Below are positions 1 through 37,821 of a stretch of DNA of 37,821 nucleotides, piece after piece; positions within the stretch are counted from its first letter, which is position 1, and the number at the start of each line of letters is the position of its first letter. Location: assembly GCA_016188045.1 (NCBI GenBank), contig JACPIM010000022.1, positions 1-37,821 on the forward strand, in the 5' to 3' direction. Below the pieces are notes generated by a model. That model saw nothing but the letters and a program-made list of their open reading frames with translations. It ran no database searches and was not told the DNA's origin. The translations under genes were made by a program, and so were the position numbers. The DNA is from Candidatus Woesearchaeota archaeon. GTDB taxonomy: Archaea > Nanobdellota > Nanobdellia > SCGC-AAA011-G17 > JACPIM01.

Positions 1-75
1 AATAATTTTTTAAGTAAGAAGAACTAGCTCTTTTTAGCAGTTTTCACCTTCCAAATTGAAACTGCTTCTTAAAAT

Positions 76-125
76 GCAAGAACTCGCAATTCATCTCAGG
101 GTTCTAAACCCTGAAGTGTTCTTGC
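76..125 (-). repeat. IS200/IS605-like terminal hairpin
   Basis: Nested inverted repeats are visible. The inner stem TCAGGGTT (96-103) pairs with AACCCTGA (107-114) across a 3-base loop, and the outer arms GCAAGAAC (76-83) and GTTCTTGC (118-125) are perfect complements. A compact CAGGG/CCCTG hairpin just after the end of a minus-strand reading frame is typical of IS200/IS605-family right ends and of TnpB-associated guide RNA 3' regions. A very similar hairpin lies at 37690-37709 on the same strand. The transposase itself is not in the window, so the family assignment is inference. Confidence 0.5.
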
Positions 126-301
126 TCGGAGAAATCATAAAGTAAAGCCAAATCTCTGTTTAATATCATTTGTTTAAAAAAAGCACGTGTATTTATATAG
201 CCTACGCGTACTTGTCGTGTAACATTATTATTTAATGTGTATTTTAGAGAACAACCTTTTTTTTCGGCAATATTTGAGAGTGCGAATCCATCCAACGACA
301 T
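104..301 (-). CDS. doubtful 65-residue ORF at IS-like end
   Basis: A 65-residue frame whose last codons run into the terminal hairpin at 96-114. It has no recognisable TnpA or TnpB motif: there is no HUH pair, no catalytic tyrosine context and no CxxC zinc ribbon. The composition is not extreme and it has a single Cys. It may be the eroded 3' part of a mobile-element gene, or a chance frame. The divergent gene at 341 has its promoter (TATAAAAA near 301-308) over this ORF's start, which argues against it being an expressed gene. No function is assigned. Confidence 0.25.
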   Translation of the reverse strand: MSLDGFALSNIAEKKGCSLKYTLNNNVTRQVRVGYINTRAFFKQMILNRDLALLYDFSEQEHFRV

Positions 302-340
302 ATAAAAAGCTTTAAAATCTAAAAACTGAAGAGTCCTATT

Positions 341-862
341 ATGGTATTTGAAGATCGTTCTATTATAGAGAGAAAAGAATATAATAAAGAGTTATATACA
401 AAAATATTTAATATAACAAAAAAACCAAAAAAGATATTAGACTTTGGTTGTGGTTTAAATCCGTTATATTTTCCATATAAAGATATCTATTATATTGCAA
501 CAGACATTAATAAGAACATTTTAAAAAAGGTTAAAAAACATTTTAAAAAGAGTAACATAAAAGGAGAGGTTTTTTATTTAGATATTAAAGATTTTAATGA
601 AATTAAAAAATTAAACAAAGTAGATGTTGTTTTTATTTTTAAAGTATTAGATCTACTAAAAAAAGACAAACTAACAACCCTTGGAATTATCAAAAATCTA
701 AAAACCAAGTTTGTTGTAGTCAGTTTCCCAACAAAGACAGTTTATGGAAAAAGGATGAATTATCCAAAACGAAAATGGTTTGATAACATCCTTAATAAGT
801 TAAAATATAAATATGAAATAATTAGGTTCTTTAATGAAATATTTTATATAATTAGGAAATAG
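341..862 (+). CDS. SAM methyltransferase, FmrO/Rmt-like
   Basis: A 173-residue class I methyltransferase. The SAM-binding motif I is ILDFGCGLNP (residues 32-41), followed by an acidic strand end, ATDIN (53-57). The CGLNP form of motif I and the later SFPTKTVYGK segment (128-137) resemble 16S rRNA m7G1405 methyltransferases of the FmrO/ArmA/Rmt family, known for aminoglycoside resistance in bacteria. It is shorter than those enzymes (about 250 residues) because the N-terminal helical RNA-binding extension is missing, so an rRNA target is only a guess. It lies 31 bases before diphthine synthase on the same strand and probably shares a transcript. The start is the first ATG after a TATA-like box near 301. 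Confidence 0.72.
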   Translation: MVFEDRSIIERKEYNKELYTKIFNITKKPKKILDFGCGLNPLYFPYKDIYYIATDINKNILKKVKKHFKKSNIKGEVFYLDIKDFNEIKKLNKVDVVFIFKVLDLLKKDKLTTLGIIKNLKTKFVVVSFPTKTVYGKRMNYPKRKWFDNILNKLKYKYEIIRFFNEIFYIIRK

Positions 863-893
863 ATTTATAAAACAAATTATTTTAATTTTAAGC

Positions 894-1619
894 ATGTTAT
901 ACTTAATAGGCATAGGATTAAATGATGAAAAAGACATCAGCGTAAAAGGATTAGAAATAGTCAGAAAGGCGGATTTAGTTTACCTTGAATATTATACTTC
1001 TAAATTACAGTGTAATATAGAAAAATTAGAAAAACTTTATGGTAAAAAAATAACAAAAGCAGACAGAAATTTTGTTGAAAAAGGCAGTGAAATATTGGAT
1101 AAATCAAAAAATAAAAAAGTTGCCTTCTTAGTAATAGGTGACGTTTTTTCAGCAACAACCCACATGGATTTATTTTTAAGAGCTAGAAAAAGGAACATTA
1201 AAGTTGAAATTGTAAATAATGCCTCTATATTAAACACAATTGGCATTACAGGATTAGAGATTTATAAATTCGGCAAAATAACAAGCATTTCTTTTGAAAA
1301 TAAAAATATTAAAACACCTATAGAAGTATATGAAATGAATAAAAAAAATAAATTACATACATTATTTTTATTGGATCTAGACCCCATTAATAATAAGTAT
1401 CTTAGTATTAAAGACGCCATCAATTATTTAATTAAAAACAATATTAATGAAAATACTCTTGCTGTTGCCTGCGCAAGAATTGGAAATAAGAATCAAATTA
1501 TAAAATATAAAGAATTAAAAGAATTAAAAGAGATTAATTTTAGTGACCCTCCTTACTGTTTAATAATTCCTGGAAAATTGCATTTTATTGAAGAAGAAGT
1601 TCTAGAATTATGGAAATAA
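894..1619 (+). CDS. dphB: diphthine synthase
   Basis: 241 residues, normal length for archaeal Dph5/DphB. It opens with MLYLIGIGLNDEKDISVKG, the characteristic N terminus of the tetrapyrrole-methylase fold in this family, and carries ADLVYLEYYTS and the conserved GDVFSATTH segment. It uses SAM to methylate the 3-amino-3-carboxypropyl histidine of elongation factor 2, the second step of diphthamide synthesis in archaea and eukaryotes. It is cytoplasmic. It sits directly downstream of another methyltransferase. Other diphthamide genes are not in the window. This is one of the clearest archaeal markers here. Confidence 0.93.
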   Translation: MLYLIGIGLNDEKDISVKGLEIVRKADLVYLEYYTSKLQCNIEKLEKLYGKKITKADRNFVEKGSEILDKSKNKKVAFLVIGDVFSATTHMDLFLRARKRNIKVEIVNNASILNTIGITGLEIYKFGKITSISFENKNIKTPIEVYEMNKKNKLHTLFLLDLDPINNKYLSIKDAINYLIKNNINENTLAVACARIGNKNQIIKYKELKELKEINFSDPPYCLIIPGKLHFIEEEVLELWK

Positions 1620-1670
1620 CATTAGAAAGATTTTTATATATCACAATGCTCTAATTTGTTAACAAAAAAG

Positions 1671-2345
1671 GTGATTATACTGGCAAAAAAGAGCGATGAA
1701 ACAACAGCAATCTTATCTATAGTCGCTGTTATAGCTATGTCTGCATTATTTGCAATATTTACTCAATACGGTTTAAAAAACATCACTGGATTGCCTATTG
1801 GAACAGCCCAAGGTAATGTTGAGGGTGGGCAGGGTATTGCCGTAGTAACAACCACGATTACCCCAAACCCCGGAGCTTGTAATTATAATTTAGTTGATTT
1901 TGGAACTACAACAGGAGGATCTGTTTTATCTACAGGATCTTTTACTAGTCCTACTGGCTGCAATAGTCCTAGGCCATTTATTATAAGAAATATTGGCACT
2001 GAAGTATTAGATGTCAAAATTTACGCATCTAATGCTTTATTTTCTGGATATCCTAAAACGACTTTTCAATTCAAAGTTGCTGAGCCAGATTCAATAACTG
2101 ACTCAAATTTAGATGATTGTTTAAGCAATTGTTTTAATATTCCAACTAGTATTACAACTTACACTAATATGCCAATTAATTCGCCTCCAATCCCGGATAC
2201 TTGGGCAAATGCAATAAATAATCTAAACTATCAAGATACTAACGATGAAGCCAGAGTTGATATTAAACTTGATGTGCCGATTGCATTTGCTGGACTTACA
2301 AGTAGCATAGTAACTTTTTATGGTGATTTTTCAAATACATTTTAG
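1671..2345 (+). CDS. membrane-anchored surface protein, paralogue 1
   Basis: A surface protein of about 220 residues with one N-terminal hydrophobic segment (AILSIVAVIAMSALFAIF) and a beta-rich outer domain. The outer domain contains VDFGTT, a PFIIRNIGT segment, FQFKV and a late DTNDEARVDIKLDVP segment. The same order of motifs occurs in the protein at 2560-3219, so the two are paralogues. Such domains recur in DPANN envelope proteins; their role is unknown to me. The start is uncertain. A TATA box (1633-1640) puts transcription near 1660. GGTGAT (1670-1675) is a good Shine-Dalgarno match ending 4 bases before CTG 1680, which would give MAKKSDETT. In-frame GTG 1671 is used here, and TTG 1656 looks too close to the TATA box. 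Confidence 0.75.
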   Translation: MIILAKKSDETTAILSIVAVIAMSALFAIFTQYGLKNITGLPIGTAQGNVEGGQGIAVVTTTITPNPGACNYNLVDFGTTTGGSVLSTGSFTSPTGCNSPRPFIIRNIGTEVLDVKIYASNALFSGYPKTTFQFKVAEPDSITDSNLDDCLSNCFNIPTSITTYTNMPINSPPIPDTWANAINNLNYQDTNDEARVDIKLDVPIAFAGLTSSIVTFYGDFSNTF

Positions 2346-2354
2346 AGGTTAAAA

Positions 2355-2567
2355 ATGGAAAAAAAACAAAAAAAATTTTTCACCACAATGATAGTTTTAG
2401 CCATAATAATATCATTAATAATAACATTATTAATTGTTAATTTAGGTAGCCCAGTTCAAGAAGTGGGTAGAGAGACCAATACAGTATATTTACAACCCGA
2501 AGAAAAAGGCCAAACCGGTTTTGTAAAGGCAGTAGTAGTTGAGGAGGAAGAAACAGGAAATGAATAA
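2355..2567 (+). CDS. small single-pass membrane protein
   Basis: 70 residues: a short Lys-rich start, one hydrophobic helix (about residues 9-29), then a hydrophilic, acidic tail ending in EEEETGNE. It is encoded between two paralogous surface proteins: 9 bases after the first, and overlapping the start of the second by 8 bases, so translation is probably coupled. No family was recognised. The position suggests an accessory subunit or a truncated relative of the flanking surface proteins, but that is inference. Confidence 0.65.
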   Translation: MEKKQKKFFTTMIVLAIIISLIITLLIVNLGSPVQEVGRETNTVYLQPEEKGQTGFVKAVVVEEEETGNE

Positions 2568-3219
2568 AGATTACATTTATGGTTTTTTAGCGCTTATCAT
2601 AGTAACTTCTATCTTAACCTCATTTTTTACATTTTTTTATTTATCTCCCATTATTAGTGGGAAAGCAGTCCAAGAGACTGGAAATGTCCAAGTTAATGTT
2701 GTCTCGGGGTTAGGCATTGCCATTGATACCGTATATAACGTAATTGACTTTGGTAATATAGCAAGAGACCGTACTTATGATAGCGATTCCAATAATCCAA
2801 CATATCAAACTCCAGCAATTACAAATCCGATATTAATAAGAAATGAAGGTAGTGTTGCCGCAGATATTCAAATTTGTGCTGAAAACACTTTTTGGTCTGG
2901 GAGTTATGTTGCCTCTGATTTTCAATATAAAGTTGATATGCCTCTTCTTGCTGGTTCAGATAACTGTGGTACTGATATAAGCCTTAATAATAATTGCTTC
3001 ACAGGTTCTTCGGGATCTATAATTGCTTATAGTAACCTACCATTTCCAACTTTTCCTAATCCTTGCACTAATGTTAATGCAGTAAATAATTTACAAAATG
3101 CAGATACTAATGATGAGGTAGAATTAGATATAAAAATACATGTTCCAGTAAATGAACCAACAGGTGCTAAAAGCACCACAATAACAATAACCGGTGTTGA
3201 CCCAGTAACAATACCTTGA
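2560..3219 (+). CDS. membrane-anchored surface protein, paralogue 2
   Basis: 219 residues with an N-terminal membrane helix (FLALIIVTSILTSFFTFFYL) followed by an extracellular beta domain. It shares with the protein at 1671-2345 the series GIA, the VIDFGNI/VDFG segment, an ILIRNEGS segment, FQYKV, two Cys-rich turns, NNLQNADTNDEVELDIKI and a closing SSTxTxxG-like strand. The ATG at 2560 is chosen. An in-frame TTG lies upstream at 2539, but the GAGGAGG at 2541-2547 is placed to serve ATG 2560, and ATG also gives a clean signal/anchor start. The gene overlaps the end of the small membrane protein. It is probably displayed outside the cell; function unknown. Confidence 0.75.
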   Translation: MNKDYIYGFLALIIVTSILTSFFTFFYLSPIISGKAVQETGNVQVNVVSGLGIAIDTVYNVIDFGNIARDRTYDSDSNNPTYQTPAITNPILIRNEGSVAADIQICAENTFWSGSYVASDFQYKVDMPLLAGSDNCGTDISLNNNCFTGSSGSIIAYSNLPFPTFPNPCTNVNAVNNLQNADTNDEVELDIKIHVPVNEPTGAKSTTITITGVDPVTIP

Positions 3220-3224
3220 AGATT

Positions 3225-4475
3225 ATGAAATATGTTAAATTAATATTTTACATTTTTACATTTTTCCTACTTTCTAATTATATAAGCGCCTTTTTAATAA
3301 GTCCACCAAAATACGAAGTGGATTTTGAGTCCAACGCTCAAAAAAAATTAATAATCACTTTAATAAATAAACCAAGAGAAGATAAAGAACTAGATACATA
3401 TATTAAATACGAATTTTTACATCCAATAGCTAAAGAAGAATTAAAAAATGCTTTTTCTCTCAATTCAAGTAAAGTCTCTTTTACAAACCAGGAAGATTAT
3501 GTTTATTTTGAGTTATTAATAAATTTTCCAGAAAATTTAAGCTTAACTGGAATACATGATTTAAGAGTTGGAGCAGTTGAAGCAGCCAACGAAGGACAAG
3601 TAGCTTTTAGGGCAGGAAATGAAGTAAGAATATTAATCAAAAATGGCAACGACACAATAATAATTCCACCCATAATCAATAACGGAGGAGGCAACAATAG
3701 ACCCGCAGATCAAACCCAAAATATTCTTAGACCATTACCAACTACCAGAACATTAAACATAGAGGTTTTAAACATTACCGCAAAAGATGTCTATAAAGGA
3801 GAAAAATCTGATATTGTTATACAGGTAAGAAACAATGAAAATTTTAATGTATATGTAACTGGAATTATCAATATTCTAAAAGAAAATATGGTAAAAGAAG
3901 TTATTACCATACCGCCAACAAGCTTAGAACTATCAAAGACAACAAACCTTAAAACTCTTTGGGACACCAAATCAGCAGATATTGGAGAATATACGGTAGG
4001 AGCAACTATAAACTATCAAGGAGGTTCTAAGAATATAGCAACAACAATGAAAATTAAAGAAAAAAATTTCTTGGTTGTTTTTTCCTTTAGAAATCTACTA
4101 CTTATTTTATTAATTCTAGCTCTAGTTGCTTTAATAATAATAACAATCTTATTTTTATTAAACAAAAAGAAAGGTATAGAAATACTATCAGTAGAAACAA
4201 GGAATATTCTGCCTAACTCTCTTTCAGATATGATAATCAGATTTAAAAATTATGATAATAAAGACCATAAAGTTTATGTTGAGATTATTGTTATAAGTAT
4301 TAATAATGACGTTGTAGATAAAATAGGAACTAATGAAGAGATTTTATCTAAAACAGAAGGCAGTTTTGAGTATAATTGGGAAACTAACAAGTTAATTCCT
4401 GGTATTTATAAGATACAGACGATTATAAATTATGATAATAAAAAAGCAGAAAAGATAATCGAAATTAAGCTATGA
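3225..4475 (+). CDS. secreted Ig-like membrane protein
   Basis: About 416 residues. A signal peptide (hydrophobic stretch ending near SNYISA) precedes a beta-sandwich domain that starts ISPPKYEVDF and ends with GNEVRILIKNG. This arrangement is common in DPANN envelope proteins and resembles a chaperone-like or S-layer-associated Ig fold. A Gly/Asn-rich linker, a second Ig-like domain, a transmembrane helix (about residues 285-310) and then a cytoplasmic beta domain of about 105 residues follow. ATG 3225 is preferred over TTG 3216, which would overlap the upstream stop. The next gene starts with an ATGA overlap. Predicted role: envelope assembly or anchoring, by inference only. Confidence 0.72.
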   Translation: MKYVKLIFYIFTFFLLSNYISAFLISPPKYEVDFESNAQKKLIITLINKPREDKELDTYIKYEFLHPIAKEELKNAFSLNSSKVSFTNQEDYVYFELLINFPENLSLTGIHDLRVGAVEAANEGQVAFRAGNEVRILIKNGNDTIIIPPIINNGGGNNRPADQTQNILRPLPTTRTLNIEVLNITAKDVYKGEKSDIVIQVRNNENFNVYVTGIINILKENMVKEVITIPPTSLELSKTTNLKTLWDTKSADIGEYTVGATINYQGGSKNIATTMKIKEKNFLVVFSFRNLLLILLILALVALIIITILFLLNKKKGIEILSVETRNILPNSLSDMIIRFKNYDNKDHKVYVEIIVISINNDVVDKIGTNEEILSKTEGSFEYNWETNKLIPGIYKIQTIINYDNKKAEKIIEIKL

Positions 4476-4861
4476 GAAAGATAATCCTGGTTTCAATCGG
4501 TATAATTGCCTATTTAATAATTTTTTTTATTCTAAGTTTTATAAAATTGCAAAGTTTTGACATAAAAGTTAATGTTGATAATATTGTAGGAATAGCATTA
4601 GATAATAAAACCTTAAATTTCGGAACCTTGCCTGCTGGTAATAGTGCATTTAAGTATATTGATCTTATTAATAATGACGACAACAAAAAATATGTTTATT
4701 TAACATCCAAAGGAAGAGTAAAAAACTGGATTGTTGCAGAAAAAAACGGTTTCTATTTGGGTCCTAAAACTAATAAAACCATTAAAGTTGAGATTTTTAT
4801 ACCAAAAGATACAAAAATAGGAGAATATACTGGGAAAATGAAGGTGACTTTCTTAGGATGA
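4472..4861 (+). CDS. small anchored Ig-like protein
   Basis: 129 residues: one N-terminal membrane helix (ILVSIGIIAYLIIFFILSFI) then a single beta-sandwich domain with LNFGTLPAGNSA, a motif typical of Ig-like domains in which a strand is followed by a PAG turn. It ends in TKIGEYTGKMKVTF, again a common final strand of such domains. It overlaps its upstream neighbour by 4 bases (ATGA) and the downstream gene in the same way, so it belongs to the envelope operon. Function not known. Confidence 0.7.
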   Translation: MRKIILVSIGIIAYLIIFFILSFIKLQSFDIKVNVDNIVGIALDNKTLNFGTLPAGNSAFKYIDLINNDDNKKYVYLTSKGRVKNWIVAEKNGFYLGPKTNKTIKVEIFIPKDTKIGEYTGKMKVTFLG

Positions 4862-5496
4862 AAACTGAGAATTTTTTATTAATTATTCTAGTAGGTGTTA
4901 TTTTTTTAGGTATTGTTATAACTGATACTATTAGATATACTGGGTATGATACTGGAATTGTTTTATCTAAAGTTGTGGATACAGATTGTGTTTTAAATTT
5001 AAAAGAGGGCTGGAATTTTATTTCTTTTTGTGCAAATGTTACTAATAAAGAGATTATTTCTGTTTTATCTGGAATTGGAAGTAATTATAAATATATTATG
5101 CAGTGGAATGAAACTAATCAGAAATTTGACATTTATAGTATTTTATCTAATGAAAAGCCATTTAATGATTTTGATTTTAGTAAAGGTTATTTTATTTATT
5201 TAACTAAAGATAATCTAAATTTAATTATTGTTGGTGAATCGTATAATCTTTATCAAAAAAATTTAATTTTTGGATGGAATACTCCTGGATATGTTTATAC
5301 AACTTCTATGAGTATTGATGATTTAACAAGATTCATTCAGAATGATTTTCGATACATCATGAAATGGAATAATATAGATCAAAAATTTGATATATACAGT
5401 CCCTTGGCTTCAAGAAATCCATTTACTTCTATAAATAAGGGAGAAGGCCAGTTTATTTATATCAAAAATAATGATGGGATCAGTTTTATTTATTAA
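4858..5496 (+). CDS. anchored protein with two GWN repeats
   Basis: 212 residues. After an N-terminal helix (LLIILVGVIFLGIVI) come two homologous units: LKEGWNFISF ... YIMQWNETNQKFDIYS ... GYFIYL, and LIFGWNTPGY ... YIMKWNNIDQKFDIYS ... GQFIYI. Similar GWN-type modules are found in many archaeal and bacterial surface proteins, often at the C-terminal end. The second copy has lost the usual GWNxIS form but keeps the WNxxxQKFDIYS core. The gene starts in an ATGA overlap with the previous gene. Likely a surface-exposed binding or structural module. Confidence 0.7.
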   Translation: MKTENFLLIILVGVIFLGIVITDTIRYTGYDTGIVLSKVVDTDCVLNLKEGWNFISFCANVTNKEIISVLSGIGSNYKYIMQWNETNQKFDIYSILSNEKPFNDFDFSKGYFIYLTKDNLNLIIVGESYNLYQKNLIFGWNTPGYVYTTSMSIDDLTRFIQNDFRYIMKWNNIDQKFDIYSPLASRNPFTSINKGEGQFIYIKNNDGISFIY

Positions 5497-5532
5497 GATA
5501 AATTTAAATAAAATAAAAGGCTAGAATTTATC

Positions 5533-6933
5533 ATGAAAAAGAGTTTAGTGTTTTTTATATTCCTACTTTTTGTAGTTTTTGTTAAAAGTGATGTTTATGT
5601 TGGAACTACTGATGGGTACATAGTTAATACAGACAGCCAATTAGTTGCTGGTGCTAGTGTTACAGTTTCTATTAATGGTTGTAACACTGGTGAAGGTTGT
5701 TCTCAAGTAACGACTTCTGATCTTGGTGGTTATTATGTAGTCGCTAATTTAAATTTACCTAGTAATGGTATAGTTACTGTAGGCGCTAATAAGGGAGAGG
5801 CTTTTGGTAGTAATGCTGGTGTCGCTAATCAATTTCAAGCTGCAACAGTGAACGTAACTATTTGTGAGGCTCCATCTGAACCAGCTTTAGATCCTATTTT
5901 TGATACACACCTATCTAATGTAATTGCAAAATGGAGTTCAGGAATTGATCCAAGAGGGTATAATATTTTTGATTTGTATAAATTGGATTCCAATCCAGAA
6001 GAAAGAATTGATTCACCTAAAAACGAAGCAGATTTAAGTTATACCGAACATACCTGGAAAGTAAGAACCTGTAATAATTTTTGTTGTTCTAATTGGGTTA
6101 GTGATACTTTTAGAATTATAAATGCCGCCCCAAGTAAACCTGTTTTGAATGTACAAGAAGATACTAATACGAATTCTGTTGTGCTTAGTTGGGTTCCTGG
6201 TGTTGATCATGATGGCGATGATACTTTTGATGAATATAATTTTAGTCTAAGAAGTTCCATTCTAAGTCCTGCCCTATCACCTCAAACTGAGGCTAATTTA
6301 GCTGGCGGTTATACGTGGAAAGTAAGAACCTGTGAAAAATATGTAGAAGGTTTGTGTAGTGATTGGGCTGATGATTCTTTTGTTGTTTGTACTAGTTTTG
6401 CACCTACAAATTGTCCAGCATGTCCTACTTGCTCCAGCAGCAGTAGCTCAAGTGGAAGAAGTAGTGATAAATCTTGTAAATTACCTTCAATAGAACCAGT
6501 TGTATGCGAGAAGCCGTTGTTATATTTAACCCCTCCTGTGAATACAATCAGTATATCTCCTGTGTTAGTTTTAACTATTCCTGAGATTGTAAGAAAAAAA
6601 GAATTCGAGATTAAAACAGCATTTAGTACACATATAAATTTAGAGAATTTAGTTTTCTCAGTAGATAGCCCAAAGGGATTTGATATCGAGGAATATAAAC
6701 TAAGTGATTTAGGTGCATTTAATAAAAGTAGATTTGTTTTATTGGGCAAAAACAATGTAAAGAACGGAGTATATGATTTAACTTTCAATGTGATTTTAGA
6801 TAATGAAAAAATTATATCTGAACCATTTCAATTAAAAGTAAAAAAAATTAACCATTGGTTATATATCTTATTAGGAATTTTAATTATGGCTTTAATATTA
6901 ATTTATCTATATTACAAACAAAAAAAACTTTAA
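5533..6933 (+). CDS. surface protein: CarboxypepD-like plus FN3-like
   Basis: 466 residues with a signal peptide (LVFFIFLLFVVFVKS). The first domain (about 20-110) looks like a carboxypeptidase-regulatory/SpaA-type sandwich: LVAGASVTVSING followed by TTSDLGGYYVV. Two FN3-like repeats follow, each ending with the same phrase, YTWKVRTC or HTWKVRTC. A Cys/Ser-rich linker (CPACPTCSSSSSSSGRSS) leads to another beta domain, and a C-terminal membrane helix (LYILLGILIMALILIYLYY) ends in a KQKKL basic tail. The topology is type I with the bulk outside. A gap of 36 bases separates it from the upstream envelope operon. The two KVRTC repeats suggest disulfide-stabilised domains. Confidence 0.75.
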   Translation: MKKSLVFFIFLLFVVFVKSDVYVGTTDGYIVNTDSQLVAGASVTVSINGCNTGEGCSQVTTSDLGGYYVVANLNLPSNGIVTVGANKGEAFGSNAGVANQFQAATVNVTICEAPSEPALDPIFDTHLSNVIAKWSSGIDPRGYNIFDLYKLDSNPEERIDSPKNEADLSYTEHTWKVRTCNNFCCSNWVSDTFRIINAAPSKPVLNVQEDTNTNSVVLSWVPGVDHDGDDTFDEYNFSLRSSILSPALSPQTEANLAGGYTWKVRTCEKYVEGLCSDWADDSFVVCTSFAPTNCPACPTCSSSSSSSGRSSDKSCKLPSIEPVVCEKPLLYLTPPVNTISISPVLVLTIPEIVRKKEFEIKTAFSTHINLENLVFSVDSPKGFDIEEYKLSDLGAFNKSRFVLLGKNNVKNGVYDLTFNVILDNEKIISEPFQLKVKKINHWLYILLGILIMALILIYLYYKQKKL

Positions 6934-6965
6934 AGTTATAGAAAAGCATAATTAGTTTTTGATAA

Positions 6966-7169
6966 ATGGAAATAAAAGTAAATCCTGGAAAAAGAGAAAC
7001 CAAGATTATTGGTGAAAAAAACGGCATTCTAATTGTTGACGTTAAAGGAAAAGCCGAGAATAACGAAGCAAATAAGGAAATAATAAGGTTTTTTTCCAAA
7101 AAATATGGAAAAAAGGTTAAAATAATTAGAGGTTTAAAAAGCAAAAGAAAGATTATCAAATTTCTCTAG
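6966..7169 (+). CDS. DUF167/YggU family protein
   Basis: 67 residues matching the DUF167 (UPF0235) pattern: an opening strand VNPGKRETKI, the middle GILIVDVKGKAENNEANKEIIRFFSKKYGK, and a final RGLKSKRKIIKF. The spacing of the PG turn, the xA(N)xEANKE helix and the closing SxxK segment fits the family. It is slightly shorter than the usual 75-100 residues. The biochemical function of this widespread family is not established. It stands alone between the envelope genes and a protease gene. Confidence 0.82.
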   Translation: MEIKVNPGKRETKIIGEKNGILIVDVKGKAENNEANKEIIRFFSKKYGKKVKIIRGLKSKRKIIKFL

Positions 7170-7174
7170 TAAAA

Positions 7175-7214
7175 TTTATATATTTTATGATTATATTAAA
7201 ACAAATTAGGAGGT
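7175..7214 (+). promoter_or_regulatory. TATA box and strong SD for protease gene
   Basis: TTTATATA at 7175-7182 is a good archaeal TATA box. It would place transcription start near 7200. AGGAGGT at 7208-7214 is a complete Shine-Dalgarno match 5 bases before ATG 7220. This is the strongest ribosome site in the window and fixes the start; most neighbours look leaderless or nearly so. Confidence 0.75.
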
Positions 7215-7219
7215 AAAAA

Positions 7220-7972
7220 ATGAAAATAAGATATGTATTGTTATCTTTGGTTTTGATAATATTAGTAACTTCAATAGCAACAGCATCAATGATAATTCCC
7301 GCAAATGACAATGCAAAAGAAAACTCAAATGCACCTGAAAACTCTCCAGTAATAGATGAAAATTGGGATTTAGAAAGGGTTGATTTCATACATTACGTAA
7401 AACCACCGAATGTCGGAAAGGGCGGAAAGACAAACACGTGTTATAAATTAATGGGTGTGAAATGGAATAGTTTGCCAGTAAGTTATATAATAAATCCTAG
7501 TAATACTCAAGGACTAAGTGAAAATTTTATAACCTCGGCAGTATCAACATCAACTGAAACCTGGGATGCTTCCACTTCAAGCGAATTATTTAATAATATC
7601 TATGCTATTAATTACAGTGCAACTTACGGAATACAGGATTTTAAGAATTCAATAGATTTTAATGATTATCCTGATAACAATGTTATAGCCGTTACAAGTG
7701 TTTGGTATACGCGGGTTGGAAAGCAAATAGTTGAATTTGATCAGAGATATAACACAAGATTTTCATGGGGAGATGCAACAGTAGATCCTTCAAAAATGGA
7801 TTTACAGAATATTGCAGTACATGAATTGGGACACGCTGTTGGTTTAGATGATATATACACAACAACATGTTCATCTGTAACTATGTACGGATATTCTACT
7901 GAAGGCGAAACTAGTAAAAGAACACTAGAACAACCCGACATAGCAGGATTACAAGCTATATACGGAATTTAA
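7220..7972 (+). CDS. secreted matrixin-type zinc metalloprotease
   Basis: 250 residues with a signal peptide (YVLLSLVLIILVTSIATA). The catalytic zinc motif is HELGHAVGLDD (residues 201-211), matching HExxHxxGxxD of metzincins, and a Met-turn candidate VTMYG lies at 220-224. The protein ends in DIAGLQAIYGI, the usual closing helix of matrixin (M10-type) catalytic domains. No cysteine-switch propeptide was recognised between residues 25 and 80. It acts outside the cell or at the envelope, possibly processing surface proteins or host/partner proteins. It has its own promoter and a strong SD. Confidence 0.88.
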   Translation: MKIRYVLLSLVLIILVTSIATASMIIPANDNAKENSNAPENSPVIDENWDLERVDFIHYVKPPNVGKGGKTNTCYKLMGVKWNSLPVSYIINPSNTQGLSENFITSAVSTSTETWDASTSSELFNNIYAINYSATYGIQDFKNSIDFNDYPDNNVIAVTSVWYTRVGKQIVEFDQRYNTRFSWGDATVDPSKMDLQNIAVHELGHAVGLDDIYTTTCSSVTMYGYSTEGETSKRTLEQPDIAGLQAIYGI

Positions 7973-7982
7973 TTTTTTATTT

Positions 7983-8459
7983 TTATTTTTTAAAACTTAT
8001 AATTGAATCAAAATTTTTTTCTATTATTTTGGAATTAATAGCATTAATTTTAACATTTAGTAAATTAAAGGCAGAGGTAATATATGAAATATTCCATAAA
8101 GGAACATTAATTTTCTGTAATATTATTATTTTCTTGGATATAGCTTCTAATGGAACAACTTCTTTTTTTATTTTATCTACTATCTTAATGGCTTCTTCTA
8201 TTTTGGTTTTTATTTTAGTTAAATCCAATTCTTCTAAATCTTTCTGTTCTTTTTGGAATACTGCTGAATCCTCGTCTATCATTTTTATATTAACTCCTTC
8301 TATACCAAAAGAAGATATTTTTTTAGTTTTTTTAGAATAAAAATCAAATTGCCAGTTATTATCCATAAAGAAGCAACTTACAAGGTAAGAGTCGTCCTTG
8401 TTCCATTTTTTAAAAACTTCTGAGTTCTCTATTAATTTTAAATCCCCTTTAAGATTCAT
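7983..8459 (-). CDS. hypothetical protein, 158 aa
   Basis: I do not recognise a family with confidence. The protein is cytoplasmic by appearance. It has an N-terminal part with a SYLVSCFFM..NWQFDFYSK strand pair, a helical, Lys-rich middle (residues 70-105), and a C-terminal part (NVPLWNISYITSAFNLLNVKINAINSKII) that resembles the beta-alpha-beta end of PepSY-like or FMN-binding-like small domains. Its start overlaps the end of the next gene upstream by 11 bases, so it is the last gene of the thrS-led minus-strand run. Confidence 0.65.
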   Translation of the reverse strand: MNLKGDLKLIENSEVFKKWNKDDSYLVSCFFMDNNWQFDFYSKKTKKISSFGIEGVNIKMIDEDSAVFQKEQKDLEELDLTKIKTKIEEAIKIVDKIKKEVVPLEAISKKIIILQKINVPLWNISYITSAFNLLNVKINAINSKIIEKNFDSIISFKK

Positions 8460-8787
8460 AACTTTCTCCCAGAATTTCTTGTATTATACCTATAATTTTA
8501 CTGTAATACCTAAAGGGGTGTACAAAAAAACTTTTGCCTGCAATACCTTTATGTATAATTGGAACACAACACGAGTCACAACTTGTCCTATATTCTCGTG
8601 TTAATTCTAGCCATTCTCTATTAGCTCCTATTGTGAAGGCAGGCTCAAATAATCTGCCTTTAAATACAAACCCCAAAAGCTCTAATTCCTCATCAGTTGG
8701 AGCTATTTGTGTAATTAAGCCTTGGTATGAATAATTAACAAGACCAGTTATTTTTGTTTGTAAGCAAAGATTTTTCTCTCCCGACAT
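8449..8787 (-). CDS. hypothetical protein, 112 aa
   Basis: Family not recognised. A soluble protein with a CDSCC cluster (residues about 71-75) and Cys8, so metal or disulfide chemistry is possible. Its composition (Gly, Arg, Thr, Cys) is less Lys/Ile-rich than its neighbours. It lies 6 bases after the acetyltransferase gene and overlaps the next by 11 bases, which supports translation and membership in the thrS operon. Function unknown. Confidence 0.62.
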   Translation of the reverse strand: MSGEKNLCLQTKITGLVNYSYQGLITQIAPTDEELELLGFVFKGRLFEPAFTIGANREWLELTREYRTSCDSCCVPIIHKGIAGKSFFVHPFRYYSKIIGIIQEILGESYES

Positions 8788-8793
8788 TTAGTA

Positions 8794-9372
8794 CTAACTC
8801 CTCCTTTTCCCTTGTTTCCTTTTCCACTCTTCTTTTAATAATCCATAAATATTTTCGTCATAAATTTTCCCAGTTGATTTTGCTATAGCCGCCTTTCTTT
8901 TTCTTCCTTCATACTTAAATCCAAAATTTCTAGCCAGAGCATTTGAAGCTTTATTTTCTTTAAAAGCAAGAAGATTTATCCTTCGTAACTTTAATTTTTC
9001 GAATGCTAGATTTAATATGGCATTTAATGCTTCAGACATTATCCCTTGTCTCCAATATTTTTCTCCAAGCCAATATCCAACTTCTGCTATTCCTTGAGAA
9101 CTATCAACATGTATCAGTCCGATACCTCCAACAATCTTTTTTATTGCTTTTGATTCTATATTAAAACTATAGCTCTTTCTTGGCTTTTCTTTCTCTGTTT
9201 CTTTACAATGTGCTATCCACCACTTTGCATCTTTTAACGTATAAGGATATGGAACCGCAAGCAAATATCTAGAGACTTTTAAATTATTTATATTTTGTAT
9301 CAAATCTGGAATATCTTTCTTTTCTATTCTTCTTAAGACTAATCTTTTTGTTCCAATTTTCATATTTTTCAT
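8794..9372 (-). CDS. GNAT acetyltransferase, RimJ/RimL-like
   Basis: 192 residues with the GNAT fold as in RimJ/RimL. It starts with TKRLVLRRIEKKDI and contains GGIGLIHVDSSQGIAEVGYWL (split by the usual strand 4), the acetyl-CoA loop KYWRQGIMSEAL and the NxxSxxLxxxxGF-type end ENKASNALARNFGFKYEG. It would transfer acetyl from acetyl-CoA to an amino group, perhaps a protein N terminus, but the substrate cannot be read from sequence. The ATG overlaps the thrS stop (ATGA), so it is translationally coupled to threonyl-tRNA synthetase. Confidence 0.85.
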   Translation of the reverse strand: MKNMKIGTKRLVLRRIEKKDIPDLIQNINNLKVSRYLLAVPYPYTLKDAKWWIAHCKETEKEKPRKSYSFNIESKAIKKIVGGIGLIHVDSSQGIAEVGYWLGEKYWRQGIMSEALNAILNLAFEKLKLRRINLLAFKENKASNALARNFGFKYEGRKRKAAIAKSTGKIYDENIYGLLKEEWKRKQGKRRS

Positions 9373-11072
9373 TTCTTTTCTTTTATTTCTGTTAATAAAT
9401 CATTAATAAATTCCTCTACCTTTACGCCAAATTTAACTTTTCCATCTAAGGTTCTTATAGCCAAAGTCTTATTTTCCTGCTCCTTATCGCCTATTGTTAT
9501 TGTCAACGGAATTTTTTCTAATTGAGCATCCCTGACTTTTTTTCCTATTGATTCTGATCTATCATCTAGCTCTACTCTAATGTTATTATCCCTTAACTTT
9601 TTTAAAACATCTCCAGCAAATTTTTCATTCCTATCTGTTAAAGTTAATATTCTTACTTGAACAGGAGATAGCCATAACGGAAGTTTTCCAGCATAATGCT
9701 CTATTAATATCCCTATGAACCTTTCCAAACTTCCTAAAATCGCCCTATGTATCATAATAGGGGTATGTTTATTTCCGTCTTTTCCCTCATAAGTGGCTTT
9801 AAAGTTTAAGGGCATTTGAAAATCCAATTGTATAGTAGCTAATTGCCAGCTTCTATCCAAACTGTCTCTAATATCAAAGTCTATTTTTGGCCCATAAAAT
9901 GCTCCCTCACCTTCTTTAATATTGAATTTTATTTTCTTTTTGTTTAAAGCATTTCTTAAAGCCTCTTCTGCCTTCTCCCAAAGCTTAGGATCACCCATGG
10001 CTTTTTCTGGTTTTGTGCTTAAATTAACGACATATCTAAAATTAAAGACTTTTTTATACACTGTATCAATAAAATCCATCAAATCCAATATCTCTTTTTC
10101 AATCTGTTCTTCTGTTACAAAAATATGTGCATCATCTTGTGAGAATTTTCTAACTCTAGTTAATCCACCCAAAACGCCCCTTAATTCATTCCTATGTAAC
10201 GCACAAAAATCAGCTATCCTCAAAGGAAGTTCACGATAACTCCTGATTTTGTTTTTGAATATTAATACATGTGATGGGCAGTTCATTGGTTTTAATGCTG
10301 CCTCTGAATTATCAACATTTAAAACAAACATATCTTCTTTGAAATGCTTCCAATGCCCTGAAGTTTCCCACAGCGCTTTATTAAATATTTGTGGTGTAAT
10401 TACTTCTTGATAGCCTCTTTTTTTGTACTCTTCTCTGACAAAATTCAATAATTCATTATAAATCACTGTTCCTTTTGGTTCAAAGAAAGGAGACCCTGGA
10501 CTATACTCATGAAAAAAGAAAAGTTCCAATTGCTGTCCAATCTTCCTATGATCTCTTTTTTCCGCTTCTTCTAATTTTTTTAAGTATTCTTCTAGTTCTT
10601 TTTTTGAATTAAAAGCTATTCCATATATTCTTTGTAACTGTTTATTTTTAGAATCTCCTTTCCAATAAGCTCCGGCAATTTTTAATAACTTAAACGCTTT
10701 AATCTCTTTTGTGTTTTTTACATGCGGACCGGCACATAAATCTGTAAAACTTCCATGAGTATAAAAAGTTATATTATTATCAGGTAAATTTTTTAATAAT
10801 TCTAATTTATATGGCTCGTCTTTTAGTATTTTTTCAGCTTCATTTCTTGTTTTTTTTGATTTTTTAAAATCTAGATTTTTCCCTATTATCTCCTGCATCT
10901 TTTCTTCTAATTTTTTTAAATCATCCGGTGTAAGGGTATGTTTTAAGTCAAAATCATAATAGAAACCATCATCTATTGCAGGACCTATTCCAAGTTTTGC
11001 TTCTGAAAATAATTCTTTTACTGCTGAAGCCAATACATGGGAAGCCGAATGTCTGATTTTTTCTAAATCCAT
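9369..11072 (-). CDS. thrS: threonyl-tRNA synthetase, bacterial type without TGS
   Basis: 567 residues. The protein starts directly with the bacterial-type editing domain: HSASH (HxxxH) near the N terminus and TDLCAGPHV later, the residues that bind and clear mischarged Ser-tRNA. The class II catalytic core follows, with zinc ligands in MNCPSH, DDAHIF and MIHRAI, then a C-terminal anticodon-binding domain (PVQVRILTLTD). The usual TGS domain of about 60 residues at the N terminus is missing. Most archaea have an unrelated D-aminoacyl-deacylase-like editing domain, so this is a bacterial-type enzyme, known in some DPANN. It leads a minus-strand operon. TATA-like TTTAAATATATA lies about 30 bases upstream. 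Confidence 0.95.
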   Translation of the reverse strand: MDLEKIRHSASHVLASAVKELFSEAKLGIGPAIDDGFYYDFDLKHTLTPDDLKKLEEKMQEIIGKNLDFKKSKKTRNEAEKILKDEPYKLELLKNLPDNNITFYTHGSFTDLCAGPHVKNTKEIKAFKLLKIAGAYWKGDSKNKQLQRIYGIAFNSKKELEEYLKKLEEAEKRDHRKIGQQLELFFFHEYSPGSPFFEPKGTVIYNELLNFVREEYKKRGYQEVITPQIFNKALWETSGHWKHFKEDMFVLNVDNSEAALKPMNCPSHVLIFKNKIRSYRELPLRIADFCALHRNELRGVLGGLTRVRKFSQDDAHIFVTEEQIEKEILDLMDFIDTVYKKVFNFRYVVNLSTKPEKAMGDPKLWEKAEEALRNALNKKKIKFNIKEGEGAFYGPKIDFDIRDSLDRSWQLATIQLDFQMPLNFKATYEGKDGNKHTPIMIHRAILGSLERFIGILIEHYAGKLPLWLSPVQVRILTLTDRNEKFAGDVLKKLRDNNIRVELDDRSESIGKKVRDAQLEKIPLTITIGDKEQENKTLAIRTLDGKVKFGVKVEEFINDLLTEIKEKK

Positions 11073-11158
11073 AGGTTTAGTTTAATAATGTATATATTTA
11101 AATTTAACTAAAAAATCTTATAAAAACATTTAAATAACTAATAAAAGTTTAGTTTGCT

Positions 11159-13060
11159 ATGAAATTATCCATATACTTAGTGATATGTTTTTTATTAATA
11201 AGTGGTGTTTCTGCATTTATTTTCATTAATGATATTGAAAAAAATATTTATAACCTTGGTGATAAAGTAAATGTTTCTGGATATTTAGTTAATGATAAAG
11301 ATGAATCTGGCATATTGGAATTAAGCTTAGACTGCACAAAAAAAAGTAATTTATTAGTAAAAATAATCCACCTTAAAAGAGAAAAACCATATAATTTCAG
11401 TGAAGAAGTTCCTTTAATTTCAAATACATTAGGTAAATGTGGAATATTATCTTCTTTTTTAATTAATTCTACTTTAGCTGATTCTACTTACAGTAATGAA
11501 TTTATTTTAACTGATGAGCTAGAGGGAGCTTTTTCCATTGATAAAAAAATAATTCAACAAGGCAATGACATAGACATAAAAGGCCATATAAATAAGAAAA
11601 ATAACGAATCAATAAATGGTATTGTAATCTTGTCTTTTTTTCTAGGCGATGAACTTTATTTAATTAAAAACAGTGGTATCACAAACAATCTAGATTTAAA
11701 ATTGGATACCAGTAATTTTATCCCAGGAAAATATAATTTAGACATTATAGCTAAAGATCCCTATGGCAATAAGAAAAATTTCCAAAAAGTTGCCAATTTT
11801 GAAATTGTTAACGAGGTATCTGTCTCTGTTGACGCAAATAAAAAAGAAGTTTTGCCAGGAGTAAATGTATTTGTTTATGGAAAAGCGAATACTATTCTAA
11901 AAGAAAGCTTTAGAGATGGAAAGGTCATCATTCAATTTGATAATTCTGAATATAAGGCCAAATTAATGGATAATGGATGGTTTAATTACGAACTGTTTAT
12001 ACCAAAAGATATCAAAAGCGGAGAGCATAAAATAAAAGTTGTTGTTACTGATAATTTTGGAAATAAGGGCGAAAATGGGGTTTCAATCAATGTCTTGTCT
12101 GTGCCAACAAATCTAAGTTTTTTTGGGCTAGATGAAAAATTTAGTCCTAATGAAGATATAGTAATAGGGACTTTTTTATATGATCAGGCAGGCGATTTAA
12201 TCAATGAACTAATTAATATTAAAATAGTTGATTTAGAAAATAAAACTTTGTTATATAGAAGCGTTAAATCTGGTTCTGAGATAAATTTTAAAATGCCAGA
12301 AAGGCAACATACTAACTTAAAGGTAATTGGCGAAGCTGGAATTGTTCAAGAAAATATAATATCAATAGAAAAAGCCAGTAGTTTGGATTTTGAAGTTATT
12401 AATCAAACTCTAATTATCGAAAATAAAGGCAACACAAAATATAACGAACCTATAAAAATTAATATTTCCAGTTCTGATGTTACTTCTGTTCTAATTAAAA
12501 AAACAAGTCTAGGTCCAGGTGAAAAGCTAAAGATTAATTTAAATAGAGAGGCAAAGACAGGCATTTATAATATTGATGTTGATAGTAAAGTATTTAAGAA
12601 TGTTTATATTGTCGGTTTAGGAGATAAACCATACAACCTTATTTATTGGGTATTTGTTGTTATTTTTTTAATAGTGTGTTGGTATATCTTATTTTTTAGA
12701 AGAAAAATGAAGTTACTTAAAGCACTAAGGGAAAAGAGAAATTTATTAAGAAAAAAATTAGGTCTAAGCGATAATACAGATAAGGTTAAAAAAGATATTT
12801 ACAAAAATAATATCTTAAGAAAATTTGAAGAACAAGAAAGAAAAACTACGAAGAGTTTAAAGTTTAATTTTAAAAAAGAAAAAAATGATGCCGGTTTTTA
12901 TGATTTAAGCAGAAATTATGTTAAACAGGATAATAGTTCAGCAAATAATAATTATCCTTTATCTCAAACCTGGAAAGAAGAATTTGTTGGTTGGAATAAT
13001 AAAAAAGAAAAGAAAAAAGATAGCGATGAAGATTCTGGATTGTTCAATATGTTTGATTAA
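11159..13060 (+). CDS. large Ig-like membrane protein with charged tail
   Basis: 633 residues. A signal peptide (LVICFLLISGVSAF) is followed by about four Ig/macroglobulin-like beta domains. The repeated phrases KVNVSGYLVNDKDE, DIDIKGHINKKNN, NVFVYGKANT and DIVIGTFLYDQ each mark the same strand, so these are degenerate repeats. A transmembrane helix (about 491-513, WVFVVIFLIVCWYILFF) is followed by a 120-residue cytoplasmic tail that is highly Lys/Glu-rich and ends in SGLFNMFD. It is probably a surface protein linked to the cytoplasm. Its function is unknown. The gene is divergent from thrS, and the ATG follows a TATA-rich promoter. Confidence 0.78.
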   Translation: MKLSIYLVICFLLISGVSAFIFINDIEKNIYNLGDKVNVSGYLVNDKDESGILELSLDCTKKSNLLVKIIHLKREKPYNFSEEVPLISNTLGKCGILSSFLINSTLADSTYSNEFILTDELEGAFSIDKKIIQQGNDIDIKGHINKKNNESINGIVILSFFLGDELYLIKNSGITNNLDLKLDTSNFIPGKYNLDIIAKDPYGNKKNFQKVANFEIVNEVSVSVDANKKEVLPGVNVFVYGKANTILKESFRDGKVIIQFDNSEYKAKLMDNGWFNYELFIPKDIKSGEHKIKVVVTDNFGNKGENGVSINVLSVPTNLSFFGLDEKFSPNEDIVIGTFLYDQAGDLINELINIKIVDLENKTLLYRSVKSGSEINFKMPERQHTNLKVIGEAGIVQENIISIEKASSLDFEVINQTLIIENKGNTKYNEPIKINISSSDVTSVLIKKTSLGPGEKLKINLNREAKTGIYNIDVDSKVFKNVYIVGLGDKPYNLIYWVFVVIFLIVCWYILFFRRKMKLLKALREKRNLLRKKLGLSDNTDKVKKDIYKNNILRKFEEQERKTTKSLKFNFKKEKNDAGFYDLSRNYVKQDNSSANNNYPLSQTWKEEFVGWNNKKEKKKDSDEDSGLFNMFD

Positions 13061-13261
13061 TTATTGAAACACCCTATAACAAAAAAGACTTTTTGTCAAA
13101 ATATTGTCTACTGCTAATAGGACAGATATCATCCCAACATAACTAATTTGATCTTGAGAAAATATTCCAAGAATCTGTAGAAATTGAGCAAGCATGTTAA
13201 ATAAAACTATAACTATTAGTATAAATACGAGCCCTTCTACTAGATATTTGATGATCCTCAT
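13061..13261 (-). CDS. small membrane protein, two helices
   Basis: 66 residues with two hydrophobic segments, LVFILIVIVLFNMLAQFL and ISYVGMISVLLAVDNIL. Its stop codon directly abuts the stop of the convergent Ig-like gene. No family was recognised. A plausible short gene because of its clean two-helix pattern and an AT-rich promoter upstream, but there is no independent support for translation. Confidence 0.45.
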   Translation of the reverse strand: MRIIKYLVEGLVFILIVIVLFNMLAQFLQILGIFSQDQISYVGMISVLLAVDNILTKSLFCYRVFQ

Positions 13262-13468
13262 ATTATCTTGAATAATTTTAATAGAATAAATATGATTATC
13301 AGGTAAATTATTAATCTGGTTATGTCATCAAATGAGAAATTGTATTTTGGTATAATACCTAAAATTCTTGTTTTTATTTAAACCTTTCTAAAATATTCTA
13401 CTACTTTTTAGTTGTAACTATAGAAAGATTTATAAATAACTACTTTATCCCTTTATTGGGTGTATAAA

Positions 13469-13831
13469 ATGGATGTCGATGAAGTATTAAGAGGATTAAA
13501 TGCTAGAGGGTATAATGTCTATTTCTTTGATAGATTGAATGGAGGGTGCTTAGGTAGTTTTGAAGATGCTGTTCAAAAAGGTTTAGCTGTGACCCAAGAA
13601 GCATTTTATGGTAACGGAATGAAAAGGGAGCAGGGAGTTATGCCATTTATTGTTGAACCGGGTCAGAGATTTTTTGTTCTTCCTTCTTGTGGAAATCCAA
13701 ATTCTCCAGAGGCTGTGCTAACTGAAATAAGAAGATTAAAACGCGAAGATAAAATTCCTAGGAATTTAGATTACCAACTATTTGAATTGGTTGGGGGCTT
13801 TGGTCCTGAGTATTTTCCACGTTTATTATAA
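13469..13831 (+). CDS. hypothetical protein, 120 aa
   Basis: Soluble protein of 120 residues with a Gly-, Arg- and Glu-rich composition unlike the Lys/Asn-rich envelope proteins nearby. It contains GYNVYFFDRLNGGCLGSFEDAV and a C-terminal LFELVGGFGPEYFP. Family not recognised. TTTATAAAT near 13430-13438 places transcription about 25 bases downstream, so ATG 13469 with a very short leader is chosen over GTG 13460. It stands alone with about 200 bases of non-coding DNA upstream. Confidence 0.7.
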   Translation: MDVDEVLRGLNARGYNVYFFDRLNGGCLGSFEDAVQKGLAVTQEAFYGNGMKREQGVMPFIVEPGQRFFVLPSCGNPNSPEAVLTEIRRLKREDKIPRNLDYQLFELVGGFGPEYFPRLL

Positions 13832-13900
13832 AAAGTTAGTTCTTGAACAGATAAAGAGAGTTAGATATAATAAATTATTTATTTTGATCTTTGAATAATA

Positions 13901-14371
13901 CTATCTTCTAATAAAAATCCAATCTTTCTCAGAGTCTATTTTTTTAAAGTTTTCTAATAAACCTTCTTTTTCTAATATTTTTGCTAATTTTGATTTTTTT
14001 AGAACTGTTAATGCTATTTGTGAGCTAGGTTTTGCAACCCTAAAAATTTCTTTTAGTGCTTTTTTAATATTTGTATGATGTAAAGCAGTTACTGAAATTA
14101 TTACATCAAAAGTTTTATCTTTAAATGGCAATTTTTCAGCTTTCGCTAGTATCTTATTCCCTCTATACCGCTTTAAAAGTTCTTTAGATGGGTCTAAAGC
14201 AATACACATACAATATTTTTCAAATGGTTTTGTTGAAATTCCAGTTCCTGCCCCTATGTCTAATAATAACCCCCTTGGTCTAATATATTTAAGAATGATA
14301 TTTACTTTTTTTGATTGTTCTTCTTTATGAAGTTCATTATAGGATTTAGCTATTTTGTTGTAGTATTCCAT
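13901..14371 (-). CDS. class I SAM methyltransferase
   Basis: 156 residues, a compact methyltransferase of the type-11 kind. The N terminus YYNKIAKSYNELHKEEQ is the common lead helix; motif I is LLLDIGAGTGIST; the acidic residue after strand 2 is in IALDPSKELL; and motif IV is FDVIISVTALHH. The substrate is unknown; such short enzymes often act on small molecules or tRNA. It is divergently transcribed from the SUF regulator. The shared TATA-like stretch at 14393-14402 and palindrome at 14408-14422 lie upstream of its start, so it could be co-regulated. Confidence 0.85.
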   Translation of the reverse strand: MEYYNKIAKSYNELHKEEQSKKVNIILKYIRPRGLLLDIGAGTGISTKPFEKYCMCIALDPSKELLKRYRGNKILAKAEKLPFKDKTFDVIISVTALHHTNIKKALKEIFRVAKPSSQIALTVLKKSKLAKILEKEGLLENFKKIDSEKDWIFIRR

Positions 14372-14392
14372 AGAAATGAGATAAATAGAAAT

Positions 14393-14402
14393 ATTTATAT
14401 AT
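14393..14402. promoter_or_regulatory. bidirectional TATA-like element
   Basis: TATTTATATA is nearly symmetric and reads as a TATA box on both strands. It lies 22-31 bases from the methyltransferase ATG (14371, minus) and 24-33 bases from the regulator ATG (14426, plus). Both distances fit leaderless archaeal transcripts. Confidence 0.6.
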
Positions 14403-14407
14403 TATTA

Positions 14408-14422
14408 GTTCACACTGTGAAC
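14408..14422. promoter_or_regulatory. perfect 15-bp palindrome, likely operator
   Basis: GTTCACA C TGTGAAC is a perfect inverted repeat with 7-base arms and one central base. It lies between the TATA-like element and the ATG of the XRE-type regulator, 3 bases before that ATG, so it should cover the transcription start. A bound dimer there would block transcription. The most likely ligand is the regulator itself (autorepression), possibly with control over the SUF operon behind it. This is inference from position and symmetry. Confidence 0.7.
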
Positions 14423-14425
14423 CTT

Positions 14426-14779
14426 ATGAAACAAAATATTCAAGAGATAGAAGTATGGTATGTTTTACCAACTGTTAGAAAAGAAATAGTTAAAGGACTT
14501 TTAGAAAAAGGATTAAACCAAAACCAAGTTGCTAAAAAACTTTCATTGAGAAAGTCTACCATATCCCAATATGTAAACAAAAAAAGAGGAAAAGAAATTA
14601 AATTTAATGATGAAACATCAAAATCAATTAAAGAAGCAGTTAATAACATAATGGATGACAAAGACCCTTCTAAAGAGATTGCTAATATTTGTGAATTATT
14701 TGTTAAAAATAGAACAATATGTGAAATTCATAAAACATATGAAAATGTTCCAATAGACTGCGGGTTGTGTTTAAAATGA
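14426..14779 (+). CDS. XRE-type HTH regulator with four Cys (COG2522-like)
   Basis: 117 residues. EVWYVLPTVRKEIVKGL opens the protein as in archaeal COG2522-type regulators. A helix-turn-helix lies at about 30-52 (LNQNQVAKKLSLRKSTISQYV). The C-terminal part has exactly four cysteines: Cys89, Cys99, Cys112 and Cys115 in PIDCGLCLK. Four Cys with a final CxxC fit an Fe-S cluster or zinc site. The chosen ATG immediately follows the palindrome; a longer frame upstream would erase the promoter. It overlaps the next gene (ATGA) and heads the SUF operon, so it is a good candidate for an Fe-S-responsive repressor of that operon; the sensing role is inference. Confidence 0.82.
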   Translation: MKQNIQEIEVWYVLPTVRKEIVKGLLEKGLNQNQVAKKLSLRKSTISQYVNKKRGKEIKFNDETSKSIKEAVNNIMDDKDPSKEIANICELFVKNRTICEIHKTYENVPIDCGLCLK

Positions 14780-15114
14780 GCAGATTTTTTTCAGGAAAAG
14801 TGTCAGTAAAAGCATTTCAAATAGGTTGTCCTATTGAGTTTACACAAAAAGGAAGTAGGTACATACATTCTGCTGTTTTTGATGGCCTATTGGAAGCAAA
14901 TGGTGGATTAGAAGCACATTTTATATTCCCTAGATTCAAAGATTTTTGTCTTGGTATTTTTAGGCTACCTGTTGTGGTATTGGATAATGATATAGGATAT
15001 GTAGATTTCAGTAATGTTGCTTTTGGTGATGAATTACTTCCTTATAAACCAAGAAATAAATCAAAAGAGTATTACGATAGAATTTGTGAGATTCTTCTAG
15101 GCAGAAGGTTATAA
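14776..15114 (+). CDS. hypothetical protein between regulator and sufB
   Basis: 112 residues, family not recognised. It is soluble, with a beta-rich N-terminal half (FSGKVSVKAFQIGCPIEFTQ), a hydrophobic middle (FCLGIFRLPVVVLDNDIGYVDF) and a short helical end (KEYYDRICEILLG). The ATG at 14776 overlaps the regulator stop (ATGA), and its own stop overlaps the sufB ATG by one base, so it is translated as part of the SUF operon. A GTG 9 bases earlier is less likely. Its place suggests a role linked to cluster assembly or regulation; nothing in the sequence proves it. Confidence 0.68.
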   Translation: MSRFFSGKVSVKAFQIGCPIEFTQKGSRYIHSAVFDGLLEANGGLEAHFIFPRFKDFCLGIFRLPVVVLDNDIGYVDFSNVAFGDELLPYKPRNKSKEYYDRICEILLGRRL

Positions 15115-16517
15115 TGGCAAAAGAACAATTCGTAATCAATAGAGAAATATTAGATCATAAGAATCCAGAAAGGGCGGTTTTGAAAGCCCCAATAGGATTA
15201 ACAGAAGAAACAGTTAGATTAATCTCTAAAGATAAAAATGAACCAGAATGGTTACTGCAAAAAAGATTACAATCTTTTAAATTCTTTAAAGAAATGCCAC
15301 TACCGAATTGGGGACCAAGTTTAAACAAATTAAATTTAGATAAAATTGTTTATTACATAAAGCCAGATGAGAGGGGGGGAGCTAGAAACTGGGATGATGT
15401 TCCGGAAGATATTAAAACTACTTTTGAAAAATTAGGAATTCCAGAAGTTGAAAGAAAAGCCTTGGCAGGCGCTGGTGCCATTTATGAAAGTCAGGCAGCA
15501 TACCACAATTTAAAGCAAGAATGGGAGAAAAAAGGAGTGATATTTGAAGATATGGATGAAGCAGTTAAGAAATATTCTGAATTAGTTAAGAAATATTTTA
15601 TGACAACTTGTGTTCCTATAAATGATCATAAATTTGCTGCTTTACATGGTGCGGTTTTTAGTTCCGGGACTTTTATTTATGTTCCTAAAAATGTTAAAGT
15701 AACTATTCCCTTGCAAGCTTATTTCAGAAAAAATGCTATAAGATCAGGACAATTTGAGCATACTTTAATAATTGCTGATGAAGGCAGTGAAGTTTCATAC
15801 ATTGAAGGCTGTAGTTCTCCTCAATATAATGAGAGTTCTTTGCATGCGGGGTGTGTTGAGATTTACGTTAAAAAAAATGCAAGGGCAAGATATAGCAGCA
15901 TTGAAAATTGGAGTAAAGATACTTTTAATTTAAACACAAAAAGAGCGATTGTTGAAGAAAATGGGGTTATAGAATGGATAAATGCAAATACTGGCTCTGC
16001 CTGCACCATGCTCTATCCAAGTTCTATCTTGAAAGGAAAAAATGCAAAATCTGATTTTATAGGAATAGCTGTTGCTGCAAAAGATCAAAATCAAGATACA
16101 GGACACAAGGTTTATCATCTAGCTGAAAACACAAGTTCAACTGTTCAAAGTAAATCTATAAGTATGGATGGAGGGATTACAACTTATAGGGGAATTTTGA
16201 AAATAATTAAAGGAGCTAAAAATTCCAAATCGAGCGTTAAATGCGATGCTTTAATATTAGATGATAGAAGTAAAAGTGATACCATCCCTTTTATTGAGAT
16301 AAATGAGGAAAAAGTTGATATTGCTCATGAAGCCACAGCAGGAAAGATTGGCGCTGAGCAAATGTTTTACTTAATGAGCCGTGGTTTAAGCGAAGAAGAA
16401 GCAATGAAGATGGTTGTTTCTGGATTTATTGAACCTATATCTAAAAATTTACCGGGTGAATATGCAATAGAGTTTAATAGATTAATAGAACTGGAAATGG
16501 AAGGTTCTGTAGGTTAA
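15114..16517 (+). CDS. sufB: Fe-S assembly scaffold SufB
   Basis: 467 residues, full-length SufB of the bacterial/archaeal long form. Signature segments: LPNWGPSL, HGAVFSSGTFIYVPKNVKV, FEHTLIIADEGSEVSYIEGC, the parallel beta-helix core, VKCDALILDDRSKSDTIP, and the end HEATAGKIGAEQMFYLMSRGLSEEEA split over the known C-terminal helices, closing EMEGSVG. SufB binds SufD and SufC and assembles clusters from persulfide sulfur. It follows the unknown gene with a 1-base overlap and precedes sufD by one base. Confident. Confidence 0.97.
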   Translation: MAKEQFVINREILDHKNPERAVLKAPIGLTEETVRLISKDKNEPEWLLQKRLQSFKFFKEMPLPNWGPSLNKLNLDKIVYYIKPDERGGARNWDDVPEDIKTTFEKLGIPEVERKALAGAGAIYESQAAYHNLKQEWEKKGVIFEDMDEAVKKYSELVKKYFMTTCVPINDHKFAALHGAVFSSGTFIYVPKNVKVTIPLQAYFRKNAIRSGQFEHTLIIADEGSEVSYIEGCSSPQYNESSLHAGCVEIYVKKNARARYSSIENWSKDTFNLNTKRAIVEENGVIEWINANTGSACTMLYPSSILKGKNAKSDFIGIAVAAKDQNQDTGHKVYHLAENTSSTVQSKSISMDGGITTYRGILKIIKGAKNSKSSVKCDALILDDRSKSDTIPFIEINEEKVDIAHEATAGKIGAEQMFYLMSRGLSEEEAMKMVVSGFIEPISKNLPGEYAIEFNRLIELEMEGSVG

Positions 16518-16518
16518 A

Positions 16519-17619
16519 ATGCAGATTAGTTTACCAATGGATGGCCCAGATTGGTTTATCCAAAAAAGAAAAGAATGTTGGAATGAATTTGAAAAGATTA
16601 ATCTAGATTTAAATTTAAGATACGGCTTAAGTTTAAGATTTGACTTATCAGGACTAGACTTAAGCAGCGTAGAGTTAAAAAAAAGCAAAATTAAAGTTGA
16701 TACTGAACTTTTTAGTTTCGAAAAATTAGATGAATATGAAGATTTCTTTATGAATAATTTTATTCCAAATCAAGATAAGTTTACTTTATATCATAGCAGT
16801 TTATTAAATAATTTAGTGATAATTCATATAAAAGAAGACAAAGAAATTAATATCGATATAGAATTAAAAGATAAATACCATGCAGACCACATTTTAATTA
16901 TCGTAGAAAAAAACGTCAAAGCAAACATTATCGAAAATATAAAAGGAAATTGTATATTTAGAACGGGTGTTGTTGAGATCTATTTAAAAGAAAAGGCTAA
17001 ATTAAACTATTTTTTATTAGATGAAATAAAAAAAGGAAATAATTTTACTGTTTACAGGGGTTTAATAAATAAAGATAGTGAATTAACAATTGCTTCAAGT
17101 TTATTTTCCAATGGAATCAACAGAATGGAAAACAGCGTAGTAATGAACGGAGAAAATGCCAAATCTGAAATATATAATCTCTATTTTGGTAATGAAAATA
17201 GTAGATACGATATCTATAATGCAATAGTTCATGGAAATAAAAATTGTTTTAGCAATATGTTAAGCAAGGGCGCAGTAAAAGATAAAGCTCAAACTATACA
17301 CCGGGGTTTAATTGAAATCAAAAAAGGTTTTACAAGTAATAATGGTTACCAAAAAGAAGAAGCTCTAATTTTAAATGACGGCGCTAAAGCCAATGCTGTC
17401 CCAAACCTAAAAATTGATAATGATGATGTTAGATGCACTCATGGAGTAACTATAAGCCATTTGGATAATGAAAAGTTATTTTATTTAATGAGCCGCGGTT
17501 TAGATAAAAAAGAAGCAATAAAAAATTATCTTATAGGTTATTTTTATTCAGTTTTATGCAAATTTCCTGAAAAATTAAGAGAGATAATAATTGAAAGAAT
17601 ACATGAAAAACTAAAATGA
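16519..17619 (+). CDS. sufD: Fe-S assembly protein SufD
   Basis: 366 residues of the SufB/SufD beta-helix family. The C-terminal CTHGVTISHLDNEKLFYLMS carries the conserved histidine next to the SufBD cluster-assembly site. The N-terminal segment is divergent and Lys/Asn-rich, as is usual for SufD. It partners with SufB and SufC in the SufBC2D complex. It begins one base after the sufB stop and overlaps the next gene by 4 bases (ATGA). It is shorter than E. coli SufD (423 residues). Confidence 0.93.
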   Translation: MQISLPMDGPDWFIQKRKECWNEFEKINLDLNLRYGLSLRFDLSGLDLSSVELKKSKIKVDTELFSFEKLDEYEDFFMNNFIPNQDKFTLYHSSLLNNLVIIHIKEDKEINIDIELKDKYHADHILIIVEKNVKANIIENIKGNCIFRTGVVEIYLKEKAKLNYFLLDEIKKGNNFTVYRGLINKDSELTIASSLFSNGINRMENSVVMNGENAKSEIYNLYFGNENSRYDIYNAIVHGNKNCFSNMLSKGAVKDKAQTIHRGLIEIKKGFTSNNGYQKEEALILNDGAKANAVPNLKIDNDDVRCTHGVTISHLDNEKLFYLMSRGLDKKEAIKNYLIGYFYSVLCKFPEKLREIIIERIHEKLK

Positions 17620-18044
17620 AACTATTATTTGTGTGTATGGAAAATGTTGCAAGAAGCCAGATAGCTGAAGCATTATTTCCAGATCCAATTCATGAAGTAA
17701 TTAGTGCTGGAATAGATCCTAGAATAAATAAGAGTAGAACTCTCGTAGAGATAGGTGCTTTTGGTGTTATAGAGTGCATGGCTCAATTAGGCTATCATCT
17801 TGGTAACAGGATGGTGAAAGAATTAAGTCCTGGGATGGTTAGAAGAGCAGATAAGATTATTGTTATGGCTGATCGTATGTTCTGGCCACAATATCTTCGT
17901 CTAGCAAAAGAAAAAACAGAATATTGGCCAATACCAGATCCAAAGGGAGCTCCAGTGTGGAGATATGCGCAAATTAGGGATACTATCAAGCATCTGATAT
18001 ATGACGATGAAAAAGGCCTTGCTAGGAGGTTATCGATAAGATGA
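17616..18044 (+). CDS. low-molecular-weight phosphatase-like protein
   Basis: 142 residues of the LMW protein-tyrosine phosphatase/ArsC fold. The P-loop is CMENVAR (Cys7 to Arg13, CX5R) followed by SQIAEALF, and the general acid is in IPDPKG. The extra redox cysteines of pI258-type arsenate reductase (a CX6C-type pair after residue 80) are absent; the only other Cys is at 54, so phosphatase activity is more likely than arsenate reduction. It sits between sufD and sufS with 4-base overlaps on both sides, an unusual member of a SUF operon. The substrate is unknown. Confidence 0.85.
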   Translation: MKLLFVCMENVARSQIAEALFPDPIHEVISAGIDPRINKSRTLVEIGAFGVIECMAQLGYHLGNRMVKELSPGMVRRADKIIVMADRMFWPQYLRLAKEKTEYWPIPDPKGAPVWRYAQIRDTIKHLIYDDEKGLARRLSIR

Positions 18045-19228
18045 GAAAAGATGATTTCCCTTTATTAAAAAATAGAAAGATAGTTTATTTAGATAGTGCA
18101 GCGACCAGCCAAAAACCCAGCATAGTTATTGAAGCAATGAATGATTTTTATACAAGATATAATTCTAATGTTCATAGAGGAGTTTACTCTATAAGCGAAG
18201 AAGCAACTTTAGAATATGAAAAAGCAAGGGAAAAAGTTGCTGAATTTATCAATGCACTTCCAAGTGAAATAATATTCACCAGAGGAACAACCGAAAGCTT
18301 GAATTTGCTTGCTTATTCTTTAATTGATGATTTAAAAGAAAACGATGAAATTTTATTAAGCGAAATGGAGCATCATTCAAACTTAGTTCCATGGCAACAA
18401 CTAGCTAAAAAAAATAATATAAAATTAAAATTCATACATATTAATAAAAACGGTCAATTAGATTTCGATCCTAATTTAATAAATAACAAAACAAAAATTG
18501 TGTCTTTAGTCCATGTTTCAAATGTATTAGGGACTATCAATGACATTAAAAAAATAGCTAAAGAAGCCCATGATAAAGGAGCTTTATTTATACTAGACGG
18601 AGCCCAGAGTGTTGGCCATATGAAGATTGATGTTAAAGATTTAGATGTAGATTTTTTGGCTTTTTCAAGTCACAAAATGTTAGGTCCTATGGGCATAGGC
18701 GTTTTATATGGTAAAAGTGATTTATTAGAAACAATGAATCCATTCTTATATGGTGGCGACATGATAAAACAAGTAAGTTTATATGAAACCAGGTTTAATG
18801 ACGTCCCTTGGAAATTTGAAGCTGGAACACCTAATGTTGCCAGCGTTATAGGTTTAAAAAAGGCAATAGAATACATCAATGAAATAGGAATTGATGATAT
18901 CGAAAAGCATAATAGGAAGTTAGTTAAGTATACAGTTGAAAAATTAAAAAAATTAGGCATTAAAGTTTATGGAACTCCAAAGCTAAATGTTATTTCTTTT
19001 AATATTGACGGAATGCATCCACATGATGTTTCAAGTTTGCTTAATCAGAATAGAATATGCATACGTGGTGGTCATATGTGCTGCATGCCTTTAATGAAAA
19101 AGTTAAGTGTTAATGGTGTTTGTAGGGTTAGTTTTAATTTATATAACGAAAAAAAAGATGTTGATGAACTAATAAAAGCCTTAAATGAGATTTTAATTTT
19201 AGCTGAGAAAAATGGAATTGCTGTATGA
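18041..19228 (+). CDS. sufS: cysteine desulfurase SufS
   Basis: 395 residues, class V aminotransferase fold. It has YLDSAATSQKP at the start, EMEHHSNLVPW, the PLP-binding Asp in LDGAQSVGHM, the PLP lysine in SSHKMLGPMGIG and the persulfide cysteine in RGGHMCCMP. The short loop around the catalytic Cys and the two-Cys HMCC form are noteworthy. It releases sulfur from cysteine for SUF cluster assembly and may also feed the E1/Gly-Gly carrier system further right. Its end overlaps the sufU start by 17 bases. Confidence 0.96.
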   Translation: MRKDDFPLLKNRKIVYLDSAATSQKPSIVIEAMNDFYTRYNSNVHRGVYSISEEATLEYEKAREKVAEFINALPSEIIFTRGTTESLNLLAYSLIDDLKENDEILLSEMEHHSNLVPWQQLAKKNNIKLKFIHINKNGQLDFDPNLINNKTKIVSLVHVSNVLGTINDIKKIAKEAHDKGALFILDGAQSVGHMKIDVKDLDVDFLAFSSHKMLGPMGIGVLYGKSDLLETMNPFLYGGDMIKQVSLYETRFNDVPWKFEAGTPNVASVIGLKKAIEYINEIGIDDIEKHNRKLVKYTVEKLKKLGIKVYGTPKLNVISFNIDGMHPHDVSSLLNQNRICIRGGHMCCMPLMKKLSVNGVCRVSFNLYNEKKDVDELIKALNEILILAEKNGIAV

Positions 19229-19601
19229 AGAATTAATGGATCATTATAAAGATCCGAGGAATTATGGAGTATTGAAAGATTTTGATATTAAAGAATCTGA
19301 TTCAAATCCTTTGTGTGGAGATGAGATTTTATTCACCATTAAACTTGAAGATGAAAGAATAAAAGACATAAAATTTTCAGGCGCAGGTTGTGCCATTAGT
19401 AGATCTTCAGATTCAATCCTAACAGAATATGTTAAAGGCAGGAGTATAAATGAAATATTAAAAATGAGTAATGATGATTTTTTAAAAATATATGGATTCA
19501 AGCCTAGCGCTATGAGGGTAAAATGCGCATTGTTAGGATTTATTGCTTTGAAGAAAGCAATTTTAAGATATTTAAATCAACCAATAAAAAATGTACCATA
19601 G
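19212..19601 (+). CDS. sufU: SufU/IscU-like scaffold or sulfur acceptor
   Basis: 129 residues with the three conserved cysteines: Cys35 in NPLCGD, Cys60 in GAGCAIS and Cys105 in VKCALLGF. The GCAIS phrase is SufU-like, but the insertion of about 20 residues that typical SufU has between the second and third Cys is absent, so the spacing is closer to IscU. Asp37 in CGD is present, as needed for zinc or cluster binding. It is coupled to sufS by a 17-base overlap and followed by sufC after 5 bases. It probably accepts the SufS persulfide. Confidence 0.88.
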   Translation: MELLYEELMDHYKDPRNYGVLKDFDIKESDSNPLCGDEILFTIKLEDERIKDIKFSGAGCAISRSSDSILTEYVKGRSINEILKMSNDDFLKIYGFKPSAMRVKCALLGFIALKKAILRYLNQPIKNVP

Positions 19602-19606
19602 GAAAA

Positions 19607-20359
19607 ATGCTAGAAATTAAAAATTTACACGTAAAAGTAGAAGAGAATGAAATACTAAAAGGGGTGAGTTTAACTGCCAAAGATAACGAAGTAACAGTTT
19701 TAATGGGACCCAATGGTTCTGGTAAGTCGACATTAGCAAATACGCTAATGGGACATCCTAAATATGAAATCACTAAAGGCGAAATCAAATTTAATAATAC
19801 CTTACTGAACGAATTAAACCCAGAAGAAAGAGCTAAATTGGGATTGTTTTTAAGTTTTCAATACCCACAAGAAATTTCCGGTGTTAATGTTAGAAACTTT
19901 TTAAGAGTGGCTTATAACTCAGTTAAGAAAACTAAATTAAGCCCCATTGAATTCAGAAAAATAATAGATGAAAAAATGGATTTGTTAAAAGTTGATAAAA
20001 GCTTTGCAGACAGATATTTGAATGAAGGTTTTTCTGGCGGCGAGAAAAAGAGGAGCGAAATTTTACAACTAGCAGTTTTAGAGCCCAAATTTGCAATATT
20101 AGATGAAACGGATTCTGGATTGGACATAGATTCTTTAAAAACTGTAGCTGAAGGAGTAAATAAAATAAAAGAAAAGATAAAAAACGGGGTATTAATAATA
20201 ACTCACTATAAAAGAATTTTAGATTACATTAAACCAGATAAAGTCTATATCATGAAAAACGGGAAAATTGTTGAAGAAGGTAGTATTGAGTTAGTTGAAA
20301 GATTGGAAAAAGAAGGATATGATTGGCTAGATGAAGTTAACGAACAACTGCAAGTTTAG
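19607..20359 (+). CDS. sufC: SUF ATPase SufC
   Basis: 250 residues, ABC ATPase of the SufC type: Walker A GPNGSGKST, Q-loop FQYPQEISGV (the SufC-specific PQEI/PxEI phrase), signature FSGGEKKRSEILQ, Walker B FAILDETDSGLD, and switch His in ITHYKRIL. ATP binding drives rearrangement of SufB-SufD. ATG 19607, just after the sufU stop, gives the standard MLEIKNLHV start. It is the last gene of the operon. Its last 23 bases overlap the end of a convergent lipoprotein gene. Confidence 0.96.
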   Translation: MLEIKNLHVKVEENEILKGVSLTAKDNEVTVLMGPNGSGKSTLANTLMGHPKYEITKGEIKFNNTLLNELNPEERAKLGLFLSFQYPQEISGVNVRNFLRVAYNSVKKTKLSPIEFRKIIDEKMDLLKVDKSFADRYLNEGFSGGEKKRSEILQLAVLEPKFAILDETDSGLDIDSLKTVAEGVNKIKEKIKNGVLIITHYKRILDYIKPDKVYIMKNGKIVEEGSIELVERLEKEGYDWLDEVNEQLQV

Positions 20360-20810
20360 AACCAAGAGGAAATTCTCTATCATTATTCTCTGGCTTTTCA
20401 TCTGCTTGATCATTAATTATTTCTGCCCTTTCTAAAAGATATTTTTGTCTTAATGAATCCAATTTTTTGACCTTTAATCTCGAAATCGGTTTTGGAACGT
20501 CTATCTGTCCCATTAATTCAGCTAGATGTGAACCAAGCAAGCGACAAAATTCAGATAAACCATATTCGTCTATTTTGCAACTTATTTCATTAGTGAATCC
20601 CAACCGGCACTCATAAGTCTTAGCTCTCGCTGTAAGGGTACATGGAAATCCAGCTTCAGTATCAACAGGAGGAGCTACAGTTTGTGATCCAGTAGTTGCC
20701 AATTTATCAATGGTTTCCTTTGAAGCAATAGTCTGATATTTTACACAACCACCTACTAAAGCCACCAGACCAACTAAAGTTACTGTTGTTCTAGAAAAAT
20801 AATTTAGCAC
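20337..20810 (-). CDS. predicted lipoprotein, convergent with sufC
   Basis: 157 residues with a short signal peptide and a lipobox, LVGLVALVGGCVKY (Cys22), so it is probably membrane-attached outside the cell. The rest is hydrophilic, with four more Cys (in FPCTLTARAKTYECRLGF, ISCKI and EFCRLLG) that could form disulfides, and a helical C-terminal half. Family not recognised. The 3' end overlaps sufC by 23 bases, so the two transcripts are antisense to each other there. Confidence 0.68.
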   Translation of the reverse strand: MLNYFSRTTVTLVGLVALVGGCVKYQTIASKETIDKLATTGSQTVAPPVDTEAGFPCTLTARAKTYECRLGFTNEISCKIDEYGLSEFCRLLGSHLAELMGQIDVPKPISRLKVKKLDSLRQKYLLERAEIINDQADEKPENNDREFPLGSKLAVVR

Positions 20811-20877
20811 ATTATTATTTAAGATTTTAAGAATATAAATCTTTTTATCTAAAATTCGTAGATATAGGTAGTAAAAA

Positions 20878-21789
20878 TCAATTTAATTTTTCTAATAAAA
20901 CACAGGCCTGACAAATATCTTTTGAGGTTGCTGCTCCACATTTTCTGCAACTATTCACTGTTTTTTCCTTAAAACTCTCCTTTATTAAAGGTAAAGTTGA
21001 TAAAAAAGAAGAGACTATGTTGTATTTTGTTCCAGGATATTTTTTTTCAAATTGATTTAACAATTCTAAAACAGAATTTCTATATCCTAGTTTTGCATTG
21101 GGACATTCCACATATTTATCCAATATATTATTCAAAAAAGCAAAAGCAGTGATTTCCTTTTCAGTTAAAAAATAAAAAGGTTTTATTCTTCTAACAAATT
21201 TTGGGTCATTAACTATCCCAGTTACAGGTCCTAGAACTGCAGAAGCCCTTGTATTTTTTCTAAATTGATTCATTAATATAGTCTGAGCTTCATCATCTAA
21301 ATTGTGTCCCGTTGCTAATTTATTAACTCCCAATTCTAAGGCCTTATCATTTAATATTTTTCTCCTAAAAACACCGCAAAAAGTGCATGGAATTGTTCCC
21401 GGATCTTTCTTTTTTATTTCATCCAATGTTTTTCCAAATTCTTTTTTAAAAGAAAAAGTATAGAGGTTTATTTTATTTTTTTTACAGAATGATTTTACAA
21501 ATTTAAAATTTGAATCCCTATAATTTTTAATACCCTCGTCTATTGATAAAGCAATTAGTTTTACTTTTGTTGGCCTAAAAATTTTATTTAAAACAGATAA
21601 TAAAGACATAGAATCCTTACCACCACTTACTGCTACACCTATAATATCTTTTTTGTCAACCATATTGTAAATTCTGATTGTCTTTCTTACTTTTTTTTCA
21701 AAATAAATATTAAAATGTTTTTTACAAAGAGATACATTACTATTAGGAAGAGTTATTACAGGATTATTTTTACAGTTTCTACAATTCAT
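20878..21789 (-). CDS. ttuA: TtuA/Ncs6-family tRNA 2-thiolation enzyme
   Basis: 303 residues. The N-terminal zinc finger (Cys3, Cys6, Cys22, His25) is followed by the PP-loop VSGGKDSMSLL (55-60 core), CTFCGVFRR with catalytic cysteines, LATGHNLDDEAQT, and a C-terminal zinc finger with CRKCG and CQAC. This is the TtuA/Ncs6/Ctu1 group, which adenylates tRNA and adds sulfur at U54 or wobble U34 using a [4Fe-4S] cluster and a thiocarboxylated ubiquitin-like donor. The window supplies the matching partners: SUF for the cluster, E1 at 23657-24595 and a Gly-Gly carrier at 22604-22801. U54 versus U34 cannot be settled from sequence here. Confidence 0.9.
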   Translation of the reverse strand: MNCRNCKNNPVITLPNSNVSLCKKHFNIYFEKKVRKTIRIYNMVDKKDIIGVAVSGGKDSMSLLSVLNKIFRPTKVKLIALSIDEGIKNYRDSNFKFVKSFCKKNKINLYTFSFKKEFGKTLDEIKKKDPGTIPCTFCGVFRRKILNDKALELGVNKLATGHNLDDEAQTILMNQFRKNTRASAVLGPVTGIVNDPKFVRRIKPFYFLTEKEITAFAFLNNILDKYVECPNAKLGYRNSVLELLNQFEKKYPGTKYNIVSSFLSTLPLIKESFKEKTVNSCRKCGAATSKDICQACVLLEKLN

Positions 21790-21792
21790 ATT

Positions 21793-21810
21793 TATATACT
21801 ACAGTATATA
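21793..21810. promoter_or_regulatory. palindrome at ttuA start
   Basis: TATATACT AC AGTATATA, 8-base arms with a 2-base centre, ends 3 bases before the ttuA ATG (minus strand) and would cover its transcription start, since a TATA-like box lies further upstream near 21815. It could be an operator. The low base complexity makes chance symmetry possible. The 11-mer AGTATATACTT inside it recurs at 25793-25803. Confidence 0.35.
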
Positions 21811-21911
21811 CTTAATTTATAAGTGTTTTTAACTATATTAAATTGGTAAATTAACTTAATAGTAGTAACAAAATAGAAAAATTTAAATATGGCAGATCTT
21901 CTAAATATAAT

Positions 21912-22559
21912 ATGAACATTAAAAGATATCAATTGGATGATCATTTGAAAAGAGTTTTAAAACGACTAAAAGACCCTATACATCTTCATGATATTCCAGA
22001 GGCTAAAGAATGGTTGTATTTAAATGGATTCAGAGATCCAATTGTTACCCACGAAGCGTTTGACTTTTCTGCTTATGAAAAAACTAATGGGAGTAGAGTA
22101 TTGGGAATACCTTCAACTCCTGTATATGCGCCTTTCAGTGGTATAGTTCTTAGAGCTTATGCTGCTGAGTGTGCGTATGATATGTTGGGTGAACTAGACT
22201 ATGGGGCAGATTTAGAAATAATGGGAGAATTAGATGGTTGTATTATTACAGCGACAATGGCCCATGTTATCCCGGTAGTAGGGATAGGAAGGGTATTACA
22301 AGGTACTTTAGTTGGCAAAACCTATGAATCTCCTAACGATGATGAAGGAACACTTGGGCATTTGCATTTTGAATTAACAGCCACATATAGGGGCGTACAA
22401 TATGTAATCGATCCTTTTGAAGTTTTTTTACAGGGTAGAACTATAAAAAGAATTTTTTTACCTCATGAAGGTCCGTTTACTAAAGAAGAATTAAATACAG
22501 TTGGATTAGAAACTAAATTTTCAAAACGCCTCAATTATGGACAACGACCCAATAGATAA
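21912..22559 (+). CDS. LytM/M23-like domain protein without signal peptide
   Basis: 215 residues. The metal and catalytic pattern of LytM/M23 endopeptidases is complete: His47 and Asp51 (HEAFD, HxxxD), His118 (MAHV), and His150/His152 in GHLHFEL. The strand VYAPFSGIVLRAYA before the third motif is also typical. M23 enzymes usually cut peptidoglycan or other Gly-rich peptides outside the cell, but here no signal peptide or membrane helix is visible and archaea lack murein, so the role may be intracellular or non-hydrolytic. It has its own TATA box and a nearly leaderless start, between ttuA and the carrier gene. Confidence 0.78.
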   Translation: MNIKRYQLDDHLKRVLKRLKDPIHLHDIPEAKEWLYLNGFRDPIVTHEAFDFSAYEKTNGSRVLGIPSTPVYAPFSGIVLRAYAAECAYDMLGELDYGADLEIMGELDGCIITATMAHVIPVVGIGRVLQGTLVGKTYESPNDDEGTLGHLHFELTATYRGVQYVIDPFEVFLQGRTIKRIFLPHEGPFTKEELNTVGLETKFSKRLNYGQRPNR

Positions 22560-22603
22560 CAAAAGTACTTTTATATTATTCTTTATAACTAAAAATTAAA
22601 AAT

Positions 22604-22801
22604 TTAACCACCAGAAATAACACTTAACAACTTTATTTCGTCATTATTATTTAGTCTTGCTTTTTCAGTTATTAATTCATTTTTTCTTGTGATTATTACT
22701 GTGTTTGAATCTACTTTAATTTTTTTAAATAATTCATTAAAGTCTTTAGCGTTAACTATTACTCTTTTATTTGTTCTTTCTATGAATACTTTGATTTTCA
22801 T
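22604..22801 (-). CDS. ubiquitin-like sulfur carrier ending in Gly-Gly
   Basis: 65 residues with the beta-grasp pattern: an opening KIKVFIERTNKRVIV hairpin, a helix with FNELFKKI, and a final LLSVISGG. The C-terminal Gly-Gly is exposed directly, as in MoaD, ThiS, TtuB and archaeal SAMPs, so no maturation cut is needed. The E1-like enzyme encoded upstream on the same strand would adenylate it. With ttuA nearby, a TtuB/SAMP2-type role as sulfur donor for tRNA, and possibly as a protein modifier, is likely. It lies 3 bases after the unknown gene at 22805-23068. Confidence 0.82.
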   Translation of the reverse strand: MKIKVFIERTNKRVIVNAKDFNELFKKIKVDSNTVIITRKNELITEKARLNNNDEIKLLSVISGG

Positions 22802-22804
22802 AGT

Positions 22805-23068
22805 TTAGGTTAAATGATATTGTAGTCCGAAAAATGTAGCTAGTTGACTGATTCCTTGATGGTTATATATTGTCTTTCTTGGATTATTCTTTTTCATAGC
22901 TTTTAATTTATTCAATTGTTCTTGCCATTGTCGGGTCAATTCCGGTGGGAAATATATGGTTTGTAAACTATGTCCACTGCTGTTTTCTATATCACTCATA
23001 AATCTATTTATATTATGAGCTACGTATAACATTTCAAGAAGGGCTTTATCAATTGAAGTTGATTTCAT
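22805..23068 (-). CDS. unknown protein coupled to the Gly-Gly carrier
   Basis: 87 residues, mostly helical, with no Cys. Family not recognised. It is encoded 3 bases upstream of the ubiquitin-like carrier and 3 bases downstream of a leftover ubaA-type 3' end, so its ancestral place was directly between the E1 gene and the carrier gene. That context makes it a candidate partner of the pair, for example an adaptor or conjugation target. Nothing in the sequence shows an enzymatic motif. Confidence 0.62.
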   Translation of the reverse strand: MKSTSIDKALLEMLYVAHNINRFMSDIENSSGHSLQTIYFPPELTRQWQEQLNKLKAMKKNNPRKTIYNHQGISQLATFFGLQYHLT

Positions 23069-23071
23069 ATC

Positions 23072-23148
23072 CTAATTTCCAATATATTTTGAATATAAGC
23101 TTTTTGCTTTTGTTAGAATGCTTTGATTAGAACCTGGTTTTTATTTTG
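23072..23148 (-). pseudogene. decayed duplicate of the ubaA 3' end
   Basis: Bases 23072-23109 match the true end of the E1 gene (23657-23694) with one difference in 38, including the stop codon, and would read AKSLYSKYIGN. The part further upstream in the gene (about 23110-23148) is still alignable (KNQVLIKA against KNSVLIKA) but has small deletions and a frame break. It is therefore a partial copy with no start. It marks one side of the DUF4258/DUF2283 cassette. Confidence 0.8.
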
Positions 23149-23346
23149 TTAAGCGGCTACTTCAATTACTTTTTTAACATCACCAGAAAAAATCTTGCTT
23201 GCTCTTAAAATCTCAATCGCAATTATAGCCCCGTCTTTAGATATATCTATAACTACTCCGCTTGGTAGTTCTACACTTTTCCAGTATTCTTTATCTGACA
23301 TTTCTATATTCAAAATGTCTTCTTTTTTATCATACCAATTTTCCAT
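23149..23346 (-). CDS. DUF2283 protein, probable antitoxin partner
   Basis: 65 residues with the DUF2283 pattern: WYDKKEDILNIEMSDKEYW at the start, then PSGVVIDISKDGAIIAIEIL and a final ASKIF segment. DUF2283 proteins are small beta-rich proteins often encoded beside DUF4258-like proteins in what are thought to be toxin-antitoxin-like pairs. The gene starts one base after the stop of the DUF4258-like gene, so the two are co-translated. Its stop lies at the edge of the duplicated ubaA end. The antitoxin role is inferred from context only. Confidence 0.78.
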   Translation of the reverse strand: MENWYDKKEDILNIEMSDKEYWKSVELPSGVVIDISKDGAIIAIEILRASKIFSGDVKKVIEVAA

Positions 23347-23347
23347 T

Positions 23348-23581
23348 TTAATCTAACCAATATGTTGTAATTATTATTTTTATACTTTTCCCTTTTTCCT
23401 TGTATACTGTTTTTAATAATCTACCTGATGGAGGAATTCTAGTTATGGCATTCCATACTTCTTCCCATGTTCTATCTTTTAGCTTATTTGAATTTGTAAT
23501 GCAATATTCTATCATATCATCAGTTATATCTGGTCTTTTCTTTCTCTTTCTTGACCAATAATTTGATGATTTAATTAGCAT
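23348..23581 (-). CDS. DUF4258-like protein, probable toxin partner
   Basis: 77 residues. YWSRKRKKRPDITDDMIEYCI at the start, RTWEEVWNAITRIPPSGRLLKTVY in the middle and a final IIITTYWLD follow the DUF4258 layout, a small RelE-like fold in which the protein ends in an IITxYW strand. It is paired with DUF2283 downstream with a 1-base gap. It has its own promoter just upstream (TATTTATA on the minus strand), inside the cassette. Toxicity has not been shown for this protein. Confidence 0.72.
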   Translation of the reverse strand: MLIKSSNYWSRKRKKRPDITDDMIEYCITNSNKLKDRTWEEVWNAITRIPPSGRLLKTVYKEKGKSIKIIITTYWLD

Positions 23582-23602
23582 AATTTTCTAAGGTTTTAAC
23601 TG

Positions 23603-23610
23603 TATAAATA
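23603..23610 (-). promoter_or_regulatory. TATA box of the DUF4258/DUF2283 cassette
   Basis: TATTTATA on the minus strand, 22 bases before the ATG at 23581, fits a leaderless start. It lies between the end of ubaA and the cassette, so the pair can be expressed apart from the E1 operon. Confidence 0.55.
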
Positions 23611-23656
23611 ATTTACGTAGAGATACTTTTAATCTTCATTTGATTAACAACGAAAT

Positions 23657-24595
23657 CTAATTTCCCATATATTTTGAATATAAGCTTTTTGCTTCTTTTT
23701 CAGAATTAGCTTTTATTAAAACAGAATTTTTAAATATTGTCATATCTTTAAATTGAAACGCTGTTTTAAAATCTTTAATGCCTAATTTTTTAAGATTTTG
23801 TTTTGTTTTATTAAAATTAAAATCTTTATTTATCTTATAAACATTAGATCCACAATATTTTACGAAATTTACCTGTTTTTTTCCATTTAAATACTCAAAT
23901 TTTTTATTACACGCAGCACAAGTTTTATCTTTTTTTACTTTTATCTTAGTTAGCTCATTTTTATTTATATTAACAAAAATTAAATCTTTTTCTGGGTTGT
24001 TATTGGTTAATATCTTAATCGCCTCATTTACTTGGATAGAAGCAATCAAATTAGTAATAGTATTCAAAACACCAGAGATCTCACAGGTTTCTTCTGCCTT
24101 CGAATCTTTTAAAATACATTTTAAACATACCTTGTTAGGCAATATATTAAAAACATAGCCAGAATCTTTCACAGCTGAAGAATAAATCCAAGGAATTTTA
24201 TTTTTTATACAGAATTCATTTATTAAAAACCTAGTTTCTAAATTATCTGTGCAATCTAAAATTAAACCAGATTTTATTAAATTAATATTCTTATAATTTA
24301 AATCATCAAAATATGAAATTATTTCTACTTCTGAATTGATTTTATCTAAAATTTCTTTTGCTACGCTTGCCTTTGGCTTACATAAATGTTCTTCTGTAAA
24401 TAAATCTTGTCTCTGTAGATTACTTATCTCTACTAAATCTCTATCTATTAAAATCAGTTTTCCAATCCCTACTCTTGCTAGTAAATTAGCTGAAACAGAA
24501 CCTAAAGCACCAAGTCCGACTATTGAAACTGTTGAATTTCTTAATTTTTGTTGGGCTTTTTTTCCAATTAATATTTCTTGACGTGAATAACGCAT
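23657..24595 (-). CDS. ubaA: E1-like adenylating enzyme (UbaA/MoeB/ThiF family)
   Basis: 312 residues. It starts MRYSRQEILIG and has the ATP-binding GLGALGS (27-33), DRDLVEISNLQRQ, two zinc CxxC pairs (Cys157/Cys160 and Cys226/Cys229) and the likely catalytic Cys171 in ETCEISGVLNT. Beyond residue 235 there is an extra domain of about 75 residues with no rhodanese Cys motif, unlike many MoeB/UBA4 proteins. It would adenylate the Gly-Gly carrier and pass it to sulfur transfer or lysine conjugation, as UbaA does in haloarchaea. It lies 12 bases downstream of the C39-like peptidase gene. Confidence 0.9.
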   Translation of the reverse strand: MRYSRQEILIGKKAQQKLRNSTVSIVGLGALGSVSANLLARVGIGKLILIDRDLVEISNLQRQDLFTEEHLCKPKASVAKEILDKINSEVEIISYFDDLNYKNINLIKSGLILDCTDNLETRFLINEFCIKNKIPWIYSSAVKDSGYVFNILPNKVCLKCILKDSKAEETCEISGVLNTITNLIASIQVNEAIKILTNNNPEKDLIFVNINKNELTKIKVKKDKTCAACNKKFEYLNGKKQVNFVKYCGSNVYKINKDFNFNKTKQNLKKLGIKDFKTAFQFKDMTIFKNSVLIKANSEKEAKSLYSKYMGN

Positions 24596-24607
24596 TTGTT
24601 AGTAAAC

Positions 24608-25222
24608 TTAATTATTTTTTCTATGAATAAAGATTATATCCTCATCAGTTCCCTTCACCTTTCTTGCTTTATTAAATAACTCTCTTTCTATAGTAAGAAA
24701 AGCTTTCGTATTATGAAATCCTTGATTGTGAACATAAACATTTTTTTCATCAAAACCAACAACAGGAACATAATGACCTATAAAACTATCTGTTCCTTTG
24801 ATTTTACTCCAATCTAGCAAAATTATTGCAATACAATCTTTGCTAATCTTTGATAATAGCTCTCTAAGTGAAAGATTTTTTTCTTGTGTTTTTACTCCTA
24901 ATTTATGCGCTTGTTTTTCGAGCTTTTCTAATTTCAGTTTTGAACTTTGAGCATCATCAGCATATTTCTTTAAAAAATCTAGTTCAAAATTTTTAGGATT
25001 AAATCCTAAGTGGGTGGTATAAAACTCTGTTTTGAAGCCGAGTTCGGCAGCAGCTTTAGCCAATCCAATTGACCAAGTTATACCGCTTTTATCACTATCA
25101 ACTAAACCAATTAAATTCTCTCTTGGGTGCTTTTCTCCAAGATATTCTAAAACCATTTGTAATGCTGTTGGCCCGCAATCAGTTTTACTTTCCTGCTTAT
25201 AGAAAGTAACGTTAAGTTTCAT
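24608..25222 (-). CDS. C39-like papain-fold cysteine peptidase
   Basis: 204 residues. SKTDCGPTALQMVLEYLG places the nucleophile at Cys16 with a Gln (Gln10) just before as oxyanion residue; His150 is in GHYVPVVGFD and Asn166 in VHNQG completes a Cys-His-Asn triad. This is the C39/papain-like fold that cuts after Gly-Gly in bacteriocin leaders. A Lys-rich helical insertion lies at about 80-125. No signal peptide, so it is cytoplasmic. It is the first gene of the E1/carrier operon, 12 bases before ubaA. A role in trimming or removing a Gly-Gly modifier is an attractive inference. Confidence 0.82.
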   Translation of the reverse strand: MKLNVTFYKQESKTDCGPTALQMVLEYLGEKHPRENLIGLVDSDKSGITWSIGLAKAAAELGFKTEFYTTHLGFNPKNFELDFLKKYADDAQSSKLKLEKLEKQAHKLGVKTQEKNLSLRELLSKISKDCIAIILLDWSKIKGTDSFIGHYVPVVGFDEKNVYVHNQGFHNTKAFLTIERELFNKARKVKGTDEDIIFIHRKNN

Positions 25223-25305
25223 TTTGTGAAGTCTATATTACCTACAATATTATAGTTCTATCTAAGTTAATTTTTAAATTTGTCGTATTTAGTGGAACGC
25301 TTTTT

Positions 25306-25617
25306 CTAACCAAAATCAAAAAAAAGTTTAAATTCCGGCACTAATCTTGGATGTTTTTTCCTAAGCCATTCCTCAATGAACCCAGTATAACAATATGCAC
25401 AGGAGTTCATATCATTCTTGCAAAAAATACAAGGAACGCTATCTTGTGATGTAGTAATTGCTTTAAACTCTTCTGTTTGTTTCCTAAGTCTTGGTATAAG
25501 TTTAGGCTCTCTTTTCTTAAGCCACGTCTCAATCTCTTCCTCTAAGCAATCTTGGCATACCGGATTAGTTATTGCTTCCTGGCATGCAATGCATATATTT
25601 GAGTTATTTTGTTTCAT
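25306..25617 (-). CDS. duplicated zinc-ribbon protein
   Basis: 103 residues made of two similar halves. Each has CxxC ... CxxC and then a helix: Cys9/12 and Cys21/24 with IETWLKKREPKLIPRL, and Cys63/66 and Cys73/76 with IEEWLRKKHPRLVPEF. Eight cysteines fit two zinc sites. Family name not recognised, but the CxxC plus EEWLxxKxPxLxPxF pattern reads like a small nucleic-acid or protein-binding zinc module. ATG 25617 follows GGGGTG, a likely ribosome site; an upstream GTG start is less likely. Confidence 0.72.
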   Translation of the reverse strand: MKQNNSNICIACQEAITNPVCQDCLEEEIETWLKKREPKLIPRLRKQTEEFKAITTSQDSVPCIFCKNDMNSCAYCYTGFIEEWLRKKHPRLVPEFKLFFDFG

Positions 25618-25626
25618 TTTTAACAC

Positions 25627-25889
25627 CCCGAGAATGAATATAAAGTTAAAAACGACAACTAAAAGACTTTAATGTCTTTAATGGCTGTCGGACAGTCTAA
25701 ACTAAATGTAAAAGAAATCCAATAATGTCTACTTAATCTACTTGACATAGAAAAGAATATGATTTTTCTATTTAAAATGATTATGTATATTAAGTATATA
25801 CTTTTAGGTTTAGAGAAAATTCTGTAAAATCCCATATTATAAAATAGAAATTTAAATGTAATAATCTTTATATATAAAGATAATTTTTT
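25627..25889. other. non-coding region with dyads and promoter
   Basis: No convincing gene. It holds a short hairpin CTGTC G GACAG (25685-25695), a perfect 12-base palindrome AAGTATATACTT (25792-25803) and the TATA box TTTATATA (25867-25874) for the gene at 25890. A minus-strand open frame crosses the region but covers the promoter and has a Lys/Ile/Ser-rich nonsense-like composition, so it is not called. Confidence 0.5.
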
Positions 25890-26267
25890 ATGGTTATGAG
25901 TATTACAAGTACATACGAGGCAAATGGAATCTCTATAGATGATTATTTTTTTGCAAGAGGAACGCATACTGATGCTAAACTTTTAGATGTTTGGGATATG
26001 AATTCTACTATGGCCGATTTAGGGGTTTCAGTTAGATTTGGTCATCTTTTAGATAGACAGGGGAAGATTGAGGAGAGTTTTTATAAGGATTTAGATGGTT
26101 ATTGTCCTGTGGGAGTTTATGTTCCAAAAAAAGTTTTAGATAGTTATCAAGTCAGGCCGAAATTTAGAATTAGTCTTCGTGATGCATTAGATAAACTTGA
26201 GATTCTAGTATTCAGAGAACGAGCAACTAGCAGCAAAAAGCCAAGAGTAACAGAACCCGCGTTTTAA
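25890..26267 (+). CDS. hypothetical protein, 125 aa
   Basis: Soluble protein with no recognised family. It contains GISIDDYFFARGTHTDAKLLDVWD, a central VRFGHLLDRQGKIEESF and an Arg/Lys-rich C terminus (ATSSKKPRVTEPAF) that is probably disordered. It is richer in Asp, Arg and Gly than its neighbours. TTTATATA at 25867-25874 is 23 bases before ATG 25890 and 29 before ATG 25896, so either start is possible with a leaderless transcript. It stands alone. Confidence 0.65.
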   Translation: MVMSITSTYEANGISIDDYFFARGTHTDAKLLDVWDMNSTMADLGVSVRFGHLLDRQGKIEESFYKDLDGYCPVGVYVPKKVLDSYQVRPKFRISLRDALDKLEILVFRERATSSKKPRVTEPAF

Positions 26268-26306
26268 TAATAACGTATTTAAACCACCAAGATTTAAGTA
26301 TTTTTA

Positions 26307-27578
26307 ATGAAGAAAGCAATTTTATTTATAATCATTTTTCTATTTAGCTTAAAGCTAGTTTATTCTGCAAATGAATTAATCTCAGAATGCATTAGTAAAA
26401 GCTCAACTGATAAAGATAATCTTAATTTGGTAGACGGACCAGAAGTAGTATTGCAAAAATATATCAAAGAAAACAATGAAGAAGAAGTTTTAATGTTTTT
26501 TTATGATGAAAATGAAGAAGAAATAGGCAATTTAAAATTAATCTTAAATTATAAAAAATTAAGTAATAATCTTTATAGTTTTTTTGCTAAAAATGAAGAA
26601 GAATGTAACGAAAACGAACCAGGATGCAAAGAATATTTTGTTAAAAAAATCATTCCTGATAAATGCAGAAGATTTGGATTAGAATTAAGATTAGAACCAA
26701 GTAAAGAAATAATAAAAGAAGAAATTAAGGACCTAAGTGTTTTTGATAATTGCAACAATCTAAAGGAATACAACTCTTTTTGTTCTGATAGTATTATTAT
26801 AAGAGGAATGAACAGAGCATTTTATTTTTTTAAATATCTAGCACATAAACTCAACCCAAGTTTAGAACCAATACCGTTTAGTCCGGATTTATCACTTTGT
26901 AAAAGAATAAATATAGTAATAACAGGACAAGGTTTTAATAGTTATGAAGAAAAAAATAATTTCAGAAAATTAGCTGATGAGGCAATATTAAATGGTGTTT
27001 TTAGAAATGATTTACTAGTTTCAAACGCATTTAGGTTTAATTTTTACTTGCTAGATCCTGAAAATGATTTTAGTTGTGTTAATAATTATTTAAATATTGA
27101 AAGGGCCCTATATTGCGATTATAGTAAAATAATCAATTCCATCTCAAAATGCCCAAATGATTTTGTTTTAGTTTTAGTTAATTCAAATGAAGATGCAGGC
27201 AGCACCAGCGGAACTATTTCAGCAACTACTTTGGGTGGTTTTGATCCTGGCGTTATAGAACATGAACTAATAGGACACGGTATTGGTGATTTAAGAGACG
27301 AATATGTTGATGACGATTATTTTAAAATATTTGAAGAAAAAGCAGAGAGAAACTGCTATGAAAATAACAATTGCAAACCATGGTGTAAAAATGGAGAGTG
27401 CATAGTAGGAACCAGTTGTATCAAGGGATGTGAATTATCTGATTGGTATAGACCGCATGAAAACAGTTTTATGAAAATATCTGGAAAAGAAATAGGAAAG
27501 TATAATGAGATATTAATATGCAAAAGAATTAAAGAATTGACTAATAAAGTTTCAAAATACTGTGAGGAAATAATATGA
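26307..27578 (+). CDS. secreted M64-like zinc metallopeptidase
   Basis: 423 residues with a signal peptide (AILFIIIFLFSLKLVYSA). The N-terminal part (to about 170) is an acidic beta-rich domain. From about 190 the sequence follows peptidase family M64 (IgA peptidase type): INIVITGQGFNSYEEKNNF, then FVLVLVNSNEDAGSTSG, the zinc motif HELIGHGIGDLRDEY (residues 319-333), and YRPHENSFMK, where Met lies under the zinc. Several Cys after the active site (in NCYENNNCKPWCKNGEC) suggest disulfides. The target is unknown. It is translationally coupled (ATGA) to a membrane protein downstream. Confidence 0.86.
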   Translation: MKKAILFIIIFLFSLKLVYSANELISECISKSSTDKDNLNLVDGPEVVLQKYIKENNEEEVLMFFYDENEEEIGNLKLILNYKKLSNNLYSFFAKNEEECNENEPGCKEYFVKKIIPDKCRRFGLELRLEPSKEIIKEEIKDLSVFDNCNNLKEYNSFCSDSIIIRGMNRAFYFFKYLAHKLNPSLEPIPFSPDLSLCKRINIVITGQGFNSYEEKNNFRKLADEAILNGVFRNDLLVSNAFRFNFYLLDPENDFSCVNNYLNIERALYCDYSKIINSISKCPNDFVLVLVNSNEDAGSTSGTISATTLGGFDPGVIEHELIGHGIGDLRDEYVDDDYFKIFEEKAERNCYENNNCKPWCKNGECIVGTSCIKGCELSDWYRPHENSFMKISGKEIGKYNEILICKRIKELTNKVSKYCEEII

Positions 27579-28045
27579 ACAAGAAATATTTTTTAATTTT
27601 GGTAATTTTTTTTGTAATTAGTAGTGTTTATGCTGATAGGATATATTCATTTAATTTTAATTATGGCAATGGAAAAATAACATTAAAAAATGTTAGTTCT
27701 TTCAATGGTTACTCACCAAATATCAAAGAAGGAGATCACTCTTTTTTAATCTTAAATGAAAATAACGAAGTTTTAAATAAATTAAATTTTAAGATGAATG
27801 ATGTTCTAGAAATAGTTCCCACTGATGATAAAGAAGGAAAGCATTTAGAATTAAGGCAATTTAACTTTACTATTGTTTCAAATTATAATAAAAAGTTTTC
27901 AAAAATAAGGATTGAAAAAAATAATGAAGTTTTATTTGAAGAAGATGTCAGTCAATATATTAATAAAGAAGAAACAAATTATTGGTTATATTTAATTATA
28001 ATTATCTTAATCATTGCTTATCTTGTTTATAAGAGAAAATATTAA
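27575..28045 (+). CDS. type I membrane protein coupled to M64 protease
   Basis: 156 residues: a signal peptide (YFLILVIFFVISSVYA), a beta-rich outer domain, a C-terminal helix (YWLYLIIIILIIAYLVY) and a KRKY tail. Its ATG overlaps the protease stop. It could anchor, chaperone or be cut by the protease. No family recognised. Its stop shares the TTAA at 28042-28045 with a convergent small gene. Confidence 0.7.
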   Translation: MNKKYFLILVIFFVISSVYADRIYSFNFNYGNGKITLKNVSSFNGYSPNIKEGDHSFLILNENNEVLNKLNFKMNDVLEIVPTDDKEGKHLELRQFNFTIVSNYNKKFSKIRIEKNNEVLFEEDVSQYINKEETNYWLYLIIIILIIAYLVYKRKY

Positions 28046-28161
28046 TTTTCTATTTTAGTAGATCTGTATTTACCGCCCTTTTTATAAACTCTAAATCTAC
28101 GCTTCATTCTTTTGTCGCTTTTTGATTTTCTTTGTCCACCTGAATAATCATAATCTGACAT
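28042..28161 (-). CDS. 39-residue basic protein
   Basis: A short gene that is easy to miss. It encodes 39 residues, starting MSDYDYSGGQRKSKSDKRMK and ending YRSTKIEN, with 12 Lys/Arg in the central part, so it probably binds nucleic acid. TTTATAAA at 28184-28191 lies 23 bases before the ATG, a good leaderless promoter. The stop overlaps the convergent membrane-protein stop in TTAA. Family not recognised; it might be a small ribosome- or nucleoid-associated protein. Confidence 0.6.
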   Translation of the reverse strand: MSDYDYSGGQRKSKSDKRMKRRFRVYKKGGKYRSTKIEN

Positions 28162-28196
28162 AATAATGTATGCTTAATAGTAGTTTATAAATTTTA

Positions 28197-28442
28197 TTAA
28201 GATGCTATTTTTAATATTCTTCTTAATTTTGGTTCATCAAAACCAACAACTATATTTCCGTCTATATCTATTACCGGAACTCCTTGTTGTCCTGACTTTT
28301 TTATCATTTTCATTGCTGCACTATAATCTTTGCTGACATCTATATCTTCAAACTTAATTTTATGCTGTTTTAGAAATTCTCTAGTTTTATGGCACCAACT
28401 ACAGGTAGGTGTAGTATATAAAACAACTTTATGTTCTTTCAT
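28197..28442 (-). CDS. glutaredoxin-like protein
   Basis: 81 residues with the thioredoxin fold reduced to its core, like glutaredoxin/NrdH/YruB proteins: redox site CSWC in TTPTCSWCHKTREFL, the cis-Pro loop QQGVPVIDIDG and the final GFDEPKLRRIL. It would reduce disulfides in the cytoplasm. ATG 28442 is chosen; AAGGAGTGAT just upstream is a good ribosome site, while GTG 28451 falls inside it. It is not tightly linked to neighbours. Confidence 0.88.
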   Translation of the reverse strand: MKEHKVVLYTTPTCSWCHKTREFLKQHKIKFEDIDVSKDYSAAMKMIKKSGQQGVPVIDIDGNIVVGFDEPKLRRILKIAS

Positions 28443-28582
28443 ATTAATCACTCCTTAATTTATTTTATTTAAATTTATCTATTTTAGATATTGCGTTAAA
28501 GGTTTAAACTATGTTTTAAGGTCTTTCAGATATCTTTAAGGCAATGTTTATAAATGATTATTTTGTATAAAAACTGATTAAA

Positions 28583-29347
28583 ATGGACTTAAAAGATAAA
28601 GTTGCTATTGTTACTGGAGCCAGTTCAGGTATTGGTTATGAAATAGCAAGAGCTTTAGCAGAAAAAAGAGCCTCTGTTATATTAACTGCACGAAGAGGGG
28701 ATCTATTAGATGAACATGCTAGAATGTTTAGGGAACAATACCAAGCTGATGCAAGAGCAATTGTTTCTGACTTATTTGATGAGCCATCTATTGATAGATT
28801 AGTTAAACAAGTTAGAGGATTGTATAATGGAGTTGATATTTTAGTAAATGCTGCTGGCCAATTTATTGTTGCTAGTGAGCCTTTAAATTTAAGAGACCCT
28901 ACGACCAATTTAGCAGATTTTAAGAGGGTAATGGAAGTTAATTTTTATGGTCCTCTAAGATTAATCTATAAATTATTGCCATATATGAGAAAAGATGGCG
29001 TAGTGGTGAATATATCATCTGATGCTGATAGAAAAGCTTATCCTGGCCAACCAGGGTATCATGTTTCTAAAGCAGCTTTAAGCCAGCTAACTAGAGCTTT
29101 GGCTGCTGAAAATTGCGGAACAGATTTTTACGCTTTAAGCCCGGGGAATGTTAATACTGAAATGTTAAGAAGAACTGTAGAAGGCAACCAAGAAATAAGG
29201 AAAGCAATTGAAAGAAAAATGAAACTTAATGAATTTTATGATAAGATATTACAACCAGGAGATATTTCTAGTAAAGTCTTGGAGCTAGTAGCTAAAAGAC
29301 CGAGATTAGAAGATCCTGTGATATTAATGCCATCGTATGAATTTTAA
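28583..29347 (+). CDS. SDR-family oxidoreductase
   Basis: 254 residues, classical short-chain dehydrogenase/reductase. The nucleotide-binding motif is TGASSGIG (11-18), then ILVNAAG, catalytic Ser (NISSD, 144-148), and Tyr159/Lys163 in YHVSK. The Arg in TARRG (36-40) after strand 2 suggests NADP(H). It is followed one base later by queD and then folE, so its substrate may be a pterin, as for sepiapterin or dihydromonapterin reductases, but general SDR sequence does not show this. It has a leaderless-type start. Confidence 0.88.
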   Translation: MDLKDKVAIVTGASSGIGYEIARALAEKRASVILTARRGDLLDEHARMFREQYQADARAIVSDLFDEPSIDRLVKQVRGLYNGVDILVNAAGQFIVASEPLNLRDPTTNLADFKRVMEVNFYGPLRLIYKLLPYMRKDGVVVNISSDADRKAYPGQPGYHVSKAALSQLTRALAAENCGTDFYALSPGNVNTEMLRRTVEGNQEIRKAIERKMKLNEFYDKILQPGDISSKVLELVAKRPRLEDPVILMPSYEF

Positions 29348-29348
29348 A

Positions 29349-29690
29349 ATGTTATTAACAAGAAGGTTTGAATTTGATTCAGCCCATAAATTAGGAAAAG
29401 AATTTGGCAAATGCCACAATTTACATGGCCACAGATATGTCTTAGAAGTAACCGTTAGTGGTGAAATTATTAATGGAATTGTTATTGATATTTCTGAAAT
29501 TAAAAAAATAGTAAATGAATTAGTGATAGAAAAGTTAGATCATAATAATATTAATAATGTTATTGACAACCCCACTGCTGAAAATATTGCTTTATGGATA
29601 TGGAAACAATTAATTAAAAAGCTAAATAAATTATACGAAGTAAAATTATATGAAACTCCAAATAACTATGTTATTTATAGAGGAGAATAA
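29349..29690 (+). CDS. queD: 6-carboxytetrahydropterin synthase QueD/PTPS family
   Basis: 113 residues. Zinc ligands are His13, His26 and His28; the catalytic cysteine is Cys22 in CHNLHGH. CxxxHGH is the QueD signature, whereas biopterin-type PTPS has a longer CxxxxxHGH and folate-type PTPS-III has a Glu at the second position. LDHNNIN, PTAENIALWIW and the final YETPNN segment complete the active site. It would convert dihydroneopterin triphosphate from FolE into carboxytetrahydropterin for preQ0/archaeosine. ATG 29349 starts one base after the SDR stop. Confidence 0.88.
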   Translation: MLLTRRFEFDSAHKLGKEFGKCHNLHGHRYVLEVTVSGEIINGIVIDISEIKKIVNELVIEKLDHNNINNVIDNPTAENIALWIWKQLIKKLNKLYEVKLYETPNNYVIYRGE

Positions 29691-30296
29691 ATGATAGAAA
29701 AAAGAAAAAATTTTTGTTTAAATAAAGAAGAATATATTAAAACAGTAAGTGAAAAAATAAAAGAATTACTAGAAGCCATTGGTGAAGATCCTAATAGGGG
29801 AGGATTAAAAGAAACCCCTTTAAGAGTAGCTAGGATGTACAGAGAAATATTAAAAGGATATTGCGAAGAAGAAAAACCAAAGATAACTGTTTTTGAAAAC
29901 AAAGAAAATTACAGCGAGATGATAATTGACGAGGGTTATTTTTACTCTTTATGCGAACACCACACCTTGCCATTTTTTGGAAAGGTCTTTGTTGCCTACA
30001 TACCAGATAAAAAATTAATTGGAATATCAAAACTAGCAAGAATAGTTGATCATTATGCCGCAAGATTGCAAGTTCAAGAAAGATTAACTAAACAAATAGC
30101 AGAATATTTGGATAATGTATTAAAACCTAAAGGAGTAGCTGTTTTAATGAGTGCAAGGCATTTATGCAGGGAATTAAGAGGAGTAAAAAAGTTTGGTGCA
30201 ATAATGACCACTTCTGAATTATTAGGACAGTTCAGAGAAGATTCTAAAACCAGAAACGAATTTATGAATTTAGTTCAAAATAAGTTAAATAGTTAA
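29691..30296 (+). CDS. folE: GTP cyclohydrolase I
   Basis: 201 residues, bacterial/eukaryotic type FolE. Zinc ligands are Cys88, His91 and Cys159 (SLCEHH and SARHLCRELRG), and the GISKLARIVDHYAARLQVQERL helix region is diagnostic (split here as GISKLARIVDHYA). It converts GTP to dihydroneopterin triphosphate. Many archaea use MptA or FolE2-type enzymes instead, so a FolE of this kind is a sign of a bacterial-like pathway. It starts directly after the queD stop. Its own stop shares TTAA with a convergent Cys-rich gene. Confidence 0.95.
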   Translation: MIEKRKNFCLNKEEYIKTVSEKIKELLEAIGEDPNRGGLKETPLRVARMYREILKGYCEEEKPKITVFENKENYSEMIIDEGYFYSLCEHHTLPFFGKVFVAYIPDKKLIGISKLARIVDHYAARLQVQERLTKQIAEYLDNVLKPKGVAVLMSARHLCRELRGVKKFGAIMTTSELLGQFREDSKTRNEFMNLVQNKLNS

Positions 30297-30433
30297 ATTT
30301 CCCTAGAACACCAACAGATATTCTCTACCATCTTTATAGCATTCTTAGAATTAATCATATTTTTTCCGCAACATTTCTTCAATTTGTCCGCTCTATGCCT
30401 GCATTCTTCACAAATATAACTTTCTTCCTGCAT
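30293..30433 (-). CDS. 46-residue Cys-rich protein
   Basis: A short gene ending in the TTAA shared with folE. It encodes 46 residues with six cysteines: Cys8/Cys11 in CEEC, Cys21/Cys22 in KCCGK and Cys40/Cys42 in CWC. A small zinc-binding protein is likely. ATATATAA lies about 30 bases before the ATG. Family not recognised. Support is the Cys pattern, promoter and exact stop overlap; expression is unproven. Confidence 0.55.
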   Translation of the reverse strand: MQEESYICEECRHRADKLKKCCGKNMINSKNAIKMVENICWCSREI

Positions 30434-30508
30434 TTTATTTAAGTTAAATCTAAAGATTATATATTTTCTCCGTTAATTTATTAAAATTTTTTTTATGATT
30501 TAAAGAAA

Positions 30509-31306
30509 TCATGTTCTTTTTTTAGGCTTTGGTACAAAAGCAGGAGGCACTACCGAGAGACGGGTTATTCTATCTTTTCCTTTATATTTTGAGTAATCTA
30601 CTGCTCTAACTGCCCCCTTCCTTAATTGCAATGATTCCATCCCTATTTTATGTTGTGCTATCCCACCACTTGCAGTTATTCCTATCTTCCCCCCTTCTTC
30701 ATAAGGGTGAGAAATTTCAATTTTCCTAACTTTATCTAAAAAACGATTTGCTACAGTTTCTGCAGTTAATTCATCACAGCCATACAATAAAACTCCAAAT
30801 TCTTCTCCTTGCCCAACTCTTGCTTGTTCTACATATTCAATATTAAGCGATTCTTCTCTCACTAAATGGTCCAAAATAGTTTGGCTTCTTCTATCCGTTC
30901 TATGTCTATTGTTTTCTGGTGTTTCCTCTTGTCTGGATTTTCTAGTTTTTGTTCTAAAACAACCCCTCATCAATTCTGTAAATTTTGCTATGGCCTCGTC
31001 GCCTTTTATTTTTGTATAAGCCTCATTAAAATCATGAAAGCCATCTAAATCCATTAATAAATAAGACAATGGAACACTACTTGCTTCTGCCTTTATCATA
31101 GCTAATGGAAGAATAGTATTCTCAAAATAATCCTTAGCAAGTAATCCCGTCTGTTTATCCAAAACTTGTGGTACATATTGTGAAAAAAGATCTGGATGAA
31201 TATCAAGTACTCTTATTAGGCCATCCCTAAAAACAGGGGGATTTGCCAAAAACATTTCTACAACGGTTTCAGGAGTTACAATATATTGTTGTGCACTATC
31301 TACCAT
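30509..31306 (-). CDS. GGDEF-domain protein (diguanylate cyclase-like)
   Basis: 265 residues. After a 45-residue N-terminal part the GGDEF layout is clear: DKQTGLLAKDYFE, YLLMDLDGFHDFNEAY with metal Asp86 and substrate Asn94, then GQGEEF (165-170) in place of GGDEF, ITASGGIAQHK, and AVRAVDYSKYKGKDRI. Two changes are odd: one extra residue in the signature loop and an insertion of about 42 charged residues (118-160) before it. It has no membrane or sensor domain. GGDEF proteins are rare in archaea. Whether it makes c-di-GMP or only binds nucleotide is open. Confidence 0.82.
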   Translation of the reverse strand: MVDSAQQYIVTPETVVEMFLANPPVFRDGLIRVLDIHPDLFSQYVPQVLDKQTGLLAKDYFENTILPLAMIKAEASSVPLSYLLMDLDGFHDFNEAYTKIKGDEAIAKFTELMRGCFRTKTRKSRQEETPENNRHRTDRRSQTILDHLVREESLNIEYVEQARVGQGEEFGVLLYGCDELTAETVANRFLDKVRKIEISHPYEEGGKIGITASGGIAQHKIGMESLQLRKGAVRAVDYSKYKGKDRITRLSVVPPAFVPKPKKRT

Positions 31307-31368
31307 AAAATAAGAACAGCAAGAAGCATTTATAAACCTTTCTTTTTGTTACTATATTAAAGTAGTAA

Positions 31369-31815
31369 TTATCTAACTATTAAATTTCCTTTCATCTCTT
31401 TATGGCCAGAACCGCAGAAAACATTACAAAAAAAGGTAAATTCACCAGATTTATCAGCTACAAACTCAATATTCTCAGTTTTACCAACATCGACTTTTTG
31501 GCTTATTCCATAATCTGGAATAGCTATGCCATGATTTACATCTGTACTGGTTATTTTAATCTTGACTTTATCTCCTTTATTTACAGTTATAGTAGAAGGG
31601 TTAAATTCGAATTTTTTGGCAGTCATATCTATCTCGACTATATTTGAATTTGCCGCCTGAGAATTTTCATCTACTTTATCATTTCCAGTATCAACTACCT
31701 TAACCTGAGGCAAAGTCGTAGTTGTTGTTTCTTGCATCGCTTGTGGCGTTTTTGATTGACAACCAGCAATAATAATTAAAGCAATTACCAAAAAGATTAA
31801 TGAAATTTTTTTCAT
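31369..31815 (-). CDS. stand-alone CuA cupredoxin lipoprotein
   Basis: 148 residues. Signal peptide and lipobox (IALIIIAGCQ, Cys19), a Thr/Gln-rich linker, then a cupredoxin domain like that of cytochrome oxidase subunit II. The CuA ligands are all present: His95 (VNHGIAIPD) and Cys130, Cys134, His138 and Met141 in FCNVFCGSGHKEM. No oxidase genes are nearby and the N-terminal helices of real subunit II are missing. It probably carries or stores copper or electrons outside the membrane. DoxX lies 40 bases upstream on the same strand. Confidence 0.85.
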   Translation of the reverse strand: MKKISLIFLVIALIIIAGCQSKTPQAMQETTTTTLPQVKVVDTGNDKVDENSQAANSNIVEIDMTAKKFEFNPSTITVNKGDKVKIKITSTDVNHGIAIPDYGISQKVDVGKTENIEFVADKSGEFTFFCNVFCGSGHKEMKGNLIVR

Positions 31816-31855
31816 TATATCAATTTAAGTTTTGTCTCATTTAAAAAACTTTTGT

Positions 31856-32221
31856 TTAATCTCTAAATCTTGAATCCAAACTTAGTTTTTTGCTTCCAGA
31901 TATCGCTAATGACAAAGCAGCCAGAAAAATAGCAAAATCTCTCACTGCAACATCATTATACCCTAAAGAAATTATTATTGGAATTAAACTCAGGGCCATT
32001 AAAAACGCAGCTAATCTTGTAAATGCACCAAGTATGATAAAGACAGCCACAACCATCTGAAAAATTGCCATTGCCATTACAACTATTGTTGGTTGTATTG
32101 GAATAAAGACCGGAACTAAAGAAGACCACACATCTGGTTCTAAAATACTTGTAATCCCAAACCAAAACAAGGTTATTCCTAATCCTACTCTTAAAATTAA
32201 CGAACTATAATCTTTTAGCAT
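31856..32221 (-). CDS. DoxX-family membrane protein
   Basis: 121 residues with four membrane helices: LILRVGLGITLFWFGITSI, then IVVMAMAIFQMVVAVFIILG, FLMALSLIPIIISLGY and FAIFLAALSLAISG. RxxLGxxxxxxG in helix 1 and the overall length fit DoxX/DoxD-type proteins. In some bacteria and archaea these are linked to thiol and quinone redox chemistry. It precedes the CuA lipoprotein and is close to the DipZ/CcdA pair, which suggests one membrane redox group. Confidence 0.78.
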   Translation of the reverse strand: MLKDYSSLILRVGLGITLFWFGITSILEPDVWSSLVPVFIPIQPTIVVMAMAIFQMVVAVFIILGAFTRLAAFLMALSLIPIIISLGYNDVAVRDFAIFLAALSLAISGSKKLSLDSRFRD

Positions 32222-32293
32222 AAAAAAGTAATATTCTTTTAATTTAAAAAACTTTTGAATACATTTAAATAATAAAAAAGATTTATTTTTAAT

Positions 32294-32677
32294 ATGAAAA
32301 AATTTATTTTAATTTTTGTTTTAATAATTTTAGTTGGTTGCAATAAAATTGCAAACGATCCTTTTGGTGAACCATCTAACACTTATCCTCCTAATTGTGG
32401 CCCAGAAAATAGGTATAAGTTTGATGTTGAGATTAATTCAAGAGAAGATTTTGTAAATTTTATCAAAAAAAATCAAATAGATCCCATGGTTAGTTTAGAT
32501 AATTTTAAAGAAAAAGAAGAAGTTAAATGGGGTAATGTTTTAAATGCCGTTAAAATTGAAGATTTAAATTCAAAAAAAGTTTATTCTTTAGATTATAAAC
32601 CATTAGACTGTCAGGGTTATACTTTAAAAATTACTAATGATGGCTATGTTTCTGTCTATGGTTGCTGTGGAAAATAA
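32294..32677 (+). CDS. predicted small lipoprotein
   Basis: 127 residues. A signal peptide with lipobox ILIILVGCNK (Cys16) is followed by a soluble domain with Cys pairs (PPNCGPENR, LDCQGYTL and a final GYVSVYGCCGK). Divergent from doxX and convergent with the DipZ-like gene (stops only one base apart). Cys-rich and located next to thiol-redox genes, so disulfides are likely. Family not recognised. Confidence 0.68.
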   Translation: MKKFILIFVLIILVGCNKIANDPFGEPSNTYPPNCGPENRYKFDVEINSREDFVNFIKKNQIDPMVSLDNFKEKEEVKWGNVLNAVKIEDLNSKKVYSLDYKPLDCQGYTLKITNDGYVSVYGCCGK

Positions 32678-32678
32678 A

Positions 32679-33770
32679 TTAACCAAAAGTGAATGCACTG
32701 AATTTAAATTCTTTTGATGATGTAGTTAGTTTTAAAGTATAAGTTCCATATTTTGAATTAATCACATTATATAATCTAGCTTTGTCTATTGAAATAAATG
32801 ATTTATTATTTTTAAATTTAACATCAAAACCAGCTTGCTCCTTAGTTATTGATTTATCATTAATAAAAACTTCCACCTCTACTGATTTTGCTGTATTATC
32901 CGTAACTATATTTACTGAAGAAGCGGTAAACTTTAATATTATCACTCCTTCTTCATCTTGATTTTGTAAAGTATCAGGATTATTTTTCCATTTTCCTTTT
33001 AGATAAATTCTATCTTGACTTATATCATCAGGCAAGTTATAATTTACTATCTGGTCTGGTTTATATCCTTCTTTATTTCCCAGATTTTGCCCTCTTGGCA
33101 AAGCAAACTGATAGCCAGCATAAGTTTCAGGTGTTATCCTAAATCTTATTTCTTTTTCAGTTTCTTTAGTCAAATCCATATCAGTTACATTTTCACCTAG
33201 TTCTTCTAATAATTCTTGTATTTTCTTTTCTGTTTCTTCATAATTGCCTTCTCCAAAATGAAAATATTTTATATAACCTTCTTTATCTATCAAGTATTTG
33301 GCTGGCCAATACCTGTTTTCATAATTATTCCATGTAGAATAATCATTATCCATCCCAACAGGATATTTTATCTTAAAATCATTTAGCGCCTGCTCAACAT
33401 TTTCTCTTTTCTTTTCAAAATCAAATTCCGGCGTGTGAATTCCTATTATTTGCAATCCTTTTTTAGAATATTTTTCATCCCATTCTTTTAAATAAGGCAA
33501 AGTTCTGATGCAATTTATGCAAGTATAAGTCCAAAAATCAATCAAAACGATTTTCTTTCCTTGAAATTCTTTTACTGTTAAAGGCTTAGAATTTATCCAA
33601 TGTTTTATTCCAATTATCTCGGGTGCTTTCCCTATCTCAGATTTTTCAGGAACATTGACTATCTTGCAACCAATTCCTGGAATGCAAACTCCCCTTTCAA
33701 CCATTATTATCACTCCCATTATTATAATTACAACAAATATTAGTATTGTCCTTCTAGTCCTGGTTTCCAT
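32679..33770 (-). CDS. DipZ-like thioredoxin with C-terminal jelly roll
   Basis: 363 residues. A membrane anchor (about 8-24) is followed by a TlpA/DipZ thioredoxin domain with redox site WTYTCINCIR (Cys84/Cys87) and the DipZ phrases GIHTPEFDFEKKRENV and NRYWPAKYLIDKEGYIKYFHFGEG. The last 150 residues match the jelly-roll domain of DipZ, which begins ITPETYAGYQ and ends FSAFTFG. In mycobacterial DipZ these domains are fused to a CcdA-like membrane part; here that part is the separate gene upstream, overlapping by 17 bases. It acts as an outer-face thiol reductase or oxidase. Confidence 0.9.
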   Translation of the reverse strand: METRTRRTILIFVVIIIMGVIIMVERGVCIPGIGCKIVNVPEKSEIGKAPEIIGIKHWINSKPLTVKEFQGKKIVLIDFWTYTCINCIRTLPYLKEWDEKYSKKGLQIIGIHTPEFDFEKKRENVEQALNDFKIKYPVGMDNDYSTWNNYENRYWPAKYLIDKEGYIKYFHFGEGNYEETEKKIQELLEELGENVTDMDLTKETEKEIRFRITPETYAGYQFALPRGQNLGNKEGYKPDQIVNYNLPDDISQDRIYLKGKWKNNPDTLQNQDEEGVIILKFTASSVNIVTDNTAKSVEVEVFINDKSITKEQAGFDVKFKNNKSFISIDKARLYNVINSKYGTYTLKLTTSSKEFKFSAFTFG

Positions 33771-34497
33771 TTTTTATTGTTATAGATGCTAAATAAAGTA
33801 AAAATGCGGGTATTAACGGCAATACGCAAGGACTTAAAAATGAAATTAATCCAGCTAAAAAAGCAATTCCTAAATTTACAGATGAGCCAAAATCTATGTA
33901 GCTTAAATTAGTTTTTAATAACAATTCTGCTACAAAAGACAAGTTTGCTATTTTAGCTAAATTGCTTGTGAAAACTAATATTCCTAAAATAATTAACATA
34001 ACTCCAAAAAAATAATTTAAATATCTTAAATAAGGAAGTATTTTTTGAATAATTTTATTTGCTTGATTTGTGAATAATCCAACTAATAAAAAAGGAATTC
34101 CCAGTCCAATTGAATAGGAAAACAAAAGAAAAAAAGCCATTGTTGGTTGTGTTATAGCCAAAGTTAAAATTGCACCTAAAACAGCACCTATACAAGGAGT
34201 CCATCCGACAGCAAAAGCAGAGCCAAATAAAAATGATGCTATGTATGAAGATTTAAACTTTCTTTTTACTTGAAATTTATGCTCTTTTTCTAAAAAAGAG
34301 ATTTTTAATAAGTTTAGTAAATAAAGTCCAAAAAGCATTATGATAATTCCACCAATTCTCCCTAACCATCTTAAAACTAGAAAAGATGAGTTTGATAAAA
34401 TCGTTTGTAATAAAATTCCAACGAACGAGAAAACCACACTAAAGCCTAAAACAAAAAACAAGCTATTGATAAAAATATAATATTGATTCCTTGCCAT
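33754..34497 (-). CDS. circularly permuted CcdA/DsbD membrane domain
   Basis: 247 residues, six membrane helices. Canonical CcdA begins with a helix carrying SPCVLPLIP and has GWTPC in helix 4. Here GWTPCIGAVLGAIL (Cys102) is in the middle and FLAGLISFLSPCVLPLIPAF (Cys224) is in the last helix; the protein begins with the usual second helix (FINSLFFVLGFSVVFSFVG). An in-frame TAA directly precedes the ATG, so nothing is missing upstream. Residues 178-208 link the old end to the moved helix. With an outside linker and cytoplasmic ends, all helices keep their normal direction. It passes electrons across the membrane to the DipZ-like protein. Confidence 0.9.
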   Translation of the reverse strand: MARNQYYIFINSLFFVLGFSVVFSFVGILLQTILSNSSFLVLRWLGRIGGIIIMLFGLYLLNLLKISFLEKEHKFQVKRKFKSSYIASFLFGSAFAVGWTPCIGAVLGAILTLAITQPTMAFFLLFSYSIGLGIPFLLVGLFTNQANKIIQKILPYLRYLNYFFGVMLIILGILVFTSNLAKIANLSFVAELLLKTNLSYIDFGSSVNLGIAFLAGLISFLSPCVLPLIPAFLLYLASITIKNGNQD

Positions 34498-34640
34498 TTA
34501 CTAATATTTAAAAATAAACCCAATTTATACTATCTGTTAATCTATTAAAATAAAACTTTAAAAAATAAAGAAAGATAATCTAAGTATTATGGCTTTTCAG
34601 GAGTTTTTTCAATAAGCGCAATACTTTGAACATAATATCT

Positions 34641-34681
34641 AAAGTAAGACTTGCACGAATAGTCCATGAAAAGTAAGACTT
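34641..34681. repeat. 12-bp direct repeat in intergenic DNA
   Basis: AAAGTAAGACTT occurs at 34641-34652 and again at 34670-34681, 29 bases apart. The region 34498-34711 between CcdA and the next gene otherwise shows only a 26-codon open frame on the minus strand, which I do not call. Two copies are too few for a CRISPR array. It may be a remnant of a mobile element or a tandem binding site. Confidence 0.4.
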
Positions 34682-34711
34682 CTCAGCTAGACTGAATACT
34701 TTTCTGGTAGA

Positions 34712-35122
34712 TTAAACAAAAAATCTCTGGTCACAAAACTCTTTCTTTTCTTCTGAAGCAAAATATCTTTGAGGATTTTCTCTTAAGTCTTCAATTATTC
34801 TTTTTGCTTGTTCTGGTGTGGCTCTGAATGGTGCTACAATTCCACCAACAAACAGAGAATATTCCACTCCGAAGTCCCTTAGCAACATTTTTACAAGTTC
34901 TCCTGGACCTTGCTCTGTTCTAAGAGGAAATATCACTGCTTCACTTCCAGCTTTAAAGAACTCTTCATAAATCCATTCTGAGAGAGTATTTAACTTAGAA
35001 TAAACATGAACTGGATGGTAAACTAATCCATTTTTATCCTTCTTTCTTACCTTCTTTGTAGGATTTATCAATCCAATATGTAAGACTTTTGCTTTATAAT
35101 CCGGTGTTAAGTCAATTGCCAT
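34712..35122 (-). CDS. hypothetical protein, 136 aa
   Basis: Soluble alpha/beta-looking protein of 136 residues. Family not recognised. Features: AKVLHIGLINPTKKVRKKDKNG at the start, SEAVIFPLRTEQGPGELVKMLL, FVGGIVAPFRATPEQAKRII and a C-terminal Arg/Glu helix. Its composition is less Lys/Asn-rich than that of the neighbours. It is transcribed away from the CARF regulator, with about 148 bases between the two starts. Confidence 0.68.
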   Translation of the reverse strand: MAIDLTPDYKAKVLHIGLINPTKKVRKKDKNGLVYHPVHVYSKLNTLSEWIYEEFFKAGSEAVIFPLRTEQGPGELVKMLLRDFGVEYSLFVGGIVAPFRATPEQAKRIIEDLRENPQRYFASEEKKEFCDQRFFV

Positions 35123-35190
35123 AAAGAAATATAATAATAAATTGATTTATAAAACTTTCTATTTGTTACCACTTCATAGATTTAACAAAA

Positions 35191-35233
35191 AAACTTATTA
35201 AAAACAAGTTTAATACTTAAAGGAAAAAGTATT
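35191..35233. promoter_or_regulatory. tandem ACTT-N8/9-AAGT dyads before CARF regulator
   Basis: Two adjacent inverted repeats: AAACTT (35191-35196) with AAGTTT (35206-35211), and AATACTT (35212-35218) with AAGTATT (35227-35233). Both contain ACTT and AAGT separated by 8-9 bases. The second overlaps the TATA-like AGTATTTAAA of the gene at 35271. Two like-spaced dyads at the promoter of a regulator suggest autoregulation. Confidence 0.5.
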
Positions 35234-35270
35234 TAAAAACCAAAATTTAAAAATTAAAAGGTAATTTAAA

Positions 35271-35912
35271 ATGAAACATGTCATAATTGCTCCACTTGGA
35301 CCTTATATGGATGATTTATTTGTTGGTATTAGAGAATTCCCTACTGAAAGAATTATTTTAGTTAGTTCTAAAGAAAAAATGAAAGAAGCAGAAGCAACCA
35401 AGAAAAAATTAGAGCAATTTAGGATTCCTTGTACTATCAAAGAGATCAGAAGCGATACTCACATCTGGGAAGCAACTTTTGAAGCAATAGCCCAGATTAA
35501 ATCTGCTGAAAAAGATAAAGAACTTTTAATAAATGTAAGTACTGGTGATAGGGAAACAAGATGCGCTGCTACCTCTGCAGCTTTTGTTAATGGAATAAAG
35601 GCTTTTGGTGTTGAAGGCAATGATGCGATGTTATTGCCAGTATTAAAATTTTCATATTACAAAATGTTGACTGATAAAAAATTAGAAATTTTAAAAGTCT
35701 TAGCTAGCAACCCTAAATGTTGTTCTTCTTTAGACGAATTAAGCAAGAAAACAAATATGAGCCTGCCTTTAATAAGCTATCACATCAATGGAACTTTGAA
35801 AAGTGAAGGATTAAAAGAATTAGGATTGATAGAAACTGTTGAGAAAAAAGGCAGGATGGAAATAAATTTGAGCATGATGGGTAGATTATTAGTTAAGGGA
35901 TATATAAGATAA
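35271..35912 (+). CDS. CARF-HTH transcription regulator (Csa3/DUF6293-like)
   Basis: 213 residues. The N-terminal half is a CARF-like Rossmann domain: HVIIAPLGPYMDDLFVGI, then ERIILVSSKEKMKEAE and the ligand loop LINVSTGDRETR. The C-terminal half (about 137-213) is a winged helix: KLEILKVLA, LDELSKKTNMSLPLISYHINGTL, then the wing. Csa3 proteins of this build sense cyclic oligoadenylates and control CRISPR loci; related archaeal proteins regulate other genes. No CRISPR array or cas gene is in the window. Start ATG 35271 follows GGTAAT and a TATA-like box at about 35229-35237. Confidence 0.85.
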   Translation: MKHVIIAPLGPYMDDLFVGIREFPTERIILVSSKEKMKEAEATKKKLEQFRIPCTIKEIRSDTHIWEATFEAIAQIKSAEKDKELLINVSTGDRETRCAATSAAFVNGIKAFGVEGNDAMLLPVLKFSYYKMLTDKKLEILKVLASNPKCCSSLDELSKKTNMSLPLISYHINGTLKSEGLKELGLIETVEKKGRMEINLSMMGRLLVKGYIR

Positions 35913-35958
35913 TTTTTTAATAAAGCTTAAATACCTATTCTTTTAAGGTTTTTTTGAA

Positions 35959-37035
35959 ATGTTTTATAAATATTTAATCAGGCCGATATTATTTAAAATT
36001 GATGCTGAAAAAGTGCATGATTTTGCAATTAAGATAGGAGAAACCTATAGTAACAGTAAGATCATTAAACTCTTTTTAAGGAAGATTTATTATTATGAGA
36101 ATAAAAAATTAGAACAAGAAGTTCTAGGTATTAAGTTCAATAATCCCCTGGGTTTGGCTGCCGGATTTGATAAGAACTGCAAATTAAGTAAAATATTTCC
36201 TGAAATAGGTTTTGGTTTTATGGAACTTGGTTCTATTACAGCAAAATATTGTGGGGGAAATAAAAAACCAAGGATATGGAGATTGCCAAAAGACAAAGCA
36301 ATTATGGTGCATTATGGACTAGCTAGTGATGGTGCTGATAAGATATATGGAAGATTAAAAGATTTGAAGTTTAAAATTCCTTTAATAATCAGTGTAGCTA
36401 AAACCAACGACATCAATATTAAGGGCGACGATTCTGTTAATGATTATTATTATAGTTTTAAAAAATTTGAAAACATAGCTGATTTTATTACCTTAAACAT
36501 AAGCTGCCCCAATACAGGAGATGGAAGAAGTTTTCAAGATCCAACTTTATTGGAAAAATTATTAAAAAAGATTGGAAAAACTAATAAGAAGATATTTTTA
36601 AAAATATCTCCAGATATAACAGAGAAAAATATTGATGAGATTCTTCTTGTCATCAAAAAGTATAATATTAAGGGGTTTATAATTGGCAATTTGCTTAAAA
36701 AAAGAGAAAACTTGAAAAGTACTGAAGAGGATTTAAAAGGTATGTCTGGTTCTGTTAGCGGACCTGTTGCTGGTAAGCGATCTTTAGAATTAATAAAATA
36801 TGTTTACAAAAAAACAAAAGGAAAATATTTAATTATAGGATGTGGTGGTATATTCACTGCAAAAGATGCCTATGAAAGAATAAAAGCAGGGGCTTCTTTA
36901 ATACAAATAGTTACATCAATGATTTATGAAGGTCCTTCGGTGATTAAGAAAATAAACAAAGGATTAGTTAAATTATTGGCTAGAGACAAATACGATAATA
37001 TAAAAGAGGCAATTGGCGCAGATAACATAATATGA
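35959..37035 (+). CDS. pyrD: dihydroorotate dehydrogenase-like, class 2 architecture
   Basis: 358 residues with an N-terminal helical extension and FMN barrel of class 2 (quinone-type) enzymes: NPLGLAAGFDKNC, FMELGSITAK, DFITLNISCPNT, GMSGSVSGP and IIGCGGIFTAKDAYERI. Oddities: Cys183 replaces the class 2 catalytic Ser in NISSPNT, as in class 1 enzymes; the usual INRMGFNN segment reads MVHYGLASDG; and ATNTT reads IGNLL. These alter residues that normally hold orotate. The fold is clear, the reaction less so. It would act in pyrimidine synthesis at the membrane. The next gene starts in an ATGA overlap. Confidence 0.85.
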   Translation: MFYKYLIRPILFKIDAEKVHDFAIKIGETYSNSKIIKLFLRKIYYYENKKLEQEVLGIKFNNPLGLAAGFDKNCKLSKIFPEIGFGFMELGSITAKYCGGNKKPRIWRLPKDKAIMVHYGLASDGADKIYGRLKDLKFKIPLIISVAKTNDINIKGDDSVNDYYYSFKKFENIADFITLNISCPNTGDGRSFQDPTLLEKLLKKIGKTNKKIFLKISPDITEKNIDEILLVIKKYNIKGFIIGNLLKKRENLKSTEEDLKGMSGSVSGPVAGKRSLELIKYVYKKTKGKYLIIGCGGIFTAKDAYERIKAGASLIQIVTSMIYEGPSVIKKINKGLVKLLARDKYDNIKEAIGADNII

Positions 37036-37368
37036 AAAATAAAAAAAACAAATCCTTGTTTTTGGAACAATTCGGAGATACCCCCCCCAACTTAGAGTAA
37101 TAGATTTTTTAATAGAATTCCACTTTTTTGACTATCTATAACCGAGATAGCAAGGGAAAGTAATGTAAGTTATAATTCTATTAAAGTTTTTTTTCCTAAT
37201 TTTATTAAAACCGGAATTGTGTGCAAAACAAGAAGAATAGGGAAGTCTGATTACTTTAAGCTTAATCTAAATAATCCTTTTGTCAAGAATTTGATTAGGC
37301 TTGATTGGAGCTTAACTAAAAGAAACATAATACCAGAAATTAAAGAAGAAATTTATGCCAGTAGATAG
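37032..37368 (+). pseudogene. winged-helix regulator with two frameshifts
   Basis: Read in three successive frames, this gives a 112-residue winged-helix protein common in archaea: SLFLEQFGDTP, QLRVIDFLIEFHFFDY, SITEIARESNVSYNSIKVFF, TGIVCKTRRIGKSDYFKLNL and NPFVKNLIRLDWSL. The first break is at a run of eight C (37081-37088), which needs one more base. The second is at TATCTATAACC (about 37133-37143), also short by one base. The ATG overlaps the pyrD stop. Two separate breaks favour a decaying gene, although the C run could also be a slippage or sequencing error. Confidence 0.8.
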
Positions 37369-37387
37369 GAAAGTAAAATAAAATTAA

Positions 37388-37406
37388 AGGAAAATATCCT
37401 TTTCCT
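37388..37406 (+). terminator. possible hairpin terminator
   Basis: AGGAAAA (37388-37394) and TTTTCCT (37400-37406) form a 7-base stem with a 5-base loop, followed by the T-rich ATTAAATTTTTATATTT. It lies 20 bases after the broken regulator gene and could end the pyrD transcript. Archaeal termination rests mainly on T runs, so the hairpin may be incidental. Confidence 0.4.
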
Positions 37407-37500
37407 ATTAAATTTTTATATTTCAGTTCACTAGTTTTTAAAATAATTTTTAGAAATCTAATCTTTAAGTTGTAATTTAACAGAAATAACAAGAAAATAA

Positions 37501-37562
37501 GATGCTCCTAACTAAAACCTTTCTATAACCTGTAATAGAAAGAACTGTTATGTTGGAGGATC
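37501..37562. ncRNA. nested inverted repeat, possible structured RNA
   Basis: An inner perfect hairpin, CTTTCTAT (37519-37526) with ATAGAAAG (37535-37542), sits inside an outer pairing of GATGCTCCTAAC (37501-37512) with GTTGGAGGATC (37552-37562), which has one mismatch and one bulge. Another perfect 7-base pair follows, GATTATT (37608-37614) with AATAATC (37624-37630). The region 37369-37712 has no gene. It might encode a small RNA or be part of a mobile-element end. No known RNA family was recognised. Confidence 0.35.
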
Positions 37563-37689
37563 TTCATAAACTACTTTGTAAAGCACTACAGCAAAGAGTT
37601 TAGCTGTGATTATTGGTTTATCTAATAATCTTCCATATAAACTTAAAGAAACACAAATATTAACTAAAATCCAAAGATTGTGTGAACTA

Positions 37690-37709
37690 CTCAGGGCTAA
37701 AGCCCTGAG
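37690..37709 (-). repeat. IS200/IS605-like terminal hairpin
   Basis: CTCAGGGCT (37690-37698) pairs with AGCCCTGAG (37701-37709) around a 2-base loop. It starts 4 bases after the stop of the truncated minus-strand gene at the window edge, matching the arrangement at 76-125. Compact GC-rich hairpins just outside the transposase gene are the recognition ends of IS200/IS605 elements. Confidence 0.5.
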
Positions 37710-37712
37710 CGT

Positions 37713-37821
37713 CTAACGAGAGAAGCTGGTTAGTTGCATTTGTTCTTTATCTTGTTTGTAATATTCGTAATCTAATGCTTCCCAATGTTTTTTCTGGCTT
37801 CTTTCAACATAGAATTTTACA
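37713..37821 (-). CDS. C-terminal end of a probable IS-encoded protein (partial)
   Basis: Thirty-five codons and a stop of a gene that runs off the right edge. The end reads YVERSQKKHWEALDYEYYKQ and then QMQLTSFSR. The hydrophilic, Lys/Tyr-rich tail followed at once by a CAGGG/CCCTG hairpin suggests an IS200/IS605-type transposase or its partner. The diagnostic motifs would lie outside the window, so the identity is inferred from context. Confidence 0.5.
   Translation of the reverse strand, partial: VKFYVERSQKKHWEALDYEYYKQDKEQMQLTSFSR

Follow-up and report, generated by a model that had tools for sequence, protein, structure and literature searches.

A 37,821-nucleotide stretch of DNA assigned to a Candidatus Woesearchaeota archaeon (contig JACPIM010000022.1; this whole stretch is referred to here as the window) carries a gene for a protein, P0001, that resembles the GGDEF family, bacterial enzyme domains that produce the signal c-di-GMP, but has an altered signature. 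The locus raises the question of whether such a protein is a working diguanylate cyclase, a relative that has lost or exchanged this activity, or a bacterial gene that is foreign to the archaeon. GGDEF genes on archaeal contigs have been suspected of being contamination (PMC5847659; PMC10086821); in 2018 one archaeal GGDEF only was recognised, others being regarded as perhaps contamination (PMC5847659), and in 2021 more than 300 archaeal GGDEF hits were reported, many of them from Asgard and DPANN archaea (PMC8646023). A preliminary description of the window held GGDEF domains to be nearly absent from archaea, and proposed that P0001 might make a different cyclic nucleotide, act as a receptor, or be a recent bacterial import. 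For P0001 we have computed the fold, the residues at functional positions, the promoter signature and the content of the genome.

Results

P0001 is a diverged GGDEF-family protein

The GGDEF gene was found exactly where the preliminary description had placed it (Table 1), and its product matches both PF00990 (E=5.9e-12; 46.1 bits against a curated cut-off of 23.8) and TIGR00254 of NCBIfam (5.4e-12; 45.7 bits against a cut-off of 37.4). Sequence matches from Pfam, NCBIfam and the PDB agree on this domain, which they cover mostly in two blocks with an unmatched stretch in between. In an AlphaFold2 model, for which 74 related domains served as input, pLDDT values are 92-98 over both blocks, dropping to 43-55 across much of the intervening stretch, where the charged insert lies. 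The best PDB matches of this model found with Foldseek are GGDEF domains only (3ign, DgcR, DgcB, WspR, PleD and DosC). No recognised domain other than GGDEF is present; the N-terminal 48 residues, for which helices are predicted at residues 12-21, 27-36 and 38-48 (pLDDT 43-80), contain no known sensor domain in a Pfam search, in agreement with the earlier view that the protein lacks a sensor and stands alone. We conclude that P0001 is a genuine but unusually diverged member of the GGDEF family.

Table 1. Positions of P0001, its parts and other features in the window, with related proteins elsewhere
Feature	Position	Strand	Remarks
GGDEF gene P0001	30509..31306	minus	265-codon open frame from ATG; 265-aa single-domain protein; PF00990, fold prediction
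N-terminal 48 residues	31163..31306	minus	no Pfam match; helices predicted at lower confidence
GGDEF domain, residues 49-247	30566..31162	minus	Pfam, NCBIfam and PDB sequence matches over 49-121 and 162-247
Asp86 codon	31049..31051	minus	metal ligand (PleD D327); invariant in 75 aligned domains
His91 codon	31034..31036	minus	PleD K332 position; all 74 comparison domains have Lys here
Asn94 codon	31025..31027	minus	guanine ligand (PleD N335); invariant in 75 aligned domains
Asp103 codon	30998..31000	minus	guanine-selectivity position (PleD D344); invariant in 75 aligned domains
Charged insert, about residues 119-156	30839..30952	minus	between helix alpha2 and signature hairpin; contains DRR; splits I-site region
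Signature GQGEEF, residues 165-170	30797..30814	minus	one extra residue
Archaeal TATA box TTTATAAAT	31328..31336	minus	starts exactly 30 bases ahead of the P0001 ATG; spacing common to other window genes
Small Cys-rich ORF, 46 aa, MQEESYICEECRHRADKLKKCCGKNM...	30293-30433	minus	close downstream of P0001 and converging on folE; without Pfam match
K/I/N-poor gene class	8449-8787, 13460-13831, 14767-15114, 17616-18044, 20337-20810		
K/I/N-poor gene class, continued	21912-22559, 25890-26267, 28583-29347, 30509-31306, 34712-35122		
Insert-bearing GGDEFs L036, L037, L038, L039			genomes G038, G027, G010, G055

The nucleotide pocket is retained and the signature hairpin is altered

We compared the residues and spacings of P0001 with those of 74 bacterial-type GGDEF domains, assigning roles in PleD numbering after PMC7288161 and PMC12943098. 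P0001 keeps eight of the nine core catalytic positions, and the residues retained are D50, T53, D86, D88, F90, N94, G102, D103, R163, E168, E169, F170, S213, G215 and K240. The metal ligands D327 and E370 (and E371) of PleD correspond to D86, E168 and E169, and the guanine ligands N335 and D344 to N94 and D103, so that Asp86 and Asn94 align with the metal and guanine positions as had been claimed. PleD D327, N335 and D344 are those reported to be essential for GGDEF catalysis (PMC7288161). The claim that all framework motifs are present thus stands for the metal and guanine ligands, but not for the domain as a whole: P0001 departs from residues that are 96-100% constant elsewhere at six positions (K91H, D95E, G98T, H99K, D233V and Y237D), and neither the ADxxLY stretch nor the GH of YGH survives. 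Moreover, only one of the three phosphate or transition-state residues of PleD is matched exactly, K332, K442 and R446 being H91, K240 and K244 in P0001, with Lys at the R446 position.

The reported extra residue in the signature was confirmed. The segment from R163 to F170, RVGQGEEF, is equivalent to RxGGEEF with one residue added and spans eight residues as against seven in 74/74 comparison domains, none of which has an extra residue in the hairpin; P0001 lacks a hairpin of normal length with a (G/S/A)G(D/E)EF signature. The insertion ahead of the signature, previously given as 42 residues in addition to this one, is shorter: Asp86 and Glu169 are 84 residues apart in P0001, the commonest value being 45 (58 of 75 rows), and the excess of 39 residues comprises 38 ahead of the signature hairpin and 1 within it. 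Nor does P0001 have an RxxD I-site motif shortly ahead of the signature, R118 being followed by T-K-T and then by the insert.

How the hairpin is read affects what might be expected of the enzyme. For the alternative reading G-Q-GEEF we know of no tested precedent. If the signature is read as QGEEF, with Gln at the first position, inactivity would be predicted from a scan of that position in VCA0965, in which activity was kept only with G, A, H or M (PMC3974145). Signature length is a defining feature and differs in P0001, which for this reason cannot be counted as an established working diguanylate cyclase.

The gene appears native to an archaeal contig

The motif TTTAWA clusters at -31 to -28 ahead of 13 of the 42 window genes, 9 of them at -30, against a background of about 0.3 per position. 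TATA boxes fixed at -30 indicate an archaeal promoter pattern in which leaderless transcripts are common, and the box ahead of P0001 predicts a leaderless transcript for this gene as well. We note that the -30 spacing may also serve as an aid for correcting start codons. The GC3 of P0001 (0.21) equals that of the neighbouring genes, and a protein from a genome of the same order (L003) is identical to one (L121) in a MAG named Nanoarchaeum sp. Judged on these sequence features and on the neighbouring genes, the contig is archaeal, in line with the preliminary description, which spoke of an archaeal-type genome, and the P0001 gene is native to it; the -30 TATA box, the GC3 value and the link of the order to the Nanoarchaeum MAG together make it unlikely that P0001 lies on a recent bacterial fragment.

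The K+I+N content of P0001 is 15.8%, as against about 20-40% in most window genes. Approximately ten other window genes are likewise poor in K, I and N, and most genes of this class are without a Pfam match; they are richer in R and in GC (0.32-0.38), have the GC3 of the genome and in several cases carry a -30 TATA box. The 46-aa Cys-rich ORF downstream of P0001 is a possible zinc ribbon.

P0001 has no close relative in the collections searched

DNA-pattern scans of genomes and viral contigs, an alignment query, and searches of phages and plasmids found no close relative or orthologue of P0001. The alignment query retrieved solely generic GGDEFs, with about 24-30% identity to P0001 over the domain, and the phage and plasmid collections likewise gave generic GGDEF matches alone. 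A phylogeny against bacterial GGDEFs, which the preliminary description had proposed, was obtained for 143 domains but left P0001 unplaced, on a terminal branch of 1.64 as compared with a median of 0.49, and it therefore identifies neither a donor among bacteria nor a sister among archaea. About 12 changes between archaeal rows and the rest are required on this tree, and several archaeal clades do not extend beyond a single family; this is consistent with a number of old acquisitions that were then inherited. P0001 scores 88.9 bits against a broad bacterial GGDEF profile and at most 59.1 bits against archaeal subfamily profiles, the profiles differing in depth.

Two groups of archaeal proteins resemble P0001 in part. 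Four proteins from a different family of the same order (L036-L039; family f9, genus g11) also stand alone, are about 265 aa long and have 31-39 extra residues at the same place ahead of the signature, with a DRR or ERR motif. Their profile, however, gives P0001 only 31 bits, they are separate from it in the tree, K332 is kept in three of the four, and in two of the four the hairpin is longer by two residues (MYSGGDEF). Kinship with P0001 is thus unsupported by tree and profile score, and the resemblance of the inserts may be parallel. In archaeal family f60 the GGDEF proteins, about 200 aa long and with the profile that scores P0001 highest among the archaeal subfamilies (59 bits), likewise stand alone with a short helical N-terminus, but they have the full catalytic set and the signature RFGGEEF, and lack the insert. 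Synteny through FolE was unusable, the neighbouring folE being absent from the two other genomes of the family. The order also contains short, degenerate proteins of GGDEF-like sequence (L041, L044, L045, L046, L035, L050, L043 and L052), with altered hairpins that include GESADEF, GRAADEF, GHGCKADEF and YHLHGEEF.

GGDEF domains are common in the lineage

The notion that archaea hardly ever have GGDEF domains proved false for this lineage. GGDEF domains occur in 45 of the 103 genomes of the order and in 149 of 371 phylum genomes sampled (118 of the 243 high-quality ones), including the single-contig genomes G106, G288 and G371. All nine core catalytic positions are intact in 52 of 66 GGDEF rows from the order and phylum, a set in which a few rows are fragments or near-duplicates.

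Across these 103 genomes of the order neither EAL nor PilZ was found (0/103 for each), control genomes having given the expected protein-family matches. HD_5/HD-GYP domains are present in 20 of the 103, at least three of them with an HHExxDGSGYP motif; HD-GYP and GGDEF occur together in 8 genomes where about 9 would be expected by chance, and HD-GYP is absent from the window's genome, so it was rejected as the missing hydrolase. MshEN and, in a search run without a positive control, a c-di-GMP-I riboswitch were each detected in 1 of the 103 genomes, in both cases G042; these matches lie on contigs C343 and C362 of a 1.8-Mb bin of 380 contigs with 5% contamination, and are probably foreign, bacterial contamination. 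We found no published census of partners for archaeal GGDEFs in the literature searched.

The window's own genome (1.02 Mb, 92.55% complete) encodes P0001 as the sole GGDEF protein found. The preliminary description had proposed to look for PilZ or other c-di-GMP effectors; the search covered PilZ, MshEN and the c-di-GMP-I riboswitch together with the hydrolase domains EAL and HD-GYP, and detected none of these five in this genome. No c-di-AMP cyclase was found in this genome; elsewhere in the order a diadenylate cyclase (DAC) domain occurs in 44 of the 103 genomes, none of them in the window's family. P0001 was also considered as a component of a defence system and rejected, matching no PADLOC anti-phage defence model up to E=0.1.

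Discussion

We put at about an even chance that P0001 is an old, fast-evolving GGDEF that binds Mg-GTP, is a poor or non-cyclising enzyme and has a regulatory role. With its pocket kept, its signature damaged and its allosteric site lost, we infer a GTP-binding, scarcely cyclising GGDEF. Of these properties, binding of GTP with a metal is most likely, since the fold and the Mg-GTP pocket (D86, E168/E169, N94, D103 and K240) appear to be retained. The lengthened hairpin, the change of Lys332 to His and the lost GH and ADxxLY stretches would leave little or no cyclisation, and interruption of the RxxD inhibition site by a disordered 38-residue insert would remove the allosteric site. P0001 might then act alone, from its own archaeal promoter, as a GTP-binding regulator that works through protein contacts, with the charged insert as its likely partner-binding segment; the loss or weakness of synthesis, the regulatory role and the role of the insert are all put forward here as deductions. 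The long end branch favours this explanation, as do the searches of the genome, in which no further known c-di-GMP component turned up, and the degenerate stand-alone GGDEFs of related genomes (GESADEF, GRAADEF, YHLHGEEF). Counting against it, the equivalents of PleD D327, N335 and D344 and the acids of the EEF are all present, and a three-residue hairpin turn could be accommodated.

Like the canonical PF00990 cyclases PleD, WspR and DosC, P0001 has the metal and guanine ligands, the EEF acids and a Lys442 equivalent, and its modelled fold gives target-normalised TM-scores of up to 0.91; unlike them, it has the longer hairpin, the insert, His and Lys at the K332 and R446 positions, a broken I-site and no sensor domain. 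The GTP-sensing GGDEF-EAL of Caulobacter (cited in PMC7288161) and the ATPase YybT, a degenerate GGDEF with another nucleotide activity (cited in PMC3974145), share with P0001 an altered signature and a partly kept nucleotide pocket, but these domains lie within larger proteins that have a phosphodiesterase domain, whereas P0001 stands alone.

A serious contender, albeit one with the chances somewhat against it when judged from sequence, is that P0001 is an active diguanylate cyclase served by receptors of a novel type. The hairpin would still position E168 and E169, two molecules would pair and make c-di-GMP, and the break in RxxD would abolish product inhibition. Retention of eight core positions, with every residue reported as essential among them, would be expected of such an enzyme, and relatives with canonical GGDEFs, in an order without EAL or PilZ, would likewise need novel receptors and hydrolases. 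It is less easily reconciled with a hairpin length shared by none of the comparison domains, with the substitutions at K332 and R446 and the two lost stretches, or with a genome in which neither a phosphodiesterase nor a known receptor family was found. Given the canonical GGDEFs of this order, however, a missing known effector is no proof of a missing signal. We also entertain, more tentatively, the possibility that cyclic dinucleotides made by GGDEF domains are used in DPANN archaea, where their receptors and hydrolases would not be of bacterial type; P0001 would then derive from that system, its signature loop and allosteric site reshaped to serve another mode of regulation or another output.

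The three proposals of the preliminary description fare worse. That P0001 is a receptor for c-di-GMP, with the dinucleotide bound either by the I-site or by a degenerate active site, has parallels in the degenerate GGDEF receptors PopA, PelD and CdgA, as cited in PMC3974145, but is very unlikely with the RxxD interrupted and with no second GGDEF found in the genome, at its stated completeness, to make the ligand. Synthesis of a different cyclic nucleotide (3',3'-cGAMP or c-di-AMP, for example) might suit the altered signature and the changes at several pocket-lining positions; Ser at the PleD D344 position nevertheless marks the Hypr cGAMP-making enzymes (PMC7288161, PMC6456294), P0001 has the GTP-selecting Asp103 there and keeps Asn94 too, and the proposal is highly improbable. 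Least probable of all is a recent bacterial import, or a mis-assembly that joined bacterial sequence to the contig, for although the bacterial profile gives the higher score (with the difference in depth noted above) and the protein contains few K, I and N residues, the promoter and GC3 match those of the neighbours, the flanking genes show the same promoter pattern, the genome, viral, phage and plasmid collections yield nothing beyond generic domain similarity (identity over the full domain never exceeding about 30%), and the branch is long and unplaced.

P0001 is a diverged single example, and its value lies mainly as an entry point to the question of c-di-GMP in archaea. c-di-GMP is regarded as a bacterial signal, yet GGDEF domains are common, and form lineage-specific clades, within one DPANN phylum. 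This poses a testable question: is c-di-GMP made by these archaea and, if so, what reads and destroys it? That cyclase domains should be so widespread in a DPANN phylum, with neither EAL nor PilZ in the order that was examined, is a more interesting result than P0001 itself.

Follow-up and report, generated by a model that had tools for sequence, protein, structure and literature searches.

The window analysed here, a 37,821-nucleotide stretch from a Candidatus Woesearchaeota archaeon (contig JACPIM010000022.1), carries on its minus strand a gene (33754–34497) for a 247-amino acid, circularly permuted CcdA: its six helices occur in the order 2-3-4-5-6-1. The helix order and its conservation, with 79 distinct homologues sharing the same order, show that this ORF encodes a circularly permuted variant of the CcdA/DsbD_TM family, not a plain family member. 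Very probably it is a real, conserved, natural circular permutant of the CcdA membrane electron transporter, the identity of fold and of function being inferred. A first-pass annotation, made from the sequence alone, had proposed the permutation. The present analysis adds three points: the arrangement is widespread, its operon slot is also occupied by canonical sisters, and more than one permutation event probably took place.

Helix order of the gene at 33754–34497

The permuted protein begins with the TM2–TM6 block (residues 3–176; 33970–34491), which aligns to residues 41–209 of CcdA from T. thermophilus (PDB 5VKV). At its N terminus stands the part of CcdA that succeeds helix 1, a loop and a helix (FFVLGF), and then comes GWTPC, whose active-site cysteine, Cys102 (codon 34192–34194), lies in the fourth canonical helix, TM4. 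An outer linker between TM6 and TM1 (33889–33969), identified by its length and tail sequences as the canonical C-tail and N-tail fused, leads to the last helix (residues 204–244; 33766–33888). This C-terminal end, LGIAFLAGLISFLSPCVLPLIPAFLLYLAS, is CcdA helix 1; it aligns to 5VKV residues 2–34 and carries SPCVLPLIP, with the second active-site cysteine, Cys224 of SFLSPCVLPLIP (codon 33826–33828). All of these features lie on the minus strand.

Two sets of profile searches establish the order. Firstly, the ORF matches Pfam DsbD_TM (PF02683) above cut-off (E 3.3e-14), with the best stretch aligning residues 9–175 to profile positions 45–214 and a second stretch separate from it. In a whole-genome search, the helix-1 part of the profile (positions 4–37) mapped to the C-terminal end of the gene, and this ORF was the sole ccdA match in the source genome. 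Secondly, when nine permuted homologues are combined into a profile, only one solved structure is matched, 5VKV, in two blocks: (i) profile positions 205–237 to chain residues 2–34 (i-E 1.9e-8), and (ii) profile positions 10–186 to chain residues 41–209 (i-E 1.4e-32). The order of the blocks is swapped relative to 5VKV and only chain residues 35–40 separate them, which places the cut in the loop between helices 1 and 2. Thus, the ORF has the TM2–TM6 homology of CcdA, including GWTPC, and a TM1 with the PCxLP cysteine, but not the linear TM1-TM2-...-TM6 order. NCBIfam matches to permuted CcdA span only TM2–TM6; full-length linear models lose part of the signal.

These results uphold the central claims of the first-pass annotation: the SPCVLPLIP helix comes last, helices 2–6 with GWTPC come first and in order, and the cut lies in the loop between helices 1 and 2. 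Its argument that a stop codon excludes an upstream helix 1 also held: the ATG at 34497 is immediately preceded by in-frame TAG TAA, and no neighbouring helix-1 ORF was found.

The orientation of the helices is inferred from charge alone. Across predicted inner segments, the mean number of K+R residues is 2.66 (N-tail), 6.44 (loop 3-4), 2.58 (loop 5-6) and 1.63 (C-tail), while the predicted outer segments average 0.25, 0.00 and 1.33, the last of these being the 33-residue linker. Charges are distributed likewise in canonical sisters, whose N-tail contains neither K nor R. The charge pattern therefore suggests that every helix has kept its orientation and that the chain ends have moved to the cytosolic side. 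The cytosolic location of both termini, also claimed by the first-pass annotation, is likely, and there are no topology data.

An AF2 model built from 69 homologues (pLDDT 81, pTM 0.76) predicts long helices at residues 3–36, 39–60, 84–116, 118–141 and 143–176, followed by a last helix in two parts (204–219 and 228–244), broken at SPCVLPLIP. Foldseek returned 5VKV as the sole credible solved structure for this model (probability 1.00). The match covers 183 columns (TMq 0.47); since Foldseek keeps sequence order, a match shorter than that of a canonical sister (240 columns, from a weaker model with pLDDT 66, AF2, 13 sequences) is expected, and the site of the last helix is not shown. That the last helix occupies the TM1 site, giving a six-helix fold equivalent to CcdA, is a likely inference that has not been directly demonstrated.

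Distribution, operon context and proposed function

Helix order in homologues was called from the positions of two HMMs, one for TM2–6 and one for helix 1, along each ORF. A single-sequence scan of genome contigs gave no matches, while a scan of GTDB species genomes with a nine-sequence alignment succeeded, returning 80 loci, most of them permuted. Once duplicates had been removed and later loci included, 79 distinct permuted and 22 canonical-order proteins were obtained, and none with helix 1 in both positions. The recurrence of the order in 79 distinct proteins excludes a chance origin, and the search for the same helix order in archaeal genomes, which the first-pass annotation had suggested, was thus successful, reaching both archaea and Patescibacteria. 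Homologues of this lineage with SPC at both ends, named in advance as one case that would refute the reading, were sought and not found: among 190 core-containing ORFs with a helix-1 match, each has exactly one helix 1. In 69 aligned permuted proteins, C102, C224 and the Pro and Gly of the TM1 motif are invariant.

Within the 103 genomes of the same taxonomic order, 13 carry a permuted and six a close canonical CcdA; none carries both. At the level of the phylum, a TM6-linker-TM1 query, to which no canonical protein can give a one-piece match, found 32 of 371 genomes, spread across many families. The known hosts are Woesearchaeota, other Nanoarchaeota, Iainarchaeota (Diapherotrites) and Patescibacteria, the last comprising Wolfe-, Taylor-, Kaiser-, Nomura-, Lipton-, Azam- and Staskawiczbacteria and including one complete Wolfebacteria chromosome (CP011209). 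A junction-only query of 380 evenly drawn Patescibacteria genomes matched the seed genome alone; this count is a lower bound, and the first residues of the query are approximate (89% identical to L076). In a plasmid collection, 356 records gave CcdA matches, none of which extends over 80% of the query at a single site, and the permuted form is therefore absent from that collection.

Permuted and canonical sisters, which are ~55–60% identical, share an operon slot: extracytoplasmic thioredoxin, CcdA, DipZ-like thioredoxin. In the window, the partner gene (32679–33770, minus strand) overlaps the end of ccdA by 17 nt and encodes a membrane-anchored TlpA/ResA-like thioredoxin (WTYTCINC) with a C-terminal Thioredoxin_10 domain. 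The Pfam matches (Redoxin and Thioredoxin_10) bear out the DipZ-like partner of the first-pass annotation, and by its domain content the gene corresponds to the extracytoplasmic half of DipZ. Of 73 testable permuted copies, 57 are immediately followed by a DipZ-like gene, as are 13 of 17 canonical ones; the other 16 permuted copies have no adjacent detectable DipZ-like gene, some of these cases being contig ends, frameshifts or motif misses. Directly upstream, a YANWC-type thioredoxin accompanies 19/75 permuted and 9/17 canonical copies. Further along the same strand of the window lie a DoxX-family membrane protein (31856–32221; Pfam DoxX, E 1.7e-8) and a cupredoxin-like lipoprotein (31369–31815; Pfam Cupredoxin_1, E 4.9e-14), which could belong to the redox cluster, their membership not having been shown. 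The source genome also has flavin disulfide-reductase-like genes and a thioredoxin whose NCBIfam match exceeds the cut-off.

Homology and context make it likely that the permuted protein does the job of CcdA, passing electrons from cytosolic thioredoxin to an external DipZ-like thioredoxin; electron transfer itself is inferred. In the proposed path, electrons would run from NADPH to a reductase, to thioredoxin, to C102/C224 and on to the DipZ-like partner outside, where they may be spent on repairing or reducing exported proteins. The elevator model published for CcdA has TM1 and TM4 moving within a scaffold (PMC7329351). In the permuted form, TM1, the helix thought to be mobile, would exchange a tether at its inner end (to TM2) for one at its outer end (to TM6, through a 32-residue linker).

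Several neighbouring genes were recorded. In six Patescibacteria loci (L076, L077, L082, L089, L102 and L108), MsrA-/MsrB-like genes follow the DipZ-like gene, raising the possibility that electrons are used for methionine sulfoxide repair or against oxidative stress. The position directly upstream of permuted ccdA is often taken by a DUF3179 (PF11376) gene bearing a conserved YCPLCGS or FCPLCAS motif (L034, L037, L039, L063, L069 and others). In the window, the ORF upstream of ccdA (34712–35122, 136 aa) has no Pfam match.

Other CcdA-like proteins were also observed. A divergent canonical paralogue (CVLPLYPAFLSYLA) occurs in genomes with permuted CcdA (L028 at 1471–2181, L039 from 2174, and L141) and in some adjoins the permuted gene; in L028, VIPCNP replaces GWTPC, with a FAVWCP thioredoxin alongside. 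Two CcdA types share one operon in L048 and L114, where the 345-aa frame of a divergent canonical CcdA runs 4 nt into the start of permuted ccdA. One genome of the same family as the window encodes a 204-amino acid canonical-order close sister (L013; G002:C37:2018-2605) that lacks TM4 with GWTPC, apparently through an in-frame deletion.

Comparison with known permutations and fusions

The permuted protein resembles CcdA (PF02683; 5VKV) in its six helices, its TM1 PCxLP and TM4 TPC cysteines, its similar length and its thioredoxin-like operon partner. It differs in the 2-3-4-5-6-1 order, in termini predicted to be cytosolic rather than outside, and in the outer linker that ties TM1 to TM6. Mycobacterial-type DipZ, a fusion of CcdA, thioredoxin and a C-terminal domain, uses the same modules (the partner here has Redoxin and Thioredoxin_10) but joins them in a single chain, whereas the permuted system divides them between two overlapping ORFs. 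The permutation would prevent a direct DipZ-type fusion, because such a fusion needs the C terminus of CcdA outside. One genome with permuted CcdA (G082) also encodes a 584-amino acid canonical-order protein which, by its length, is likely a fused DipZ.

DsbB and VKOR, four-helix membrane thiol oxidoreductases, are related by circular permutation and were described as the first such link between alpha-helical membrane protein families (PMC4555120). They are likewise redox proteins, but the two families are very distant, a helix pair has moved and the relationship was inferred from structure; in CcdA a single helix has moved, living sisters are ~55–60% identical and the termini are predicted to switch sides. 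ECOD notes a circular permutation in the transmembrane domains of MacB-type ABC exporters (PMC6588880), in which the first helix is likewise placed in the last-helix position. That case rests on deep structural inference, while the CcdA forms are closely related and share an operon context. According to a 2020 paper, circular permutation had not been observed in membrane proteins (PMC7162841). The open-licence literature searched yielded no earlier report of permutation in CcdA or DsbD; mention elsewhere is possible. Gene-level relocation of a helix in a membrane protein has rarely, if ever, been so clearly visible. The two forms coexist among living relatives and share operons. As these close relatives differ in chain connectivity, comparing them offers a direct test of the route of permutation, of insertion order and folding, and of the elevator model of CcdA.

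Route, number of origins and alternative explanations

Comparison of the junctions suggests how the permutation was made. The outer linker measures 30–37 residues across the permuted family (median 32), in agreement with the 30-residue linker of the first-pass annotation. Canonical sisters have a C-tail of ~19 residues after TM6 and an N-tail of ~5 before TM1, and the permuted linker begins with canonical post-TM6 sequence (LSRIANFxFxxxLL). The canonical loop 1-2 spans 17–22 residues (median 18.5), and the permuted C-tail and N-tail together 16–40 (median 23). From these lengths and sequences, almost no residues were lost or gained: the old ends were fused and the old loop was opened.

Junction lengths and charges fit, and make likely, the route proposed by the first-pass annotation—tandem duplication followed by trimming—with the route itself remaining an inference. 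In this scheme, (i) a canonical ccdA would have been duplicated in tandem and translated as a single chain, (ii) both copies would have been trimmed within cytoplasmic loop 1-2, and (iii) the remainder would consist of TM2–TM6 from copy 1, an outer linker made of the old C-tail and old N-tail, and TM1 from copy 2. The orientation of every helix would be unchanged, with the chain ends shifting from outside to the cytosol. Duplication of the required type does occur: a Liptonbacteria locus (L069) contains two thioredoxin-CcdA cassettes in tandem; the CcdA of the first is a truncated canonical copy (TM1-3; 1016–1381), that of the second a permuted copy (3935–4747) 2.5 kb beyond it, and a second permuted copy lies elsewhere in the same genome. 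The locus is not an intermediate, and none of the homologues found is an intermediate carrying helix 1 at both ends.

Permuted and canonical proteins were placed in joint trees with helix 1 rotated back; the 5VKV row was taken from the alignment to the permuted profile, minus residues 35–40, and two misplaced long branches (L028 and L165) were left out of later trees. With fewer sequences and few Iainarchaeota, a single permuted clade was not rejected (p-AU 0.495; 0.113). With more Iainarchaeota it was rejected by the AU test (TM1+core, p 0.0026), as it was with the TM2-6 core only and no outgroup (p 0.0055) and under the simpler LG+G4 model (p 0.046). Permuted types I and II are rejected as one clade (p 0.0016); types I and III (the latter L174, L177, L179 and L180) are not (p 0.311). 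Type II (L103 and L110) is nested among canonical Iainarchaeota (support 100/99, then 96/79). In addition, the L110 tails (AGTSLKEVNEE and DARLRIILSS) resemble loop 1-2 of canonical Iainarchaeota relatives (L175: AGTTLKDAQENAPGTRWRIFLSS), and type II tail residues at the break lie mostly outside the tree columns. The rejection of a single clade, together with the nesting of type II and its matching break-site loops, makes at least two independent permutations likely. A bolder reading, to which we incline by a small margin, is that at least two and perhaps three permutations occurred independently at the same loop in DPANN, the permuted gene each time taking the place of the canonical one within its operon, and that one form passed to Patescibacteria. 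If true, a helical membrane protein would have been rewired repeatedly, in a way open to selection, with both chain ends carried across the membrane. In one of the earlier trees, permuted CcdAs of Patescibacteria (including L081) nest within archaeal type I with moderate support, which suggests transfer of permuted ccdA from DPANN archaea to CPR bacteria.

The main alternative to repeated permutation is a single event, the mixed tree then resulting from exchange with resident canonical copies (by recombination or gene conversion) or from reversions. This remains possible: the smaller data sets do not reject one clade, types I and III can form one, and tandem-copy genomes such as L069 exist. 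Against it stand the three rejections of a single clade and that of types I and II, and the position of L103/L110 within canonical Iainarchaeota, whose loop 1-2 is matched by break tails lying outside the tree columns. Multiple origins are hence preferred.

A second alternative holds that the protein is CcdA-like in sequence only, that its last helix lies outside the TM1 site, and that electron transport has been lost or replaced by another role, such as efflux. In its favour, placement of the last helix in the TM1 site lacks a direct structural superposition, and the weak NCBIfam matches include an ArsG permease (all far below cut-off). However, both active cysteines and the TM1 motif residues are invariant in 69 proteins from two domains of life, and the redox partner genes are conserved and common to canonical sisters, leaving this explanation very improbable. 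Finally, an artefact—mis-assembly, or an upstream helix 1 missed through an alternative start, a frameshift or a split gene—is conceivable in a 24-contig draft genome but is all but ruled out by the stops directly before the ATG, by the absence of any permuted gene with a stand-alone helix-1 ORF or fragment beside it or helix 1 at both ends, and by the recurrence of the order in many independent assemblies, the complete chromosome among them.

Elsewhere in the window, a SUF-like iron-sulfur assembly cluster was observed at 15114–20359, with SufB, SufD, SufS, SufU and SufC assigned by eye; an ORF resembling a low-molecular-weight phosphatase or ArsC (17616–18044) is inserted between SufD and SufS.
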